64,000 nucleotides of DNA. It comes from Paenibacillus sp. FSL W8-0186. GTDB lineage: Bacteria; Bacillota; Bacilli; Paenibacillales; Paenibacillaceae. The position numbers were made by a program, and so were the translations under genes. The notes under the pieces are model-generated. The model saw only the letters and a list, made by a program, of their open reading frames with translations. It was not told the origin of the DNA and made no database searches. Positions within the stretch are counted from its first letter, which is position 1. Each line of letters begins with the position of its first letter. The DNA lies in assembly GCF_037969765.1 (NCBI RefSeq), contig NZ_CP150207.1:3093001-3157000 (forward strand), read 5' to 3'. Of the stretch, positions 1-64,000 are shown piece after piece.

Positions 1-1018
1 CGCTATTGCCCTCGGCGGTATAAATCGAAGAATAGGGCAGCCAGCTTGCTTCCTCCTTCGCCTGCTTCCCGTCCACATCCATATGGACGCGTACCTGGTC
101 CTTCTGGACATCGATGATTTTCCCTTCCAGCGAGGCTCCCGCCAGCGGCGTATTGAGAATTTTGTTCTGCCGGATGCCTCTCTCCGGGCTAAGTATGTAT
201 TGATGCCGCAGCTCTCCTCCTGTAAATCGCGTGACCGCAGAGAAGATGACCAGCTCCTGTCCCGCGAATGCCAGGATATCGCCTAGCGGATACCAGTTCA
301 CCAGGTCTACCGCATAGCGGGTAAAATCATATGGATGCAAATCCGCAGCTCCGTCACCACGCGCCTCCTCCAGAGCACTTAAATCACGCTGAATTGTATA
401 AGGGGTATCTTCCGGCAGCGGATGAAGCCGGCCCAGAGGGAGCCCCATCCACAGCTTCGGAGACGCTGCCGCAGATTCCGCAATGACGACAGCCCCAAAC
501 CGCGAAGCTACCCTCTTCAGAAATTGCCAGTCGGTCTCTTTATACTGCAGTGTAAACTGGCCGATACGCTGATGGCTCATGGCGTTATCGATAAAATCCG
601 ATCCAGGGTAAGCCGCTAGGACCGACTCTACTAATTCGCTGCATTTCATCTCCCGATTTTGGTAAGAACGGGTTCTGGCTTGAACATCCATCAGGGCTGA
701 GCAGGAAACAGCCGTCAACTCGACATAGTATATGCCCCGCACAACGCGAACCGCGATCGTGTCCAGAATCCCCTGGAACAGAGTACGCTTGGTCTTTCCC
801 TGCTCGTCCGTTTCTTCCAACGCGATCGGGTCCTGACTTCTAGCCTCTTGAATATAACGATCCTTGTCTTCCTCCGGCACAATCCCGGTTAACCACAGCC
901 TGGCGTGCTCACCTACGTTCCGCTCTAGTCGCAGCTCGCTAATTTGTTGTATGCGGTAAGGCCACACGAGCCGCACTTGGCCATATCCTGCTGCTGCCTG
1001 TGTCGACTCTGCTTGCAC
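1..1018 (-). CDS. VgrG/GPD-family spike protein (partial, 3' end outside window)
   Basis: Paralogue of the complete VgrG-like protein at 3403-4830. The start is GTG at 1018, six bases after an AGGAGGT ribosome binding site. 339 codons are open to the window edge. The product contains the phage late control D/GPD fold: residues such as YKETDWQFLKRVASRFG match YLETDWQFLTRLASRLR in the paralogue. Near the edge it enters the OB-fold segment (KDQVRVHMDVDGKQ, then YSSIYTAEGNS). By family knowledge such proteins form the trimeric hub/spike at the tip of contractile tails, T6SS or extracellular injection systems. It is the last gene seen in the minus-strand cassette, so tube, sheath or effector genes could lie beyond position 1. 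The C-terminal spike or effector extension cannot be seen. Family call is firm; the system type is inferred. Confidence 0.85.
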   Translation of the reverse strand, partial: MQAESTQAAAGYGQVRLVWPYRIQQISELRLERNVGEHARLWLTGIVPEEDKDRYIQEARSQDPIALEETDEQGKTKRTLFQGILDTIAVRVVRGIYYVELTAVSCSALMDVQARTRSYQNREMKCSELVESVLAAYPGSDFIDNAMSHQRIGQFTLQYKETDWQFLKRVASRFGAVVIAESAAASPKLWMGLPLGRLHPLPEDTPYTIQRDLSALEEARGDGAADLHPYDFTRYAVDLVNWYPLGDILAFAGQELVIFSAVTRFTGGELRHQYILSPERGIRQNKILNTPLAGASLEGKIIDVQKDQVRVHMDVDGKQAKEEASWLPYSSIYTAEGNS

Positions 1019-1102
1019 ATCATTACCTCCTGTCTGTCGCTAAATGATTCGTACAGCTGGTATTCATTTTCCAAAATAAATCCGTTCCTTTTCCTACCTG
1101 AC

Positions 1103-1543
1103 TCACCCCACCGACGTTCCATCGAGTTCCTGGCCGTCGTCCTCAATCTGAATAAGTCCGCCGTGGATGCAAAAGGTCGTGCAGTCGCTGAGCAGCGCTG
1201 GCTCTCCTTCAATCAGAACATCCTCTTTACCCCCGGCCCATTTCTCTGCAATGACGGGAACGCAAGGCGCTTTTTGCAAACCTTCGATATCCATCTCCCC
1301 GTTCTGCACCGCCGGATTCAGCATGCTGAAGCAGTTGCCAAAAGGGATGATATTCACCATAGGCTCATAATCCGCAACATTCATTTGCGCCTTCTCCTTC
1401 AAATGCACGCCATGACACAGCGGTGTCTTCAGCCGGTTCAATTGCGTTCCGCAGCTGCAGCTTAAGATTGCACCGGCCACGACATAGCTTTTCTGTTCTT
1501 CGCCTGCTGTTTCATTGGTGGAATATGCACCGACAATTTCCAT
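1103..1543 (-). CDS. DUF4280 (PAAR-like) protein
   Basis: 146-residue protein. The ATG at 1543 follows a GAGGAGG site and is preferred over an upstream in-frame start at 1585. It has the DUF4280 pattern: VVAGAILSCSCGT near the N-terminus, a central NIIPFGNCFSMLNPA, then PCVPVIAEKWAGG and a C-terminal CIHGGLIQIEDDGQ. DUF4280 proteins are PAAR-like and are thought to cap the spike of contractile systems or carry effectors. Several cysteines are evenly spread, as in the family. It lies between the two VgrG-like genes in one minus-strand run, which supports a tip role. No toxin domain is fused to it. Confidence 0.8.
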   Translation of the reverse strand: MEIVGAYSTNETAGEEQKSYVVAGAILSCSCGTQLNRLKTPLCHGVHLKEKAQMNVADYEPMVNIIPFGNCFSMLNPAVQNGEMDIEGLQKAPCVPVIAEKWAGGKEDVLIEGEPALLSDCTTFCIHGGLIQIEDDGQELDGTSVG

Positions 1544-1581
1544 CTTCGAACAACCTCCTCGCTCGGGTTCACTCAACTTTC

Positions 1582-2145
1582 TCAACTGCCGTAAGCAGCT
1601 TCGCTGCTTCCAGTCCCCGTCCGCTCAACGCGCGTTAACCGGATTCCGTCAAAATCTCTGCGCAATAGGCTTTCCGCCAGCGCCAGATGAACCAAAATCT
1701 GTGTCTCCGCAATACCGGCCACTTGGAACAGCATCCATGAATTTAGCTGTTCTCCCTCTACCACGAGACGACGAAGCGCCCCATCCGGCCGAAACTCGCT
1801 CTCCGCAGACAAACAGCCAACCCGCGGCGGGATCATCAGCCAATAGGTCTCGCTATGCTTGCGCCGAAGATCCAGCAAACGCACCGCGAAGAACTTCATC
1901 CGCGGACAGAATTTCTCGACTAATAGCTTCAGCCGGGTCGATAACAAGGGCAGCGGATGCTCCAAATAATCCGGGTATTGCACCCGCTCGGCGTCCTGGA
2001 TCGCAAATTGCAAGCTGACTTCATGGAGCGCATGACAGCCTTCCTCCGTCAGCATTTCTTTGGTGATCTCCGCAAAAACACCCACAGGAACAGCCGGGTC
2101 ATGCACACGCTCGTCCACGCTCAGCTTGAACAAATCAAGCTCCAT
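1582..2145 (-). CDS. Imm11/DUF1629-like protein
   Basis: 187 residues. The start overlaps the 3' end of the pentapeptide gene by 11 bases and is preceded by GAGAGGTG. The architecture resembles the Imm11 (DUF1629) family: a region about the size and expected values of residue stretches (CPRMKFFAVRLLD), a middle strand with YWLMIPPRVGCLSAE, and a C-terminal LFQVAGIAETQILVHLAL followed by FDGIRLTRV. Imm11-type proteins occur as immunity or accessory proteins near polymorphic toxins and T6SS-like loci. No partner toxin is seen in the window; the candidates are the pentapeptide protein or a gene beyond position 1. The family assignment is from pattern recognition only. Confidence 0.5.
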   Translation of the reverse strand: MELDLFKLSVDERVHDPAVPVGVFAEITKEMLTEEGCHALHEVSLQFAIQDAERVQYPDYLEHPLPLLSTRLKLLVEKFCPRMKFFAVRLLDLRRKHSETYWLMIPPRVGCLSAESEFRPDGALRRLVVEGEQLNSWMLFQVAGIAETQILVHLALAESLLRRDFDGIRLTRVERTGTGSSEAAYGS

Positions 2146-3358
2146 CGAGATTCACCTCTCTCTCGGCTTCGGTGAAATAAGCAAGCAAGGCTCGCCGCGC
2201 AGCCTGGGTACTGGTACCGGCAATGCTCTCATCGATGAGCGCTCCGTCCAGGTTGGCACCGGTAAAATCAGCGTCCGTTAATACCGCATTCGTAAAATCA
2301 GCACCCTGAACATTGGCTCCAATAAAGCTAGCACCAGTCAGATTCGCGCCGATAAACCGGGCACCGCGCAGATTCGCACTCGTGAAATCGGCCTCGGATA
2401 AATCCGCCCCGGCAAAATTCACGCCAATGAACCCGGGAATGTCCCATTCCTCCGTGCCTGCCGTACCGCTCATCCCTTCAACGAATCTGAAATCCGCCCC
2501 TTGCAGGCCGCAATACTCAAAGCTGGCTTCATGCAAGAAAGATCCTGAGAAGTTCGCGCCTGCAAGCATGCATCTCTCAAAGCGCGTGCCGACCAGCATG
2601 CATTCCGCCAGCTGGCTGTCCTTCAACCGCGTATCCTCGAACCGTGCGTAGCGAAAATCCAATGCGCTGTAATCCCCGTCAGCCAAATCCAGCTTGCGGT
2701 ATACCTCGTAAGCGTATTCGGCCTCTTTTCCCGCCTCAAGCCATTCCTTCACCTCTGCGCTGTCCAAATTCCGCTCGTCCAGCTTATAGACGACCTCGCT
2801 GTGATCCAAATACTCGCCTACGCGGATTTCAACCACCGCCTCCTTATCAAGCTGGATGAATTCCTCCAGCCGCACAGCTTCAGGCATCGCCTGGCGAATT
2901 AACGCAACGACATAGCCATGAACATAGGCGGCTTCATGCTGCATTTCCATCTCCACATCCATCTCGCTGATCTGTCCCGCATATTCCCGCCGTCTGGACA
3001 TGACCGCTTCCTTCCACTTCTCCAGCGGCAAGTAAGCCCATTTGGCCTCATAGCTGCATCTGACGGGCTGGGGATCCATAAACCAGTTCTCGTCCTGCGC
3101 CTCCCCTAAATACGTCATCTTTCCGTTTTGCATCGCCGTCCGCAGCATCGAATAGGTCAAATAGCCGATCCGTTCCTTCTTCCCCGCAGCCTGAAGCTCC
3201 AGCAGCTGCCGGCACCAGGCCCGAAACGAAGCGATGAACTCCCTGATCAGCTCCGGACGCCAGCCTTGATAAGTCTGTTCCAGCTGCTCGAGCATGATCT
3301 GCCGCTGCGGACGAATCACCTCGTCGCGAAAATGAGCCAGCGCACTTTCATTCCTCAA
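2135..3358 (-). CDS. Pentapeptide-repeat protein of the injection cassette
   Basis: 407 residues from a TTG start with an AAGGAGC site eight bases upstream. Residues 1 to about 230 form a mostly helical region I do not recognise, with conserved-looking tryptophans. From about residue 235 to the C-terminus it is built of A(D/N)LXX pentapeptide repeats, clearest in ADLSEADFTSANLRGARF and following units; these fold as a right-handed quadrilateral beta-helix. A short non-repeat loop (SGTAGTEEWDIPG) interrupts the helix. Such proteins recur in Gram-positive and Gram-negative spike clusters, possibly as adaptors or effectors; the role here is inferred from position between the VgrG-like and Imm11-like genes. 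Confidence 0.75.
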   Translation of the reverse strand: MRNESALAHFRDEVIRPQRQIMLEQLEQTYQGWRPELIREFIASFRAWCRQLLELQAAGKKERIGYLTYSMLRTAMQNGKMTYLGEAQDENWFMDPQPVRCSYEAKWAYLPLEKWKEAVMSRRREYAGQISEMDVEMEMQHEAAYVHGYVVALIRQAMPEAVRLEEFIQLDKEAVVEIRVGEYLDHSEVVYKLDERNLDSAEVKEWLEAGKEAEYAYEVYRKLDLADGDYSALDFRYARFEDTRLKDSQLAECMLVGTRFERCMLAGANFSGSFLHEASFEYCGLQGADFRFVEGMSGTAGTEEWDIPGFIGVNFAGADLSEADFTSANLRGARFIGANLTGASFIGANVQGADFTNAVLTDADFTGANLDGALIDESIAGTSTQAARRALLAYFTEAEREVNLDGA

Positions 3359-3402
3359 CTTGATCGCTCCTTTCTTGTCCTTCCTGAACCGGAGAACCAG
3401 GA

Positions 3403-4830
3403 TTAGTTCGTCTTCAGCTCCAGTCCCGAAATCACCGTGCGGCCGTCCATTTCGATGGTGCTCGTCTCGTTGCTCGTCAGCGTAATTTTCTCCTTGGCGG
3501 AAATCGTAATATTCTGCTCGGCATTCATCAGAATGTCCTCCTTCGCAACCAGCTTGATTTCCTTGCTGCTGGATATTTCGATGCCGCCGCTCTCGCTCAG
3601 GCGGATAAATATCTCGCCGTCCTTTCCTGTAATGACCACTTCCTCCGGCGTCATCATCAGCTCCTTGCCAGCGGCTGTCCGGAAATATTTGTGATCGGGG
3701 TTGCCCAGCTTGTTCGTCTCGCCTTCGTCGGAATTTTGCCGCACCGAGCTGCTGGCCACGCCCTCCTCCTCCCGGTTGCCGGGAAAATAGACGCGCACAT
3801 GGTCGCCGACCTCAGGCATGCAATACCAGCCGCTGTTCCCCTCGGCCGTATATACCGAGGCATACGGAAAGCAATGCGCATCGCTGGCCTGCTGGACATC
3901 GTCGATGGCGAGGTGAACTTTGACCGTGTCCTTCTGTACGGCAATGACTTGTCCCTGAATGGAGACGCCGATAATTTGATCATTGTAAAAAGGATTCGGC
4001 CGCAGCCCCTCCCGGGAGCTTAAAGTATAGCGGTGGGTCAGCTGACCTTGCTTCATTTCGGTCCATGCCTCAATGACATACAGCAAGGACCCTTTGAACT
4101 GGACAGTATCCCCAAGCTGGAACACCCGCTCCGACTCTACTTCGTAATAGATATAGTCGTTCTCCTGGACCTTGGCGCTTGTGTTCTGCGTCGTATGGCG
4201 ATACGGGTCCATCCGCTTCGTGATTTGATAGTGGCTCTCCTTAATCGCTCCTTTGATGCTGCCATCCGGCAAGCCGAAGAAGAATTTAGGCTCGTCAAAG
4301 ACGACCGAAGGAATCAGCACGGTGCGCAGCCGCGAGGCCAGCCGGGTCAGGAACTGCCAATCCGTCTCCAGGTACTGCATCGTGAACCGCCCGATTGCCC
4401 CGCCTCCGGTCGCCTCGTCGATAATGTCAATGCCCGGGTAAGGCGCTTTGACCACATTCAGCAGGTCGGGATACGTCATATTTTTATTCTGGAAGGAACG
4501 GCTTCTTTTTTTCACATCCAGCTCAAAGGTATGCGACACCGCTTCGACTTCCAAATGATATACGCCCCGGACGGCCTTCACGGCAATGTTCCGCACGATG
4601 CCGCAGAACAGCGGGGACAGTGTGCCCTGCTCGTTGCGCTGGCTGATCTTTACGGTGGTTCTGGCATCGCACATGAGCACATAGCTGTCCTTTACCTCCT
4701 CAGACACAATGCCCGTGAATTTCAAACAAGCGTGATCATTCACTTTCTTCGCAATCGTCAGCTCGAGCAAATTCACCAGCTCAAACGGGCTGACGACCAG
4801 ACTGTCGTAAGTAAGAGCTGCCTCTGTCAT
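3403..4830 (-). CDS. VgrG/Pvc8-family contractile injection spike protein
   Basis: 475 residues, ATG after GGAGGTG, overlapping the upstream gene by 4 bases (translational coupling). Residues about 1-285 resemble phage late control D/gp27 (LETDWQFLTRLASRLR, PYRHTTQNTSAKVQ). About 290-375 is a gp5-type OB fold (GQVIAVQKDTVKVHLAID, WYCMPEVGDHVRVYFPG). Residues 385-470 are short alternating strands (IKLVAKEDILMNAEQNITI) typical of a trimeric beta-helix spike. These are the hub and puncturing parts of T6SS, phage tails and extracellular injection systems. No C-terminal toxin is attached. Length is near the minimal size for the family. It is paralogous to the protein at 1-1018. Confidence 0.88.
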   Translation of the reverse strand: MTEAALTYDSLVVSPFELVNLLELTIAKKVNDHACLKFTGIVSEEVKDSYVLMCDARTTVKISQRNEQGTLSPLFCGIVRNIAVKAVRGVYHLEVEAVSHTFELDVKKRSRSFQNKNMTYPDLLNVVKAPYPGIDIIDEATGGGAIGRFTMQYLETDWQFLTRLASRLRTVLIPSVVFDEPKFFFGLPDGSIKGAIKESHYQITKRMDPYRHTTQNTSAKVQENDYIYYEVESERVFQLGDTVQFKGSLLYVIEAWTEMKQGQLTHRYTLSSREGLRPNPFYNDQIIGVSIQGQVIAVQKDTVKVHLAIDDVQQASDAHCFPYASVYTAEGNSGWYCMPEVGDHVRVYFPGNREEEGVASSSVRQNSDEGETNKLGNPDHKYFRTAAGKELMMTPEEVVITGKDGEIFIRLSESGGIEISSSKEIKLVAKEDILMNAEQNITISAKEKITLTSNETSTIEMDGRTVISGLELKTN

Positions 4831-5495
4831 ACTTCCGCACCTCCCTGTCCCGATTCCCTGAGGTCAGAAGGTGCATCTTTGTCCGTCATACGCAGCGATG
4901 CCATGATGCTCTTAGCTACCGGCCTCCAATCGTTCATCTCTTGATCCAGACAATTGAAGGTGCACATGAGCGCCCGGCCCTCGAGCGAAAGGAAAAACAT
5001 GAAGTTATAAATGCTTCCATTCATCACCGGCGTGACGAACTCGCAATAACCGACGGCTGCATTAGGCGACTGAACTACGCCGTCTCCGTACCATTTGAGA
5101 ATTTTTTGCGTTCGGCGGAGAATCTGCGTGATGCCTTGCGTGAATTCCTCAATCTCCCTGCCCCGCACCGGAGTTGCAGTATGATTGAAGGCGACATTAA
5201 TCGTGCTAAGCGCGTTGGTGTAGATCAGCTGGGGTCTGCGCTCTGACGGGTACTTCAAAGCTGCCATTTGCGAGGTCATCGGCTTGAACATGCTGGGCAT
5301 CACCAAAGACAACTGATCCTCGAACAAAGCGTACCGCTGAAAAGACAGCGTCTCCCGCCCTACCTGTACAAACGGCTGATCCAGCTTCACCTCGGCAAAA
5401 TCCTGCCACGTCTTCCCGGCCGCCGCATTCTCCTGCGTCTGCTGGGCTTGCTGCCTCTGCAGCATGGCGATCATCGTTTCATCCAAATGCTTCAC
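4827..5495 (-). CDS. DcrB/EagR-like protein of the injection cassette
   Basis: 222 residues, GTG start after GGAAGGAG. The first gene of the minus-strand spike cassette. After a glutamine-rich N-terminal helix (about residues 1-30) the protein alternates strands and helices, with FEDQLSLVMPSMFKPM, STINVAFNHT and a C-terminal ALMCTFNCLDQEMNDWRPVAKSI segment. This layout recalls DcrB/DUF1795 proteins, which in Proteobacterial T6SS (EagR) act as effector chaperones. No signal peptide. The homology is a fold-level impression and not a motif match. Position immediately before, and overlapping, the VgrG-like gene agrees with a chaperone or adaptor role. Confidence 0.45.
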   Translation of the reverse strand: MKHLDETMIAMLQRQQAQQTQENAAAGKTWQDFAEVKLDQPFVQVGRETLSFQRYALFEDQLSLVMPSMFKPMTSQMAALKYPSERRPQLIYTNALSTINVAFNHTATPVRGREIEEFTQGITQILRRTQKILKWYGDGVVQSPNAAVGYCEFVTPVMNGSIYNFMFFLSLEGRALMCTFNCLDQEMNDWRPVAKSIMASLRMTDKDAPSDLRESGQGGAEV

Positions 5496-5642
5496 AAATC
5501 TTCGCTCCTTCCGAATTTGAAAATTTTGAGACTTTCTATTGTTATCGGAAGAAATCGTTATTTATTTGAATATTTTCCCTTAAAAGATTGTATTTTGGAT
5601 AACATTCGCCCGATGCTCTATCGGCTCTCTCTGAAATAGACA

Positions 5643-5679
5643 AAGAGACTACCGCAGTTACAGCTGCAAATAGTCTCTT
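5643..5679. other. Stem-loop upstream of the spike cassette
   Basis: Perfect 9-bp inverted repeat AAGAGACTA/TAGTCTCTT, with an inner GCAG/CTGC pairing. No T-run follows on either strand, so it is not a classical terminator. It could be a leader structure or operator of the cassette. Confidence 0.45.
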
Positions 5680-5690
5680 GATAGGGAGTC

Positions 5691-5720
5691 GATAGGATTT
5701 GATAGGATTTGATAGGATTT
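5691..5720. repeat. 10-bp direct tandem repeat (GATAGGATTT x3)
   Basis: Three exact copies of GATAGGATTT in a row, followed by degenerate GATGGGAAGT GATGGG. Preceded by GATAGGGAGTC. Confidence 0.8.
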
Positions 5721-5977
5721 GATGGGAAGTGATGGGCGAATCACCGTCGGTCTGCTCTCGGGAACGGACACCAGATGCGCTATTTGCACCATTTCTCCTT
5801 TTTTCACGAGCTAGCGGACACAGATGAACTTATTTGCTCAAAAAGCACCTGCTTCCAGCCCCATATGATGGAATAGCGGAACTACGGTCCGTTAGTCTCG
5901 CTTGTTATGGCTTTTTTCGGAAATAGTGGAACCAGGGTCCATAAGCAGATAGTCAGCGTGCACCCGAGCAAAAAAAA

Positions 5978-6012
5978 CACGACCTCTTAGCCTCAGACTA
6001 AGCCGATCGTGT
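5978..6012 (-). terminator. Rho-independent terminator of the 148-codon membrane protein gene
   Basis: Inverted repeat with CACGA...CTTAG and CTAAG...TCGTG arms. Read on the minus strand it is followed by a run of eight T, directly after the stop at 6023. Confidence 0.75.
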
Positions 6013-6022
6013 CCTGTTACGG

Positions 6023-6445
6023 TTAGCGGGAAAGCCGCCTCTCTTCTATCATTTGCGTAGATTCGCTTCTAAATGCCTCCAGATTATGTTCGACAAGGGT
6101 AACCTGGGTATCATCCAGCAGAATATAGGCCGGAATTTGGCGGATGTCCACTTCATCGCGAATTTGCTTGCCCTCACCCGAGTCTATGGTCAATACACCT
6201 GCTTGGCTAAAATAGCCCGGATACGCACCTATCATCTCATTGAGTATGTAAGTTTGGTTGGTATAGTCGGTCTCCTCCGCCAGGATCAGCAGCGAAAAGG
6301 CGTAGTTGTCCTGCGACAAATACGGACCGAAGACATCCTGGTCTTTCCTGTCGTTTGAGCCGAGCAATCCAGAAATGATCATGAGCAGTACAATGACGAG
6401 CCCCGCCTTAAAAATACGCGCTGATTTCCCCGTTTGCATTCTCAA
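6023..6445 (-). CDS. Small membrane-anchored protein of unknown function
   Basis: About 140 residues. The start is uncertain: AAAAGGAG at about 6456-6463 favours the TTG at 6445, while an ATG lies at 6439. One transmembrane segment (AGLVIVLLMIISGLLG) lies near the N-terminus. The outer part has a strand-rich fold with IPAYILLDDTQVTL near the C-terminus, which recalls the cis-proline region of a thioredoxin-like fold, but no CXXC motif is present. The gene stands alone with its own terminator. No function assigned. Confidence 0.6.
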   Translation of the reverse strand: MRMQTGKSARIFKAGLVIVLLMIISGLLGSNDRKDQDVFGPYLSQDNYAFSLLILAEETDYTNQTYILNEMIGAYPGYFSQAGVLTIDSGEGKQIRDEVDIRQIPAYILLDDTQVTLVEHNLEAFRSESTQMIEERRLSR

Positions 6446-6510
6446 TTCAGGCAATCTCCTTTTTTCCAAAATACGTCAAGTCGTACATATTGTATCATCA
6501 ATCCGCCAAA

Positions 6511-6543
6511 AAGAAGACACCGAGATCAAAATCTCGGCGTCTT
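6511..6543 (-). terminator. Terminator downstream of the GH3 remnant
   Basis: Stem GAAGAC-CCGAGAT / ATCTCGG-GTCTTC with a four-base loop, followed on the minus strand by TTTTT. It resembles the hairpin after the intact GH3 gene (7985-8022), which suggests it was part of the duplicated segment. Confidence 0.75.
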
Positions 6544-6716
6544 CGCCTACGGTGAAGCCTTGCTCCATCAATGAATAGGATTCAACTAACTCTACGCTAT
6601 TGCTTTACTTTTACTAATCGAGCTTTACCTCCAACTGTTGCGTTCTATCCTCATGAATGATGTTTTACCTCAATCTATGGTGTTTATCTCCCTTAGTCGG
6701 CCTATCCCCTCTCCGC

Positions 6717-6870
6717 TTATGGTGAAGGGTTAAAGTTCTGCAAGCCGTAGCCGTAAGGGAATATAGCGGATTCCCAAATGCCTTGATGGTAAGATTTGGC
6801 CTGAGGATTGTCATGGTAGATCGACTGCCAAAAGACGTTCGAAAGGATGTTAGCCTTCCTTGGATGAAAG
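6717..6870 (-). pseudogene. Remnant of a GH3 glycosidase gene (duplicated 3' end with internal deletion)
   Basis: A 62-codon reading frame contains two stretches also present in the GH3 protein at 8029-11820. One has WQSIYHDNPQAKSYHQGI (intact gene: WQSIYHDNPQAKSYYQGI). The other is the extreme C-terminus FPYGYGLQNFNPS. In the intact gene the two pieces are about 500 bp apart; here they are joined with only a few codons between. DNA of 6781-6858 is nearly identical to 8582-8660. The first about 20 codons (6845-6905) do not match clearly. A degenerate duplicate with no catalytic residues. Confidence 0.85.
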
Positions 6871-7090
6871 TTAGGAAGATTCGTCATCTCTACGAATAAC
6901 CTCAACAGTCAAGCCTGGTATTCCTCTCAATAATCAATCTTTCTCTAATTCATGAACATAAATTTCATCAAAAAGCCCATGATTCCCAATATGATTCCAA
7001 TGTACATCTAGAAAAATAAATCAATAGTAATATACTCCCGTAAATTATGTTAATATTATGGGTAATATTACCTGCTGGGGGAGAAGAAAG

Positions 7091-7675
7091 ATGAAAGCTC
7101 TTAGAGTTATTAGTGCAACGATATTATTTATTATTGCTGCTATATTCTTCATATTATTTATGCTTGATGTGTTGATTCCCGAACTTGAAGACGGCGGTTT
7201 TTTTATCATTATTGCGGTTGTTTTTTTTGTGGGCGGGCTTCTTGTAAAGGGAAAATCAAAAGCAGTTCTTGCTAGACAAGCAAAGAAAATGGAATTAAAG
7301 AAACTGGGTCTTATTGTATCAACGAAACTTCACCATGTTGCAGGTCTTCCGATTACCCAATATACGTATTGTGATCTTTATTTAACCAAAGACAACCTTA
7401 CTGTTGTAGGTGGCGGCACAACATTTAATCTGGCAATTCATCAGATTAGAGCGGTAGAAGTAAAAACAGATATAGAAATGACTCAAATCATAACACTAGG
7501 GGAGATAGTAAGGGGAAAAGCTGAATATTATTTAAACATTAACTATTCAAATTCATTCGGCGGAATATCTACATTAATGTTTAACGGTGGTAGAATTAAC
7601 TGGAAGGTTAATAATATCGCCAATAAGATCAAACCTTTGATAACAGAAAATAACTTTGATGCTGTTCAACTTTAA
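7091..7675 (+). CDS. Two-pass membrane protein of unknown function
   Basis: 194 residues. The ATG at 7091 follows GGGGGAGAAG and is preferred to an in-frame start at 7058. Two hydrophobic segments (ILFIIAAIFFILFMLDVLI and FIIIAVVFFVGGLLV) occupy the first about 55 residues, followed by basic residues and a soluble strand-rich domain of about 135 residues that may be cytoplasmic. The gene and its flanks are clearly more AT-rich than the neighbourhood, suggesting acquisition. It is not obviously in an operon. No family recognised. Confidence 0.7.
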   Translation: MKALRVISATILFIIAAIFFILFMLDVLIPELEDGGFFIIIAVVFFVGGLLVKGKSKAVLARQAKKMELKKLGLIVSTKLHHVAGLPITQYTYCDLYLTKDNLTVVGGGTTFNLAIHQIRAVEVKTDIEMTQIITLGEIVRGKAEYYLNINYSNSFGGISTLMFNGGRINWKVNNIANKIKPLITENNFDAVQL

Positions 7676-7684
7676 TGTTCATTG

Positions 7685-7715
7685 AAACGCTCAAGTGTGG
7701 GCGTTTTTTATTTTT
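7685..7715 (+). terminator. Rho-independent terminator after the 194-residue membrane protein
   Basis: AACGC/GCGTT stem (7686-7690 with 7701-7705), then a T-rich run TTTTATTTTT, right after the stop at 7675. Confidence 0.8.
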
Positions 7716-7984
7716 CCCTAAATAAGGTTGTTTATCAATATTCACCTAATAGAACCAGTATCACTAAGATTACTCAGAATTGATACCGGATTTCCTCTTT
7801 GAATTTTTTTGGAATACAATAATTTTGTAATTGATAAAATCCCACGTATCCCCTGTACAATTAAGATTCTAAATTCTTACATAAGTATTTGCCGTTTTAT
7901 TTATCTCTTTTAAATATACATAACTCCAAATAGCATTCGAAATTCGATCGTCATGCGTGCCGTTAATCGATTACTTTCTTGCCA
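7716..7984. other. AT-rich intergenic region
   Basis: Between the plus-strand terminator and the GH3 3' end. I see no open frame with a ribosome binding site and no repeat. Confidence 0.5.
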
Positions 7985-8022
7985 ATGAGAAGACGCCGAG
8001 AATGAATTCTCGACGTCCTAAT
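7985..8022 (-). terminator. Terminator of the GH3 gene
   Basis: Stem GACGCCGAGAAT/ATTCTCG-CGTC just after the GH3 stop. The minus-strand tail TTCTCATT is only weakly T-rich. Similar in sequence to 6511-6543. Confidence 0.6.
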
Positions 8023-8028
8023 TTTAAC

Positions 8029-11000
8029 TTATCGTGAAGGATTAAAGTTTTGCAGTCCATATCCATAGGGGAAAAGAGGATCACCAAAGTCGGTTGGCAC
8101 CGGCTGGTTATTGTTAATGTAGCTGCGAATTTGGGCGCGTTCGCCTTCGGTTGCCCCGAGGTCGTAAGGCAGATCCCATTTCTCCAGCTGGTTGTTCACG
8201 TGATCCGTTCCGATCTGGTCGACGGAGCGCGGAAGCTGGAACGGAAGCTTTCCTGTTGGCAAATAGTCGCCGAACAGCAGCTCCGAGGTCGCCGTGCCTC
8301 CGCCGTTCCCCGGGCGGTATACAACGACAACAGCTGCGCATTTGTCGAGAATGTCCGTCAAGACATAAGGTCTTGGCATGACAACGACAGCGATGACCGG
8401 AATGCCGCGGCTGTGGAATTTGTCGATCTGGGCGATTTGATCCGCAGGGATGGTCGGCTGCTTATCCGGCCATTCCGTGCCATGGGTATAGCTTTTCTCC
8501 CCGATCACAACGATGGCTGCTTTCGCCTGCGCCGCATCATTCAGCACGACATTGACGCCCGTCCCCGCCCGGTCTTTGATTCCCTGGTAGTAAGATTTGG
8601 CCTGAGGATTGTCATGATAGATCGACTGCCAAATCACGTTCGCAATATTGTAGGTCGCGAAATCATCGCTTGTTGCCCGCGGTCCTGCTACGACAAGGGT
8701 ATCTCCGTTATTCACCTTCAATGGAAGAACACCGTTGTTCTTGAGCAGGGTCAGCGATTGACGAGCTGCTTCATTGACAATGTTGTTGCTCTCGACGCTG
8801 TGCCAGATCGTCGTCGGGTAATCCGGATCGCCATATGGATTCTCGAACAGACCCAGCTTGAATTTCAGCTCCAGCACTCTGCGCACTGCTTCATCGATTC
8901 GCGACATGCCTACTGCATTGACTAGCGTATTGAAATCGGTACCCGAAGCTACGGCTCCGCCCATGACGTCACTGCCTGCGCGGATGCTTCGTACGGAAAT
9001 GTCGGTGGCTGAAGCCAGCCAATCCGTCATGACTACCCCCTGGAAGCCGATGACATTCCGCAAATAGTCCAGGGTCGGCTTGCTGACGCCCGCCCCTTCG
9101 CTGTTCGGGTCAAGGAAAGGGGCTGAGCCATAACCCGGCATCACCGTTCCCGGGTTCGCATCCATCGCAGCATACCATGGCTTCATATGCCATTTGATCG
9201 TTGTGCTATCATAGACTACCGTCTGCTCTCCGCCCGCACCTTGGCTAGGCCAGTGCTTGACGGTAATCATGATCGATTTCGGGTTTACCTCCGGTCCGCC
9301 CTGCATGCCGGCGATCATGGCGCGCATCATCGCTGCGGAATAGTCGGCATTCTCCCCCGTTCCTTCCTGAACGCGAGGATAGAGAACCTTCGTGTTCACT
9401 TCGGCGACCGGAGACAGCGTTCCCGTGAAGCCCCAAGCCTTTTGCTCGCGGCGCTGCAGGTCGCCAGCCTGCCAGGCGAGGTCGAGATTTCGGGTAGCTG
9501 CAAGGCCAAGCCCGGTCGGGAAGACCGTCTTCCAGCCATGGATTTTATCTCCGGTAAAAGCAATCGGAATCCCAAGACGCTGCGTACGCGAGACTTTGAT
9601 TTGCGCATCCGTCATGAAATTGGTCGTGCCGTAAGAGAACACATATCCCGCTTTCTCATTCAGTCCATCGAGTGATTCCGGTGAGAAGAACAGCTGATTG
9701 ATTTTCTCCTCCGTCGTCATCCGCGACATTAAATCGTCCAAGCGTACGGAGATCGGGTTGCGCCAATCCTCGTAAGGTTCGATGGTGCCATTTTTGTTCA
9801 AATCCCGGCTGCCGTTAATGATATTTACGCCGTCATCCACTTGCTCAATATACGGAAGATACACGCTGAACTGCCCAATATCGGACTGGCTCTTATTGCC
9901 GCTTCCGTCCACGGCAACGACGTACCATTTATATGTCCAGCGGTCTACCAGAGATGGCGCATTGACCTGGGTACCCGTCACTTCAGCTACCTTCGTGAAG
10001 CGGTCAAGCAAATTCCCTGGAGCATTCCAATCATAGTCGTTTCTTGTCAGGTTCACCCAGACTTCGTATTTCACCGCCCCTGCCTTGGGCTCCCAGGTCA
10101 AAGTCGGCGTGCGGGTCGTCGTCACCATTTGGCCGTTCACCGGGGATACCACCTTAAATGCCGTAATCGTATAGGTACCCGTTGTGACCTCCGAGTCAGT
10201 CATATCAGGCTTGACAGCGATCGCTTTGATCGTAGTTGTAACTGGAACCTGAATCGGTCCGGTATAGGTTGCGGAAGCCTGGGTCGGCGTGGAGCCGTCC
10301 GTCGTATATTTAATTGCCGCTCCCGCCGTGGCGCTTGTCAGCGTCACGCTTTGCGCTGATGTGTAAGTGCCTGGAGCTGGAGTAAACACAGGGGCAGATA
10401 CTTTGGGCGGCAAAGGCGTCGTTTGGCCAAATACTTCGAATTCCCACAGCGAATAGCCGTAATCGGTAGTCCGCTCCGTCCCATGCATCCGTACATATCT
10501 GGCGGTTACCGGATCAAAGGTAATGTCTTCGGTATTTCCCGTTCCGTAGGCTTGGGTGTATGCATCCGTCCAGTCGGAGGCATCCGTGGAGACCTGGATT
10601 TTATACGCCCTGGCGCTGGCTGTCTCCCAATGCAGCCTGACCCCGGTCACCGTATGATTCGTGCCGAGATCCACGTAAATCCACTGGGGATCGCTGAATT
10701 CCGACTCCCAGCGCGTCCCGCTGTTGCCGTCAAATGCAGCGTCTGCCGCATTCCCGCCGATACTGCTGGATGCCATCGCTGGCTTATTCAGCGCCAAATT
10801 GCTTGCACCAGAATCGGAGCCTATCGTATATGTCGCGGAAGCCACCGCTGAATCGGTCATACCTGCCTTGGTGGCAATCGCTTTGACCGTCGCCGTAGCT
10901 GTCACGGAAATCGGTCCGGTATACGTTGGTGAAGCTGAGGTAGGTGTTGAACCGTCGGTCGTATACTTAATGGCAGCTCCTGGGGTCGCACTCGTTATCG

Positions 11001-11820
11001 TTACATTTTGTGCCGTTGCATAAGTTCCCCCGTTCGGTGTGAATACGGGCACCGCTACAACCGCCTGATCTATAATATCCACTTGGATGCTCGAACCTAA
11101 ATGCACCGTAAAGGTCAGCGGATTTCCCTGCAGCGGATTGCCGTTCTGATCGGTTGTTTTGAACAGCACCTGCTTCTGTTCCACCATGTAGTTCACACCC
11201 AAGGTTACCGTTGTTCCCGCGTTATATTTCAGGGTGTGATTGACGCTCGTATTTTGCGTTTTTAATGTGGTCACCTGATTCAAATCCGCTGGGCTAAGTC
11301 CCATCTCCAAGTACTGGGCATAGGGGCCTGTCACCGGGATGCTGACCTCTCCTTGTTCGGTGCTGGAGCTGAAGTTCAGCCAATTCAAATTCCAGCCATT
11401 GGTCACGGCATACACTCTCAGCGTCTGGCTGCCCGCAGGGAGCTGAACGCTTGCCGACACCGTCTCCCAGTTCTGCCAGCCGCCCGTATTCGGAACGGTT
11501 AACGTGGCCAGCACCTGTCCGGCCTTCTGGAGCTGCAGCTGGGTTCCATCATAGGGGCTGGAAACACTAAATTCGACTAAATAGGTTCCGGCGTTTTCCA
11601 CATTGACGCTGTAATCCATCCAGTCCCCGCCGTCCACATAAGCGATATGAAATCCGCCTTCGGAGCTCTCTTCCAGCTCGATCCCGCTCATGTCCATGAA
11701 ATCCTCGGCTTCAATCCGCCCCGGGTCTCCCGGAGCCGCCTCAGACGGCGTAATTATCGCAGAAAAGTTAAAGAGCAAGGATAGGCTCAATAGCAGTAAT
11801 AACAGTTTTTTTCTAATCAT
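8029..11820 (-). CDS. Secreted multi-domain glycoside hydrolase family 3 protein
   Basis: 1263 residues. ATG at 11820 follows GGGAGGCC; a signal peptide (about residues 1-30, ending SEAA) is evident. Domains in order: CBM6-like (about 35-155, starting GRIEAEDF, with YVDGGDWMDY); an unrecognised domain (about 160-250); a chitobiase C-terminal-like repeat (KYTTDGSTPTSASPTY); an F5/8 type C/CBM32 domain (about 340-470, ASNLALNKPA to RYVRMHGTERTTDYG); a second chitobiase-like repeat; an FN3-like segment; then GH3 N- and C-terminal domains. The likely nucleophile is Asp933 in GVVMTDW, and the C-terminus FPYGYGLQNF is typical of GH3 exo-glycosidases. Substrate cannot be fixed from sequence; beta-glucan or xylan oligosaccharides are likely, and the neighbouring xylose-type transporter supports a pentose or glucose product. 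Confidence 0.9.
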   Translation of the reverse strand: MIRKKLLLLLLSLSLLFNFSAIITPSEAAPGDPGRIEAEDFMDMSGIELEESSEGGFHIAYVDGGDWMDYSVNVENAGTYLVEFSVSSPYDGTQLQLQKAGQVLATLTVPNTGGWQNWETVSASVQLPAGSQTLRVYAVTNGWNLNWLNFSSSTEQGEVSIPVTGPYAQYLEMGLSPADLNQVTTLKTQNTSVNHTLKYNAGTTVTLGVNYMVEQKQVLFKTTDQNGNPLQGNPLTFTVHLGSSIQVDIIDQAVVAVPVFTPNGGTYATAQNVTITSATPGAAIKYTTDGSTPTSASPTYTGPISVTATATVKAIATKAGMTDSAVASATYTIGSDSGASNLALNKPAMASSSIGGNAADAAFDGNSGTRWESEFSDPQWIYVDLGTNHTVTGVRLHWETASARAYKIQVSTDASDWTDAYTQAYGTGNTEDITFDPVTARYVRMHGTERTTDYGYSLWEFEVFGQTTPLPPKVSAPVFTPAPGTYTSAQSVTLTSATAGAAIKYTTDGSTPTQASATYTGPIQVPVTTTIKAIAVKPDMTDSEVTTGTYTITAFKVVSPVNGQMVTTTRTPTLTWEPKAGAVKYEVWVNLTRNDYDWNAPGNLLDRFTKVAEVTGTQVNAPSLVDRWTYKWYVVAVDGSGNKSQSDIGQFSVYLPYIEQVDDGVNIINGSRDLNKNGTIEPYEDWRNPISVRLDDLMSRMTTEEKINQLFFSPESLDGLNEKAGYVFSYGTTNFMTDAQIKVSRTQRLGIPIAFTGDKIHGWKTVFPTGLGLAATRNLDLAWQAGDLQRREQKAWGFTGTLSPVAEVNTKVLYPRVQEGTGENADYSAAMMRAMIAGMQGGPEVNPKSIMITVKHWPSQGAGGEQTVVYDSTTIKWHMKPWYAAMDANPGTVMPGYGSAPFLDPNSEGAGVSKPTLDYLRNVIGFQGVVMTDWLASATDISVRSIRAGSDVMGGAVASGTDFNTLVNAVGMSRIDEAVRRVLELKFKLGLFENPYGDPDYPTTIWHSVESNNIVNEAARQSLTLLKNNGVLPLKVNNGDTLVVAGPRATSDDFATYNIANVIWQSIYHDNPQAKSYYQGIKDRAGTGVNVVLNDAAQAKAAIVVIGEKSYTHGTEWPDKQPTIPADQIAQIDKFHSRGIPVIAVVVMPRPYVLTDILDKCAAVVVVYRPGNGGGTATSELLFGDYLPTGKLPFQLPRSVDQIGTDHVNNQLEKWDLPYDLGATEGERAQIRSYINNNQPVPTDFGDPLFPYGYGLQNFNPSR

Positions 11821-12178
11821 AATTAGGCCTCCCATGAGAATTCATTCTATTTAGAGTACTGCAATTCATTGTTTCCAAAGCAACCGATACCGGTTTCGCA
11901 AGTCCATTTGGTAATGGATAAAATCTTCAGCTTCATCAACGATCATTCCCTTCATTTATAAATATGAAGATTAAAGATTCGTCTGCATCACCTTAATTTC
12001 GTTATAAATCAAATCGAAACCAACAAAATTACCCATCAATGATAAATAAAGTGATATAATCTATCAAGCAATCAAATGAACCACCTCCTTCTATATATAT
12101 CGCCCAGAACTCCATATATTTGAATATTATGAATATTAAGTAAGTAAATGAGCAAAAAATTTAGCGATCTATGATCAA
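11821..12178. other. Intergenic region, GH3 promoter area
   Basis: About 360 bases between the GH3 start and the importer terminator. AT-rich. It contains a palindrome-like AACCGATACCGGTTT at about 11882-11896 close to the GH3 start, which could be a LacI-family operator (weak inference). No gene seen. Confidence 0.45.
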
Positions 12179-12228
12179 GGCGACCTGATCCCTATTGGTA
12201 TCCCTCGTTATTATGGAATCAGGCCGCC
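12179..12228 (-). terminator. Terminator of the sugar ABC importer operon
   Basis: Long inverted repeat GGCGACCTGATCC / GGAATCAGGCCGCC with a 23-base loop, directly after the permease stop (12237). The T-run on the minus strand is poor. Confidence 0.55.
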
Positions 12229-12236
12229 CCATGGCC

Positions 12237-13412
12237 TTAAGCTCTCTTCCTCCGTGTCATCACATCAAATACGACCGCAATCGCAAGCACAGCCCCGCGA
12301 ATCATATATTGATAGGAAATGCCGACGCCAAGCAGATTCATGCCGCTGGATAGCGAAGCCATAACGATGGCGCCGATGATCGAGCCCGTGACCTTCCCTA
12401 CGCCCCCGGCCGCCGATACGCCGCCGACGTAAGCCGCCGCAATCGCATCAAGCTCGAACAGCGTACCCGCCGTTGTCGTCGCCGACTGAAGGCGGGCTGT
12501 AAACAAAATGCCCGATAACGCGGACAGCATTCCCATGGAACCGAAAACGATGTACGTAATCTTTTTGACGCTAATGCCGCTTAAGTTCGCTGCCTCCGGA
12601 TTACTGCCGACGGCATAGATATGACGTCCGAGCACCGTTTTAGTCGTTAAAAAATGATAGACCGCGACCACCAGCAGCATAATGATGACTGTCCAAGAGA
12701 ATCCGTTGTAACCGGCCAGGATCCAGGTGATATAAGCGATAATCGCAGAAATGAACACCACCTTGATCGTAAACATCGGTCCCGAAATAACTTCGAAATG
12801 GTATTTGAGCTTATTCCGGCGCTTGGAGATTTCACTATAAATATAGAACGCAATGAAGAGCAGTCCCAAGATTAGCGAGAACAAATTCAATCCGTTCACA
12901 TAGGCAATCGCAGGTACAAACCCGTTGCCGATCGCGTTGAACTGCTCATCCTTGATGATGATCGTTCCGCTCTTCTCCGTGACCCGCAGCAGCGCGCCCC
13001 GGAAAATCAGCATGCCCGCCAGAGAGGCCACAAACGAGGGAATGCCGATTTGCGCCACGAGAAAGCCGTTGAACAAGCCTACGACAATACCCAACCCCAA
13101 AATGATAGGAATTGTGAGATAGTAGGGGATTCCCATCTGGGTTAGCAAAATAGCGGCAATTGCCCCTAGAAAACCCGCCGCAAAACCGACCGATAAATCA
13201 ATATGCCTGATGACAATAACCAGTGTCATTCCCACCGCTAATACTGCAATGTAACCAGTAGCATCAATCAGATTGCTGATATTGCGGGACGACATGAACA
13301 GTCCGTCCGTCAGAATCGAAAACGTCAGCATGATGATAATCAAAGCGATGTACATCCCATAATCCCGTATGTTCGCCTTTACCAACGATCTTGCTTCGCC
13401 TAATAATTTCAC
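12237..13412 (-). CDS. xylH: Sugar ABC importer permease (XylH-like)
   Basis: 391 residues, GTG start after AGGAGG. About ten hydrophobic helices are visible (for example YGMYIALIIIMLTFSIL and YIAVLAVGMTLVIVIRHIDL). The VIRHIDLSVG and AAAYVGGVSAAGGVGKV stretches are hallmarks of the BPD_transp_2 permeases (RbsC/XylH/MmsB). It forms the membrane channel for the binding protein and ATPase encoded just upstream, 14 bases apart from the latter. Xylose is the best guess because of length and the three-gene order; other aldoses such as glucose, galactose or arabinose are possible. Confidence 0.85.
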   Translation of the reverse strand: MKLLGEARSLVKANIRDYGMYIALIIIMLTFSILTDGLFMSSRNISNLIDATGYIAVLAVGMTLVIVIRHIDLSVGFAAGFLGAIAAILLTQMGIPYYLTIPIILGLGIVVGLFNGFLVAQIGIPSFVASLAGMLIFRGALLRVTEKSGTIIIKDEQFNAIGNGFVPAIAYVNGLNLFSLILGLLFIAFYIYSEISKRRNKLKYHFEVISGPMFTIKVVFISAIIAYITWILAGYNGFSWTVIIMLLVVAVYHFLTTKTVLGRHIYAVGSNPEAANLSGISVKKITYIVFGSMGMLSALSGILFTARLQSATTTAGTLFELDAIAAAYVGGVSAAGGVGKVTGSIIGAIVMASLSSGMNLLGVGISYQYMIRGAVLAIAVVFDVMTRRKRA

Positions 13413-13426
13413 CGGTCTTCCTCCTA

Positions 13427-14944
13427 TTACGTGGCAAGCTTCATGATTTTTTCCTGATCCGCTTCTTCAATGGGCAGCTCACCCTTAATTCTTCCTTCGG
13501 CCATGACATAAATCCGGTCGCTCATGCCCAATATTTCGGTCAGCTCGGAGGAGATCATGAGGATGCTAAGCCCTTGGCTGATCAGCTTGTTCATGATCGT
13601 ATAAATCTCGAACTTGGCGCCTACGTCGATGCCCCGCGTCGGTTCATCCAGGATCAGCAGGCTCGGCTGCACGAACAGCCATTTGCCGAGCGATACCTTC
13701 TGCTGATTGCCGCCGCTTAAGTTTCCGACCAGTTGCTCGACAGATGGGGCTTTAATATTGAGAGACTGCTTATAGCTGCCGGCGATTTTTACTTCCTCAT
13801 TGTTGTTAATAACACCCCGGTCGGAGATGGAATGTACATTCGCTGCGGAAATATTCTGTTTGATGTCCTGAAGCAGAAACAACCCGTCCCCTTTGCGATC
13901 CTCTGTCACGTAAGCTATGCCCGCTTTAATCGCATCCTTCGGATGGCGGAACACGGCTTTAGCTCCTTTTACCCACAGCTCGCCTTGCAGCTTATAAGCT
14001 TTCGGGTTGCCGAATATGCTCTGCGCCAGTTCCGTACGCCCCGATCCCATCAAACCGGCGATGCCGACGATTTCCCCTTTGCATACATGAAGATCAACCT
14101 CCTTCACGACTTCACGGCCCAGATTCGGATCATACGCCGTCCAGCCTCGCACCTCGAGAATACGGCTGCCAAATTGCTTATCCATTCTTTTCGGATAAAT
14201 ATCGTCGATTTCCCGGCCGACCATGCTCTTAATGATCACGTTCTCCGAAATTTCGTCCTTGGACGCATCCAGGGTGACGATCGTCTGGCCATCGCGCAGC
14301 ACGGTGACCTGATCCGCGATCTCAATGACCTCCTTCAGCTTGTGGGAGATCATGATGCAGGTGATCCCTTGCTCCTTCAATTCACGCAGCAGCTTGAGCA
14401 GGTTATCACTGTCATTTTCATTGAGCGCCGCGGTTGGTTCATCCAATATGAGCAGCTTCACATCTTTGCTCAGCGCCTTTGCGATTTCGACCAGCTGCTG
14501 CTTGCCCACGCCTAAATCCTTGATCAGCGTCTCCGGGTTTACGTTCAGCTTCACCTTACGAAGCATTTCCTTCGCACGTACGATCGTCCGGTTCCAGTCC
14601 ACGACCCCTCTTCGCTCCACTTCATTGCCGGCAAAAATATTTTCATAAACCGTCAGATCCGGGAACAGCGCCAGCTCCTGATAAATGATCGCGATGCCGG
14701 CTCTTACACTGTCGTTAATATTGGCATAGCTCTGGACCTGTCCTTCAAAGACGATATCCCCCGAATATGTACCATGCGGATATACCCCGCTAAGCACCTT
14801 CATCAGCGTTGACTTGCCGGCGCCGTTCTCGCCAATGAGGCAGTGGATCTCGCCTTTGCGTACTTTAAAATTCACGCTGCTCAGCGCTTTTACGCCCGTA
14901 AACTCCTTGGAGATGCTGTTCATCTCCAGCAAGTATTCGCTCAT
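13427..14944 (-). CDS. xylG: Sugar ABC importer ATPase with two nucleotide-binding domains (XylG-like)
   Basis: 505 residues. ATG at 14944 follows AGGAGTGCGGGAG and is preferred to an in-frame codon 14 triplets upstream. The first NBD has Walker A GENGAGKST (about residue 40), Walker B LLILDEPTAAL, and a poor signature LGVGKQQLVE. The second has LMGSGRTELA, signature NLSGGNQQKV and LLILDEPTRGID. Duplicated ATPases of this type energise CUT2 importers of monosaccharides. It lies between the binding protein and permease genes. A hairpin in the gap upstream (14997-15030) may lower its expression relative to the binding protein. Confidence 0.88.
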   Translation of the reverse strand: MSEYLLEMNSISKEFTGVKALSSVNFKVRKGEIHCLIGENGAGKSTLMKVLSGVYPHGTYSGDIVFEGQVQSYANINDSVRAGIAIIYQELALFPDLTVYENIFAGNEVERRGVVDWNRTIVRAKEMLRKVKLNVNPETLIKDLGVGKQQLVEIAKALSKDVKLLILDEPTAALNENDSDNLLKLLRELKEQGITCIMISHKLKEVIEIADQVTVLRDGQTIVTLDASKDEISENVIIKSMVGREIDDIYPKRMDKQFGSRILEVRGWTAYDPNLGREVVKEVDLHVCKGEIVGIAGLMGSGRTELAQSIFGNPKAYKLQGELWVKGAKAVFRHPKDAIKAGIAYVTEDRKGDGLFLLQDIKQNISAANVHSISDRGVINNNEEVKIAGSYKQSLNIKAPSVEQLVGNLSGGNQQKVSLGKWLFVQPSLLILDEPTRGIDVGAKFEIYTIMNKLISQGLSILMISSELTEILGMSDRIYVMAEGRIKGELPIEEADQEKIMKLAT

Positions 14945-14996
14945 CGCTCCCGCACTCCTTACACAGGACTGATAGAATTCAACCACTCACAGCATG

Positions 14997-15030
14997 AGGA
15001 ATAGTGATAGACACGTCTATCACTATTCCT
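14997..15030. promoter_or_regulatory. Perfect 16-bp inverted repeat between xylF-like and xylG-like genes
   Basis: AGGAATAGTGATAGAC (14997-15012) is exactly mirrored at 15015-15030 with only two bases between. It lies 24 bases after the binding-protein stop and 53 before the ATPase start. It probably acts as an mRNA stem that stabilises the upstream message or partly terminates transcription. There is no T-run. An operator is the alternative. Confidence 0.7.
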
Positions 15031-15053
15031 TCTTGGCTATAGTTAATGAAGAA

Positions 15054-16160
15054 TTATAGTCCCGTAAATTCTTTGGCTTCATAATAATTCGAATCAATGA
15101 GCTCGGTCTGCACATTGTCTTTGTCAACAACGATGACGTCGGTTTGCTTGGCGTTCACATCGATTGTGCCGTTGTTATAAGATCCGGTTGTATCCGGCGA
15201 TCCGCCGTCCAGAAGCGTTACGGCCATGCCCATCGCGTCTTTGACCAGCGTACGGACATCCTTGAATACCGTCATCGATTGCTTGCCGTCGATAATGTAC
15301 TGGATCGATGCCTTTTCCGCATCCTGACCCGTGACCACAAAACTCGTGATTGCGCCATCCGAAGCAAATACGTCTGCAATTGAACGGGCCGTACCGTCGT
15401 TTGGAGCCAGAATAACGACATCTCCCTTATCCCCGGCGGCTGCCGCAGTGAGATGGGTTTGCGCTTTGTTCTTGGCTTCGTTCGGATCCCAATTCGTCGT
15501 GACCTGGCCGATGATTTTACTCATCTGGTCGCGGGATAGCTCCGCTGTGCTCTGGAGGGCAACGGCTTCGCTGGAGTTGGCGATGTTGAACGTGCCGTCC
15601 GCCACCTTAGGCTGCAGCACCTCCCATGCCCCCTGGAAGAACAGGAAAGCATTGTTGTCGGAAGCAGCTCCTGCGTAGAGGTACAGTGGTTGACCGCTGC
15701 CGGCCGCGTGATCGACCAAGTATTGAGCCTGCGCCTTGCCAACGGCGACACTGTCGAACGTGACATAGTAATCTACCGCATCCGTGTTCGTGATCAGACG
15801 GTCATAGGAGATGACTTTAACGCCCGCTTTCTTGGCCGCTTCCACCGCAGCAGCGGCTGCGTCCCCGTCCTGCGGGCAAATGATCAGCACTTTAATGCCT
15901 TTGGCGATCAAGGAGTCTACATTTTCTTTCTCTTTCGCAGACGATCCTTGGCTGAATAGAATCTCCGTCGAATAATTTGTGCCCTTCAGAGCATCCTTGA
16001 ATCTTTGCTCATCCTGCACCCATCTGGGCTCATCCTTGGTCGGCAGCACAATCCCTACATCGACCTTGCCCCCGCCTTGGTTACAAGCCGCAACCAATAC
16101 GGTAAGCATGATAGAGACCAGCAGGAATGCAATCGTTCTCATCGTTCTCTTCAAACCCAT
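15054..16160 (-). CDS. xylF: Sugar ABC importer substrate-binding lipoprotein (XylF-like)
   Basis: 368 residues. ATG at 16160 follows GAGAGGGG. A lipoprotein signal is present: positively charged LKRT, hydrophobic IAFLLVSIMLTVLV, lipobox LVAAC. The mature part is a type I periplasmic-binding fold, beginning VDVGIVLPTKDEPRW, with LIICPQDGDAAAAAVEAAKKAGVK and ISYDRLI as in XylF/ChvE proteins. It captures the sugar outside the membrane and hands it to the permease. It is the first gene of the three-gene operon. Xylose as ligand is inferred by resemblance to XylF. Confidence 0.85.
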   Translation of the reverse strand: MGLKRTMRTIAFLLVSIMLTVLVAACNQGGGKVDVGIVLPTKDEPRWVQDEQRFKDALKGTNYSTEILFSQGSSAKEKENVDSLIAKGIKVLIICPQDGDAAAAAVEAAKKAGVKVISYDRLITNTDAVDYYVTFDSVAVGKAQAQYLVDHAAGSGQPLYLYAGAASDNNAFLFFQGAWEVLQPKVADGTFNIANSSEAVALQSTAELSRDQMSKIIGQVTTNWDPNEAKNKAQTHLTAAAAGDKGDVVILAPNDGTARSIADVFASDGAITSFVVTGQDAEKASIQYIIDGKQSMTVFKDVRTLVKDAMGMAVTLLDGGSPDTTGSYNNGTIDVNAKQTDVIVVDKDNVQTELIDSNYYEAKEFTGL

Positions 16161-16535
16161 TCCCCTCTCATGATTTGGTTGATCCTTCCAATTACATCTT
16201 TGAGCATATACCTGATTCACTACCTAGACAATGAGGTGTTTTCAAGGTTTATTCCTTAATTTCCACTCCTTGACAAAAGAAGTTTTGTGTGTTTTTGAAG
16301 GGGGTTTGGGGGAAAGAGAAGAGCTGTCTGCAAGGTATGAAGACCTTGTAGACAGCTCTTGGGTGGTTGGGATGTAATTTATTATTTAATGTATAAGGTA
16401 AATCTCCGTCAATTTCTAATTTACATCAATATTTACGAATTTCTCATTAGTGACAGGTACGTGTGGGTCAATAAATAACTATACCCAATATATATAAAGA
16501 TAGGTTTTTCTCCTGATGGAATGTCTTTTTCGCAA
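16161..16535. other. Intergenic region with a strong hairpin
   Basis: Carries the promoter area of the xylF-like gene and a long stem-loop at 16319-16360. No supported gene: an antisense-looking reading frame at 16433-16636 mostly overlaps the nuclease gene. Confidence 0.5.
16319..16360 (-). terminator. Strong stem-loop between orphan nuclease-like gene and xylF
   Basis: AAGAGCTGTCT-CAAGGT / ACCTTG-AGACAGCTCTT with a short loop. The minus strand continues TCTCTTTCCCCC, a weak T-run. It may end the transcript of the 551-residue gene (176 bases away) or sit in the xylF leader. Confidence 0.5.
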
Positions 16536-18191
16536 TTAATCTTGTTCAGTAACGGAAGCAAGTTCCCAAAAATATAAATACATAAAATTAATTTCCGGGC
16601 TAGGTATATAATCCAAAACAAATGTTGCATACCCATTTCCTAAATTTGTAGTCACCCAGCCATCTAGAGAGTTACTAAATTCTCCATAACGCAAATAATA
16701 CCCAAAACACTCCAGTTCTTCCGCTCCCATAGCTTGAAAACCTAGATATGATTTAATTCTATCCCTAACGTATTTAATAAAGTATTCTTCACCTCTGTTA
16801 ATAGAGCTTATTTTATTAAGGATATGCTCTAAACTAAATATATCAATAACCCAAGGATAAGCTTTTTCATCATCTTCAAATTTAAGATACATATTCACAC
16901 GATTAGATAGATTTAAGTAATTATTAATAGTTACACAAACCATAGTCACTTTTTTATAATCATACTTATTTAGATCCAGTATTATCTTACGGAGATCCTT
17001 CTTATCACTGTCGTAATACCTACACATGTTATTTCTTATATTATTTTTAACCCTTAATCCTTGCTTATAAGCTTTTTGAATAACTCTGTTAAAGTTTTGC
17101 TGCATTCTTTTTTGAGATTTATTGGAATCCCTAAATGGCTCTTTTAACAATTCCGATTTGCACTCAAAACATAATATATATTCTCCATAAAGAACAATAA
17201 TATCTTGTTCAGCACCATTTTCATCGAACAAATTACAGTATACATTTTCTTCTCCAAAAAAGTTTATTAGTAACATAGTTGTGTAATCTTCAACAAAATC
17301 GTCTTTCCTACCAACCATTTCTTCATGTTCTAATATAAAATTCCAGAACTCATCAAGTACAAAATTTGAACGGGGGAAAAATATTCTCTCATTATGACAA
17401 ATCCCTATGGAGAACTCTTCTTTATAATATTTATCAGTCGGATAACTCATATTTATCTCTTCTACATTTTTTAACACTGGAAAAAATCTAGCAATAAACT
17501 CTTTATCCCTAACTCCAAACCTTCTTAGAATATGTGAAAACTGTTTCATGGAAAAGCTAGTCAAGAAACTCTCAAATTTATATTTTTCTTTTTCGTATAA
17601 TAGGTCATTAAGTCGGCTTTTTTGACAAGTATGATATATAAAATCATATAGAATGCAAATTAATAGACCTTTTTCTATTTCAAGAGTTGTAAGATTATCT
17701 TTTATAAAAATTTTATCAATAGCCTTACTGTTGATTTCTAAAGCAAGCAAGTATTGGAACCAAGCGGTATTGGGATAATCAAAATGATAATTAATAAAAT
17801 TTTGGGAATGAAAATTCCGTAAAGACATATGAACGTCTTCCAACTCTTCTTTCTGATTAAACTGTTCCATGCAGTAATAGTTTACTATTTTAATGAACTT
17901 TTCCCTCAACCACTCTAACTCGTTAGGTCTATTCTTAATCTTCATATTACTATTAATAGCTGAATTCTTTTTATACAAATAAAATAATCTATTTACCAAT
18001 TTGGGGGAAACCCGCTTCTCTCTATTTTCAAAAGCATATCTTGTGTTATCCATAATCAAACTATTTATCAACCAAAAAACCTCGGATGGTCTATACTGTC
18101 GAAATCTACTAATAATTTCTTTTATTTCAAATTCAATATCATAATTCTCAAGTTCAAAAAACTCTTCAAAAAACTTTCTTTTATTCTCCAT
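16536..18191 (-). CDS. AT-rich orphan protein with a PD-(D/E)XK nuclease motif
   Basis: 551 residues, ATG after CCGGAG. A long N-terminal helical region (1 to about 250) shows no known motif. In the C-terminal half Asp330 and Glu343-X-Lys345 sit in two adjacent strands (AEQDIIVLYG, YILCFECKSEL), the classic D-X(n)-E-X-K active site of PD-(D/E)XK nucleases, followed by helical QQNFNRVIQKAYKQG. Codon use is very AT-rich (many AAA, ATA, TTA), unlike the GC-balanced neighbours, so recent transfer is likely. No methylase, helicase or toxin-antitoxin partner is adjacent. It could be a single-gene defence effector or a restriction-like enzyme; the nuclease call rests on the motif alone. Confidence 0.7.
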   Translation of the reverse strand: MENKRKFFEEFFELENYDIEFEIKEIISRFRQYRPSEVFWLINSLIMDNTRYAFENREKRVSPKLVNRLFYLYKKNSAINSNMKIKNRPNELEWLREKFIKIVNYYCMEQFNQKEELEDVHMSLRNFHSQNFINYHFDYPNTAWFQYLLALEINSKAIDKIFIKDNLTTLEIEKGLLICILYDFIYHTCQKSRLNDLLYEKEKYKFESFLTSFSMKQFSHILRRFGVRDKEFIARFFPVLKNVEEINMSYPTDKYYKEEFSIGICHNERIFFPRSNFVLDEFWNFILEHEEMVGRKDDFVEDYTTMLLINFFGEENVYCNLFDENGAEQDIIVLYGEYILCFECKSELLKEPFRDSNKSQKRMQQNFNRVIQKAYKQGLRVKNNIRNNMCRYYDSDKKDLRKIILDLNKYDYKKVTMVCVTINNYLNLSNRVNMYLKFEDDEKAYPWVIDIFSLEHILNKISSINRGEEYFIKYVRDRIKSYLGFQAMGAEELECFGYYLRYGEFSNSLDGWVTTNLGNGYATFVLDYIPSPEINFMYLYFWELASVTEQD

Positions 18192-18379
18192 TCGATTCTC
18201 CGGCTTTCATACAGTTTTTTATCTGATAATATAGTTCCTTATCATACAAACTATATCGGATATTTTACTAAAACTTAACAGTAAAATCGTTTGATTTTTT
18301 TATATATAGCAAACTGTCAGCTCTACCCGATCCCTTCCCGATCATAAACAATCCGCTCCACTAACTTATCCTCATGGAG

Positions 18380-19033
18380 CGCCATCTCTCTATTCAGGCT
18401 GGAGAGATCTGGATTACAATAAGTCCGATACAGGAGCCTATGATGTGCATGACTCTAAAGCAATCACGTTCGTAAATGCCAGGAACAGCTGGCTGGACAA
18501 CGTTAATTCCTACAAGCCAAGTTCCAATACCGGGGATTATCATTTGTTGTCTTACGGTGTGACCATCATGCAATCCCGTTCTCTTACGATCCAAAATATG
18601 CATTTCCAAAAGCCTCAATATAAAGGTGAAGGCGGAAATGGATATGCTCCGGGGCAGCGATAACCTGATCCAAAATGCAACAGCTAGACCAGCTTCACTT
18701 TGTCGAGCATGTGGACGAGCAGAAACGTCATTCATAACAGCACATCAAATTATCCGCGTCTCGCTTCGGATTTCCACATGCATCTGGCGATGGCCAATTT
18801 ATTTGATAACATGACCATGAATGGAGACTATCTTGAGGCGGTATGTGCTAAGGCTATTTGCGAAGAACTTCGGCGCTCCTGAAATGGCTGCGAATATGGG
18901 AAGCAGTCCGATACCGAATTATACGATCGATAACATCCCAGTTACTAACGGCCAAATCGAAATTGGCATTTGGACGGATGCGAACGCTAATAACTGGGCA
19001 GCTTTTGACAATTTTGAACTAATAAGAAAATAG
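18380..19033 (+). pseudogene. Decayed right-handed beta-helix (pectate-lyase-like) gene fused to a carbohydrate-binding end
   Basis: Translated pieces line up in different frames. One is LDYNKSDTGAYDVHDSKAI onward to PQYKGEGGNGYA (about 18412-18655). The next is RGSDNLIQNATA. Then WTSRNVIHNSTSNYPRLASD to DYLEAV (about 18705-18840). Last is NYTIDNIPVTNGQIEIGI...AAFDNFELI to the stop at 19033. The first three are beta-helix repeats typical of secreted polysaccharide lyases or hydrolases; the last looks like the binding domain of a galactanase-type enzyme. At least three frameshifts and an internal junction are needed. No start, signal peptide or catalytic site survives. Confidence 0.75.
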
Positions 19034-19139
19034 CTACTCGCTCCTCCCCTTCCCAAATTAGGAATGCCTGCCACTGGAATGTTATAATTGATGAGATCAA
19101 GATTCCATTCAGTTCCATTTCACGGAAGGAGGAGCATTG

Positions 19140-20027
19140 ATGAACACAAAGCAATTTGAGCAAATCCATAAGGGAAAGGGTTTTATAGCAGCCCTGGATC
19201 AAAGCGGCGGAAGTACTCCAAAGGCTCTGCTGCAGTATGGGATTCATGAAAGCAGCTACTCCAGCGAAGAAGAGATGTATGAATTGGTTCACGAGATGAG
19301 AACGCGTATGATCAAGAGCAGTGCGTTTGACTCCCGGTACATTTTGGGGGCCATTCTATTTGAGAATACGATGGACCGGTTGATCGACGGGAAGCATACG
19401 GCCGATTATCTATGGGAGGAAAAAGGCATTGTGCCTTTTCTAAAAGTCGATAAAGGTCTCGCTGAGCTGGAAGACGGAGTTCAGCTGATGAAGCCCATCC
19501 CGGATTTAGACGACCTGCTGGAGCGGGCGGTCAAACGCAACATTTTTGGAACGAAAATGCGTTCGATCATCAAGGAAGCCAATTCTGCAGGAATCAAAAA
19601 AGTCGTTGAACAGCAGTTTGCCATCGGCAAGCAAATTATAGATAAGGGACTGGTTCCGATTATTGAACCGGAAGTCGATATTCACAGTGCGGATAAGAGA
19701 GCTTCGGAAACCATTTTAAAAGATGAAATTTCCGCTCAATTGTCTGCCCTGGATCAAGACGCAAAGGTTATGCTGAAGCTTTCGATTCCAACGGAGGATA
19801 ATTTCTACAGCGACTTCATGGAGGATCCGCACGTTGTGCGAATTGTGGCTTTGTCGGGCGGTTATACGCAAGCGGAAGCCAATGACAGACTGGCGCGCAA
19901 TCATGGATTGATCGCCAGCTTCTCCCGGGCTCTTGCCGAAGGGCTTACCGCTGGGCAATCAGATGATGAATTCAATGCCATGTTGTCCAAATCCATACAA
20001 GAGATTTATGAAGCCTCCATCAAATAA
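19140..20027 (+). CDS. fda: Class I fructose-bisphosphate aldolase
   Basis: 295 residues; ATG at 19140 with GGAAGGAGGAG five bases upstream (a TTG just before is less likely). It has the bacterial class I aldolase hallmarks: [14 protein letters not shown] near the N-terminus, [27 protein letters not shown] and the Schiff-base lysine Lys213 in VMLKLSIP. It cleaves fructose-1,6-bisphosphate to dihydroxyacetone phosphate and glyceraldehyde-3-phosphate in the cytosol. Length fits the staphylococcal/Bacillota enzyme. It stands alone, followed by a terminator. Confidence 0.95.
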
Positions 20028-20039
20028 AAGGAATGAGTT

Positions 20040-20073
20040 AACGCCCCCGAGCTATTTAAAGCTTGGGGGCGTT
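20040..20073 (+). terminator. Terminator of the aldolase gene
   Basis: AACGCCCCC (20040-20048) pairs with GGGGGCGTT (20065-20073), with inner AGCT pairing; 13 bases after the stop. T-run is short. Confidence 0.75.
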
Positions 20074-20135
20074 GCTTGTGGATGGACAAGTTATACCGCC
20101 ATTGATTTCGGTTCAAGCACATCAATCCGGTAGAA

Positions 20136-21218
20136 ATGGGAAAAATAATGCTGACTTTAAAGCTAAATATGGAGAGTAACCAGATGACATCTAAATGGAT
20201 CGATTTTATCAAATACAAAGGGATGGTATGGAAACCCCCATTAGCTGCAGCATTGTCCTGGGCGATCGCGGAATGGGCTGGGTCTAAACATCCTTACTTA
20301 GCTCCTCTGACGGTCATTTTGTCGATTCAATTAACCGTGGACAAGTCCGTGCAGTTTGCATGGCAGCGGGTCATCGGCACCGTCGCTGGCGTCCTTTTTA
20401 CTGCAGCTATAGCGCCATATCTTAGTTTGAACGCTTGGAGCATCGGACTGCTTCTTCTTGTTGGCGCCTTGATCGTAACAGGGCTGAAATTGGAGCATGA
20501 CCTCTTAATCCAAGTTGCGCTCAGCATTTTATTAGTGCTGTACTTTCACAACAAAATGCCCAGCTATCCCCTGGATCGAATCCGCGATACGGTGATCGGC
20601 GCGATCGTTGCCTTACTCATCCAGATATTCATCTTCCCCCCTGATTCCGTAAACAAAGCGCAAACAAAGATGAGACAATTCGCGGGCCATCTATCCCATC
20701 ATTACATGAATGCAGCACATTGGGTTAATGCAGGCTCCCCTTCATACGAAGCCAATACATTGCAAACCGAATTGCAATCCTTATTCCAGGAGCTTCATCA
20801 AACGACAACCGAGTTGAACAAAGCCGAGCAAAGCTTGCGATTCAATCCGCTGGGCCGCAAAAAACGCGTCGCCTTAAAAAAATTAAACCGGCAGATGGAG
20901 CAGCTCCGGTCAGGGTTTGCCAATCTTGCCGACATGATCCGAATATTCACGAACTGGTCCGAAAGCGGCAAATTTGCAGCGGAGGATCAGCGGACGTGGG
21001 CCGCGCATTTGAACGTATTAGCGAAGCTAATTACGGATTGGAGAGGCACTTTCGATGATCCGGCGGCCTGCAGCTTGGTTACCGATGAAGCGATCCCACA
21101 AATAAAGACGCCTGCCCATATGGAAAACTATCAGTACCCGATCGCGTTATATACGAACGCCCAACAAGTCGTTCAGGATTTCCGTCTAGCAGCGACTTTA
21201 TCCAGCAAAGCCCGATAA
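20136..21218 (+). CDS. FUSC/ArAE-family membrane protein
   Basis: Up to 360 residues; the start is uncertain (20136, 20148 or the ATG at 20184 behind GGAG). The N-terminal half has about six hydrophobic segments in the aromatic acid exporter/FUSC layout: PPLAAALSWAIAEWAG, HPYLAPLTVILSIQLT, RVIGTVAGVLFTAAIAPYL and RIRDTVIGAIVALLIQIF. The C-terminal half is a long cytoplasmic coiled-coil region (QTELQSLFQELHQTTTELNK). Members export aromatic acids or remain uncharacterised; substrate unknown. Its last 46 bases overlap tail-to-tail with the pucB-like gene. Confidence 0.75.
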   Translation: MGKIMLTLKLNMESNQMTSKWIDFIKYKGMVWKPPLAAALSWAIAEWAGSKHPYLAPLTVILSIQLTVDKSVQFAWQRVIGTVAGVLFTAAIAPYLSLNAWSIGLLLLVGALIVTGLKLEHDLLIQVALSILLVLYFHNKMPSYPLDRIRDTVIGAIVALLIQIFIFPPDSVNKAQTKMRQFAGHLSHHYMNAAHWVNAGSPSYEANTLQTELQSLFQELHQTTTELNKAEQSLRFNPLGRKKRVALKKLNRQMEQLRSGFANLADMIRIFTNWSESGKFAAEDQRTWAAHLNVLAKLITDWRGTFDDPAACSLVTDEAIPQIKTPAHMENYQYPIALYTNAQQVVQDFRLAATLSSKAR

Positions 21219-21817
21219 TCTTCTGCGTCATCTACATCCATGAACAGATCTGGGATGGAGAAATCGAGGCAATTTCCCGTCCCTTCCTTACGGATAAGAT
21301 GACGGGCTCCCCGGTCGCCTTGCAGCTCCAGAAGCTGCGGGAACATTCGCCGAGCAAAAATAGCGGGTGGTCTTGGCAGTCCCTCATAACTTGCGGCCGT
21401 GAAACCAACGCTGCTGTTGGCTCGTTGCTGTGTTTTAAAATAGGCAAGCAGTTCATTAATCATCGCATCCGTAATTAGAGGCTGATCCGCCAGCAATATC
21501 ATCGCGGCTGCCGCTTCCAACGCGAGCGCGGCCTTTACGCCGCAACGAAGAGAATGCGCTTGGCCCAAACGGGCTTCTGGGCAGTAAATGGAAGACCATT
21601 TCCGTCTGACCGGATCCCGGTATAAGGCATCATCCATCCAATCCCCCGCAGCGTCGTTTCGTATGACCACAACATAATCCAGTTGAGAATTTAGAGCCGC
21701 GGCCAGCGCATAATTTCCCAGCTTCATGGAACCGAGTGGGAGCTGAAGTTTATCCGAACCCATTCGGGTACTATGCCCTGCCGCCAAATAGATGCCAACG
21801 ATTGGATTTCCCATCAC
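21173..21817 (-). CDS. pucB: Molybdenum cofactor nucleotidyltransferase-like protein (PucB)
   Basis: 214 residues, start overlapping the pucA-like gene by 4 bases (ATGA). The N-terminus has the nucleotidyltransferase motif LAAGHSTRMGSDKLQLPLG and later LLADQPLI, as in MobA/MocA enzymes. By family knowledge MocA-type proteins transfer CMP (or GMP) to molybdopterin to give the cofactor for molybdenum hydroxylases. Last gene of the pucDCEAB-like operon. The 3' end overlaps the convergent FUSC gene by 46 bases. Confidence 0.87.
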   Translation of the reverse strand: MMGNPIVGIYLAAGHSTRMGSDKLQLPLGSMKLGNYALAAALNSQLDYVVVIRNDAAGDWMDDALYRDPVRRKWSSIYCPEARLGQAHSLRCGVKAALALEAAAAMILLADQPLITDAMINELLAYFKTQQRANSSVGFTAASYEGLPRPPAIFARRMFPQLLELQGDRGARHLIRKEGTGNCLDFSIPDLFMDVDDAEDYRALLDKVAARRKS

Positions 21818-22854
21818 CGGGAATCACTACTAAGTTTTCTTTTTGTTCTGTACGTTTGGATGATCTCTGCGAGAATGCTCACTGCGATTTCCTCCGGTCC
21901 CTCTGCACCAATCGCAAGTCCTACCGGAGAATGGACCTTCATCTGCACCGGCCTGTCTCGCAGCAAGCGCTCCGTTCTAGTCTTCGATCCCAGGATGCCA
22001 AGGTAACCCAGCTGCCGTTCAGACAGCAACCGAATCAGCTGCTGATCCCTCCTGAAATTATGCGTCATCACGACAGCGTAATCGTCGGGTGTCACATGAA
22101 TCAGCTGCATTGTTTCCTCAGGGAAACCTATGATTATGGATTCGGCATCCGGAAAATAACGCCGCTCGCAATAATCGGTCCTCCAGTCAGTGACGGTGAC
22201 GGAAAAACCAGTTTTCGCGGCAATAGCGGCTAGCGGTCTGGCATCTGGTCCGGCACCAAACAGAATCAGCCGCGGTTTGGGATAATAGGTATGGACAAAA
22301 ACATCCGATTGCAGGGCTGCCACGAACTTCATTCCGCTGTTCGGCGATTGTCCAGGCGGCGTCCATTCCAGCAGCGATGGCGGGAATTCTCCCCTCCACT
22401 CCCCGAACGGGTGCTGATCCCTGGTCAGGAATCCATAATCAATCACCGAGCCATCAGCGTCAAACCTTTTCACCAGCTTAACTTCGGAGCGAACCTCCAA
22501 ATATTTTTTTAAAGTGCCTAAATGCGCTGCCAGCACATCATTGACCGGTTCCAACGCTACATGAACAACACCGCCGCAGCCTGTTTCTTCCCCCCAGGAC
22601 AGCGGGTTCGAGGATTGCATATCGAACGCGAATCTGCGCGAAGTCCCTGAGGCCAGAATATCCGGCACGCTGTGCGCCAGCGCAGCTTCCAGGCAGCCTG
22701 CACTGAGCACCCCGATTTGCGAACCGTCTTCAAGAAACAGCATGGAGGTTCCTTCTTTGCGATACGCGCTCCCTTCCACATGAATAATCGTCGCAAGTAC
22801 GCCTCTTAAACTGGTCTGCTGAATCGTTTCCACAATACGATGAATTTCTTCCAA
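21814..22854 (-). CDS. pucA: XdhC/CoxI-family maturation factor (PucA)
   Basis: 346 residues from a TTG start after GAGGAGGGGC. The N-terminal XdhC domain has GSAYRKEGTSMLFLEDG, GVLSAGCLEAAL and WGEETGCGGVVHV. The C-terminal Rossmann-like domain has LILFGAGPDARPLAAIAAK and VMTHNFRRDQQLI. XdhC binds molybdenum cofactor and inserts its sulfurated form into xanthine dehydrogenase. Located between the iron-sulfur subunit and the nucleotidyltransferase genes, matching a cofactor-delivery role. Confidence 0.9.
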   Translation of the reverse strand: MEEIHRIVETIQQTSLRGVLATIIHVEGSAYRKEGTSMLFLEDGSQIGVLSAGCLEAALAHSVPDILASGTSRRFAFDMQSSNPLSWGEETGCGGVVHVALEPVNDVLAAHLGTLKKYLEVRSEVKLVKRFDADGSVIDYGFLTRDQHPFGEWRGEFPPSLLEWTPPGQSPNSGMKFVAALQSDVFVHTYYPKPRLILFGAGPDARPLAAIAAKTGFSVTVTDWRTDYCERRYFPDAESIIIGFPEETMQLIHVTPDDYAVVMTHNFRRDQQLIRLLSERQLGYLGILGSKTRTERLLRDRPVQMKVHSPVGLAIGAEGPEEIAVSILAEIIQTYRTKRKLSSDSR

Positions 22855-22891
22855 ACCTGCCCCTCCTCAGCTCCAAAGCTTATAGGTTCCT

Positions 22892-23371
22892 TCATTTATC
22901 CGTATGAGGTGTAAAGACATCCTTTACGGCGCGATGAATTTCTTCATAGGAGGTACACCTGCATATGTTGGATTCCAGCCATATTCGAACAATTTCTTCA
23001 TTGGCATGGGGATAGGCATGCCGCAGTCCTTCACAGTTCATGATAAATCCAGGGGTACAGTAACCGCATTGAAAGGCCTGATTTTCGGCAAAAGCACACT
23101 GAATGTCAGTGCCCATTAGTCCCTCGATCGTTGTAATTTGCTTCCCCCAGACTTCCACAGTGAGCATCAGGCATGATTTCATGGGCTGGCTATCAACGAG
23201 AATCGTGCACGCGCCGCAGTCTCCGTTATTGCAACCCGGCTTGCATCCTGTGAGCCCGAGATGATCGCGAAGCGTATACAACAGGGTCTCGGCAGCCCTC
23301 ACCCGGACCGTTCGCTGTTCCCCATTCACCTGCAATTCGACTCGATGTTGATCGGCATCCAAGGAGGACAT
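22892..23371 (-). CDS. pucE: Xanthine dehydrogenase [2Fe-2S] subunit (PucE)
   Basis: 159 residues. ATG at 23371, four bases after the FAD-subunit stop with an AAGGTG site, is preferred over an in-frame start at 23404 inside that gene. Two [2Fe-2S] clusters are evident: plant-ferredoxin type GCKPGCNNGDCGACT with a later SC, and the C-terminal QCGYCTPGF with SNICRCTSY. This is the small electron-transfer subunit of molybdenum hydroxylases, passing electrons from the molybdenum centre to FAD. Confidence 0.93.
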   Translation of the reverse strand: MSSLDADQHRVELQVNGEQRTVRVRAAETLLYTLRDHLGLTGCKPGCNNGDCGACTILVDSQPMKSCLMLTVEVWGKQITTIEGLMGTDIQCAFAENQAFQCGYCTPGFIMNCEGLRHAYPHANEEIVRIWLESNICRCTSYEEIHRAVKDVFTPHTDK

Positions 23372-23375
23372 TCTT

Positions 23376-24209
23376 TCACCTTCTTTCCAGTCTATGTACT
23401 GCATCAGCCATCGTTTGCTTCAATACAAATTCCCGGTACGCGGGTGAACCCTCCACATTATCCAGTAATGGTGCAGGAAGATGACTGATGGCCAGTTCAA
23501 TTCTTGCCTCAAGCGGTAAGGATGAATCGTTCAGCGCCTCATCGATTTCCGCGGATCGAAAAGGGAATGCGCACACACCGCTGTAGGCGGTGCGAATCTC
23601 ATCATTCATCCTAAGCGCAGCTAATGTAACGAGCGGGTAGCCGACATGGCCAATCTCCCGTTTTTTGAAATACGCAAATGGCAGTGATGTATAGTCGCGA
23701 TCGATTTGAACCTGGACAATAAACTCTCTGCCCGCAAGCCTCAGTTGTTGGTTGAAGACCTGATGAATAGAAGTCACTCTGGTCCCGTGAGTTCCTGCTA
23801 TTACCATCCGGCTATTCGCTACAAGCAAGGGAAGAACGGCCTCCCGGTAATGAATTTTGCCGCTAATGTTGCCTCCCAGCGTGATTTTATTCCGGGCGGT
23901 TTGGTCAGCGACTCCCTGTGCCGCTGCACTGAGCAGCGGAAACGGGTTGGCTCCGGACAAAGCCGATAACGTCACGCACGCACCAATAATCAGCATATCC
24001 TTCTGCATCGCGAGTACGTTGCACTCTGGAATGGACTTCAAATCGATAACAGCTCCCGGGTGAATAGAGTTGGCTCGGGCAAAGGTAATGATTTCCGTCC
24101 CTCCAGCATAATACAGGGGCCTCTTCCCTTGTTCGTGCAGATGCTGATATAAATCTACAGCCATCTGAATGGTAGAAGGTAGGTAGTATTCAAAATCAAA
24201 CGGAATCAT
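23376..24209 (-). CDS. pucC: Xanthine dehydrogenase FAD-binding subunit (PucC)
   Basis: 277 residues, ATG after TTGGAGG, overlapping the large subunit gene by 14 bases. It has the FAD_binding_5/CO_deh_flav_C layout: YLPSTIQMAVDLYQHL, a nucleotide-binding YYAGGTEIITFAR, then RNKITLGGNISGKIHYREAVLPLL. The second FAD motif differs from the common TIGGN but is recognisable (ITLGGNIS). It is the middle-size subunit that reduces NAD or another acceptor. Confidence 0.92.
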   Translation of the reverse strand: MIPFDFEYYLPSTIQMAVDLYQHLHEQGKRPLYYAGGTEIITFARANSIHPGAVIDLKSIPECNVLAMQKDMLIIGACVTLSALSGANPFPLLSAAAQGVADQTARNKITLGGNISGKIHYREAVLPLLVANSRMVIAGTHGTRVTSIHQVFNQQLRLAGREFIVQVQIDRDYTSLPFAYFKKREIGHVGYPLVTLAALRMNDEIRTAYSGVCAFPFRSAEIDEALNDSSLPLEARIELAISHLPAPLLDNVEGSPAYREFVLKQTMADAVHRLERR

Positions 24210-26541
24210 GAATTGTCCTCCAAATCATCTCCGGCGTCAGGGGCAGCTGATTAAGCTCTACGCCAGCAGCTGCTGACAAGCTGTTCGCCAGTGCTGCAGG
24301 CATGCCAATCAAGCCATGCTCACCGATTCCGCGCAGTCCATATGGCGCTTCCAGATGAGGTGTCTCGACGAAATCCACGATGTACTCGGGCTGTTCTCCA
24401 TAGCGAATGAGCTTGTAAGTTCGAAACTGGCGATTCAATATGGCCCCGTCTGGATTGAAGCGAAATGCCTCCCGGCTGGCAAGGCTTAACCCCATACTCA
24501 TGCCGCCCGTAACCTGAGCACGGGCAAAACCCGGGTTAATAACCCGGCCGGCATCGATGACTGTTGCTGCTTTAACGATTCTGTAGGTGTAATCTCTTGT
24601 ATTTAACTCCACTTCAACGGCCTGTGCGCCTACCGTCCATTCCGGTCCAGGATTCCCCCTGCCTGTTACAGGGTCCAAAAAAGTTAAATGTCGCATCGCG
24701 TAGCTTCCGCGTCCGATAACCTGACTTCCGATCGTGTTGCCGTTCGGGAAGGTGTATCCGTTGGCGATTTGTTCGATAGCTACTCCTGTCTCGGGGCGGT
24801 TTTTTCGGAAGACTCTCCCTCCGCCGACATCGAGGTCTGCCGGCGGGCATTGAAGTACGATAGAAGCCAGGTTTTTTAACTGCATGATTGCATCGTCAGC
24901 GGCCTGCAGAATCGCATTCCCCACCAAAAAGGTGCTCCGGCTAGCGACCGTCTTCCATAGCTCGGGGTCTTTATCAGTATCTATGTCCATATGAATCTCT
25001 ATCTTCCGATCATCCATGCGGAATCGTTCCGCCAATATTTGAGTAAGGGCCGTCCTGGTGCCTTGGCCAATTTCCACGGCACCGCATAGCAGATGAATGC
25101 TTCCCTCCGGATTAAATTTGATCATAGCCCCCGCCCCGGCATTGGTTGGCGTATTTGAGTTTTTCCAAAAGCAGCATATCCCTTTCGCTTTGACGAGATG
25201 GCCGTTTGTTTCGATTTGTGGACGGTCATTCCAATGGATCAGCGTTTTCAATTTGGCAATGCATGCCGGTAAATCACCGATATTGCTTCTATTTAACAGG
25301 GTTTGCGTCGGGGTTGTATCTCCCGGTCCGATGGCATTCATATAACGAAGCTCTAGAGGATCCATATTTAATCGGTCCGCCATCATATCCATAGCCCTTT
25401 CCATAGCGAACGTCAGCTCCGGATGTCCGAAGCCGCGAAAGGAAGTCGAATAGGGATGATTCGTATACATGCATAAGGAATCGCATTGGACGTTATCAAT
25501 GCGGTAAGGCCCTGTGCAATCGGTAGCTCCGGCACGGCTCATAATCGGCCCCCGGTCCGAATAGGCCCCGCCGTCAAACAGATGCAGAATTTCTACGGCC
25601 ATGATTTTCCCTTCCCGGGTGCAGCCAAGCTTGATTGTCGATTCCAATCCGATATGAACCGGAGAGGAGACCATGTCCAGCTCCCTGGAATTTGCCATTT
25701 TGACAGCTCTTCCGCCAACGGCAAGCGAAGCCAAATAAGCGAGATATTCTAACTGAACTGCCGATTTGCCGCCATAGCTTCCTCCTACCAGCGGAGTGTG
25801 AACGGTGACTTCTTGAAGCGGAATATGAAAGTAGCGGCTAATATCCTTTTGGATTACATAAGGGGATTGCGAAGCGGAATGGATGCTGACTTTGCCGCCG
25901 GGCTTAATTTCTGCTATACTGCATCGCACTTCCATCGCGGCATGATCCGATTGAGGCAATCGGACCTGAACCGTAACGATTTGCTCACTATTCCTCCACC
26001 CTTCCTCCATATTCCCTTTGCGGATTCTAGTCCGGTTCGCAATATTCGTGCCGGGCTCCGGGTAGACCTGTTCACTTCTTTCATATGCGGCCAGCTGCTC
26101 ATGAAGGAGCGGTGCGCCGATCCGTAAAGCTTCGCTTGGACTAAAGACAGCAGGCAGAACCTCATAATCCACTTGAATTTGAAGCGCAGCCATCTCGGCA
26201 GTGTACTCTTCTTCCGCGACCACCAGAGCAACAGGCTCGCCATAATATCTTACTTTGTCCATTGCTAGAGGCGGCCGGTCTGCCAAAGGGGACCCGGTCA
26301 ATACCGGGTAATATTCACCGGTTATGACGGCTTTTACACCTGGTATCCTCCAGGCTTTCGACGTATCTATCGATTTAATTTTCGCATGGGCATGGGGGCT
26401 AACGGCTATTTTGGCATGCAAAAGCCCCGGTCTCGAAAAATCATTAATATAGCGGGCTGCCCCGGTAATCTTCTCGCCTGTTTCCCTTCTGGGAACGCTT
26501 GCTCCAAACGAATGCCCGATCTTCGCCCCCTCCTTTTGCAA
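24196..26541 (-). CDS. pucD: Xanthine dehydrogenase molybdenum-binding subunit (PucD)
   Basis: Up to 781 residues. First gene of a five-gene minus-strand operon (pucD-C-E-A-B order). It has the Ald_Xan_dh_C and C2 layout: RETGEKITGAARYINDF at the N-terminus, PLVGGSYGGKSAVQLE, STSFRGFGHPELTFAMERAMD, and AVEIGQGTRTALTQILAERF. The C-terminal YGLRGIGEHGLIGMPAA contains the GE active-site glutamate of hydroxylases. It hydroxylates hypoxanthine or xanthine (by operon context). The start is odd: the TTG at 26541 has no good site, while AAAGGAGGGG lies inside that frame and points to an ATC at 26520. Confidence 0.92.
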   Translation of the reverse strand: MQKEGAKIGHSFGASVPRRETGEKITGAARYINDFSRPGLLHAKIAVSPHAHAKIKSIDTSKAWRIPGVKAVITGEYYPVLTGSPLADRPPLAMDKVRYYGEPVALVVAEEEYTAEMAALQIQVDYEVLPAVFSPSEALRIGAPLLHEQLAAYERSEQVYPEPGTNIANRTRIRKGNMEEGWRNSEQIVTVQVRLPQSDHAAMEVRCSIAEIKPGGKVSIHSASQSPYVIQKDISRYFHIPLQEVTVHTPLVGGSYGGKSAVQLEYLAYLASLAVGGRAVKMANSRELDMVSSPVHIGLESTIKLGCTREGKIMAVEILHLFDGGAYSDRGPIMSRAGATDCTGPYRIDNVQCDSLCMYTNHPYSTSFRGFGHPELTFAMERAMDMMADRLNMDPLELRYMNAIGPGDTTPTQTLLNRSNIGDLPACIAKLKTLIHWNDRPQIETNGHLVKAKGICCFWKNSNTPTNAGAGAMIKFNPEGSIHLLCGAVEIGQGTRTALTQILAERFRMDDRKIEIHMDIDTDKDPELWKTVASRSTFLVGNAILQAADDAIMQLKNLASIVLQCPPADLDVGGGRVFRKNRPETGVAIEQIANGYTFPNGNTIGSQVIGRGSYAMRHLTFLDPVTGRGNPGPEWTVGAQAVEVELNTRDYTYRIVKAATVIDAGRVINPGFARAQVTGGMSMGLSLASREAFRFNPDGAILNRQFRTYKLIRYGEQPEYIVDFVETPHLEAPYGLRGIGEHGLIGMPAALANSLSAAAGVELNQLPLTPEMIWRTIHDSV

Positions 26542-26634
26542 ATCAATCTTTCTAATGTATATGTACAGTTACGCTTATTATTGTTATATAAGTTTACATA
26601 GCGGAACAAATGCTCAGGTATCGCTGTCGAATCA

Positions 26635-26647
26635 CCTCATTGGTTGA
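26635..26647. promoter_or_regulatory. PucR-box-like site upstream of pucD
   Basis: CCTCATTGGTTGA resembles the Bacillus PucR box WWWCNTTGGTTAA (recalled from the literature) with the core CNTTGGTT intact. It lies about 95-115 bases upstream of the operon start. No pucR gene is in the window. Confidence 0.35.
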
Positions 26648-26710
26648 TGCAACCTAAGGTTCTCTTCTTGCGTAACATAATTATTACAGGCTCAGAAAGA
26701 GAGAGGTCTC

Positions 26711-27427
26711 ATGAACAATTCGGTTTCACTCAGACGAATAAAGGTCTCCACCCTGTTAGCGATCGCTGGCATCCTGCTCTTTATCATGTTAGTCGTTCCT
26801 TTTTTCCTTTCCTATTTCAATGAATCCGTGTTCTATTTCGAGCAGCATAAGTATAAACAAGCCCTTGAGCAAGACAATGTTACCGAATATCACAGCTTGT
26901 CAGGGCCCCCAATCAAAGTACATAAGGAAGGCAGTAATCGTAAAATCACTATCAACAATGAAGAGTATGCCATTCGTAAGCTAGGGGATCCGTTTAACAT
27001 CAAATATGAAGTGGCTTATCCAAACGGCAGGCTGTTTCAGGTCAATGACCATGGCGGTCTGCTTGTGAGTTACGATGAGAACGGAGATTGGTTTGTCCCC
27101 ATAACCGCCTTTGACTCCAACGGACAAAAAATTTTGCCAAAAGGCGAAGTTGAACTCCTTAATCCCAGCGGGCTTGTCACCGCTGCTTATTCGGAATACC
27201 ACGAGAAGCAAGGCGAGCCGATTTTATTTGTTTTATCTATTCTCATCTTCATTTACGGATGGTGTGGGTACCGATATGAGAAATTCCAAAACATTCTTTT
27301 CAAAATGTCGATGTATTGGCTTTGGGTCAGAGAGGCTGAGCCAAGTGATTTCTATTATTTCATGTGCAAAGTAGCCGGAATAGCGGCAATGATCCTCTCC
27401 GTCGTCGTATTGTTCCAATCCTTATAA
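26711..27427 (+). CDS. Membrane protein of unknown function
   Basis: 238 residues, ATG after GAGAGAGG. Three hydrophobic segments: LLAIAGILLFIMLVVPFFL near the N-terminus, ILFVLSILIFIYGWCGYRY and a C-terminal VAGIAAMILSVVVLF. The central about 120 residues (40-165) form a soluble, strand-rich domain likely outside. It stands alone with its own terminator, divergent from the puc operon. No family recognised. Confidence 0.7.
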   Translation: MNNSVSLRRIKVSTLLAIAGILLFIMLVVPFFLSYFNESVFYFEQHKYKQALEQDNVTEYHSLSGPPIKVHKEGSNRKITINNEEYAIRKLGDPFNIKYEVAYPNGRLFQVNDHGGLLVSYDENGDWFVPITAFDSNGQKILPKGEVELLNPSGLVTAAYSEYHEKQGEPILFVLSILIFIYGWCGYRYEKFQNILFKMSMYWLWVREAEPSDFYYFMCKVAGIAAMILSVVVLFQSL

Positions 27428-27433
27428 AAGCAG

Positions 27434-27463
27434 CAGCCGGGTCAATCCGACCCGGCTGTTTAC
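27434..27463 (+). terminator. Terminator after the 238-residue membrane protein
   Basis: CAGCCGGGT / ACCCGGCTG stem with a 7-base loop followed by TTTACG, seven bases after the stop. Confidence 0.85.
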
Positions 27464-27559
27464 GTGCTATAAGGTGCTTATGTTCAACGGAAGTAACGTA
27501 TGATACAGTTACACTATAAAAATTTACCAAATAGCAGATGTTTATAAGGGGGATTGAAA

Positions 27560-28066
27560 ATGTATAAAGCGGCCATAGACGAAGAAAATTATCTGGCAGT
27601 GTTAGAGCCTAGACACGCAAAAGAGTTATTATATCAATTAATTGATAGCAGTCGAGAAAATATAGGCAGATGGCTTACTTTTCCCACGATAACTAATAAA
27701 GTTGAAGATTCCCTAACATTTATAGAAAAATCTTTAAAAGATTATCCGAAAATAATGGATATTGGGCTGGCATTTGGCATAAAGGAACAATTGCAGGCTC
27801 TATCGGATTTTTATATATATGGATTGGAAGGCAAGAAAAACCGAGATAGGATATTGGTTGGGAGATGAATACATAGGTAAGGGTTTAGCTACAAAAGCAG
27901 CCAAGCTATTGATTAACCATTCCTTTGAAGAACTAGACCTTAAAAAAGTTGAAATTAACGTGGCGAGCGGAAACTTAAAAATTATGAATATTTGAACGGA
28001 GAATATCATGATAGGATTATTTATGGCTTGCTCAAGGAAGAATGGAAATACAAAAAGATTATTTAA
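27560..28066 (+). pseudogene. Broken GNAT-family acetyltransferase (RimL-like)
   Basis: The first frame (27560-27868, starting MYKAAIDEENYLAVLEPR) covers the N-terminal half with ENIGRWLTFP. A frameshift around 27825-27835 is needed to continue into RKTEIGYWLGDEYIGKGLATKA, the acetyl-CoA-binding motif, and LDLKKVEINVASGNLKIMN. A further loss of about 30 residues precedes HDRIIYGLLKEEWKYKK and the stop at 28066. The pieces in order match a ribosomal-protein serine acetyltransferase. AT-rich. An inactive remnant unless programmed frameshifting occurs, which is unlikely. Confidence 0.85.
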
Positions 28067-28110
28067 TTAATGTCTATGTTAGATTCTAATGTTGATATTT
28101 GACCAAAAGA

Positions 28111-28137
28111 AAACCGCCTTCGTAGAATAGGCGGTTT
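28111..28137 (-). terminator. Bidirectional-looking terminator between acetyltransferase remnant and P-loop gene
   Basis: AAACCGCC (28111-28118) with GGCGGTTT (28130-28137). T-rich tails on both strands (TTATTG plus side; TTTTCTTTTGG minus side). Confidence 0.7.
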
Positions 28138-28175
28138 ATTGCTATCGTTATCCGTTAGTACAACAATAAAAATCA

Positions 28176-28733
28176 TTATAAAGCGAATCTGTTCTTAATG
28201 ATTTCAGCAACCTCACAAGCACTTAAATTCGAGTTGTTAATTCTGATGTAATTTTCTCTTTTAATTTCTCCCTCAAAGGAGTTTAATCGATGTTGCTCCA
28301 TTGTCTGTAATAGATCCTGTTCAGAACGAGTAACATTCCTTTTTGTTGGTTTGTGTTCAAGTCTGTGAGGAGTCTTGTTACGCTCAATTCTTTTCTCAAG
28401 ATCGGCTTCAAGCTCAACAAAATACACTTCGCCATCTTTATCTTCGATTGTTTTGCAAATTTTATCAACGTAGTCCCAATCCTCATGCAAATCGAATCCC
28501 CATACATAAGTGAAAATCATTCCATACATATCACTATCAGCGGCGGCTTCAAATATGTCTTGACGAAATTTATTTACTAATCTCCACATTTCATGATTAA
28601 AACCGAATAGGGGAGCTAACATTTCAATGGTTACGTGATTGTGGAACAACTTTAGTTCAGTTACCTTCTCCAATTGATGTCCTACTGTCATTTTTCCTAC
28701 CGCCTGAGGACCAAATATTATAACAAATTTCAC
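28176..28733 (-). CDS. P-loop NTPase / small-molecule kinase-like protein
   Basis: 185 residues, GTG start after AAGGGGATG. Walker A GPQAVGKMTVG at residues 8-18 and a lid-like stretch RIERNKTPHRLEHKP indicate a shikimate-kinase/AAA_18-like fold. The HNHVTIEML segment is common in uncharacterised Bacillota proteins of this group, often near acetyltransferases or antibiotic-resistance-like enzymes. The nucleotide-binding call is firm; substrate unknown. AT-rich gene in an accessory stretch. Confidence 0.75.
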   Translation of the reverse strand: MKFVIIFGPQAVGKMTVGHQLEKVTELKLFHNHVTIEMLAPLFGFNHEMWRLVNKFRQDIFEAAADSDMYGMIFTYVWGFDLHEDWDYVDKICKTIEDKDGEVYFVELEADLEKRIERNKTPHRLEHKPTKRNVTRSEQDLLQTMEQHRLNSFEGEIKRENYIRINNSNLSACEVAEIIKNRFAL

Positions 28734-28823
28734 TAAATCATCCCCTTGGAAGATATTTCAACAATACTATCACAATTTGAATAAGATTCGTAGCAGTTTT
28801 TTTGAATTAGACCGCCCGTTAGC

Positions 28824-29290
28824 TTAACAAGAATAAGCAGAAAGCCGAAGTTTGGCATTCGTGTCGGTCACAGTAAATAGGCATGATTTGACCAACATAT
28901 TTTTCTTAATTGATGCGGTATTCTCATATTCCTTGCTGTCGGACTTGAATCGGTAATGAGCTAAGCCTTTAGCATTCGCATAGGAACTGAATGCCCTCCA
29001 CGAATCAGTGCATAGTACGTTGGAGTCGGATAAATGACCACCAATCGCTTCGTCCAATTTCGTTGTTCGAATTCGCCGGCGTCCAAGAACGCCAGAGTAA
29101 TTTTTTGACGGTCACGGGGAACCAGTACGCACACTGGATCATGGCTTATACCACGATATTTAGCTTTGTCACCACGTTTACGTGGCTTGCGTTCAATGAT
29201 ATTTCGCTTGCCTTTTTCCGAGTACAGAAAGTAAGTCTCATCCATCTCAACAATATCTTGAAATGCTTCGGTTGGGATCTGTTTAGCCTA
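28824..29290 (-). pseudogene. IS1595-type (ISXO2-like) transposase remnant
   Basis: Two overlapping frames give parts of one protein. Upstream: TEAFQDIVEMDETYFLYSEKGKR and KRGDKAKYRGISHDPVCVLV (29290 to about 29060). Downstream: IDEAIGGHLSDSNVLCTDSWRAF and GLAHYRFKSDSKEY (about 29057-28920). The MDETYF and CTDSWRAF stretches are the DDE catalytic blocks of the ISXO2-like domain. At least one frameshift, and the N-terminal zinc-ribbon part and C-terminus are missing. No terminal inverted repeats recognised. It marks past insertion in this accessory stretch. Confidence 0.85.
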
Positions 29291-29303
29291 ATTAATAAAG
29301 AGT

Positions 29304-29322
29304 GGGGCCTCTATAAGGCCCC
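29304..29322 (-). terminator. Terminator of the Lnr-like operon
   Basis: GGGGCCT / AGGCCCC stem with a five-base loop, about 75 bases after the last permease stop, followed on the minus strand by ACTCTTTATTAA. Confidence 0.65.
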
Positions 29323-29396
29323 TCCCTGTGAATCAAAATAATTAATTCCTACAATAACATGACATCACCATTGTTTATGTCCCATAATCACATAAG

Positions 29397-30500
29397 TTAA
29401 CCCCTGCGCCGCTCCATCAAATTAATGCCAATCCCCATGCAGACCACAGCAATGATGCACAGCTTAGCCAGCGGTGGAAAAATATCCAGCCAGCCTTTAT
29501 CGTAAATTGCAATTTCCGTGAGAGCATTCAAAGCGTGCTTCAAGGGGAATATTTCGGATATTCCCAGCAGGAATGGATTCGTAATCGTCCCCGGCGGCAT
29601 GTAGCCTCCGCTGATGAGAGGCATCAGTGGAATTAAAGACGGAAACACCATGTTAAACTGTTCGGGGGTTCTGACGATTCCAGCGAGCAGCATACAAAAA
29701 GCCACGATCGTCAGTGTGTACAGTGCAACAACCACAATCAGCATACCAAAATGGTTCCCCATATTGAATCCAATAATATAACGGAACAACAGCAGAACGA
29801 CTAAAATTTGTACAAAACCAATCAGCATGCTGTAGAGCAAATGCCCGAGGTACATCTCCGACTTGCGGATCGGCGATAATACCATCCTACTCCAGATGCC
29901 GGATGCTTTCTCCATCGTGATGGCATTGACTTTAAAGCCGACCGTAAAGGCCGCTAGAAATAACGTAAACGTAAACAGCAGCTGCAGACCCATATTGTGA
30001 TGGAGCAGTTCGCTTCCGTCCATCGCGAGCACCTCTATGGTAATAGGCGGCTGCTCTAGATATCGCTTGGCTTCATCCCGAAACCCCGCCGCATCTGCTG
30101 TGTAAGACTCGGCTGCACGCAATTGCAATTCTTCTAAGAATACGGCGCGGATATGACGATCCACAATCTGCACATTCGGATTCTCGATGGACGCAATCAG
30201 ACGATAATCAGCCTGACTGACCTGAAGCGCCGCGTCGGCCCGGCCCCCGCGCACATCGGAACGCGCCGCTTGTTCGTCCTGCAGAAAGAATTCAATCGCA
30301 TCGCCTTCATTTAGGCGTTCAATCCACTGCTTGGTCATGGAGGATTCCACGCCTTGCGCCGGAAAAACGCCAATTTTGATTTTTTGGTCCATGCCCAGCC
30401 CGAATATCAGCGTAGCAAGTATGCTTAGACCGCAAAATGCGATTACCATCATCGGAGAACGCTTCTCCTTCATCCATTGCGCCAAAAATATCGGATTCAT
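29397..30500 (-). CDS. lnrN: ABC-2 exporter permease (LnrN-like)
   Basis: 367 residues. The ATG at 30500 shares one base with the preceding stop (TGATG) and is preferred to longer in-frame openings. N-terminal transmembrane helix (MMVIAFCGLSILATLIFGL), a large external domain (about 40-190), then five hydrophobic segments (LLFTFTLFLAAFTVGFKV to IIAVVCMGIGINL), the ABC2_membrane_3 layout. Pairs with the permease encoded just upstream to form the channel of the LnrLMN-type exporter. The symbol follows operon similarity to Bacillus subtilis lnrJKLMN, known for linearmycin resistance. Confidence 0.75.
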   Translation of the reverse strand: MNPIFLAQWMKEKRSPMMVIAFCGLSILATLIFGLGMDQKIKIGVFPAQGVESSMTKQWIERLNEGDAIEFFLQDEQAARSDVRGGRADAALQVSQADYRLIASIENPNVQIVDRHIRAVFLEELQLRAAESYTADAAGFRDEAKRYLEQPPITIEVLAMDGSELLHHNMGLQLLFTFTLFLAAFTVGFKVNAITMEKASGIWSRMVLSPIRKSEMYLGHLLYSMLIGFVQILVVLLLFRYIIGFNMGNHFGMLIVVVALYTLTIVAFCMLLAGIVRTPEQFNMVFPSLIPLMPLISGGYMPPGTITNPFLLGISEIFPLKHALNALTEIAIYDKGWLDIFPPLAKLCIIAVVCMGIGINLMERRRG

Positions 30501-31744
30501 CAGATACGCCCCCTTCTCGGAAACAGCCATATGGCCAAGCCGGCTGCAGCCAAAGCGAAAGTTCCCAGCTTGATCAGCGGCAGGGTCAGGCTTGCGTTCG
30601 TCTCCGTCTGCAGCCAATCCAGAAGCACTGCCAGGGACAGCCCGTTCGGCGTCCATTCTCCTGCGGCTTTCAGCCATCCCGGCAGCACGTAAATCGGTGC
30701 GAAGCTGCCGCCGATCGTCCCGGCGATTAAAATGACAAGAAAAGAAAGGCCGCTTGCCACGGAGTCTTCAAGCCGGAACACCAGGGCAGTGAATAGGGCC
30801 GCCAGCGCGCCCACACAAAGCGAGAGAAAAACCAGCACACAGAACATGCCTAGCCAAAAATGCAGTGAACGTCCAGGGAATATGCCTAAAGCTAAATGCG
30901 ACACCAGAATTACTACTGCAAACTGAAGCATAGAGAAGCAGAAGGTTGAGCTCATTTTCCCTGATAAATACTTCATTGGATGCGAGCCTGTAAGCAGGAT
31001 GCGCTGCAGGGTTTGCTCCCTTTTCTCTGCCGATGCTTTGGTCGATGAAGTCGTCGATAAGAGCAAAGCAAATACAATGCTGACCGCCAAAGCGAAATAT
31101 TGAAACGAGGTCACCGTCTCGGCTCCAGGTATGATCTCACGTCCGCCCAAAGCGTCTCCCTCAGCCAGCACGACAGCAGCTGCAGCAGCCACTTCCTGGC
31201 CCCCCGCATGCTGCAATGCAGCATGGAAATTCATGGAATGCATAAGTCCTGTAATCCATTCCTTGAGCACATCGACCTGGAGCGAAGCTTCCCTGGCCGT
31301 TACTTGCACCTCGGCCCCATCGCCTTCATTCAGCAGCATCTTATGAAATGCCCCCAGTGAAAATCCATCCGGTATGGTGATGATGGCCTCGATCTGTTCC
31401 TCCTCAAGCTGCCGGCGCGCCTCCTCGCTGCTTAGCTCCTGCAGATGAACGAAGCTCCTCACCTCTTCGGATTGAAGCAGCCCGGTTAAAGCTTGAATGG
31501 GCGACATCCACTCCGTACCCGGATCAGAACCCAGCTCGCTCTGTATTTGCTGTACTGCGGCTGCTTCATCGTCCAGGTTCACAAGAGCAACCTTCATCTC
31601 AAGCAATTTCGCCGGATTCTCGATCCAGCCCGGTAAAGCGAATCCTAACACGGCAATCAGAATGAGCGGCATGACAAGCGAAACCGCCAATGCCTTCTTA
31701 TCCCTCCAAAATACGAGTAAATCCTTTTTCAAAAACGGGATCAC
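30500..31744 (-). CDS. lnrM: ABC-2 exporter permease (LnrM-like)
   Basis: 414 residues, GTG start after AGGGGGGAG, 12 bases past the ATPase stop. One N-terminal helix (ALAVSLVMPLILIAVLGFAL), a large external domain with helical stretches (about 40-215), then about five helices (FALAVSIVFALLLSTTSS, FSMLQFAVVILVSHLAL, FLVILIAGTIGGSF). ABC2_membrane family. Coupled to the next permease by a TGATG junction, which fits a heteromeric channel. Confidence 0.78.
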   Translation of the reverse strand: MIPFLKKDLLVFWRDKKALAVSLVMPLILIAVLGFALPGWIENPAKLLEMKVALVNLDDEAAAVQQIQSELGSDPGTEWMSPIQALTGLLQSEEVRSFVHLQELSSEEARRQLEEEQIEAIITIPDGFSLGAFHKMLLNEGDGAEVQVTAREASLQVDVLKEWITGLMHSMNFHAALQHAGGQEVAAAAAVVLAEGDALGGREIIPGAETVTSFQYFALAVSIVFALLLSTTSSTKASAEKREQTLQRILLTGSHPMKYLSGKMSSTFCFSMLQFAVVILVSHLALGIFPGRSLHFWLGMFCVLVFLSLCVGALAALFTALVFRLEDSVASGLSFLVILIAGTIGGSFAPIYVLPGWLKAAGEWTPNGLSLAVLLDWLQTETNASLTLPLIKLGTFALAAAGLAIWLFPRRGRI

Positions 31745-31756
31745 TTGGGCTCCCCC

Positions 31757-32689
31757 CTAGTCTCTAAGCGTCCGCCCGGTCAGATGCAGGAAGACATCTT
31801 CCAGGCTTGGCGTCTGTACATGTATGCTGGTGATCTGAACATGATGCCGTTCAGCCGCTTGAACAACTTGGGACAACAGATCGCTTTGCTTCGCGGCAAT
31901 CAGCCTAAGCCCGTTCTCTGTCTCATCGGCCTGCCGGACCGGAGGAAGCAATCGAAGCTCCTGAACCAGCTCTGGGCTTGGCTTATCAAGCTGCAGCAGC
32001 AGCGTGTCTTCCCCGGATAAAATCCGCCGCAGCTCTTCCTTCGTCCCCGAGGCGATGATCCGGCCGTGATCCATAATGTAAATCCGGCTGCAGAGCTGCT
32101 CGACTTCTTCAATGTAGTGGCTTGTGTATAAGACCGTCGTTCCTCTCTCGCGATTCAATAATCGGACGGTCTCCAGAATGTGGTTCCGGGATTGCGGGTC
32201 AATGCCCACCGTCGGCTCATCCATGATCACGATCTTCGGATCGTGCAGCAGGGCTGCGGCGATATTGATCCGTCTCTTCATCCCGCCGGAATACGTCTTG
32301 ATCAGCTCGTTCTGCCGATCGCGCAGCCCGACAATCTCCAACAGCTCCTGGATTTTCATTTCTAGCTGTTGACCCTTGAGGCGGTATAACCCGCCGAAAA
32401 ATTTCAAATTCTCATAAGCGCTCAGCTCCTGATAAAGCGCGATTTCCTGCGGCACGACGCCAAGCACCTGGCGAATGAGCTGCGGCTTGCCAATGACGCT
32501 CGTTCCGTTCAGTCTTACATCTCCCGCATTCGGTTTTAAAAGAGAAGATATCATGGAAATCGTCGTCGATTTTCCCGCGCCATTCGGCCCTAGCAGGCCA
32601 ACGGATTCCCCCTCGTCCAGATAGAAGCTCACCTCGTCTACAGCGGCTTTTCCCTTGAATGTCTTTCTAAGCTCCAAGGCTTCAATCAT
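31757..32689 (-). CDS. lnrL: ABC exporter ATPase (LnrL-like)
   Basis: 310 residues. ATG at 32689 follows AAGGAGG; longer in-frame extensions overlap the regulator gene and are unlikely. Walker A GPNGAGKSTT, Q-loop VPQEIALYQELS, signature YSGGMKRRI, Walker B IVIMDEPTVGID and H-loop YTSHYIEE are all present. The C-terminal about 80 residues resemble DUF4162-type extensions, ending SLEDVFLHLTGR. It powers the two permeases encoded after it. Family relatives export membrane-active polyketides or drugs. Confidence 0.88.
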   Translation of the reverse strand: MIEALELRKTFKGKAAVDEVSFYLDEGESVGLLGPNGAGKSTTISMISSLLKPNAGDVRLNGTSVIGKPQLIRQVLGVVPQEIALYQELSAYENLKFFGGLYRLKGQQLEMKIQELLEIVGLRDRQNELIKTYSGGMKRRINIAAALLHDPKIVIMDEPTVGIDPQSRNHILETVRLLNRERGTTVLYTSHYIEEVEQLCSRIYIMDHGRIIASGTKEELRRILSGEDTLLLQLDKPSPELVQELRLLPPVRQADETENGLRLIAAKQSDLLSQVVQAAERHHVQITSIHVQTPSLEDVFLHLTGRTLRD

Positions 32690-32840
32690 GTCTTCTGCCT
32701 CCTTCAATTCGCAATTCCGCATGCAAATCCTTAATCTATGGCTCAGTATACAAACAAAAAGACAGTGCTCACACTGTCTACCGTCATCCATCTGCTCTGT
32801 ACCCATGACTCCAGTCATGGATGTAAAATTTACTTTCTTT

Positions 32841-33482
32841 CTATACGACCTTATGCCGGATCGCATAAATGGCAAGCTGGGTCCTGTCGCGTAATTCCAG
32901 CTTATCCATCAGCTGGCTCATGTGATTTTTCACCGTTCCAACGGACAGCCCCAGTTCTTCGGAAATCTCCCGATTGCTGCGTCCTTCGCCGACAAGCTTG
33001 AGTACATCTAGCTCTCGCGGCGTAATAGCAGGATCGATGGAACGCTCTTCCTCCGCTTCGGTTCGGCGAAGCAAGCGTGGAATGACCTTGGCTGCCACAT
33101 CGTCCTGCAAAGATAATCCGCCAGACATGCAGCTGCGGATCGAGCGAATCAAAGCTTCGGGTTCAGCGTCCTTGAGCAGGTATCCGCTCGCACCGCATTT
33201 CAACGCCTCCAGCGCATATTCATCATCGTTAAACGTAGTAAGCATCAGCACTTTCCGCTCCGGCCATCTGCCGCGAATGATGCGCGCCGCCTCGAGACCG
33301 TCCATAACCGGCATCTGGATATCGAGAATGGCCAAATCGAACAAATACCGTTCATTCAAATCGACCGCCTCCCGGCCATTGGCGGCTTCCCCCGTAACAC
33401 GAAGCTGGTCATCTGTCTCTATCATCATTTTTAAGCCTTGGCGAACCATCGCCTGATCCTCGGCCAGCAATATTCTGATCAT
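32841..33482 (-). CDS. lnrK: NarL/LuxR-type response regulator (LnrK-like)
   Basis: 213 residues, overlapping the kinase stop by 4 bases. Receiver domain with acceptor aspartate in DLAILDIQMPVMDG (about residue 54) and conserved Lys in GASGYLLKDAEPEAL. C-terminal LuxR helix-turn-helix GRSNREISEELGLSVGTVKNHM. It should control the ABC genes that follow after a 151-base gap, by analogy with LnrK/YfiK. Confidence 0.9.
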   Translation of the reverse strand: MIRILLAEDQAMVRQGLKMMIETDDQLRVTGEAANGREAVDLNERYLFDLAILDIQMPVMDGLEAARIIRGRWPERKVLMLTTFNDDEYALEALKCGASGYLLKDAEPEALIRSIRSCMSGGLSLQDDVAAKVIPRLLRRTEAEEERSIDPAITPRELDVLKLVGEGRSNREISEELGLSVGTVKNHMSQLMDKLELRDRTQLAIYAIRHKVV

Positions 33483-34630
33483 CCGGTCGTCTCTCCTTGG
33501 GTCATATGTAAGTTTAGCGGCAGCACGCCGCTTACAATAAAACGGTCATGGTGCTGAAGGATTTCCAGCCGGCCATGATGGCTCTCCATCCGTTCCCGCA
33601 TCGATTGCAGCCCGAAGCCTTCCTTGAAATGGTCGATTGGAGTTCCAGGGTTCGCAATCTCAAAGCGGAATACCCTGCCCCCAGGCGCTTCAAAAGTGAC
33701 CTCGGCCTCCCGGGATCTGCTGTGCTTCATGATATTCGTCAGGGCTTCCTGCACGGCGCGATATACCGCGATCGACTGCTCATTTGTTAACGGCGCGGAC
33801 ATCGCCCCATGCTTCACTGTAAAATGGATCTTGATCAGGCTCTCCGCCTCCAGCTTGCGGATCAGCCTCATGATTGCCGGTAATCCGCCAGGCTCACTCC
33901 GCTTCAGAGCCTTGACGGCGCTTCTCGTCTCCTCCAGACTCTCCCGCGCCAGCTCCTTCAGCTGCCGGGCCTGCAACTCTGTCTCGCCTTTGGCCTGCAA
34001 GCGAAACACTTCGAGCTGCATTAACAGCGCCGTCAGCTTGTGCCCGACCGAATCATGAATTTCCCGGCCAATCTGGGCGCGTTCTTCCTGCCGGGCCAGT
34101 TCCTCATCGGAAGCGACGCGCCGCTTCATTTTGCGGTACTCGCTTAGCAAGGCTTCGTTTCGCGCCTCCGCCTCCTCTCCCCGCTTCCAGCTTATGCGAA
34201 AGACAATCAGCCCCGCCGCAAGCATGACCGCATACAAAGCAAGATAGACGGGAGGCAAAGATGGATATTGTGCCGCTTCAGGAGCAATGGCGCTTAGCAC
34301 AATTACAACGCCTGCGAACCAGGCATGTGCCTGCGGCAATCTGAAAACAGCCTTTCCTGCGAGCAGGGTGAACACTAGAATTGCGTAAGGATTAGCTGTG
34401 CCTGAAGACTCTGGCCATAACACGATACTCGCTGTAATTGATGCTGCGCTCAGATTGATCATCAGCAGGAGCGGTTTCGCCCGCAGAAGCGGAGAAATAA
34501 AATAAGCGGCAAAGAAAAAGGCGCTGCCCATCAATCTTGGAGCGAGCATCGCCGCGTTCGAAGATACATGCAGAAGGGCGCAAACCCAGGATGCGCCAAA
34601 CAAAGTCAACCAAACCCAATATGTACGCAT
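33479..34630 (-). CDS. lnrJ: Sensor histidine kinase (LnrJ-like)
   Basis: 383 residues, ATG after TTAGGAG. Five or six hydrophobic segments fill about residues 1-150, then a HisKA_3 box QIGREIHDSVGHKLTALL (phosphorylated His in EIHDS) and a HATPase_c end with FEIANPGTP and FGLQSMRERMESHHG. Membrane-embedded input with no large outer domain, as in LiaS/DesK/LnrJ-type kinases that sense envelope or membrane-active compounds. First gene of the five-gene locus. Confidence 0.88.
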   Translation of the reverse strand: MRTYWVWLTLFGASWVCALLHVSSNAAMLAPRLMGSAFFFAAYFISPLLRAKPLLLMINLSAASITASIVLWPESSGTANPYAILVFTLLAGKAVFRLPQAHAWFAGVVIVLSAIAPEAAQYPSLPPVYLALYAVMLAAGLIVFRISWKRGEEAEARNEALLSEYRKMKRRVASDEELARQEERAQIGREIHDSVGHKLTALLMQLEVFRLQAKGETELQARQLKELARESLEETRSAVKALKRSEPGGLPAIMRLIRKLEAESLIKIHFTVKHGAMSAPLTNEQSIAVYRAVQEALTNIMKHSRSREAEVTFEAPGGRVFRFEIANPGTPIDHFKEGFGLQSMRERMESHHGRLEILQHHDRFIVSGVLPLNLHMTQGETTG

Positions 34631-34719
34631 AAACTGCTCCTAATCCGAGTGATGATTATTTTAAGTTTAGCATACCGGCCTTCAAAAACAGAAGATGAAA
34701 TATAAACGAAGCACAGCAA

Positions 34720-34745
34720 AAAAGGGCTTGCCATCAAGCCCTTTT
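34720..34745 (-). terminator. Terminator of selO
   Basis: AAAAGGGCTTG / CAAGCCCTTTT perfect 11-bp stem with a four-base loop; works on the minus strand after selO, and its arms give T-runs in either direction. Confidence 0.85.
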
Positions 34746-34812
34746 CTGCCGCTGTCCCCTGCTCTTTCTATATTCGCTTCACTACCTGCTCTCGTACAAT
34801 CTATAATTTTTC

Positions 34813-36303
34813 TCACGTGCCGCAGTAGGTTCGATACGGGCGCTGGGATGGCTCCGGCAGCTTACAATATTCCGCCTGCTCTTCCGTATGGGCAAAAGGA
34901 TCCGCGAGCGCGCCGAGCAGCCGCTCCATCAGGCTGTAATCTCCGTCCTTCTCGGCGGCTTCAAGCGCCTCTTCCACCCGATGATTGCGCGGGATGACCG
35001 CAGGATTGCTGCTGCGCATAAGCTGCTGCGAAGCTTCCTGCGTTTCCTCCTGCCTCCCTAACCGTTCCCGCCACTGCTGAAGCCATGGCTCGAATGCCTC
35101 ATCCTCAACCAAGGATATGTCCTGCCACCGCTCAAAGGTTAATGCAAGGAACGTATTCGTGTAGTCTGCGCGGTGTTTGTGCATCAGCTTAAGAAGCTCT
35201 TTTATGAGCGCTTCATCCTCCGGCTCCGCGTTAAACAGCCCGAGCTTTGCCCGCATCCCTGCCAGCCAGTAGCCGTGAAACTGTTCGGTGAATCCGGCAA
35301 TGGCCTCTTCCGCCAGTTTAAGCGCCTGCTCCTCGTCTTCATGCAGCAGCGGGAGCAGGGCTTCCGCGAATCTCGCCAGGTTCCATGCGCCGATATAGGG
35401 CTGATTGCCATAGGCATAGCGGCCCTGACTGTCGATAGAGCTGAAGACGGTCGCCGGATCATATGCATCCATGAAGGCGCATGGCCCATAATCAATCGTC
35501 TCTCCGCTGATCGTCATGTTGTCGGTATTCATCACCCCGTGAATGAAACCGACCAGCTGCCACTTTGCGATCAGCTCAGCCTGGCGGCGAATAACCTGCC
35601 GAAGCAGGGCCAGATAGTGATTCCCGCCTGCCGCCGTATCCTCTTCCGCTTCGGGATAATGCCTCTTTAACGCATAATCGGCCAGCGCACGCAGCTCTTC
35701 GCCCTCTCCCCGCTGCGCGGCATATTGAAACGTGCCGACGCGCAAATGACTGGACGCGATACGGGTCAATATCGCCCCGGTCTGCTCCGACTCGCGCATG
35801 ACGGTCTGTCCCGTCGTTACCACCGCGAGGCTGCGTGTCGTCGGGATGCCAAGCGCATGCATCGCTTCGCTGATAATATACTCGCGCAGCATGGGCCCAA
35901 GCACCGCGCGGCCGTCCCCGCCGCGGGAATATGGCGTCCGGCCCGATCCTTTCAGCTGAATATCCACCCGCTGCCCTTGCGGCGTGATCTGTTCGCCGAT
36001 CAGCACGGCCCGGCCGTCGCCCAGCATCGTGAAATAACCGAATTGATGCCCGGCATAAGCCTGAGCGAGCGGCAAAGCTCCTTCGGGTATCACATTGCCC
36101 GCGAACACGGCCGCGCCTGCGCTGCCTTGCAGCGCTTGAGGATCCAATCCCAGGGATGCCGCAAGCGGCTCGTTAAACACGGCCAGTCCAGGTGCGCGCA
36201 CGGGCAACGGTTTTTGCAAGGTGTAAAATATTTCAGGAAGCCGAGCGTAGCTGTTATCAAATTTCCATCCTGCTTCTGCAATTGTTGTTTTATTCTCTGT
36301 CAT
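34813..36303 (-). CDS. selO: SelO/YdiU-family protein adenylyltransferase
   Basis: 496 residues. ATG at 36303 follows GTGGAG; an in-frame start six codons upstream is less likely. SelO pseudokinase motifs: [88 protein letters not shown]. SelO transfers AMP to Ser/Thr/Tyr of target proteins and is linked to redox stress. Length matches bacterial members lacking the selenocysteine tail. Confidence 0.95.
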
Positions 36304-36399
36304 CGTATCTCCACTTTTCACGTTAGTTGTCGTATTCTAGCCGCTCCGGATAAGAAGGATTACCCGTTTAGTATGCTCTGTAAATCCTTGCTTCATTAT

Positions 36400-37740
36400 T
36401 TATCTTACTCCAAGAGCATCCAAAAGAACACGATATTCCGCATCTTCTGTTGAAATCACTCGTCCTTCCTGAAGGTTCAGGATATACCAGACAGAAGAAC
36501 GGAACCGGAACAAGGCTAAGTAAGAAATACCGCCAACTTTCATCTTGATGAGCCTAGTCCCGTTGTCCTCCTCGAATTGAGTTTCGTCATCCATAAAACG
36601 AGTTGTAGTGATACTAAGCCTTAAATCACTAAATTGCCGGGCTAAGCCTTTAGAAATATCCAACAAACCAAAGCTGTACATCATCATCATATAAATCAGG
36701 GTTCCCAATTGGGGGACTGAATAATGAAGCTCCAAACAACGAGCATGCCCTTCAAAGCGATTACTCCACGGCGTTAGAACATCAGCGGGCAAATAAATAC
36801 GTAAGAATGTACCATCGAACCGAACGGTCGTATTGTTGCGAACACTTTCATCCTGCTCTAGTATCTTGACCTTGCAGCTCGACTTCACCCATTTGACTAA
36901 AGCTTCTTCCAGGTATAAATTTAGCATTTGAGTAAAAACTCTAATGTCCTCCATCGTACCTTCGCGAACCATTTGACCAGTTTCCAGGTTAAGAGCTCTT
37001 CTTGTAAATATCTTCGCATTATCCGGTATGCTTGGATGCGGAATCCCAAACAAATAATCTACACCGTTAATTGATTCCTTCATGAAGAAACGCTGCCAGT
37101 TTTTCAATGCAAGAATCGCCTTAGCCCCGGATTTTACCCCTAATCGGTTCAGCCACGGTGTAAATTTATATGCCCGGAACCATTTGGTGAAGTTGTAATC
37201 AATATAAGGATGCTCACCTTCTCCACTATAGCCCAATAGTGCATAAAGAACTCCATGCAAAAGCTCATTGCGGAAATTTCCAGCAACAAAATCCCGGATA
37301 GCGTCCCAATCATAGCGTCTCATCCTGATTACTATTTTAGTGTTTTCGAATCCATAATCTGGTGATACTTTGATGTAAGATACCACCGGTTGTTTCACCG
37401 TGGAATCCTCTACAAACCTCACGCAATGGATTCTGGATAGTAGCAGCAGCCTACTATGTTCATCAACCTGAGAAATATATTCCGTGATGTAATAAAGCCT
37501 GGAAAGTATACGGCGGTAGCATTCATCTTCATTATCTCTATCCATTTTTCCAATATAATTTGATCCTAAGTATACCCTTTGAAATCTGCCACGCTCTCTA
37601 GCAGAATATACTACCCAGTTCAAAACGTGATATGGATCCTCATGCAAGCCGTAAGTCTGCACAAACCCGTACCTTTTCTCTGCGATCAGCGTATCAATTC
37701 GCTGTTGTATTTTTAGAGGTAAACTGTGATAAGAAAATAT
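36400..37740 (-). CDS. Unknown protein of the 36-40 kb operon (apparent AUA start)
   Basis: About 446 residues if started at ATA 37740, or 420 from a GTG at 37662. A perfect AGGAGG (37748-37753) overlaps the upstream stop and lies seven bases from the ATA, with an uninterrupted frame that starts FSYHSLPLKIQQRID. The GTG has no ribosome binding site. No ATG, GTG or TTG exists between. The protein is a soluble mix of helices and strands with HVLNWVVYSARERGRF and many aromatic residues; no known motif. AT-leaning. It is translationally linked to the WD40-like gene before it. Function unknown. Confidence 0.7.
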   Translation of the reverse strand: MFSYHSLPLKIQQRIDTLIAEKRYGFVQTYGLHEDPYHVLNWVVYSARERGRFQRVYLGSNYIGKMDRDNEDECYRRILSRLYYITEYISQVDEHSRLLLLSRIHCVRFVEDSTVKQPVVSYIKVSPDYGFENTKIVIRMRRYDWDAIRDFVAGNFRNELLHGVLYALLGYSGEGEHPYIDYNFTKWFRAYKFTPWLNRLGVKSGAKAILALKNWQRFFMKESINGVDYLFGIPHPSIPDNAKIFTRRALNLETGQMVREGTMEDIRVFTQMLNLYLEEALVKWVKSSCKVKILEQDESVRNNTTVRFDGTFLRIYLPADVLTPWSNRFEGHARCLELHYSVPQLGTLIYMMMMYSFGLLDISKGLARQFSDLRLSITTTRFMDDETQFEEDNGTRLIKMKVGGISYLALFRFRSSVWYILNLQEGRVISTEDAEYRVLLDALGVR

Positions 37741-37751
37741 AAATATTCCTC

Positions 37752-39506
37752 CTAGCTTAGTTCCCTTTCTGAGCGCCCGATCCGAACGGCTTCTTTATGA
37801 CTTATGGCTACCATACCAACCTGACTGCTAATTGAAATTGAACTAAAAATCACACTGTATGAATACCACCAGCCATAAGGATCCCATTTGCGAACCAGAC
37901 TACCTGTACTGTATTTTCGAAGCTCAGCAATTGACGTGTCGAAGAGCCATAATTCATCATGATCTTCATCTACAAGTAGTTCCTTTACCGCATAAGTACC
38001 TCCTGTAAATAGTACCTCTTCTTTAAAATCGCTCATTTTCCATTTACAAAGGATCACAGGTCTATTGGATATGTATTTAACTGCAATAATATGATCTTGA
38101 GAATCTACATGCAGGGCACAAGCCTTATAATTACCGCCCAAGTCTATTGAATAAATTGCATCTGGTTGAAATAACTTTACAACGACTAGTCTATTCTCTT
38201 TTGCTGCGTATACTAATCTGTCGCTTTGAGCCGAGAATGACAAGGTTTGTGTCATACCTACACGATCGCTAAGTCCAAGCCAAACGAAATCGTTGCTTGT
38301 AAAAATTAATGACTGGGATTGGATTTTCCAAATGTCCACTTCTTCGCCCAATAAAGCAACTGCAAATAATTGCTCATCTGGGCTAAAGGAAACGGCACCT
38401 ATTTTTCGATCCTTATAGGTATGCTCAAATACTACATCTCCAGTGCTGAAATCTATAATATAGAATGTTCCATACTGTTCAGGTATCGGATAACCATTAT
38501 CCCCTTGCGGGTCGTAGTTTTCAGCAGTAGGTACTACAACCATATATTTCTGGAATGGGCTGAACTGGACATAGGTATATTCCTTATAATAAGCATTGGG
38601 TTCTATGTCCTCCCAAAACAGACCCGGAAGATGGTATTCCGCATGAAGCTTAAACAGCTTCATATCGTAAATTTTCACAATACCCACACCTAAACCTAAT
38701 GTTAAAAAGCATCCATCCGGACTAAATGCTAGTCTCATATGAGTAGCCTTTTCTTCTTCAAAGAGCAGAACATGATCTGTACAAACAAATATTTCTTCTC
38801 CACTTTCAGTCTTGAATATTTTTAGTAGTCCACCCATATACATTACGGCCGTTAAAGAACCATCGGGACTTAATGCAGTGTCGCCAATCCATCGCTGACC
38901 ATGAGCTATTTCCTCAAACAAAGAATTGTTCGCTTTCATCGCTCCAGTCCCGGGATCTAGTAACTCCTCTACAGTGCAGCAAAGCTCCTGCCATTTGCTG
39001 TTCCAGAAAGGCTCTTTCGTCTCCAACCCGGAAGAAAGCTTTGCTTTTGCATCCACAAGGTTTCCATCTTTCACATTCGCAAGAGCCATATAATACGTCA
39101 TCTTAAAGATGATCTCAGGCTTCAATCGCCCTGATTCTAATAAAGGACCAAAAGTTCGCATGACCTTTCCAGGGTCTACATATTGTTGAAACACAGCTAA
39201 GCTGCCTTCTACAAGCTGCAACAATAAAGAAGCAGTCTTGTCATATCCATAAGTATCGCAACCTCTAGTGTAAATGTTTTTGAATAACTCAAAATATTGG
39301 TTTTCCACTTTTTCAACTTGTTCTGAATAAAGAAGCGCTTCTATATACAGATAAAATGCCTTCATACGAGTAAGCCAACTTTGCTTTGATGTTAGTGACA
39401 GCCAGTCTTTTTTCGTATATTTTGCAAATAACCTTACGGTTTGAATAAACGATCCTCTTGCGTTATTTTTGGTAGCTCTGTTAATTTTCTGCTCTATAAA
39501 TAACAT
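37752..39506 (-). CDS. Helical-repeat plus WD40-like beta-propeller protein
   Basis: 584 residues, ATG after AAAGGGGAG. Residues 1 to about 190 are helical, with TPR-like stretches (AFYLYIEALLYSEQVEKVENQ, MTYYMALANVKDGNLVDAKAKL). Residues about 205-575 hold seven-ish strand repeats with WD40-like turns (ALSPDGSLTAVMYMGG, AFSPDGCFLTLGLGVG, VSFSPDEQLFAVALLGEEVDIWK). No signal peptide. A cytoplasmic scaffold is likely. The downstream gene begins right at its stop codon. The pair is in an AT-leaning stretch with a broken third gene upstream. Confidence 0.75.
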   Translation of the reverse strand: MLFIEQKINRATKNNARGSFIQTVRLFAKYTKKDWLSLTSKQSWLTRMKAFYLYIEALLYSEQVEKVENQYFELFKNIYTRGCDTYGYDKTASLLLQLVEGSLAVFQQYVDPGKVMRTFGPLLESGRLKPEIIFKMTYYMALANVKDGNLVDAKAKLSSGLETKEPFWNSKWQELCCTVEELLDPGTGAMKANNSLFEEIAHGQRWIGDTALSPDGSLTAVMYMGGLLKIFKTESGEEIFVCTDHVLLFEEEKATHMRLAFSPDGCFLTLGLGVGIVKIYDMKLFKLHAEYHLPGLFWEDIEPNAYYKEYTYVQFSPFQKYMVVVPTAENYDPQGDNGYPIPEQYGTFYIIDFSTGDVVFEHTYKDRKIGAVSFSPDEQLFAVALLGEEVDIWKIQSQSLIFTSNDFVWLGLSDRVGMTQTLSFSAQSDRLVYAAKENRLVVVKLFQPDAIYSIDLGGNYKACALHVDSQDHIIAVKYISNRPVILCKWKMSDFKEEVLFTGGTYAVKELLVDEDHDELWLFDTSIAELRKYSTGSLVRKWDPYGWWYSYSVIFSSISISSQVGMVAISHKEAVRIGRSERELS

Positions 39507-39557
39507 ATATTCTCCCCTTTAAAACTTATAATCTACAATGCCCTTTTGATTTGATAG

Positions 39558-39838
39558 TTAGATTCTTTGATCTGAATGATTCATTACTTGAGACAATGCA
39601 TATTTAATTTCGGCTTCGCGTGAACTTATATCTAAATCCTGCTGTTGGTTAATTAGCGCTAATGGATTCACGTCAACATTCTTGCCCGCTTGAATGTTCA
39701 TATCAGCAAAGAATTTAACAAAATCAACTGGATTGCTTGAATTAGATCTTAATAGGATCTTAATAGCATCTTTTGTAATCGTTCGATTAGCTCAAGTTCG
39801 GAGGGTTGTCCGAACACAATAGCATTGATCGTCCTGTC
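39558..39838 (-). pseudogene. 3' remnant of a gene upstream of the WD40-like gene
   Basis: A coding-like piece reads TINAIVFGQPSELELIERLQ, then, after an 11-bp tandem duplication (GATCTTAATAG twice at 39745-39766), continues in another frame as NPVDFVKFFADMNIQAG to the stop at 39558. Removing one repeat copy restores a single frame of about 90 residues. The 5' part is lost (two in-frame TAG just before). It ends 52 bases before the WD40-like gene, so it was likely the first gene of that operon. Family not recognised. Confidence 0.65.
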
Positions 39839-39894
39839 CTACTACATTATCGTCCAGCAATTACCAAACTGTTATATTATCGATCGAAATAAAA

Positions 39895-39912
39895 CAAGCC
39901 CTTGCGGGCTTG
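39895..39912 (-). terminator. Terminator of the glycosyltransferase gene
   Basis: CAAGCCC / GGGCTTG stem with loop TTGC; on the minus strand followed by TTTTATTTCG, just after the stop at 39917. Confidence 0.85.
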
Positions 39913-39916
39913 CTTG

Positions 39917-41077
39917 TTAATTCTGCTCAGTCACTGAATTCAACAACTGCTCTCGCCGTATATGAGCAGCAAAGTACCGCTGAATCACATCCGCGCCCCG
40001 CTGGCTTCCCCCGCCATGATGCAGGATCGACTGCATGGAGCGTACGCTTTCGCGAATTGCTGAATCCGCGAGAATCTCCTCCGCCTTCGCGAGAAGCAGG
40101 TCTGGCGTAATCGTTTGTAATTCCAGCTTTCTGCCTAGGTCCAGCTCCTCGGCCCGGGCGGCTACAAGCGGTTGGTCGGAGCTTTGCGGCACCATCAGAA
40201 GGGGAACACCATACCACAGCGACTCCATGACCGAGTTCATTCCACCATGGGAGATAAACAGCTCAGCATGCTGCAACATTTTTAATTGAGGAACAAATGG
40301 ATAGACGAGAAAATTATCAGGAACCTGCTGTGGCCGCGTCTGGGAGACCATAACTACTTTCCAGCGGCTGCCCGCAAAAGCTTCCATGCAAAGTTCATAA
40401 AATTGAGGATTATTAATAATACTGCCAAGCGAAATATAGATCGTGGGATGCCCGGCAATCTCTTCGAACGGAAAGTCCTGATCCGCCTCCCTGTCGACGA
40501 TAGTCGGGCCGATAAATTCAAACCCTTCTCCTAAATACGCCGAGTCCGGCTGGAACTTCCTTGGAATCGGAGCGAGCATAAGCGGCTCCCGCTTCAGGAA
40601 CATATTTGTGATGATTTCCGGGATATCTCCGTCAAACAACCGGGAAAAATAGTCGAATACCGGAGAGTCGGCCGTAACGGCAATCCCTGAGAAGAACAGC
40701 GCTCTCGGCAGTTCAAGCCGCTCCGCCACTGCGCGTCCCCACAGACACATCGGATCGCATACGACGCCGTCAGCCTGCTCCTGCTGCACCTGTTCCAGCA
40801 GCTCGGAAGCTAAAGCTACATGCCGGTTCAGATTATCTACATAAAAATCCGCATTTCGAAGTGAAGCCGCCAAAGGCTTCTTATCCAGTTCCTCCATGAA
40901 GAAGCCGAATTCCCGGCCAACGAGGCGAAGCTCGGCACCAATGCCCTCCAATTTTCCCGCAAACTCCTCTGTGGTGTAATACACGATCTGCTCCCCGCGG
41001 CGAACGAGCTCCTCCGCTACAGATAATGTAGGATTAATGTGGCCATGATACGGCAGCATGAAGAACAACAGTTTCAT
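39917..41077 (-). CDS. MGT/UGT-family glycosyltransferase
   Basis: 386 residues, ATG after GGAGAAGG. N-terminal acceptor domain starts LLFFMLPYHGHINPTLSVAEEL; the C-terminal nucleotide-sugar domain carries the GT-B signature FISHGGMNSVMESLWYGVPLLMVPQSSDQ. Bacillota homologues (YjiC, YojK, macrolide glycosyltransferases) transfer glucose from UDP-glucose to small acceptors such as flavonoids or antibiotics. It neighbours a drug-type efflux pump on the same strand, so detoxification of a compound is plausible. Confidence 0.9.
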   Translation of the reverse strand: MKLLFFMLPYHGHINPTLSVAEELVRRGEQIVYYTTEEFAGKLEGIGAELRLVGREFGFFMEELDKKPLAASLRNADFYVDNLNRHVALASELLEQVQQEQADGVVCDPMCLWGRAVAERLELPRALFFSGIAVTADSPVFDYFSRLFDGDIPEIITNMFLKREPLMLAPIPRKFQPDSAYLGEGFEFIGPTIVDREADQDFPFEEIAGHPTIYISLGSIINNPQFYELCMEAFAGSRWKVVMVSQTRPQQVPDNFLVYPFVPQLKMLQHAELFISHGGMNSVMESLWYGVPLLMVPQSSDQPLVAARAEELDLGRKLELQTITPDLLLAKAEEILADSAIRESVRSMQSILHHGGGSQRGADVIQRYFAAHIRREQLLNSVTEQN

Positions 41078-41189
41078 TCCTGATCCTTCTCCTCTCCAAA
41101 TTAGCTTTTATCTTTATAAACCAATGGTATGCAGTAAAAGTTGTATTTTTCATGTTATTTTTCCTCATTTTGGTTTTTTCACAGTAAAA

Positions 41190-41224
41190 AACCCTCACAG
41201 CCTTATGAACAAGCTGCAAGGGTT
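41190..41224 (-). terminator. Terminator of the DHA2 efflux gene
   Basis: AACCCT...AGGGTT stem with inner GC/AG pairing, followed on the minus strand by TTTTTTAC. It overlaps the region just after the stop at 41233. Confidence 0.75.
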
Positions 41225-41232
41225 GATGAGCT

Positions 41233-42660
41233 TTAAGCATTCGCTTTTCTATTTCTCAATAAGAGTGACAGCGGTACGGCAAAAATAAGAACGGCAGTTG
41301 CTGCAAGGAACGTATCGTTCGAGCCATAAAGAAAAGCGGCCTGTTTCAAGGCTTCGCCGACTTTCTCTCCGCTGAACTCCGCAAGATGAGCTCCCGTTCT
41401 GACCGCCAGAATCGAGCTGAATATGGCTATGGCGAGCGCCGCAACGGCTTGGCGCAGCCAGTTCGAGATCGATGTCGCCGAACCGACATGCTCTGCCGGA
41501 ATATGGCTCATGGAAATATTCGTCACCGGAGAAGTTGCGAGGCCTACTCCGATGTAACGCAGAATCATCCAAATCATCACGTATCCGATGGAGGAGTGCA
41601 TCGTGAGCCGGCTGAATTCCCAGGAAGCAATGCAGAGCAGTAGGACACCGGCCAGTACGAACCATACCGGGTCGAATTTACCATACAGCTTGCCCGTAGC
41701 CATCGTCACCAGAATCATAATGATCGCCCCCGGAAGCATGATTAGCCCGCTGGTGAAGGAGGAAGCTCCCTGGGCTTCCTCCAGGAATAATGGGATGAGA
41801 AACACGCTGGAATACAGTCCTACCGAAATAAGGCAATTCAATATCGTGCCCATTGCATATTTCGGATATTGAAATACGCGGATGTTCAGGAGCGGCTCCT
41901 TCGCGGTCAGCTCCCTCCAAATGAAGGCGGCAATGCCAGCAAGGCCTGCCAGCAATAAAGCGAGAGACGGTGCCGAGAACCATCCGAGATCGCTTCCTTT
42001 GGTAAAATACATCAGCAGGGAGACATTTCCAACCACCACGGTGACCAATCCCCAGGCATCCAAGGTTACGCCAGCCGAACCCTTGCGGTCAGGCAGGCAA
42101 AGCGCAGCGCTCAGAATAGCTATGATGCCTACAGGCACATTCGCATAAAACAAGGCCTCCCACCCCCAAGCACTGGTGATTAAACCACCCAAAGTTGGCC
42201 CAATGGCCGGAGCGACCATAACGGATACCGTCCAGAGGCTGATCGCCATCGACTGCTTTTCCTTCGATACGGATTGATAAATAATCGTCATCGTGGAAAT
42301 TTGAATCATTCCTGCGCAGAGGCCTTGGATCACCCGGAATGCGATCAGCGATCCGATATTCCAAGAGAGGCCGCATAGCGTGGAAGAAATCGTCAAACCG
42401 ATCAATGCTGCGAGGTACAGTTTTTTGTAGCCTGCCTTGGCCCCCAGAAAGCCAACCACAGGGGCAATCGTACCGATCGCCAGCATAAAACCCGTGACGA
42501 TCCATTGCACGGAATTAATATTCGTATGCAAATCCTTCATGATTGAAGGAAGGGCAATATTCACGGTGCCCGAATTCACGAAGGCCAGAAAGTTCCCTAA
42601 AAATACGGCCAAAATAATAAAGGCAAATCCATCCTTCTGTGTTTTGCTCTGTCCCAACAA
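41233..42660 (-). CDS. DHA2-family multidrug efflux MFS transporter
   Basis: 475 residues from a TTG start six bases after GAGGAG. About fourteen hydrophobic helices. Motifs: NFLAFVNSGTVNIALPSI (DHA2 helix 1), GAKAGYKKLYLAALI, RVIQGLCAGMIQISTM and motif C-like LWTVSVMVAPAIGPTLGG. EmrB/QacA-type proton-coupled exporters. Divergent from a LysR regulator with a 115-base shared promoter region, so the regulator likely controls it. Substrate unknown. Confidence 0.9.
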   Translation of the reverse strand: MLGQSKTQKDGFAFIILAVFLGNFLAFVNSGTVNIALPSIMKDLHTNINSVQWIVTGFMLAIGTIAPVVGFLGAKAGYKKLYLAALIGLTISSTLCGLSWNIGSLIAFRVIQGLCAGMIQISTMTIIYQSVSKEKQSMAISLWTVSVMVAPAIGPTLGGLITSAWGWEALFYANVPVGIIAILSAALCLPDRKGSAGVTLDAWGLVTVVVGNVSLLMYFTKGSDLGWFSAPSLALLLAGLAGIAAFIWRELTAKEPLLNIRVFQYPKYAMGTILNCLISVGLYSSVFLIPLFLEEAQGASSFTSGLIMLPGAIIMILVTMATGKLYGKFDPVWFVLAGVLLLCIASWEFSRLTMHSSIGYVMIWMILRYIGVGLATSPVTNISMSHIPAEHVGSATSISNWLRQAVAALAIAIFSSILAVRTGAHLAEFSGEKVGEALKQAAFLYGSNDTFLAATAVLIFAVPLSLLLRNRKANA

Positions 42661-42775
42661 TTACATCTCCTCACAATAATCATCCTCATTAATATAAATA
42701 TAATCGCAAGTGATGTAAAATTATTGTTTTTAATGCTAACATAAGAATTACTAATGTAAGAGGAGCGCTACGACT
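42661..42775. promoter_or_regulatory. Shared promoter region of the efflux pump and LysR regulator
   Basis: 115 bases, AT-rich, divergently flanked. A LysR-type operator (T-N11-A) is expected here; candidates such as ATAATCGCAAGTGATGTAAAAT are visible but not decisive. Confidence 0.4.
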
Positions 42776-43678
42776 ATGAATTTTGAGCAAATGGAATACA
42801 TCAAAGCTATTGTGCACGCCAAGTCCATTTCCGTTGCCGCAGAGCAGCTTCACGTGTCCCAGTCTGCCGTCAGCCAGTCGATTGCAGCGCTGGAGCAGGA
42901 GCTCGGCCTTCGTTTATTCCAGAGATCCAGGTTAGGCACTACCCCTACGGAGGAAGGACGAAGTATTATCAATAAAGCGTTGATCATCGTCGATACGATG
43001 CAGCGCATCAAGGAGGACGCCCAATCGATCACCTCCTCTTTTACCGGGGAGCTGAAGATCGCCGCCATCTCAAGCCTCATGACTTTTTTACCGCGGGTCC
43101 TGTCCAGGTTTAAGAAGGATTTTCCCCTGATGAAAGTGACGATCATTGAGATGGAGAGTAAGAAGATTATCCCCCGCATCAAACAGCACACGGTAGATAT
43201 AGGTTATATCACGATCCCGAAATCGCAGGAACAGTCCTTGCCCGAACATATCCTCTTCAAAAAACTGGACTACGATGCGCATATTAAAGTGATCGTCCCC
43301 CAGGACTCGCCATTTGCGTTCCAGAGCTCGCTCAGGCTTCAAGATTTGGCGGATTACCCGATTGTGATGTATGCGAGCCAATTTTGGGAGAACTTCAGTC
43401 ATTCTTATGCAGAAAAATACGGTCCCTTAAACATTCTATTCTACAGCTCCAATTCAGAAGTCATTAAGAAGACGGTTGCCGAGGGGCTTGCTATCAGCTT
43501 GTTATCCGGCTACAGCTTAAATGATGATCCCTACGTGGAGAGCGGCCGCATCATCCCTGTGCATTTGAGCGACAATCAAGTCGTCTCCGACCTCTATTTC
43601 GGCTGCCTGATATCCGAGCAGAATCCCCGTTATGCCGTCATTCAAAGACTGCTGGATGATTATACGCTCCTCAAATAA
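42776..43678 (+). CDS. LysR-family transcriptional regulator
   Basis: 300 residues, ATG after GAGGAGCG. N-terminal winged helix-turn-helix: MEYIKAIVHAKSISVAAEQLHVSQSAVSQSIAALEQELG. The remainder is the effector-binding LysR substrate domain (GELKIAAISSLMTFLPRVL, VAEGLAISLLSGYSL). Divergent to the DHA2 pump, hence a probable regulator of it and of itself. Confidence 0.92.
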   Translation: MNFEQMEYIKAIVHAKSISVAAEQLHVSQSAVSQSIAALEQELGLRLFQRSRLGTTPTEEGRSIINKALIIVDTMQRIKEDAQSITSSFTGELKIAAISSLMTFLPRVLSRFKKDFPLMKVTIIEMESKKIIPRIKQHTVDIGYITIPKSQEQSLPEHILFKKLDYDAHIKVIVPQDSPFAFQSSLRLQDLADYPIVMYASQFWENFSHSYAEKYGPLNILFYSSNSEVIKKTVAEGLAISLLSGYSLNDDPYVESGRIIPVHLSDNQVVSDLYFGCLISEQNPRYAVIQRLLDDYTLLK

Positions 43679-43756
43679 CCCTGCAAGATCCGTGCAGGAA
43701 ATGTCGGGAAAGCCATCTCCCATAACTGCTAAAGTAGTGATCAAGGAGGTCATCAT

Positions 43757-44641
43757 ATGGATTTGCTTAAAAGCATGAATGACGCAATGAAGTACATCGA
43801 AGAGCATCTGGCCGAAGATATCGACTTTAAAGAAGTCGCAAAGCGAGCAGCCTGCTCGGAATATCATTTCAAGCGAATGTTCTCCTTCCTTGCAGGCGTT
43901 CCGTTGTCGGAATACATTCGCCGCAGAAGGCTCACTTCCGCAGCATTCGAGCTTCGAGACGGCGAGGCAAAGGTGATCGATGTGGCGTTGAAATACGGGT
44001 ACAGCTCACCGGATGCTTTTACACGCGCTTTTCAGAGCCTGCATGGCATCACGCCGTCTGAAGCAAGGCTGAACGGCCATGCTCTCAAAGCTTATCCGCG
44101 CATGACCTTCCAACTAACCATTCAAGGAGGAAGCGAAATGAACTACCGTATAGTAGACAAAGAGGCTTTTAGCATTGTTGGCCTGATGAAACGCGTCCCG
44201 ATCGTATTCCAAGGTGTCAATCCGGAAATTGCGTCCATGTGGGAAAGCCTGGATGCAGGATTGATCGGGCAGCTGAAAGCCCTGTCCAACATAGAGCCAG
44301 GGGGGCTGATCAGCGCATCTGTGAACTTCTCGGAGGGAAGGATGGAGGAAAGAGGAGAACTGGATCATTACATCGGCGTGGCTACAACCCAGGCATGTCC
44401 GGATCATCTGGCACAGCTAGTAGTCCCGGCCTCGACATGGGCGGTGTTCGAAGCGGTCGGGCCGTTTCCAGATACGCTTCAGCAGGTGTGGGGCCGCATA
44501 TATTCGGAGTGGTTCCCCTCTTCAAGCTATGAGCTCGCCCCAGGTCCGGAAATATTATGGAACGAGAGTAAAGACGTTTCATCGCAGGCGTACAGAAGCG
44601 AAATATGGATTCCTGTTCTGAAAAAGCAGATGCCTAAATAA
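43757..44641 (+). CDS. AraC-family regulator with GyrI-like effector domain
   Basis: 294 residues, ATG after AAGGAGG. Residues 1-110 hold the two AraC helix-turn-helix motifs ([20 protein letters not shown] and [18 protein letters not shown]). Residues about 130-290 form a GyrI-like small-molecule-binding domain ([38 protein letters not shown]). Resembles Rob/BmrR-type sensors of toxic compounds. Stands alone after the LysR gene. Confidence 0.9.
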
Positions 44642-45027
44642 TTGTGTCCATGAAACTACGGCCCCCCTTCCCTATTATGTGCAAAGAACCGACTCGAAAA
44701 TTTCCAAGCAGTTCGTTAGCTGCTCGACTCTCGTCAGGGCTCGTTTTTACCCTTACAATAACACGAGCCACATGGTGAACGGAAATATATATGTTTGGAT
44801 CACTAAGCTTCTAAGTTCCCATTTCTAGTAGTTCAACTTATCTAAATGGATTTATAGTATTTAGATTCTGCGGCAATGATAGGAACGTAGATTTAAATGG
44901 ATTTCATGTTGTTAGAAGAATGAGGATGAACCATATTAGGCTGGATTCTTGATTTTAGGTGCATAGGATCCATCTAATCCCTCAAAAGTATGCGTTTGAG
45001 CATAGTTAGATACATGAATTCCATTTA

Positions 45028-45178
45028 GTGTACGGCAGGTTAGTGTAGGGACAGCTTAGTACCCCATAGCTTCGTGGCCGATAGCTTAGTATCCGACAGG
45101 TTAATGCAGCACAGCTTAGTGCCCGATTGCTTAGTGTACGACAGCTTTGTGCCCGACAGTTTGGTGTACGACAGCTCA
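45028..45178. repeat. Ten-unit degenerate 15-bp tandem repeat
   Basis: Units follow the pattern GTGYCCGACAGCTTA, for example GTGTACGGCAGGTTA (45028), GTATCCGACAGGTTA (45089), GTGTACGACAGCTTT (45134), GTGCCCGACAGTTTG (45149), GTGTACGACAGCTCA (45164). All ten are in register with one 16-base unit (45043). No spacers, so not a CRISPR. Confidence 0.85.
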
Positions 45179-45264
45179 TATTAGTAGGAAGAGCTAATGA
45201 AATGAATGGACGCAGGCAAGGGAGGCAATGGATTCAGCCAAAATGGAAAGCGTTTAGAAAAAAA

Positions 45265-45308
45265 GGGGCTATCCCGCAAGTCATCTTGATAACTTGTGGG
45301 GCAGCCCC
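45265..45308 (-). terminator. Terminator of the S9 peptidase/58-residue gene cluster
   Basis: GGGGCT...AGCCCC with long inner pairing (CCGCAAGT with ACTTGTGG), followed on the minus strand by seven T. Located about 50 bases after the 58-residue gene. Confidence 0.85.
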
Positions 45309-45359
45309 TTGTTCAATACATCCACACTTCGAAAATCTTATCTCCTAACATCTTGGCAC

Positions 45360-45536
45360 TTAAGCGATATACCCTTTATCCTTCAAAGCCTCATAGGCCG
45401 CGCTCTCTTGCTCTTCTTTGATTTGGTACTCCAGGGTTCCTTCGACGATTTTGGCGCAGCGTCCGCCAAAAGGCTTCAGGGACTCTTTGATTTCCTTCAA
45501 ATCGGCCGTTTCCCGCAATGGATAACTAACTTTCAT
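45360..45536 (-). CDS. 58-residue protein of unknown function
   Basis: 58 codons. ATG at 45536 is preceded by AGGAGGTGG, a near-perfect site, and the frame ends at 45360, followed by a strong terminator. The product starts MKVSYPLRETADLKE and ends ALKDKGYIA; a beta-alpha-beta-alpha pattern (SYPLRET, ADLKEIKESLKPFG, RCAKIVEGTLEYQI, EQESAAYEALKDKG) suggests a small folded domain and not a peptide leader. It has one cysteine and no signal peptide. It lies 71 bases after the S9 peptidase gene, possibly in the same transcript. Function unknown. Confidence 0.7.
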   Translation of the reverse strand: MKVSYPLRETADLKEIKESLKPFGGRCAKIVEGTLEYQIKEEQESAAYEALKDKGYIA

Positions 45537-45606
45537 GCGTAATCCACCTCCTATAGTAGGGATAACAAAATAAGAGGGGCTGCGCTATGAGATGGATCAC
45601 ATGGCA

Positions 45607-47580
45607 TTACTTTAAGTTGTTGATCGGAAACGGCTCAAGCGGATCTGCCGGGGTATACTGCAATATTTGCGAGTAAAAATACAGCTCCGCCTCCAAGGAC
45701 TTTTTAATGTTTGCCGCTATGCGAAAGCCATGCTGCTCATGAGGATAATAGAAGGCGGCCACGGGAACTCCGCGTTGAGTCAGAGACGACACGATCCCTT
45801 CTGTTTGCTCCGGCGGGACGATGGGATCCTCGAGGCCTTGAAAAAAGATGGCCGGATTCGTAATTCGTTCGGCATGAAAAGCCGGCGATCGTTCCCGGTA
45901 CAGCTCCGCCTGTTCGGGATATTTCCCGATCAGCCTAAACGGATACTTGGCTTCCAGCTTATCGCTGTTCACCACGATCTTCTCTAAATCGGAGACGCCA
46001 TAGTAGCTGGCTCCCGCCCGGCAAATTGTCGAGAAAGCCAGCAAGCACAGCGTCGTAAACCCGCCTGCACTGCCGCCGCGGGCCAAAATCCGCTCGCCGT
46101 CGATCTCTCCTCTCTCCTCCAGATACTTCGCCGCGCTGATGCAATCCTCTTTATCATAAATGCCCCAATTCCCATATAAGGACAGCCGATACTCTCGCCC
46201 GTACCCCGTGCTCCCCCGATAATTTACATCGACGACGGCGAAGCCGCGGCTCGTGAAATATTGAATCTCCAGGTCAAGCGCGGTGGAGGCTGCCGACGTA
46301 GGCCCTCCATGACTCTTAATAATAAGCGGGGGCTTCTCTTGCACTGGGATGCCAAAATCCAAATTATGCGGCGGATAGTAGAAGGCATATGCCTGCCCGT
46401 TCCCGCTCGTCACAAAGGTGATCGGTTCGGGCTTCGAGACATAAGGAAGAAACTTCTCATAGTTCGTCAAAGATGATTTAATTACCGTCTCCTGCATTGT
46501 CTCCAGCGAGAGCTTGACGACGGATAAGGGCGTATCATGAGCGCCTCCCAGAAAAGCAACGAAATTCGTCCCTGCGCGCAAATGGCTGATTTCCGTGTAT
46601 CGCGACGGAATATCCGTGAGCTTATTGCTGTGCACGTCAATAACGGCAAGCCTCCAGGCCCCCTGTTCTACATACGAGCAGACAACCCGGCCATCCGGGA
46701 TGAAATCGTACTGAGCCATGCGCAAGGTCCATTGAGGCGCGCCGAAGTCTGCTGCTTTCTGGTAAACAACGGACGTCTTATCGCCGTCCCAGCGGTAAAG
46801 ATTCCACCAATTCGTACGATCCGAGATGAAGAACAGCTCCCCCTGTGGTGACCATTCAGGCTGAAAAATCGCTTCCTCGGTACCGCCCGCAATTTGTTTC
46901 GGATTGCATAGCATACCTTCGTCATTTACATCTGCCACCCAGAGCTCGCTGCCATCCCACGGCATGCTCGGATAATTCCAGGTGAGCCAGCATAAGCGTT
47001 TGCCATCGGGCGATAAGCGCGGGGCCGCGTAGAAATCGTTGCCGTAAGCCAGCATTTCTTGCTGGCCGCTAACCGGGTCGATCGATACGAGCGACTGCAT
47101 GCCTTGGCCATGAAGGGTCAGCTGCCCGTCCTCCCGGACGCTGATCAGGCGGCCCCGCTGCGAATCGTAGACGCCGTCGGCATAACAGACAGACAGTGTA
47201 TCCGTCAGCGGTTCAGGCGCGCTTCCCTCCTTCTGGCGGAACAGCCGCTGATCATGATGTCTAGCATAGGGCGACTCTTCTGAGCTGGCTACAAAGTTAG
47301 AGAAATAGACCGTCCCGCCCGAGAGCGTAAAAGATCCGCCCCCGTACGAGTTAACCAGCGTTCGGGCGCTGTACCCCGGCGGAGTAACGTCGGACATCTC
47401 TCCGTCCTCATCAGCTCTGACGATGACATACCGCCCCTGCTCCGTCGGTCTGGATTCGACCCAATAGATGATATCTTGATCGACAAGAATCTCTTGGAAG
47501 GAAATTCTGCTCTGGGCGATATCCTGTGCCGTGATCGGCGATTTCCAGCTGCCGCAAGGCGACAATGCAGGCTTTGCCAT
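45607..47580 (-). CDS. S9-family prolyl-oligopeptidase-like serine peptidase
   Basis: 657 residues, ATG after GGGAGG. An N-terminal beta-propeller (about 20-400, DVTPPGYSARTLVNSYGGG onward) precedes an alpha/beta hydrolase domain. Catalytic Ser504 sits in GGSAGGF, the acid in GLEDPIVPPEQ and the His in YPHEQHGFR. Signal peptide absent, so cytoplasmic. Typical dipeptidyl or acylaminoacyl-peptidase relatives remove short peptides. Follows the decarboxylase gene by 31 bases, so probably cotranscribed. Confidence 0.92.
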   Translation of the reverse strand: MAKPALSPCGSWKSPITAQDIAQSRISFQEILVDQDIIYWVESRPTEQGRYVIVRADEDGEMSDVTPPGYSARTLVNSYGGGSFTLSGGTVYFSNFVASSEESPYARHHDQRLFRQKEGSAPEPLTDTLSVCYADGVYDSQRGRLISVREDGQLTLHGQGMQSLVSIDPVSGQQEMLAYGNDFYAAPRLSPDGKRLCWLTWNYPSMPWDGSELWVADVNDEGMLCNPKQIAGGTEEAIFQPEWSPQGELFFISDRTNWWNLYRWDGDKTSVVYQKAADFGAPQWTLRMAQYDFIPDGRVVCSYVEQGAWRLAVIDVHSNKLTDIPSRYTEISHLRAGTNFVAFLGGAHDTPLSVVKLSLETMQETVIKSSLTNYEKFLPYVSKPEPITFVTSGNGQAYAFYYPPHNLDFGIPVQEKPPLIIKSHGGPTSAASTALDLEIQYFTSRGFAVVDVNYRGSTGYGREYRLSLYGNWGIYDKEDCISAAKYLEERGEIDGERILARGGSAGGFTTLCLLAFSTICRAGASYYGVSDLEKIVVNSDKLEAKYPFRLIGKYPEQAELYRERSPAFHAERITNPAIFFQGLEDPIVPPEQTEGIVSSLTQRGVPVAAFYYPHEQHGFRIAANIKKSLEAELYFYSQILQYTPADPLEPFPINNLK

Positions 47581-47611
47581 GACTTAAAACACCTCCCTCA
47601 ATAATCTGAAT

Positions 47612-49834
47612 CTACGGATTGACTTTAATATTCTCTATCGCTTTAAACACTGTCTCGCGCAATGCTTCAATTAAAACAGGAATGAAATTGCCTTCCGAAG
47701 TGTCGGTCAGAAATGGGCTCATCGTCGTAGACAGAAGGAAATTGACCGGTTCGCTGTCCCCGCCGCTTAAACCTAGCCGCTGCTTATAAGCATCTACGAA
47801 GCCATGACCGTATGTGCCCGGATCAAACGCCGACTGCGTAATGAACATTGGCGTAGCGCCGACTTCATGTCGGTCCGGGGACAAGCTGAGCATTTTAAAG
47901 ATTTCAAGGTTCAGCCGGTTCATGAGAGCAACATCGGTATTCAGGCCTTCTGCCGTCTTCAGATTGAAGGTATACGGTACGATAGACTGGTCGGAGCCGA
48001 GCTGGCGGAACAGCTCCATCGTTTGCTTGTTATTGATAATTTCGTCATTCGTTTTATCGACGATGAATTCCTTGATGTAGGCCAGCTGTTCCTTGATTTC
48101 CTCCGCCGTTCCTCCCTCCCGCTCTGCAGGAATCCGGTGAAACGGAACGACGATAAAAGGATCATCTTCTCGTGTCATCGTCAAAATGGCGGCATATAAG
48201 CGCTTGCTGTTAAACAGGGTTTTGCCGAGCAGCTTGCCATACCCGCTCTGATCGGTACGAATGACCCGGTGACTGAGGTACACGCCAGCGGCTGCTGCAC
48301 CCGGCTTCGACCCTTCAATCCCGTAAATGCCAACCGTCGGATCAATGCCCCCGTGATAAACTACCGGAGCCTGGAAGCTGACGATATCGCGCATCGATGA
48401 ATTGCGGTAACATAAGCCGCCAGCCGGATAAGGAATATATCCCGCCTTATGCGGGTCAATCGTAATTGAATCCGCGTCTTTTAATGCTTCATACTGCGCG
48501 GTGACGTATTCGTTCATTGTCATGGCTGGCGTATAAGGGCGTTTACCGGCCATCAGCAGGGTTTTATGAGTATCTTCCCTTAGAATAGATGCGAAGTAGC
48601 CGCCCCAAGCGGCATCCGCGTGGATGACAAATTCCAGACCCCGCTCGCGGTATTCCTCGCGCAATTGGATCACATCCGCAATCGGGTCAACAGCACTTTC
48701 TTCGGTACTGCCTATGACGCAGACGGTCATCAGAACCGGCTGCCTGATCGCCAGGCATTGATCCAGCCGTTGGCGCAGCTCACTGATTTCCATGCGGGCA
48801 TCCATATTAACGGGCACAGGAATAATGCTGCTGGCTCCCATGCCAAGCACTGCCGCAGATTTCGGCCAGGAATAGTGCATCGTCGATGTCACGAGGATGG
48901 CCGCTGGCTGCATCACATCGAATAAATACTTGCGGGAGAACTCTTCGAAACCCAGCGTTTGCAGCGTATATTTGCTCAGTGCCTGGTTAACAGTCTCGGC
49001 CTCATCCTTGCCTGTGGTTTGGCTTAATAATTCTGCGATTCGGCCCGGGATCGCGAGTACGTCGTCCACTTTCAAATTCAATAACGTCCATGCATCCAGC
49101 TCCGTCAGCACTCCGTGTTGGCCGTTCAGCAAGGGAATGGATATTTGGCGCGCCGCTGCCAAATCCGCCTCGTTCTTCAGCGCCTCGGCAGCGGAAACGG
49201 CGTAATACTTCAAATTTCTCGCCGCCCACATCGCTTCCAAGTTAGCGACCGAGCCGTCACAGGTGATATGGCCCCATGGCCGGATCGCCCCCTGCTCGAT
49301 TTCTTCATCGCTGGGAATGGTGTACCCCAGCATTTCGCACAGGTCGTCCCCCGTAACCATTTCCAGCACCGTAGTCACGGGCGAGGATTCCGCGGCGACA
49401 TTATTCTGGTTATACAGCATGGCCGCGAAATACCCGAGCAGCCCCGGCATCGTCAAGTCCCAGTTCATATGAGCCTGATAGCGGTAGCTATAGAAAGGGA
49501 CCGATCCGCTCAGCTGCTCCAGCAGCTTGCTGTAGTTCTCGGTCAGTACGTCTACGCTGTTCTTGAATGAAGGCGATTGTTTGATTTCGTCTGTAATATA
49601 TATAGGATCGTCTGGAAAATACTCGCGGCGGTCGCTGCTAATCTGCTTCACAGCCTGCTGGATCAAGCCGCTGAACAATTCCTCATTTTCGGCCTTTGGT
49701 CCGATAAACCAGCTTTCTAGCGAGGAACTGCCAGGTCCCTCCAAATCCAATCTTTCCTGCTCGTCCTGCGCTTCCAAGTGCTGCTCCAAACGCTCTGCAA
49801 AGAGCTTTGCGGCGAGCTTTGCCTTTTTGCCCAT
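47612..49834 (-). CDS. PLP-dependent group II decarboxylase
   Basis: 740 residues, ATG after GGAGTG. Group II (glutamate/tyrosine/aromatic) decarboxylase fold: MLYNQNNVAAESSPVTT, TCDGSVANLEAMWAARNLKYY, VIHADAAWGGYF. The PLP lysine is Lys463 in TIDPHKAGYIPYPAGGL. Large compared with typical 480-620-residue members; the extra length includes an N-terminal segment of about 60 and a C-terminal domain with DVALMNRLNLEIFK. Substrate unknown; a tyrosine- or glutamate-decarboxylase-like activity is likely. Follows the unknown gene at 49862 by 27 bases. Confidence 0.9.
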   Translation of the reverse strand: MGKKAKLAAKLFAERLEQHLEAQDEQERLDLEGPGSSSLESWFIGPKAENEELFSGLIQQAVKQISSDRREYFPDDPIYITDEIKQSPSFKNSVDVLTENYSKLLEQLSGSVPFYSYRYQAHMNWDLTMPGLLGYFAAMLYNQNNVAAESSPVTTVLEMVTGDDLCEMLGYTIPSDEEIEQGAIRPWGHITCDGSVANLEAMWAARNLKYYAVSAAEALKNEADLAAARQISIPLLNGQHGVLTELDAWTLLNLKVDDVLAIPGRIAELLSQTTGKDEAETVNQALSKYTLQTLGFEEFSRKYLFDVMQPAAILVTSTMHYSWPKSAAVLGMGASSIIPVPVNMDARMEISELRQRLDQCLAIRQPVLMTVCVIGSTEESAVDPIADVIQLREEYRERGLEFVIHADAAWGGYFASILREDTHKTLLMAGKRPYTPAMTMNEYVTAQYEALKDADSITIDPHKAGYIPYPAGGLCYRNSSMRDIVSFQAPVVYHGGIDPTVGIYGIEGSKPGAAAAGVYLSHRVIRTDQSGYGKLLGKTLFNSKRLYAAILTMTREDDPFIVVPFHRIPAEREGGTAEEIKEQLAYIKEFIVDKTNDEIINNKQTMELFRQLGSDQSIVPYTFNLKTAEGLNTDVALMNRLNLEIFKMLSLSPDRHEVGATPMFITQSAFDPGTYGHGFVDAYKQRLGLSGGDSEPVNFLLSTTMSPFLTDTSEGNFIPVLIEALRETVFKAIENIKVNP

Positions 49835-49861
49835 CTTGCTTCACTCCATTCTCTTCATTAT

Positions 49862-50593
49862 TTACATACCGTGATTGATCTCTTCGTCGTCAAACCAGAT
49901 GCTCTTGCCCATGCGGATCGAATACAGCGGAGTCTGCCCTTGGAATTGCACCTGATATTCCGGTGCAGTCAAAGGGTTTTCTGCAAAGGGGGTGTTACCA
50001 AGAAGGTGAGGGAAATTAATCAGGCTGCCGATTTCCAGTAGCTCAGGATGAAGCCAGTCCGGTGCCTCGGCAAGCTCCAAAATATGATGAAAGTCAGGAG
50101 CGATCGAAAGATAATGGGAAATGTAGGCATTCTTGCCTTGTCCAAATAGAATATAGGTCAGGCTCTGGGGGTAATCCATATTTTCGGCAAAATGCCGGAA
50201 ATGAACGACTCTTTCAATCGTGACGGTAACATTATGAATGAGAGGAATGTCCTTGGCCGGATCTTGCGGCACACCGCAGAACACATCGGCGGCAAAAGAA
50301 GTGATGTGGCCCAGCTCAATTTGCGGCAGCGTAAATAAATTCGTCTGCACGTTTCCAAGGATAAATGCTTTGTCAGGGTTTTGACGGCTAGCTTCAATGT
50401 AGGTATTCATAGCATCGGGAGGAAGACTTGCTTTGAGGATCACTTGATATCTGTGGTTTTCCATATGAAACATAGGCAAATGGTCGAGAAAGAGCCCCTC
50501 TGTTCCCATCATGACGAACCCATGAAGATCTGGAATATTCTCGGGTGACTGCTCATGGTCGTGTGTACCGTGGATTGCAGTCCGGTAGAACAT
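49862..50593 (-). CDS. Uncharacterised protein of the decarboxylase cluster
   Basis: 243 residues. ATG at 50593 is chosen although the AAGGAGG site is 11 bases away; an ATG closer to it leads straight to a stop, and an upstream in-frame start lacks a site. Starts FYRTAIHGTHDHEQSPENI, then HLPMFHMENHRYQVILKASL and HVRHFAENMDYP-like histidine-rich strands. The protein is rich in His and aromatic residues in conserved-looking positions, so metal or small-molecule binding is possible. I recognise similar uncharacterised proteins in other bacteria but no named function. First gene of the four-gene minus-strand run. Confidence 0.65.
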   Translation of the reverse strand: MFYRTAIHGTHDHEQSPENIPDLHGFVMMGTEGLFLDHLPMFHMENHRYQVILKASLPPDAMNTYIEASRQNPDKAFILGNVQTNLFTLPQIELGHITSFAADVFCGVPQDPAKDIPLIHNVTVTIERVVHFRHFAENMDYPQSLTYILFGQGKNAYISHYLSIAPDFHHILELAEAPDWLHPELLEIGSLINFPHLLGNTPFAENPLTAPEYQVQFQGQTPLYSIRMGKSIWFDDEEINHGM

Positions 50594-50714
50594 TACATGA
50601 ATTACCTCCTTCAAATATGAAGATATATTGTAATTTAATACCATAGTATCTATTGTAATCCATCCGACCTATTATGCCTACTATTTTTTCCAATGGATTA
50701 ATGCCGCATAGCAA

Positions 50715-50750
50715 AAAGCCCTCCAGACCCGTATCCTTGGTCGGAAGGCC
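50715..50750 (-). terminator. Terminator of the splAB operon
   Basis: GCC-TCC-GACC / GGTC-GGA-GGC imperfect stem followed on the minus strand by TTTTTGC, nine bases after the splB stop. Confidence 0.75.
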
Positions 50751-50758
50751 TTACGATT

Positions 50759-51787
50759 CTAAGTGAAGTATTCCAGCTTCGCCTTAGGAAAAAACTTCTC
50801 CATGTAGCCCTGAAGATGAGTTTTCAAATCCTCTTCCTCTTCTTTAGGATAAATATACTTGCCAATGCCGTATTTGCCCCACTTGTATCTTCGTTTTTCT
50901 TCGTCCAGTTCGAGCTTGGTCATCGGGTAATTTTTCTCAATCACCCGCTTCGCCGGCTTGGTAAACCGATGCTGAATGAATTCGAAGGTAATATCCTCCC
51001 TTGCATCCTCCGGCAATTCGGCATCCAGACGTTCAAACATATGGTAGTAGCCTTTCTCCCAGCCTTCATGCAAATAGATTGGAGCTACGATAAAGCCAAG
51101 CGGATATCCGGCTCTTGCCACTTTGCCTGCCGCCTCGATTCTTTGCGCCAGCGGCGATGTTCCAGGTTCAAAATTGTTGATGACATAGTCGGCGTTCACA
51201 CTGAAGCGAAAGCGCGTTTTGCCGTTATGCTTCGCATCAAGCAGGTGATCCACATGATGGAACTTCGTCACGAACCTCAGCTTCCCGTATTCGGATTGGC
51301 CGAAGTGCTCGATAGCCCGCTTGAGTGTATGCGTCAGATGATCGATGCCGACGATGTCGGAAGTGCAGGAGGCTTCGAACCGGGTCGGCTCCGGTGCACG
51401 TTCTGCCATGTATTTGTCCGCAGCCTCCAAAATCTCTTCCACATTGACATAGGTGCGGATGTAGGGCTTGCTGCCCATCGTTGTCTGCAAATAACAGTAA
51501 TGGCAATGCCCCATACAGCCTGTAGCAAAAGGGATTGCGTATTCTGCCGAAGGCTTGGACGTGTCGAACTTCAGCGTTTTGCGGATACCGACAACTAGCG
51601 TAGACTTCGCCACCCGATACCTTTGAAAGTCATTGTCTCCCGGCAGGTTCCTGACCTGATTATGGGAAGTCGTATAGCGGATTTCGACGTCCATGTTGGC
51701 GAATTTGTCATACAGCTCTTTACCGAGCGGATATTCCAGGGCGTCGGGCTCGAAATAGACGAGCTTCGGCGTAAACGGCTTGATCAT
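50759..51787 (-). CDS. splB: Spore photoproduct lyase
   Basis: 342 residues, ATG overlapping the splA stop by 4 bases. Radical SAM cluster motif CMGHCHYC (CX3CX2C) and the conserved SCTSDIVGIDHLTH carrying the catalytic cysteine. FVTKFHHVDHLLDAKHNGKTRFRFSVNADYVI is typical. It repairs the thymine dimer spore photoproduct during germination. Length matches the family. Evidence for a spore former. Confidence 0.96.
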   Translation of the reverse strand: MIKPFTPKLVYFEPDALEYPLGKELYDKFANMDVEIRYTTSHNQVRNLPGDNDFQRYRVAKSTLVVGIRKTLKFDTSKPSAEYAIPFATGCMGHCHYCYLQTTMGSKPYIRTYVNVEEILEAADKYMAERAPEPTRFEASCTSDIVGIDHLTHTLKRAIEHFGQSEYGKLRFVTKFHHVDHLLDAKHNGKTRFRFSVNADYVINNFEPGTSPLAQRIEAAGKVARAGYPLGFIVAPIYLHEGWEKGYYHMFERLDAELPEDAREDITFEFIQHRFTKPAKRVIEKNYPMTKLELDEEKRRYKWGKYGIGKYIYPKEEEEDLKTHLQGYMEKFFPKAKLEYFT

Positions 51788-52047
51788 TCGAAGCTCCCTT
51801 CCGAAGCAGTCCCGAAATAATACCGATAAGCCTGCTCCGCTTCCTCTTCCGTAGCATATACGGCCATTTCCTGAGTTAAAGGATAGTAGGTTTCATACAG
51901 GAACATCGCCAGCTCCTGCGGATTATCCGGGTTATTGACGACCGCGGCCTGCTGGATATGGGTTACATCCTGTGTATGCGGGTTGCGATAGAAAACATAG
52001 ACGATATCTCCGGGCTTATAGGCTTCAGACTGATGGTTGGTTTCCAT
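51784..52047 (-). CDS. splA: SplA, transcriptional regulator of splB
   Basis: 87 residues, ATG after AAGGGGATG. Matches SplA: YKPGDIVYVFYRNPHTQDV, then VVNNPDNPQELAMFLYETYYPL and a C-terminal helix EEEAEQAYRYYF. SplA is a TRAP-like negative regulator of the spl operon in Bacillus. Overlaps splB by 4 bases. Confidence 0.93.
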   Translation of the reverse strand: METNHQSEAYKPGDIVYVFYRNPHTQDVTHIQQAAVVNNPDNPQELAMFLYETYYPLTQEMAVYATEEEAEQAYRYYFGTASEGSFE

Positions 52048-52153
52048 GCCATCCCCTTCTTTTCTATAGAGTAATCAGAACTAATCCGAGTCGTTGTTAA
52101 AATATTCCCGTGAGTTCTGAATTTTATGTACCGGGCAACACGGCCAGCAAAAA

Positions 52154-52192
52154 AAGAAGGCGCCCATGTCTCCTTGACCTGGACACCTTCTT
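52154..52192 (-). terminator. Terminator of the LPMO gene
   Basis: AAGAAGG / CCTTCTT stem with inner pairing (CATGTC / GACCTG-like), followed on the minus strand by TTTTTTT; about 50 bases after the LPMO stop. Confidence 0.8.
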
Positions 52193-52242
52193 GAAGAAGG
52201 ATATAACTTTCTAAATCGGCTCTGTGCTTATCTTCATGCGAC

Positions 52243-53076
52243 TCACTGAGGAGGCGTGTTACCAAGCAGCTTCCATGGACCATGTTGTCCCGTAGTCCCT
52301 GGCTCTTGGCCTTGCGTCCACCACAGCGCTTCCCAGAATTGTCCGTTATGGAATACAACATCACCCGTATTGTAGATGCGGATCGTATTCCAGACCAGAT
52401 ATTCGCCGAAACGGTTCGGATCGCCAGGGAATCCTGGCTGTGGAGTCGTCGGCGCGTTTGGATTAATGCTCAAATTGACGTCCATCACTTGATAGAAGGC
52501 ATTTGGCGTATCCGCGATATCCCAAACAGCGACGATTACGTAATAGCCTTCGCGGTCGTTCGGAATGAAGCAGTCATTATAGACGTCGTCCGGCGGGATG
52601 GCTCCATCATCAATGTATCTGCAGAACAGCTCCAGATCCGAGCGCTTCAGCGGCTGATTCGGATCCCAGCCTTTCTTGGTAATATAATAATCCCAAGTGT
52701 TCGTGCTGTGGTTCGCAACGATTTTCCAGTGGAATGTATGCTCCCCGCCCTTCATATTCACTTTCTTCCAACGCGTGGATGATTGCTCATCAAGCTCCAG
52801 AAAAATTCCTGCGCTGGCAATCTTGCCGTCAGGTACGCCGAATTCAGGGAAATCCCCTCGTCCCTCGATACTGAATGGCTCATAAATAATTCTTCCACAG
52901 TTCACGTTCTCTCCCTTCGCGCACAAATCGGCGCGACTGTCGACTACATGCCCGTGCGCGGAAGCGCTATCAGCAAACAGCGTGGAACAGGCCAGCATGA
53001 CGAGCATCGTCCCCGCGGCGACCAGGAACATTTTAATTTTCGAATATTTACGGTCTATCATAACTTCAGCTGTCAT
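52243..53076 (-). CDS. Lytic polysaccharide monooxygenase (AA10) with CBM5/12
   Basis: 277 residues; a longer upstream TAT-like extension is not evident. Signal peptide ends SASA, so the mature protein begins with His41 (HGHVVDSRADLC), the copper histidine brace; the second histidine is in WKIVANHSTNTWDYYITKKG. C-terminal about 45 residues form a chitin-binding CBM5/12 (FHNGQFWEALWWTQGQEPG). Oxidatively cleaves crystalline chitin or cellulose outside the cell. Likely regulated by the 400-base upstream region. Single gene. Confidence 0.95.
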   Translation of the reverse strand: MTAEVMIDRKYSKIKMFLVAAGTMLVMLACSTLFADSASAHGHVVDSRADLCAKGENVNCGRIIYEPFSIEGRGDFPEFGVPDGKIASAGIFLELDEQSSTRWKKVNMKGGEHTFHWKIVANHSTNTWDYYITKKGWDPNQPLKRSDLELFCRYIDDGAIPPDDVYNDCFIPNDREGYYVIVAVWDIADTPNAFYQVMDVNLSINPNAPTTPQPGFPGDPNRFGEYLVWNTIRIYNTGDVVFHNGQFWEALWWTQGQEPGTTGQHGPWKLLGNTPPQ

Positions 53077-53460
53077 TTCATCTTCCTCCTTTTAATTTGA
53101 ATAGGATAGGATTGCATCATACCAACACTCTTAAGCTACTATTTTCCTAGACCACCTCTTTCCAAGCATCATTTGCTGGTTCCCACGCTTGACAAGAAAC
53201 GGCGTTCCTCCTTTCTTCAAGCTTTTATTATCAAGTCCTGAAGAGAGTTGTCGAATTCCTTGAGGTCGCGGTTCAGGAATTGATGACAGAGATTAGATAA
53301 TAAAGCGCAGAATACTAGTGCGATCGTTGAAGATGATAAATAGCGAGGAATGATTTGACAAATGGAATATTATGGTTTTATTTAATTCATATTAATTTAA
53401 AATACTATATTTGTCAATTTTATGACAAAAATAGAAATACAAAATCTAATTTCATATAAA
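53077..53460. other. Intergenic region, LPMO promoter area
   Basis: About 380 AT-rich bases. No coding frame with a ribosome binding site. Promoter signals for the LPMO gene are expected near 53080-53160. Confidence 0.5.
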
Positions 53461-53462
53461 AA

Positions 53463-53480
53463 AAGCACCTTACGGTGCTT
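53463..53480 (-). terminator. Terminator of the secreted-protein gene at 53485
   Basis: AAGCACC / GGTGCTT stem; minus-strand tail TTTTTTTATATG; just after the stop at 53485. Confidence 0.9.
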
Positions 53481-53484
53481 GATA

Positions 53485-54507
53485 TTAAGAAATATAGGGA
53501 TTGCGGACATATTCCCTGCTAAAGCTGCCGAGGTTGCCGAAATAAATCGAGATGAGCTTAGCCGGATCGGTGGCTAATTCCCCGCCTTTCAACTGGCCGC
53601 CGTCGTCCTTGTCGTCCCAGGCCCAGGGAGCATTAGCGCCTCCTCTGCCGTTATTGCCGTTGAACGCCCCCCAGCTGGAGAAAGTTTTCGGATCAAACCT
53701 GTGGTCCCACATCCCGTTAGGCGCAAAGATATCTACGAGCTTATATTTTACATCGCGGTCATTGCCTCCCTTTGGCACGCCGGCAACATCTCTGCTCGGA
53801 TAATAATAGATTACGTCGGTATTCGCATAGCTGGTTCCGTCCCATGCCTTGATGCCGTGGCCTTTAGCTTCCTGGAACGTTACCGGATGATTCATTCCGT
53901 CATAGCTGAGGTAGCGTACTGTTCCATCAATCGTCTCCTGGCCGTTCGTGTACGTGCTGTCGCTGGGTTTGAATGAGTAGAAATCCTTATGGAATACCGT
54001 TACCATTGCCTCCAGCCGGCCATATTCCGTGCCATCCTTGCGAACAACCGTCAGAACTCCCTCCAAATCATTCTCATGCTCATCGAGGCCGAAGAAGGGA
54101 AAATCCGTCCAATCGCGAGGATGAAAAAAGGCATATAAAATGAACCAGTGCGTCGTGGTTTCCACGATCGAATAATACGCTGTGCCTTTGAGACGTCCGG
54201 GATCAACGGATTGATTCTCCCAATTGTTCGAAGTGTCCCAATCCCCATCAAAATCGATGGCCGTTAAATAATCTGCATCATAATCGCTGCTGTCCGTATC
54301 TTGAATGTGTACGGGTGCCCAGCGGTAAGCCAGATCCAAATCGCTCGCCGCTGAAGCGCTCCCGGCTGGAATTGCCGTGTTCGCGAGCAGGAGCGCAAAC
54401 ATCAAGACAACGGACAATACCGCCCTGCCCCGCTTTCCCCGTCCAAGCTTCTCCTTATCCGTCCGAGTGTATGAATGATCATGATGAACCTGGCTCATTT
54501 TGTTCAT
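53485..54507 (-). CDS. Secreted protein of unknown function (VPS62-like fold impression)
   Basis: 340 residues. Start ATG after GGAGG. The N-terminal has a twin-basic-rich positively charged region then hydrophobic AVLSVVLMFALLLANTAIP and an AXA-type site (SASAA). The mature domain has LAYRWAPVHIQDTDSSDYDADYL, WFILYAFFHPRDWTDFPF, DEHENDLEGVLTVV and repeated aromatic residues. This pattern recalls VPS62/NPP1-type secreted proteins of bacteria and fungi, a weak similarity. Function not assigned; might be a surface or toxin-like protein. Stands alone. Confidence 0.65.
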   Translation of the reverse strand: MNKMSQVHHDHSYTRTDKEKLGRGKRGRAVLSVVLMFALLLANTAIPAGSASAASDLDLAYRWAPVHIQDTDSSDYDADYLTAIDFDGDWDTSNNWENQSVDPGRLKGTAYYSIVETTTHWFILYAFFHPRDWTDFPFFGLDEHENDLEGVLTVVRKDGTEYGRLEAMVTVFHKDFYSFKPSDSTYTNGQETIDGTVRYLSYDGMNHPVTFQEAKGHGIKAWDGTSYANTDVIYYYPSRDVAGVPKGGNDRDVKYKLVDIFAPNGMWDHRFDPKTFSSWGAFNGNNGRGGANAPWAWDDKDDGGQLKGGELATDPAKLISIYFGNLGSFSREYVRNPYIS

Positions 54508-55147
54508 GTTCTGTCCTCCTATCTTTTATCTTAATTTCACACTAAGAATACTAAACCATTTATGTAAATTAATAACTTTTATCTGATTTACTCTGATGGC
54601 TGTTTCCGTAATAATTTCTGTCGATGATCCCTGACTCTGTAAACTAGTAAAAGAAAGCTGGATATGCTTATGCTTATGCTTAGGCTTAGGCTTATGCTTA
54701 GGCACCAACTCGGGATTAACCGGAATGCCGGCTCAAAACCGAAATCAGTGCTTGACCAGAGGGCAGAGACGAGTGCGTGCGTAAAAGCTGGAGATAAATC
54801 TAATGGTTGTGAGCGACGTTATTTGGGTTGACATTAGGGTTTGCAAAATGTAACGGTTGTCAGCGAACCTATTTCCCGTTTTATCGTACGCTGAGGGGCT
54901 GTCTCGATCGAATAAGCGCGCATACAACCGTTAGAAAAGTAACCTCCATTTTTAGGGCCGATTAAACGCTATGACAACCGTTAGCGTAGCGTTGCTCCAA
55001 ATAGATCGCCGTTCGAGGCTAACCCTTTGGTCATTCACCGAGTTCTAGGTTGGGCCGGAACTCCTCCAATATATCTCTTGTTATTCGCAAGCTGATGTTT
55101 TATATTGACATAATAGTAGGTCAAAAACAAAAGAGGTGAACGGCGGG
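54508..55147. other. Intergenic region with hexamer and AACGGTTGT-type repeats
   Basis: About 640 bases. A microsatellite of GCTTAT/GCTTAG hexamers lies at 54663-54702. Four copies of a degenerate AACGGTTGTNAGCG element lie around 54800, 54851, 54925 (inverted) and 54972 (inverted). A 60-codon minus-strand frame (54526-54708) reads KPKHKHKH through the hexamers and is judged non-coding. Confidence 0.6.
54663..54702. repeat. Hexamer microsatellite (GCTTAT/GCTTAG)
   Basis: Seven units, such as ATGCTT ATGCTT AGGCTT AGGCTT ATGCTT AGGC, in an otherwise unique intergenic stretch. Confidence 0.75.
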
Positions 55148-56077
55148 ATGACTCCACGCACGAAGGAACAAAATGAAGAGATCCGGCTGCGGCGTCTAGT
55201 GCAAATCCGTAAAGCTGCTGCCGATGTGTTTCTGTGTAAAGGGCCTTTACTGGAAATCCGCGATGTGGCCGCACAGGCGGGACTCGGCTATGGTACGGTA
55301 TACCATTATTACAGCAATAAGGGCGATCTGCTCCACGATCTGCTATTGGACGCGTTGGAGCGGGCCGGGAGATGGCTAGAAGCGCCACTGAAGGATCCGG
55401 CAGAAGGCCCCGTTGGAGGAAGCGATAAGGCCCTGCTGAAGATACCGTCGGAGGATCCGCTAGAGGCTCCGTCTGAGCCACCGATGGAGGCCCTGCTGAA
55501 GAACTCGTTGGGGGGCCCTCTAAAGGCCCCGCTGGAGGCCCAACTGGAGAACCCGCCGCTTGAGGCCCCGCTAGCGGGCCAACTTAAGACCCCGCGCGCT
55601 TCAGTTTCGGGAAAGGCGCCGGCGGACGGGCATTTCGGCTTGGCTGCTGCCGCGGATACCGGGAACTCGGCTGCCGCGGGTTCCCGAAGCGGAGACCGCG
55701 AAACGGACGCTGCCGCAGAGCTTAGCCCCGTCGCCACCGCCGTTGTGCGGCTGCTGCAGCTTTGGGCCGAGGACCACGCCCTGTACCTGCTGTATAAGCT
55801 GGCCGGCGAGGGCTTTGCCTCGCTGCCTGAAGCGCGCTCGGCCCCGCTCTCGGCCGCCTTTCGCCGGGAGGTGCTCGCGCCGCTGGCGGCGCTGCTGAAA
55901 AGCGGGCGTGCGGCGGACAGGGCTGCCGCTTCGCCCGGAAACGCAGCTGAGCCGCCGTATCGGCTTGAGCGCGCGGAAATGCTGCTGGCCGCCTTGGTCG
56001 GCTGCGCCTCGCTTTCGCTTCGCCGCGGGAAGCTTCACGAGGAGGCCAGAGATATCGCCCAGTTTTTAAAATTATAA
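55148..56077 (+). CDS. TetR-family regulator with a proline/leucine-rich low-complexity insert
   Basis: 309 residues from the ATG at 55148 (AGAGGTG ten bases upstream; a GTG at 55136 has no site). Residues 1-75 are a TetR helix-turn-helix: RKAAADVFLCKGPLLEIRDV, AAQAGLGYGTVYHYYSNKGDLLHDLL. Residues about 85-185 are an unusual run of LEAPL/EDPLEAPS/PLKAPLEA-like repeats and Ala-Gly-rich segments, not part of the fold. The C-terminal domain resumes at about 190 (VVRLLQLWAEDHALYLLYKLA). GC-rich. Overlapping operon with methionine aminopeptidase 28 bases later. Confidence 0.85.
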   Translation: MTPRTKEQNEEIRLRRLVQIRKAAADVFLCKGPLLEIRDVAAQAGLGYGTVYHYYSNKGDLLHDLLLDALERAGRWLEAPLKDPAEGPVGGSDKALLKIPSEDPLEAPSEPPMEALLKNSLGGPLKAPLEAQLENPPLEAPLAGQLKTPRASVSGKAPADGHFGLAAAADTGNSAAAGSRSGDRETDAAAELSPVATAVVRLLQLWAEDHALYLLYKLAGEGFASLPEARSAPLSAAFRREVLAPLAALLKSGRAADRAAASPGNAAEPPYRLERAEMLLAALVGCASLSLRRGKLHEEARDIAQFLKL

Positions 56078-56104
56078 TATTGATAAGGAGCGAGCAAACA
56101 GAAG

Positions 56105-56851
56105 ATGATCATTTTAAAATCACCCAGAGAAATCGAAGAGATGAAGCCGGCGGGCCAAATCGTTGCAGACTGCCACCGCGAGGTGGCCAAGCTGATCGAG
56201 CCTGGGATCACCACCCGGGAAATCAATGACTTTGTGGCCAGACACATCACCAAGCTGGGCGGCAAGCAGTTTACGAAAGGCTACAACGGTTTCCCTGCCG
56301 AAACCTGCACTTCGGTCAACGATGTGGTGGCCCACGGCATTCCTTCGAACCGGGCGCTTATGGACGGAGACTTGCTGAAGCTCGACATCGTTGTGGAATA
56401 CGGCGGATGGTTCGGCGATTCGTGCTGGAGCTATGCGGTAGGCAATATCCCGCCGGAGGCGCAAAAATTAATGAAGGTGACAAAGGAATGCTTGGATCTG
56501 GGGATCGCCCGGGCGCTCCCCGGAGGTCGGCTCGGCGACATAACATCAGCGATTCAACAGCATGCGGAAGCGAACGGGTTCTCGGTCGTGCGTGATCTGC
56601 TGGCGCACGGGATCGGGCGGAGCCTGCATGAGGAGCCGAACTACGAGCATATCGGCGTAGCCGGCAAAGGCATTCGGTTAAAGGAAGGCATGGTGTTTAC
56701 GATTGAACCGATGCTCAACGAAGGGACATTTCGTATTACGATCGACGACGACCAGTGGACAGCGAGAACGGCCGACGGCAAGCTGACTGCGCAATATGAG
56801 CATACGATCGCAGTCACGCCGGACGGACCGCTGATTTTAACAGCCCAGTAA
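56105..56851 (+). CDS. map: Type I methionine aminopeptidase
   Basis: 248 residues, ATG 13 bases after AAGGAG. Metal-binding layout: VNDVVAHGIPSNRALMDGDLLKLDI (two aspartates), AHGIGRSLHEEPN (His), MVFTIEPMLN (Glu) and QYEHTIAV (Glu-His). Removes N-terminal methionine. Slightly shorter than 250-264-residue paralogues; probably a second, condition-specific copy since it follows a TetR gene (inference). Confidence 0.95.
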   Translation: MIILKSPREIEEMKPAGQIVADCHREVAKLIEPGITTREINDFVARHITKLGGKQFTKGYNGFPAETCTSVNDVVAHGIPSNRALMDGDLLKLDIVVEYGGWFGDSCWSYAVGNIPPEAQKLMKVTKECLDLGIARALPGGRLGDITSAIQQHAEANGFSVVRDLLAHGIGRSLHEEPNYEHIGVAGKGIRLKEGMVFTIEPMLNEGTFRITIDDDQWTARTADGKLTAQYEHTIAVTPDGPLILTAQ

Positions 56852-56936
56852 GCATCCAGGCGCACGGACCGGAACGCGTCTAACTTTACCAATTTACGAA
56901 TAACCGCCTTCCCGGGAAAATGGGCCAGAAGTAAAA

Positions 56937-56974
56937 CACTTCCTTCATAGCCGTTGTCCGCCATAAAGGAAGTG
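56937..56974 (-). terminator. Terminator of the SRPBCC-protein gene
   Basis: CACTTCCTT / AAGGAAGTG stem with a 20-base loop; minus-strand tail TTTTAC. Between the convergent map and SRPBCC genes. Confidence 0.6.
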
Positions 56975-56999
56975 CACCTTTTCTTACCTAACTTGTGTA

Positions 57000-57470
57000 T
57001 CAAACCGGTTCAGGAGGAGCCTTGTCCGCTACAACCGCAAGGACGATACCATGCTCCAGCAGCGCCTTTAATGCACAGAGCACCATTGTAAATCCGCCCA
57101 TCGCGTCAAGGGCATCCTGTACAGCTTGATCCCCATCACCCTTAAATCCGGAGTTCGTAACACTAAGATAGGTTTCGCTATCGCTGAACGGTGTAAAGAC
57201 CATTTCCACGGTTTGAATATCGGGCGGCGACCAATTTAGCAAAATACGGCGGTTTGCTTCGATTTCCAGCACATCCACATCTGTCCCGACACCGTACATC
57301 TCCCATTCCCAGCGGATGCGCTTGCCGGCCTCCAGCCTTCCGCTGCTCTTCGTAAACCAGAATTTTGTAGTGATTGAAGGGTCCGCTATGGCCTCAAATA
57401 CCTCTTCTACCGGACGACGAATCAACATTCCCGTTCGAACAACAGGCGCCTCTTTCATATGCATTTTCAT
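57000..57470 (-). CDS. SRPBCC/AHSA1-like protein
   Basis: 156 residues, ATG after GGGAGGAG. Typical Bet v 1-like opening RTGMLIRRPVEEVFEAIADP and TKFWFTKSSGRLEAG, then VDVLEIEANRRILLNW and a C-terminal helix MGGFTMVLCALKALLEHG. Members bind hydrophobic ligands or assist Hsp90 in eukaryotes; bacterial roles vary. Cytoplasmic, single gene. Ligand unknown. Confidence 0.9.
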   Translation of the reverse strand: MKMHMKEAPVVRTGMLIRRPVEEVFEAIADPSITTKFWFTKSSGRLEAGKRIRWEWEMYGVGTDVDVLEIEANRRILLNWSPPDIQTVEMVFTPFSDSETYLSVTNSGFKGDGDQAVQDALDAMGGFTMVLCALKALLEHGIVLAVVADKAPPEPV

Positions 57471-57554
57471 ACTCCTCCCTTCGGCATTATAGCTTGTATC
57501 CAGCCTCCCCGATTCCCTGGCCTGCCATACACTGCAACCCAGCCAGTTCGGCAG

Positions 57555-58643
57555 TTAAGCCCAAAATTCCCGCAGCGCCTCCTCCAGTTCGCTTTGTTCA
57601 TCCGCCTCTACCCAGCTGCCGGGAATAAGGAGATAGCGGCAGGCGCTGCTCTGCAAATAGCTATAGATGATTTGTACGGCATCGATATCTTCCCGGGTTA
57701 TCTCGGCAGCATCGGGTTCCGTATCTTTCGTGAAATAGCTCAGAATCAAGGCTTTGGCTCTCTGTTGCAGCGATTCGATATCCGCTCTAGCAGCCACAGA
57801 GCACCGCTCACTGTGCAGCACAACGTTCCCCTTAATTAGAAATAGCTTTATCGTATCTTTGTCTAAATGCTCGTAGATAACGATGCTGTGATTCTCAGCC
57901 GCGAACTCGATCACCTGCCTTTTGCTTAAGAGCAAATTCACCGCCTCCATGCCGTCCCTGTACTTTGCAGCCTGCTCAAAATCGAAACGTTCGGCGGCCT
58001 CTACCATTTTGTGCTCCATTTCATCATATAAACTTCGATCATTCCCTTGAAGCAGGCCAATGAATCGATCCATGACTTCATCGAATCGCCGGGCATTTGC
58101 GCCGCCAAGGCATTTGCCAAGACAGAGGCCAAGCGAATAGTTCAAGCATGGAGTATTTGCCGATGCAGCTGCAGGCCTATAATTGCAGGCGATTTTACAG
58201 CATTCCTCAATCCTTGCCACGGCATGTTCAAGGCTTTTTCTGCTGGCTGTATAAGGGCCAAAAAAACGAGACCGGTCTTGACCGCCATCATCCAGCGTAT
58301 CTGTAATTTCCAGCCAGCGCCAATCGCGCTTTTGCCGTAATACGATGTAACTGTAACCTAGCGGATTTTTCATCTTCCGATTATACATTGGCTTTATGTC
58401 CTGAATGAGCCTGCATTCCAGCATAAACGCTTCAAACTCCGTATCGGTAACGATGTGCTCCAGGTCTTTGACATGGTGAACCAGTTTTTTCACTTTGGGG
58501 GAGTGCGATTTATTGTTGTAAAAATATGATTGAACTCTTTTCTTCAGACTTTTGGATTTGCCAACGTAAATGACCGTTCCCCGCGAATCTCTCATGAGAT
58601 ATACGCCCGGCGACAGCGGTAGCTCCTGTATTATTGTTTTCAT
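57555..58643 (-). CDS. UvrC N-terminal-half homologue (GIY-YIG nuclease)
   Basis: 362 residues. ATG at 58643; in-frame upstream codons (58676) look less likely. GIY-YIG domain: PGVYLMRDSRGTVIYVGKSKSLKKRV, YFYNNKSHSPKVKKLVHH. Then a cysteine set (CNYRP to TPCLNYSLGLCLGKC) like the Fe-S site of UvrC, with a seven-residue insertion, and a UVR motif DEMEHKMVEAAERFDFEQAAKYRD. It stops before the RNase H-like and helix-hairpin-helix halves, so it could make only the 3' incision, like Cho. Upstream UvrC partners not seen. Resembles excinuclease Cho/UvrC-like proteins of Bacillota. Confidence 0.88.
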   Translation of the reverse strand: MKTIIQELPLSPGVYLMRDSRGTVIYVGKSKSLKKRVQSYFYNNKSHSPKVKKLVHHVKDLEHIVTDTEFEAFMLECRLIQDIKPMYNRKMKNPLGYSYIVLRQKRDWRWLEITDTLDDGGQDRSRFFGPYTASRKSLEHAVARIEECCKIACNYRPAAASANTPCLNYSLGLCLGKCLGGANARRFDEVMDRFIGLLQGNDRSLYDEMEHKMVEAAERFDFEQAAKYRDGMEAVNLLLSKRQVIEFAAENHSIVIYEHLDKDTIKLFLIKGNVVLHSERCSVAARADIESLQQRAKALILSYFTKDTEPDAAEITREDIDAVQIIYSYLQSSACRYLLIPGSWVEADEQSELEEALREFWA

Positions 58644-58794
58644 TTGAGTGCATGATCCTCTCAACGAATCTATCAAATATGGCGAATTCCGCTCAACTTA
58701 AAGATACCATACGCACACCAAGAAGCACCACATTCACCGCCGGATCGGAGCTTGACGAACGTGATGCTTTTATATAAAAAAGCTATAACCTGGA

Positions 58795-59361
58795 TTAACC
58801 CCTTTCCGAATAGGGCTGATTGGCTATCATTGCCCCGTAGCCGACTGGCGGCCCCAAAATCACGGATTCCCGAATGGGCGCAACGGCTCGTGCATAATCC
58901 TCTGCACGAATGCCATACGCACGCTGCGCCACCTCTGCCGGCAGGAAACGCAGAAAATCCGAGCCATACACAATATCCGGCGTAGGCTGATCGAAAATCG
59001 TAAGCAGGTGGGCATGATCGCTTTCCGCGATAATCCAGTGAAACCAGCCTTTGGGTAACATACAGACTTGCCCGGGCTTTAAATGGTAGGAAATCAATCT
59101 TTGCGTAAATGGATCAAACACGGAGGTAATTACCTCTCCATGGATAACATATACCAGTTCGTTGACATTTGTATGCCAATGCGGCTGGATAATGATGCCT
59201 TTCGTTAAATGTACATTGAAAAATCCGGTTTTTATCGCAGGAAGCTGTTCCCCGAATACTTGGGTAATATAATTATGCGGATCGCGCTGATAGTTTAGCA
59301 CTTGATTGGAATCCGCCGCCAGGCGCAAATTCGGATCTTGCAGAACGGGATCGATCATCAT
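58795..59361 (-). CDS. Cupin-domain protein
   Basis: 188 residues, ATG after AAGGAGGATGCT. One cupin barrel with metal-binding motif 1 (QPHWHTNVNELVYVIHGEV) and motif 2 (PGQVCMLPKGWFHWIIA), partially preserved histidines (H-W-H and H at WFHW). C-terminal about 70 residues form a tail unusual for cupins (YGIRAEDYARAVAPIRES). Resembles oxalate decarboxylase/spherulin-type proteins; substrate unknown. Cytoplasmic. Confidence 0.85.
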   Translation of the reverse strand: MMIDPVLQDPNLRLAADSNQVLNYQRDPHNYITQVFGEQLPAIKTGFFNVHLTKGIIIQPHWHTNVNELVYVIHGEVITSVFDPFTQRLISYHLKPGQVCMLPKGWFHWIIAESDHAHLLTIFDQPTPDIVYGSDFLRFLPAEVAQRAYGIRAEDYARAVAPIRESVILGPPVGYGAMIANQPYSERG

Positions 59362-59450
59362 AGCATCCTCCTTGAATGGGTAAACGTCTATTCAACATAT
59401 GCCCAGGATGCTCGATTTGCTACAGATGCGCCATGTACGATCTGAGACAT

Positions 59451-59474
59451 AAAAAGGGCGCCTTCACGGCACCC
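59451..59474 (-). terminator. Terminator of the SLH-domain protein gene
   Basis: GGGCGCC / GGCACCC stem (59456-59462 with 59468-59474); minus-strand tail TTTTTATGTC; 18 bases after the stop at 59492. Confidence 0.85.
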
Positions 59475-59491
59475 AAGCTGTACACAGATAA

Positions 59492-60877
59492 TTATTTATC
59501 GTCATTGTCTTGCTCATCATCGTCATCATCTTTATCGTCGCTGTCGATCTCGAGCTTCAATTGCTTCCCGCTGGAGAATTTAATTTTGAGCTCCAGCTCT
59601 TTGATTTGATCCTTGTTGATATCCAGCGCTGTCATCAGCTTCTCTGCGGCTTCCCTGCTGCTCATGCTGTCCGTTAAGCCAGCTTCGCCAAGAACCTTCT
59701 CTACATACTGCACGGCTTGCTGGCCTTTGAGCTTTTCCTTGTCTTTTTTGGCGCTGATTTCGACCTCGGCCTGGGCAGCTCCCTTTTTCTGCTTGTATTC
59801 CAGCTGTACTTTTTGCTTCCCTGTCAGCTCGGCCTCAAATTCGAATTCCTCAATCCCGCCAGCGTTTTGTTCCGGCCTCGGCTTTACTTCGGTTTTCTTA
59901 TCCTTTTCCTTATCCTTTTCCTTATCTTTTTCCTTTTCCTTGTCCTTAGAAACGGTTTCTTTCGCAGGTACAAGCTCAGCCTCCACCACATTGCCATCTT
60001 TTACGATCAATTTCACGGTATCGTTGACGGCAATTTGTTTGTCCAAAATAAGCTTATTGTAGCTCTTCACAGGCAGCTCAGAGGAAATTCCGTAAGATAA
60101 CAATTGTTTGTTTACGGTCTCGATTTTGATTTGCCCCTGAACGGAGTTATTGCTGCTGTCCGCTGCTCCAGCCGAAAATTGAATTTCCTTTACCGTACCG
60201 CTTACGGAGATCGCTCCTTGATTCTGGAGCAGTCCTTCATTGGTCCGATCCAGCAGTGCCGCCATCTCCGCACGGGTCACATTCTTATTCGGCTTGAATG
60301 TACCATCAGGATAGCCGCTCACAATTCCTTGGGCAACGGCAACGTTCACGTAGCCGACAGCGCCTGCGGGAATCGCCTTCGCATCTTTGAAATCAGGAAT
60401 CTTCGTCATTTGACTTAGCGCTTCCTCCTCCAGCCCCAAAGATTTGACCAGCAGGCTCGATACCCATACGCGGCTAGCCGGCTTGTCCGGCATAATTTTA
60501 TCCTCCGCCGCATCAAACAGTCCCTTCTCCAGCGCTACGATGACATAACCTTTGGCCCAGGAGTACCGCTTGTCCAACTGATCTGCATCTTTGAAATGAA
60601 GCTGGGTTTCGCTGGATTTCGATTTGGCATCGCCATCGAGTCCCATCAAACGGACGGCCGTAACGATAGCTTCGACGCGGGTGACTGGCTGGTTCGGACG
60701 GAAGGAGCCGTCCTCGAAGCCCTGCAATACTTTTTTCGATTGCATTTTCGTTATGTATCCCGCTGCCCATTCCGCTTCTTGAATATCTTTAAATTCCCGC
60801 GCCATAATTTGGCCAGATTGTCCGAAGATAAGAAATCCGGCTAATAGCAAGCATAGCAAACCCTTTACCTTTTTCAT
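59492..60877 (-). CDS. S-layer homology protein with YusW-like C-terminal module
   Basis: 461 residues. ATG at 60877 follows GAGAGGAAGG. Signal peptide (KKVKGLLCLLLAGFLIFG). Three SLH domains (about 26-75, 90-150, 155-210; PNQPVTRVEAIVTAVRLMG, PDGTFKPNKNVTRAEMAALLDR). An OB-like stretch (SGTVKEIQFSAGAADS) follows, then a KEKDKEKDKE linker, then a YusW-like domain (AELTGKQKVQLEYK, KGQQAVQYVEKVLGEAGL) and an acidic tail rich in Asp. SLH domains anchor the protein to secondary cell wall polymer. The C-terminal module is shared with the RsgI-like neighbour. Confidence 0.88.
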   Translation of the reverse strand: MKKVKGLLCLLLAGFLIFGQSGQIMAREFKDIQEAEWAAGYITKMQSKKVLQGFEDGSFRPNQPVTRVEAIVTAVRLMGLDGDAKSKSSETQLHFKDADQLDKRYSWAKGYVIVALEKGLFDAAEDKIMPDKPASRVWVSSLLVKSLGLEEEALSQMTKIPDFKDAKAIPAGAVGYVNVAVAQGIVSGYPDGTFKPNKNVTRAEMAALLDRTNEGLLQNQGAISVSGTVKEIQFSAGAADSSNNSVQGQIKIETVNKQLLSYGISSELPVKSYNKLILDKQIAVNDTVKLIVKDGNVVEAELVPAKETVSKDKEKEKDKEKDKEKDKKTEVKPRPEQNAGGIEEFEFEAELTGKQKVQLEYKQKKGAAQAEVEISAKKDKEKLKGQQAVQYVEKVLGEAGLTDSMSSREAAEKLMTALDINKDQIKELELKIKFSSGKQLKLEIDSDDKDDDDDEQDNDDK

Positions 60878-60970
60878 GAAGTCCTTCCTCTCGATTAATA
60901 ATGATCTCAAAGCCCTACATCTGTTATTACGGAAGCAGATGTCTTTTTATGGGGGGCGCTTCAAATAAAC

Positions 60971-62593
60971 TTAATCATCATCGTCATTATTTTTATGGTT
61001 CTTCTTGCCGGATTGGGCCGGCTTGTTTGCCTGTTGCGGCTTCTCCCCTTGCCCCTTCGCATTACCGTTGTTTTTGTCATTATTGTTATCGTTGTCTTTG
61101 TCCTTTTTCTTATCCTGCGCCTCTGCCTTCTTATTTGCTTTCTCCTGTTCCTTCCTCTCCTGTTCCTGCTTTTTTTCCTCTGCCTTTATCTGAGCCTTCA
61201 AGGGATTTTCGAGTTGGAATTTCAGTTTGCCGCCATTCGAATATTCAGCCTCGAATTGCAGCTCGAGCCATCCATCTTCTTCGATCTTCAGCGCTGATAG
61301 CAGCAGGCTTTGCACGGCCTTTCGGTCGCTCTGCTCATTCAAGTCCAGTTGCTTCAGAAGATTCTCGGCAAAGCTAACGGCTTGCTGACCCTGCTGCTTC
61401 TCCTGGTTCTGCTTCACCTTTCTTTCGAGCTTTGCTTCCGGCTTGCCATCCTTAATCTTATAGTCGAGTTTGACCTTTCCATCTACGGCCAGCTTGATCT
61501 CCAGATTCAACTTCTGGACTATATCTTGTGAACCAGCCTGCGGCGATTTGCCCGTCTTCTCAGCGGCAGGCTCTTCCTGAGCTTGAACGGCGGATGTACC
61601 TGGCTGCTGTTGTACAGAAGCAACGGAATTACGTTCATCCGCCCCTTGTGCCCTTCTGCTGTCCTCGGGGATCTCGCCATTCCCTGCCGCTTCGCTCTGA
61701 ACGCGATTAGCGGAGGAATCTTCCTCCAGAATAGGCTCCTGCTGAACGCTCGTCTGCCGCGCAGGCGGTTCAGCAACAGCCTTGCTATCTTCGTTTGAAT
61801 CCTTCACTTGCTGGTCTAATGCTGCAATATGCTCCGTCTTTGGCCCCTCATCAAACAAATCCAGCGGATCGACCCCTGCCTCTTGAAGCGAGCTCAATAT
61901 GGACTGGCTCCGCAGCTGCTCCGCGCTTAGCGGAATGCCCTTTTCTGCCGCCCGCTCCTTCACGATATATTTGTTCAATGAGAGCTGTTCTTGCTGCGCC
62001 TTCTCCCGCTGCTGCTCGTTTAACGCAAATACTTCAACATAATAGCTCTTGTCCTGAACGGTAATTTTATGCGGATCAATCGCATATGCGGCTTCTCCAA
62101 CACCGACAATCGACAGCCAAATCCATTTTTTCCCCGATTCAGGATCCAGGTAACCCTGCTGCTCTGCCTGGGCAAAAATCAGTTGCAGCGCCTCGTACAC
62201 ATCCTCGTTCTCCAGCTCCTTCCCAGACAGCAGGAGCATGGCGTCCTCATTCAGCAGGTTCACCTGATCGACCCGCCCATGCTTATTAACAACCAGTTCC
62301 AGACCCGGATTGATGTCAACAGCTACGAACGTAACGGGCTGCTTAGCACCCTGCAAGTAGTTGAATATAAACACAGCACCCAGCAGCAGAATCAACGATG
62401 CAGCATATATCCACTGCTTTTTCAAAAAGCGCATATACCTGTTCCCATGTGCCGGCGCCGCCATTACAGGAACGGAGATTTTCTCCCCCAAGCCCGGCAT
62501 GACCGGCGGATGCGGCAGGTTCCGGAAAGTCCCGTCCTCACAGAGGACAACGATACAATGTTCTGTTATTTTCATTACGGTTCCTTGCATCAT
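60971..62593 (-). CDS. rsgI: RsgI-like anti-sigma factor with YusW-like module
   Basis: 540 residues, ATG at 62593 following GGGGAG, two bases after the sigI stop. N-terminal RsgI domain (about 1-50, QGTVMKITEHCIVVLCEDG) should bind SigI. One transmembrane helix (about 60-80, WIYAASLILLLGAVFIF), then an extracellular domain VTFVAVDINPGLELVVNKHG, typical of RsgI. The outer part continues through a low-complexity linker (about 280-360) to a YusW-like module (KVKLDYKIKDGKPEAKLE, QGQQAVSFAENLLKQLD) and a charged Lys/Asn/Asp tail. Instead of the carbohydrate-binding domains of clostridial RsgI, this one carries YusW-like modules, suggesting a different outer signal. Confidence 0.87.
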   Translation of the reverse strand: MMQGTVMKITEHCIVVLCEDGTFRNLPHPPVMPGLGEKISVPVMAAPAHGNRYMRFLKKQWIYAASLILLLGAVFIFNYLQGAKQPVTFVAVDINPGLELVVNKHGRVDQVNLLNEDAMLLLSGKELENEDVYEALQLIFAQAEQQGYLDPESGKKWIWLSIVGVGEAAYAIDPHKITVQDKSYYVEVFALNEQQREKAQQEQLSLNKYIVKERAAEKGIPLSAEQLRSQSILSSLQEAGVDPLDLFDEGPKTEHIAALDQQVKDSNEDSKAVAEPPARQTSVQQEPILEEDSSANRVQSEAAGNGEIPEDSRRAQGADERNSVASVQQQPGTSAVQAQEEPAAEKTGKSPQAGSQDIVQKLNLEIKLAVDGKVKLDYKIKDGKPEAKLERKVKQNQEKQQGQQAVSFAENLLKQLDLNEQSDRKAVQSLLLSALKIEEDGWLELQFEAEYSNGGKLKFQLENPLKAQIKAEEKKQEQERKEQEKANKKAEAQDKKKDKDNDNNNDKNNGNAKGQGEKPQQANKPAQSGKKNHKNNDDDD

Positions 62594-62595
62594 GA

Positions 62596-63318
62596 TCACT
62601 CCCCTACATCCGCAAATGAAACGGTACTGCGAATCCGCTCAAATTCCTCGCTGGAATAAATGAGAACAAGCGCGATCAAATACTTGCGGTTTCTTTCTAA
62701 TGTTTTACGGCTTACCTTAAAAAAATCAAGCATCTCCTTCATCGGCAGACGCTTTGTTGTATGTAAAATTTCGACCCAATCCGCATGCCCGCTAAAAAGC
62801 TTGGCCATCTGAATAAATTGCTGGCGGGAATCCCGGTGTTTGGGAGAATAATCCTCTAATTCCTCTAAGGATACACCGTATTCCTGCAGCGTTTCATCAT
62901 AGAGCATAAGCTCCTGCGCCAATTCGAACGCCGTCTGCTCCCGCTCGTAGGCTTCCATGGCGCTGGCGATTTCCAGTGCGGTTTGCGCGAATTCATCCTG
63001 AACATGGTCGTAAATGACACTCTCAGAGCGCAAGATGGTTCCTTGTTTGCGAAATTCATCCACAAGACGATTGCGAATCAGCATAAAAGCGAAATTATCA
63101 AATGATTTGCCCAGTGTTTCGTTATAACGATCAATCGCTTCGTTAAAAGCGATCAGACCCACGCTTGACTCGTCATGGTTCCACCCGATTTGCCGCTTGC
63201 AGACATGCGAAACCGTGCGAAGGATAAATGGACGATAATGCTCAATCAGCATATTCCTTTCTGCTGTGCTGCCCTCTTCCTGGACTTTCTTCAGTATCTG
63301 TTCTAGTGGCCTGTCCAT
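62596..63318 (-). CDS. sigI: RNA polymerase sigma factor SigI
   Basis: 240 residues; ATG at 63318 follows AGGAAGTG (a TTG just upstream is less likely). SigI hallmarks: RDRFIENYRPFILRTV-like opening (HYRPFILRTVSHVCKRQIGWNHDE), VGLIAFNEAIDRYNE, FAFMLIRNRLVDEFRK and a C-terminal helix-turn-helix LPMKEMLDFFKVSRKTLERNRKYLIAL. An unusual sigma-70-family factor of Bacilli and Clostridia linked to heat and polysaccharide sensing. Followed at once by its anti-sigma gene. Confidence 0.95.
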   Translation of the reverse strand: MDRPLEQILKKVQEEGSTAERNMLIEHYRPFILRTVSHVCKRQIGWNHDESSVGLIAFNEAIDRYNETLGKSFDNFAFMLIRNRLVDEFRKQGTILRSESVIYDHVQDEFAQTALEIASAMEAYEREQTAFELAQELMLYDETLQEYGVSLEELEDYSPKHRDSRQQFIQMAKLFSGHADWVEILHTTKRLPMKEMLDFFKVSRKTLERNRKYLIALVLIYSSEEFERIRSTVSFADVGE

Positions 63319-63362
63319 CAATGGTCATCACTTCCTATTACGTGTATATCATAGCTGTTTAT

Positions 63363-63395
63363 GGGGGTGCTCCAAAACCAATATAAGATATATAT
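63363..63395 (-). promoter_or_regulatory. Possible SigI-dependent promoter of sigI-rsgI
   Basis: On the minus strand ACCCCC (63368-63363) lies about 45 bases upstream of sigI, with CGTA twenty bases further on, close to the known -35 ACCCCC and -10 CGAA of SigI promoters. The -10 has one mismatch. Autoregulation is therefore plausible. Confidence 0.35.
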
Positions 63396-63431
63396 CGTGA
63401 TAAGAGCCCTGGTTCATGAGCTTGGATATGT

Positions 63432-63462
63432 AAAAAAAAGCCCCACGTCATAGTGAGGCCCT
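63432..63462 (-). terminator. Terminator of the phosphotransferase gene
   Basis: GCCCCAC / GTGAGGC stem followed on the minus strand by TTTTTTTT; starts at the stop of the gene. Confidence 0.85.
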
Positions 63463-64000
63463 TTAAATTTGAATGTAACGCACAAGGCTTTCCTTAATCC
63501 ATTCGCCATGGCGTTCCAGCTGCCGAAGCCCTGCCGATGTGGAGCGAATCTGCTCACGCAGCACCTCTGGACCGTCGGTCCCCTGCAGAAACCGGCTCAT
63601 AAAATGCAGAAACACATCGATTTGACGCAGCCGCAACAGCACCGGGACAGCCTCGAGCTCTTCCCCTGTAAGGCGGACCCTACTGCCAAACCCCTGACAG
63701 AACCGGTTGACAGCCTCACGGTCTTTGTCCTCGCCCTGGCCGAGCAGCCCTGAAATGATGACAGCCGGCTCCATCGCCCGGACATCCTTCGTGCAGAACT
63801 CGAAATCGAGCAATGCCGTTACCTGCGCCGGATCATCCTCACTTACGAGCAGATTGGAATAGTTGAGATCTCCGTGGATGAGCTGCTGCGGCAGCTTCTC
63901 CAGTCCATCCAGTCTCTCAAGCACGCCCTGATAGGCTAGTCCCAGCTCCCCGAGCGGTTCCCGCAAATCCATAAATGGCGGAGGCGGCTGCTGGCAAAAC
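63463..64000 (-). CDS. Aminoglycoside-phosphotransferase (APH)-family protein, partial
   Basis: At least 179 residues; the frame stays open to the window edge, so an ATG at 63972 is internal. Contains the APH/choline-kinase catalytic loop HGDLNYSNLLVSEDD and the metal-binding LLDFEFCTKDVRAMEPA. Substrate cannot be told from this half; relatives phosphorylate aminoglycosides, homoserine, choline or methylthioribose. Right-hand neighbour beyond 64000 unknown. Confidence 0.85.
   Translation of the reverse strand, partial: FCQQPPPPFMDLREPLGELGLAYQGVLERLDGLEKLPQQLIHGDLNYSNLLVSEDDPAQVTALLDFEFCTKDVRAMEPAVIISGLLGQGEDKDREAVNRFCQGFGSRVRLTGEELEAVPVLLRLRQIDVFLHFMSRFLQGTDGPEVLREQIRSTSAGLRQLERHGEWIKESLVRYIQI

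Follow-up and report, generated by a model that had tools for sequence, protein, structure and literature searches.

A putative auxiliary spike and effector cassette in Paenibacillus sp. FSL W8-0186 and a candidate core locus for a T6SS-like injection machine

The window, a stretch of 64,000 nucleotides from Paenibacillus sp. FSL W8-0186, begins with a group of spike, tip and chaperone-like genes (positions 1–5495) that appears to be an auxiliary spike/effector cassette, one of three toxin-tipped cassettes in this genome. We put the probability that it belongs to a T6SS-like injection machine of Bacillota, working as proposed below, at about two in three. The auxiliary role follows from the position of the candidate core, which is present in a single copy about 1.76 Mb from the window (1,310,014–1,335,875 of the genome) and adjoins a sister cassette. 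By sequence comparison, cassette and conserved distant core, including an Hcp-like protein, travel together. The core is a strong candidate for the proposed Gram-positive 'phage-like translocation system', and the injection machine, of a kind little known in Gram-positive bacteria, is probably contractile.

The cassette in the window

The original prediction described six minus-strand genes, mostly overlapping or closely spaced, and all six ORFs were verified as placed (Table 1). The DcrB-like and 475-aa spike ORFs overlap by 4 nt, the 407-aa and '187' ORFs by 11 nt and the '187' and DUF4280 ORFs by 4 nt. The predicted T6SS-like spike, tip and chaperone cassette in Bacillota is borne out by the VgrG, DUF4280 and DcrB-like matches; the two VgrG-like spikes, the PAAR-like tip and the pentapeptide-repeat protein were each recovered with Pfam. 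The 'Imm11-like' label given to the '187' protein, probably a misnomer, finds no support in Pfam, NCBIfam or PHROGs, which assign this protein no family.

Table 1. Genes of the spike/effector cassette, in positions of the window
Position	Strand	Feature	Evidence
4827..5495	-	DcrB/DUF1795-like protein, 222 aa; candidate EagR-type loading chaperone	ORF and family profile
3403..4830	-	VgrG-like spike protein without toxin, 475 aa	Phage_GPD 1.5e-8 (Pfam)
2135..3358	-	407-aa protein with N-terminal domain and C-terminal pentapeptide repeats	Pentapeptide 4.3e-30 (Pfam)
1582..2145	-	187-aa '187' protein, probable machine part	Clostridia relatives directly before candidate sheath gene
1103..1585	-	DUF4280 PAAR-like spike tip, 160 aa counted from TTG	PF14107 4.6e-31, full length
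2..1018	-	Second VgrG, N-terminal part in window	Phage_GPD 8.6e-11 (Pfam)

The 475-aa VgrG also has weak matches, under the Pfam cut-off, to Phage_base_V and DUF2345, and the VgrG family aligns with Proteobacterial (T6SS) VgrG in profile–profile comparison with a probability of 96.9 across 426 columns. DUF4280 has been described as a metal-binding PAAR-like tip (PMC5349215), and the protein in the window has eight Cys residues. The pentapeptide repeats of the 407-aa protein span residues from about 220 to 380; its relatives in some cassettes are just 204–222 aa long, which leaves no room for both domains, and the part kept constant is probably the N-terminal one.

Single members of the DcrB-like family barely match Pfam DcrB (1/18, E = 0.038), although the profile of an 18-member alignment (A8) retrieves both solved DcrB (8.1e-7) and a DUF1795 protein (1.3e-6), and at this level the DcrB-like label holds. 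No transmembrane segment was found in the protein by hydropathy. Its gene stands first in many cassettes and is elsewhere missing or shifted beside DUF4280. We infer a putative loading chaperone, and the suggestion that it loads cargo together with VgrG is a reasonable guess. In divergent Clostridia, the candidate sheath gene is directly preceded by one for a relative of the '187' protein (E = 1.2e-14 and 3.8e-13, with more found), a position more suggestive of a role in the machine than of one in immunity.

The second VgrG extends to the left of the window; its full ORF encodes 895 aa (genome positions 3,093,976 down to 3,091,289; L005:17289-19976) and carries a C-terminal Tox-GHH nuclease domain (4.8e-19). 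Compared with a close relative (L069) in blocks of 50 columns, it is 90–100% identical across 13 of the first 14; identity then falls to 74%, and to 11–20% over the last four blocks; the alignment indicates that the C-terminal toxin tip is replaced in this relative and is exchangeable. Immunity-type genes (Imm47 and Tdi1_C/GAD-like) lie downstream of the VgrG toxin. The marks of a polymorphic toxin are all present, namely an N-terminal carrier that stays constant, a C-terminal toxin that is swapped and immunity genes next to them, and known toxin families were found in six of the ten VgrG tips scanned. Cassettes of the same type occur twice more in the genome, and VgrG-family genes occur in 45 of 64 regions examined (the window, three other regions and four prophage regions of the same genome and 56 regions from related genomes), by eye mostly in the gene order of the window. 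Given this recurrence in its own and related genomes, chance cannot plausibly account for the arrangement.

The distant candidate core locus

Tube and sheath genes had been expected beyond position 1. Across 38 kb leftward, profiles for 18 families of the core and the cassette found no core machine gene; all they recovered was a pentapeptide protein and the remainder of the VgrG toxin. Contractile structural genes, whose absence within about 30 kb had been named as a refutation, are literally absent from this interval, while the candidate core lies at the distance given above. The suggested search with known-sheath HMMs returned two phage-type sheath genes in this genome and no VipB/TssC family member; such HMMs would miss the distant core, because its candidate sheath is foreign to every library used.

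The single complete core locus encodes a kinase, where the conserved block begins, a VWA-like protein, a candidate sheath of 745 aa, an Hcp-like tube protein, DnaJ, FHA and PP2C proteins, three conserved proteins without an assigned family (X428, X245 and X257) and an Hsp70/actin-like protein, followed by the locus's own cassette. All tagged core genes except the VWA-like one share a strand. The Hsp70/actin-like protein scores 16.9 bits against Pfam HSP70, under the cut-off of 20.6, and a J-domain protein is present in most core loci. Nine genes, from the sheath through X245, are kept in one order in all 65 fully flanked loci of named genomes (drawn from the best 80 of 230 candidate-sheath loci). 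The core lies upstream of the cassettes in 10/10 further-upstream regions, with the tube in 10/10; these regions, one from this genome and nine others, were chosen because an Hsp70-like or X257 gene already stood beside the cassette. Two divergent Clostridia (G391 and G521) have a minimal locus, '187'–sheath–tube–VgrG–X428–X245–Hsp70-like–X257, with other genes interspersed in G521; a DUF4280 gene stands in front of it in G391, and in G521 a 57%-identical relative of that gene has this place.

The position of the candidate sheath before the tube, together with its size (722–751 aa across the family), points to a contractile sheath. The protein from this genome had no match in Pfam, NCBIfam or PHROGs, 26 relatives gave only single stray matches to Pfam, and PDB profiles did not recognize the candidate sheath. 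Profile–profile comparison with TssB, TssC and phage sheath was null and is powerless either way, since the known pairs TssC–phage sheath and Hcp–phage tube were equally null. A TssB-like motif was considered and rejected, its alignment being no better than decoys (rank 5 of 286). The sheath family is 76–98% identical over the best 80 of 230 loci, and no relatives were found in the viral contigs, phage records or plasmids searched; the window VgrG likewise had no relative in the phage records searched.

The candidate tube family (141–143 aa) is partly recognizable: Pfam TssD/Hcp picks up 17 of 31 members with E-values up to 0.1, the best being 3.2e-5, and its nearest solved structure by PDB profile is Hcp1 (PDB entry 6bdc; 0.0028). 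The tube protein of this genome scores 16.5 bits against TssD, below the cut-off of 25.8, and Proteobacterial Hcp profiles fail to find it. Homology backs the putative spike and tip and, more weakly, the tube into which the Hcp-like protein would stack. Four viral contigs also encode a tube domain, there fused to some 240 further aa.

The candidate sheath occurs in 29 of 148 sampled genomes of the family: in 29/45 with DUF4280 and 0/103 without (p = 1.2e-19). Among the genomes inspected, a VgrG-family gene stands beside DUF4280 in 23/23 sheath-positive genomes against 1/15 that are DUF4280-positive and sheath-negative (p = 1.6e-9), and the companionship in a sample of the phylum was 12/13 against 7/385. 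In the single exception, G130, ORFs for a kinase and for VWA-like, PP2C-TPR and X428-like proteins remain, with sheath and tube missing from that place; by gene content this locus is evidently a decayed core.

Alternative explanations

The cassettes might instead use a phage-type sheath and tube (an eCIS or a PBSX-like prophage tail), with the 1.31 Mb locus serving another role, which we consider quite unlikely. Phage-type sheath genes (PF04984) are indeed present at 1.382 and 3.970 Mb of this genome and somewhere in 29/29 core-positive genomes against 79/119 others (p = 4e-5), and DUF4280 also occurs near eCIS-type sheaths within the family. Yet such sheaths are present in 108/148 genomes, with nine core-negative members of genus g7 among them, and have no predictive value for the cassette, which was found in just 1/15 inspected DUF4280-positive genomes without the core. 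In 11 of the other 14, DUF4280 and a phage-type sheath share a contig at a distance of 8–27 kb, and the profile used finds no VgrG-family gene adjacent to DUF4280, which argues for a separate DUF4280 lineage. The core has an Hcp-like tube of its own, adjoining VgrG in divergent Clostridia; it is separated by 46 kb from the nearest phage-type sheath in this genome, and in seven others (G062, G065, G090, G099, G122, G123 and G146) that sheath is more than 100 kb off or on other contigs.

A real tube and spike could also belong to a non-contractile machine in which the 722-aa protein serves as cap, scaffold or tape-measure-like component and the VgrG toxins are exported or surface-displayed otherwise, for example by a type VII system. 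The sheath homology undetectable with libraries and PDB profiles would agree with this, as would EssC-like and WXG100-like ORFs, named by eye, upstream of the core in this genome (L092); no such ORFs were seen by eye upstream in G099 and G122, and conservation of the block begins only with the kinase. The number and order of genes (a sheath-size protein, tube, VgrG, baseplate-size proteins and an ATPase-like protein) would best fit a contractile tail, and we regard a non-contractile machine as unlikely. The folds of VgrG (Phage_GPD) and the tube are generally phage-derived, and this origin, with the decay visible in G130, could be read as pointing to a prophage tail that is decaying or has been domesticated and has no part in injection. 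This is very improbable given the absence of candidate-sheath relatives from the viral, phage and plasmid sequences searched, the strong selection implied by the sheath identity over those best loci and the swapping of toxin tips.

Proposed mechanism and relation to known systems

In the injection machine that we favour, the Hcp-like protein would stack into a tube enclosed by the 722–751-aa protein as contractile sheath, on a baseplate presumably built from X428, X245 and X257. Membrane-anchored VWA-like, FHA2, PP2C and PP2C-TPR proteins would anchor or gate the machine under the control of Ser/Thr phosphorylation, as in some T6SS, and the Hsp70/actin-like protein, with the J-domain protein in most loci, would replace ClpV in assembly or recycling. 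Each shot would be tipped by the VgrG trimer and DUF4280 cone of one cassette, the DcrB-like protein aiding loading; the VgrG-fused toxin would be delivered to a neighbouring cell and the immunity genes would protect kin. With three cassettes and one core, one machine could fire different warheads. If this is true, soil Bacillota widely practise contact killing by an injection machine, and AAA+ unfoldases are not the only way in which a sheath can be recycled.

The VgrG-type spike, PAAR-like tip, VgrG-fused toxins and the DcrB/EagR-like protein beside VgrG resemble a T6SS, as do the candidate Hcp-like tube and the kinase, FHA and PP2C genes at the core, which are also found at the Azospirillum T6SS locus. 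The Bacteroidetes-type T6SS is T6SSiii, in which Hcp is called TssD. The core differs in its Gram-positive hosts, in having one 722-aa protein where a T6SS uses TssB and TssC and in having the Hsp70/actin-like and usually a J-domain protein in place of ClpV/TssH. HMMs built here recognized none of TssA, B, C, E, F, G, H, L and M in 1836 core ORFs; a TssK match (0.0017), falling within the actin-like domain, was judged spurious. Distant equivalents of TssE/F/G/K/L/M, invisible in the sequence, may be present in the core. An eCIS (Afp/PVC-like) shares the VgrG-like spike and, within the same family, a DUF4280 gene near its sheath; the core, in contrast, has kinase, FHA and PP2C genes, VgrG-fused toxin cassettes and no Phage_sheath_1 match (0 in 1836 core ORFs), whereas the same model finds eCIS-type sheaths in the family. 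The DUF4255/Pvc16 tail terminator was found 0 times in this genome, as in the control genomes. The machine should not be filed under T6SS or eCIS. More tentatively, and at somewhat less than even odds, it may form a separate T6SS-like class in Paenibacillaceae, Lysinibacillus and allies and Clostridia, with a single 722-aa sheath protein that sequence comparison fails to recognize (perhaps equivalent to TssB and TssC fused), an Hcp-like tube, recycling by an Hsp70/actin-like ATPase and J-domain helper, Ser/Thr phosphorylation gating and interchangeable chromosomal VgrG–DUF4280 cassettes.

That a contractile system can be bound to the cytoplasmic membrane has a precedent in the membrane-linked, contact-killing haloarchaeal CIS (PMC11566945), and a membrane-linked CIS of Streptomyces (PMC12237407) offers a further comparison; both are CIS-type by their abstracts, and the core is set beside them by description only. 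The accessible text of a 2021 paper (PMC8651086) describes Firmicutes DUF4280-type genes beside Phage_GPD with no conserved T6SS or eCIS genes nearby, and a 2016 note (PMC5349215) raised the same possibility of a Gram-positive phage-like translocation system. The window cassette is of the kind described there for this 'unknown phage-like translocation system'. The 2016 note and the accessible text of the 2021 paper name no tube, sheath, ATPase or regulators; the core is a candidate for the missing machine, with tube, sheath, baseplate, ATPase and regulator candidates now named at exact coordinates. Polymorphic toxin systems, as outlined in the accessible part of PMC3482391, likewise combine a constant carrier, a variable C-terminal toxin and immunity genes behind it; the carrier here differs in being a Gram-positive VgrG-type spike tied to a core that the libraries do not name.

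The toxin cassette and its tips

ORF calling places six minus-strand genes at positions 1–5495 of the window, in agreement with the original prediction of a cassette combining a VgrG-like spike, a PAAR-like tip (DUF4280) and a DcrB-like protein. The genome is a single contig of 5.66 Mb, of which the window is 3,093,001–3,157,000. The last part of the second VgrG-like protein is a Tox-GHH nuclease domain (4.8e-19), and the genes downstream of this VgrG toxin include one for a pentapeptide protein and two of immunity type, Imm47 (7.2e-110) and a Tdi1_C/GAD-like one (6e-24). The stretch with the immunity genes (L005:11001–17250 of a fetched region) has a G+C content of 33.6%, compared with 54.4% in the cassette, as expected for acquired immunity genes. 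Ten ORFs in the flanks of the cassettes of this genome were scanned; five match no family and one (window:6023–6469) has only a below-cut-off match. The fourth cassette protein (‘187’) had been called Imm11-like, which the family scans (see table) do not bear out; because of its gene position in divergent Clostridia, we read it as probably a part of the machine and not an immunity protein. A PDB match of the DcrB profile to ‘SAKe6BR’ is short and is read as chance.

The cassette is a repeated unit, with two further copies in the same genome at ∼0.75 Mb (L007) and ∼1.33 Mb (L008). We examined 64 regions: the window, three cassette regions and four prophage regions of this genome, and 56 DUF4280 regions of related genomes. 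VgrG-family genes are found in 45 of them, DUF4280 alone in eight and no cassette gene in 11. Read by eye, the usual order (most of the 45) is DcrB–VgrG–pentapeptide–‘187’–DUF4280–VgrG/toxin–small genes. A close relative carries the same cassette (L069), and its VgrG toxin is 90–100% identical to that of the window in 13 of the first 14 50-column blocks, 74% identical in the next and 11–20% identical in the last four; polymorphic toxins typically show such a replacement of the tip. Among VgrG-family ORFs, 47 reach 660 aa or more; ten tips hand-picked from these were scanned for toxin families, and six contain known ones (Tox-GHH, Tox-HDC, colicin DNase/WHH, YwqJ deaminase, RHS with NucA/NucB and metallopeptidase 4) and four match none.

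A distant core locus accompanying the cassette

Tube and sheath genes had been expected beyond position 1 of the window. A profile scan of all ORFs in the 38 kb to the left found none of the core families; the candidate core lies far off, at 1,310,014–1,335,875. The sheath-HMM search proposed with the original prediction did yield two phage-type (PF04984-type) sheath loci, but these are away from the cassettes and the search missed the candidate core. It was conserved large genes upstream of many cassettes in other genomes that, when traced, led to a common core.

Genes of the window cassette and of the distant core in the source genome, in order
Location	Order	Protein	Strand	Length (aa)	Remarks
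Window 1–5495	1 (most upstream)	DcrB-like protein	minus	222	
	2	VgrG-like protein	minus	475	
	3	Pentapeptide protein	minus	407	Repeats C-terminal
	4	‘187’ protein	minus	187	No family in Pfam, NCBIfam or PHROGs
	5	DUF4280 protein	minus	160	
	6	Second VgrG-like protein	minus	895 (full)	Crosses window edge; L005:17289–19976
Core 1,310,014–1,335,875	1	Ser/Thr kinase		318	Pfam above cut-off
	2	VWA-like protein	opposite	700	Named by eye
	3	Candidate sheath		745	
	4	Tube		143	
	5	DnaJ-domain protein		153	Pfam above cut-off
	6	FHA2		179	Named by eye
	7	FHA		172	Pfam above cut-off
	8	PP2C		297	Pfam above cut-off
	9	PP2C-TPR		611	TPR by Pfam; PP2C part from profile comparison with TagF
	10, 11	X428, X245			Named for length
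	12	Hsp70/actin-like protein		882	HSP70 below cut-off (16.9 versus 20.6 bits)
	13	X257		259	Named for length
	After X257	DcrB, VgrG, pentapeptide-family protein, ‘187’, DUF4280, VgrG toxin			

Above the cut-off here means for at least one Pfam model (kinase, DnaJ, FHA, PP2C and TPR). The HPD motif of the J-domain is present in all nine DnaJ proteins checked, and X428, X245 and X257 matched no family in the scans made (Pfam, NCBIfam and PHROGs among them). The stretch separating the Hsp70-like gene from X257 in the source genome (L008:2998–5710) also encodes four proteins that by eye are RDD-like membrane proteins, together with one of 181 aa for which two membrane segments are predicted.

The candidate sheath and the tube were each found in 10/10 further-upstream regions, which were chosen since an Hsp70-like or X257 gene was already visible beside the cassette. 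No core adjoins the window cassette or that of L007, so not every cassette has one beside it. Another genome of the genus (G065) has a run of several DUF4280/VgrG cassettes in ∼80 kb ahead of its core (L077–L080, G065:C1:4,922,000–5,000,500). A scan of named genomes found 230 relatives of the candidate sheath. With the one from Paenibacillus sp. EZ-K15 it shares 98% identity, which makes it very likely that the host belongs to the Paenibacillaceae. Hosts among the best 80 of the 230 include Paenibacillus, Brevibacillus, Cohnella, Aneurinibacillus, Sporosarcina, Lysinibacillus, Solibacillus and a Clostridium. Within at most 10 kb in these 80 loci we find the sheath in 80, the tube, DnaJ, FHA, FHA2 and PP2C in 79 each, X428, X245 and PP2C-TPR in 78 each, the kinase in 72, the Hsp70-like gene in 63 and the VWA-like gene in 57; in all 65 loci of this set that are fully flanked, the nine-gene run that begins with the sheath and ends with X245 is complete and has a single order.

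Relatives also occur in 34 of 300 sampled genomes of a Clostridia-type class (that of G391), some near the form of the source genome and some strongly divergent, and nine of the 26 proteins in the candidate sheath alignment are 22–27% identical to the protein of the source genome. The deep alignments omit L243, L244, L251 and L252 (no sheath ORF called; other-strand ORFs chosen) and L238 (in-frame stops). The divergent loci of genomes G391 and G521 (∼59 kb examined) keep ‘187’–sheath–tube–VgrG–X428–X245–Hsp70-like–X257, with extra genes separating X245 from the Hsp70-like gene in G521. A 595-aa DUF4280 gene stands in front of the G391 locus, and in G521 the corresponding place is taken by a relative with 57% identity to it, one that the DUF4280 model itself does not match. 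The kinase, FHA, PP2C and DnaJ genes are not adjacent in either genome, and the minimal machine thus seems to be the other eight or nine genes. The ∼595-aa DUF4280-type protein of these genomes (L215–L218), encoded directly before ‘187’ and the sheath, has by eye an AHH-type-nuclease-like tail, and more ORFs that look Hsp70-like lie nearby in G521. A tandem pair of tube genes adjoins the candidate sheath in six Clostridia-class loci (L250, L254, L255, L256, L259 and L261).

Companionship and alternative partners

Of 148 genomes sampled in the family, 45 have DUF4280 and 29 have the candidate sheath. Every sheath-positive genome is also DUF4280-positive, and the sheath was found in none of the 103 genomes negative for DUF4280 (p = 1.2e-19; this and the other companionship p values ignore kinship). 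A VgrG-family neighbour was found at at least one DUF4280 locus in 23/23 inspected sheath-positive genomes, whereas 15 of the 16 DUF4280-positive, sheath-negative genomes were inspected and cassettes found in one, G130 (p = 1.6e-9). Kinase, VWA-like, PP2C-TPR and X428-like ORFs remain in G130, with sheath and tube missing at the expected place, as would be seen in a decayed locus. In a phylum sample of 398 genomes, DUF4280 is present in 12 of 13 sheath-positive genomes versus seven of the 385 others (p = 2.3e-17, or 4.2e-12 on removing four doubly sampled genomes). The spread within genera is patchy (4/15 in that of the source genome), which speaks against simple descent.

The cassettes might instead use a phage-type sheath. 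Such a gene is present in 29/29 core-positive genomes versus 79/119 others (p = 4e-5), which counts against the distant core as partner. In the source genome, however, 46 kb separate the core from the closest phage-type sheath, in seven further genomes that were looked up it is more than 100 kb off or on other contigs, and nine core-negative genomes of one genus (g7) carry phage-type sheaths too. Because of these distances and the nine core-negative carriers we read the co-occurrence as incidental, and consider a functional pairing improbable. An extracellular contractile injection system (eCIS) as partner was rejected on the evidence of a separate DUF4280 lineage found near phage-type sheaths within this family. 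Of the 14 inspected DUF4280-positive, sheath-negative genomes besides G130, 11 have DUF4280 and a phage-type sheath on one contig, 8–27 kb apart (positions read off), a context that marks it as a second, eCIS-type lineage. Eight regions (L037, L039, L042, L043, L044, L050, L054 and L060) show a second DUF4280 context lacking VgrG-family genes, with 914–919-aa ORFs beside most, often 550–629-aa ORFs and, in several of the genomes, a phage-type sheath 19–27 kb away; these are probably eCIS loci of the same family. A prophage origin was set aside, as searches of viral, phage and plasmid sets found no relatives of the candidate sheath. Upstream of the core (1,283,001–1,303,000; L092:5152–18232) we noted by eye a Tad-type pilus-like set, an EssC-like ATPase and a WXG100-like protein; a type VII system as partner was discarded, as no EssC-like or WXG100-like ORFs were seen by eye in two other upstream regions listed. 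The distant core is our preferred partner of the cassettes.

Candidate identities of the core proteins and proposed working

The tube of the source genome matches Pfam TssD/Hcp weakly (0.0081, below cut-off). Among 31 tube relatives, this family is hit by 17 at E ≤ 0.1 (3.2e-5 for the best) and T4 gp19 by two (0.06 for the best). Searched with the profile of all 31, solved structures gave a single plausible match, Hcp1 (PDB entry 6bdc; 0.0028). We call the 722-aa family a candidate sheath on three grounds: how large the protein is, a gene position immediately ahead of the tube, and the fact that it is always there. There is no recurring Pfam match among 26 members, none in NCBIfam or PHROGs for the protein of the source genome and none in the PDB for the profile. 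Profile–profile comparison against TssB, TssC or phage sheath was null, but two pairs of genuine homologues compared at equal depth were null as well, and the test therefore has no power. A composition of TssB plus TssC was considered: two TssB-like stretches align in order at a low threshold, but decoys were not beaten, with the alignment ranking 5/286 in a decoy test (200-residue windows, reversed profiles) and TssB second, behind a decoy, with a deeper alignment. Because of these ranks the TssB likeness is kept as a lead only. Matches of the sheath profile to parvovirus NS1 span 35–41 residues, disappear with a deeper alignment and are ascribed to chance. T6SS profiles built from seven annotated plasmid loci (an unannotated eighth was left out) were run on 1836 core ORFs. 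They detected VgrG and TagF (its PP2C part), and gave a single TssK match that we judged spurious; the Hsp70-like protein was rejected as TssK, the weak profile signals, this match among them, falling in its actin-like domain. Hydropathy of one representative each predicts two membrane segments in the VWA-like protein, one each in PP2C, PP2C-TPR and FHA2, and none in the sheath, the tube, X428, X245, X257 or the Hsp70-like protein.

The spike and its fusion to toxins, the DUF4280 tip, the swapping of toxin tips, the immunity-type genes and the genetic linkage to the core are shown by the sequence data. The working object is likely to be an Hcp-like tube capped by VgrG and a DUF4280 cone. The 722-aa candidate sheath would contract around it, X428, X245 and X257 may take baseplate roles, and the machine would be anchored in the membrane, gated through phosphorylation and recycled via the Hsp70-like protein. 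This proposed working is like that of the T6SS, but several features that define a T6SS were looked for and not recognised in the core, and for this reason the system is filed neither as T6SS nor as eCIS. An unidentified phage-like translocation system in Gram-positives was raised in 2016 (PMC5349215). For the rest of the system, no identifying paper was found in the literature searched, which has few subscription papers and none from bioRxiv, and such a paper may exist elsewhere.

In four contigs filed as viral, the tube domain is fused to ∼240 residues (L263:2935–4146, L264:3001–4146, L265:3001–4143 and L266:3001–4143), with an ORF of 135–137 aa behind each fusion. T6SS have Hcp-fused effectors, which these fusions recall.
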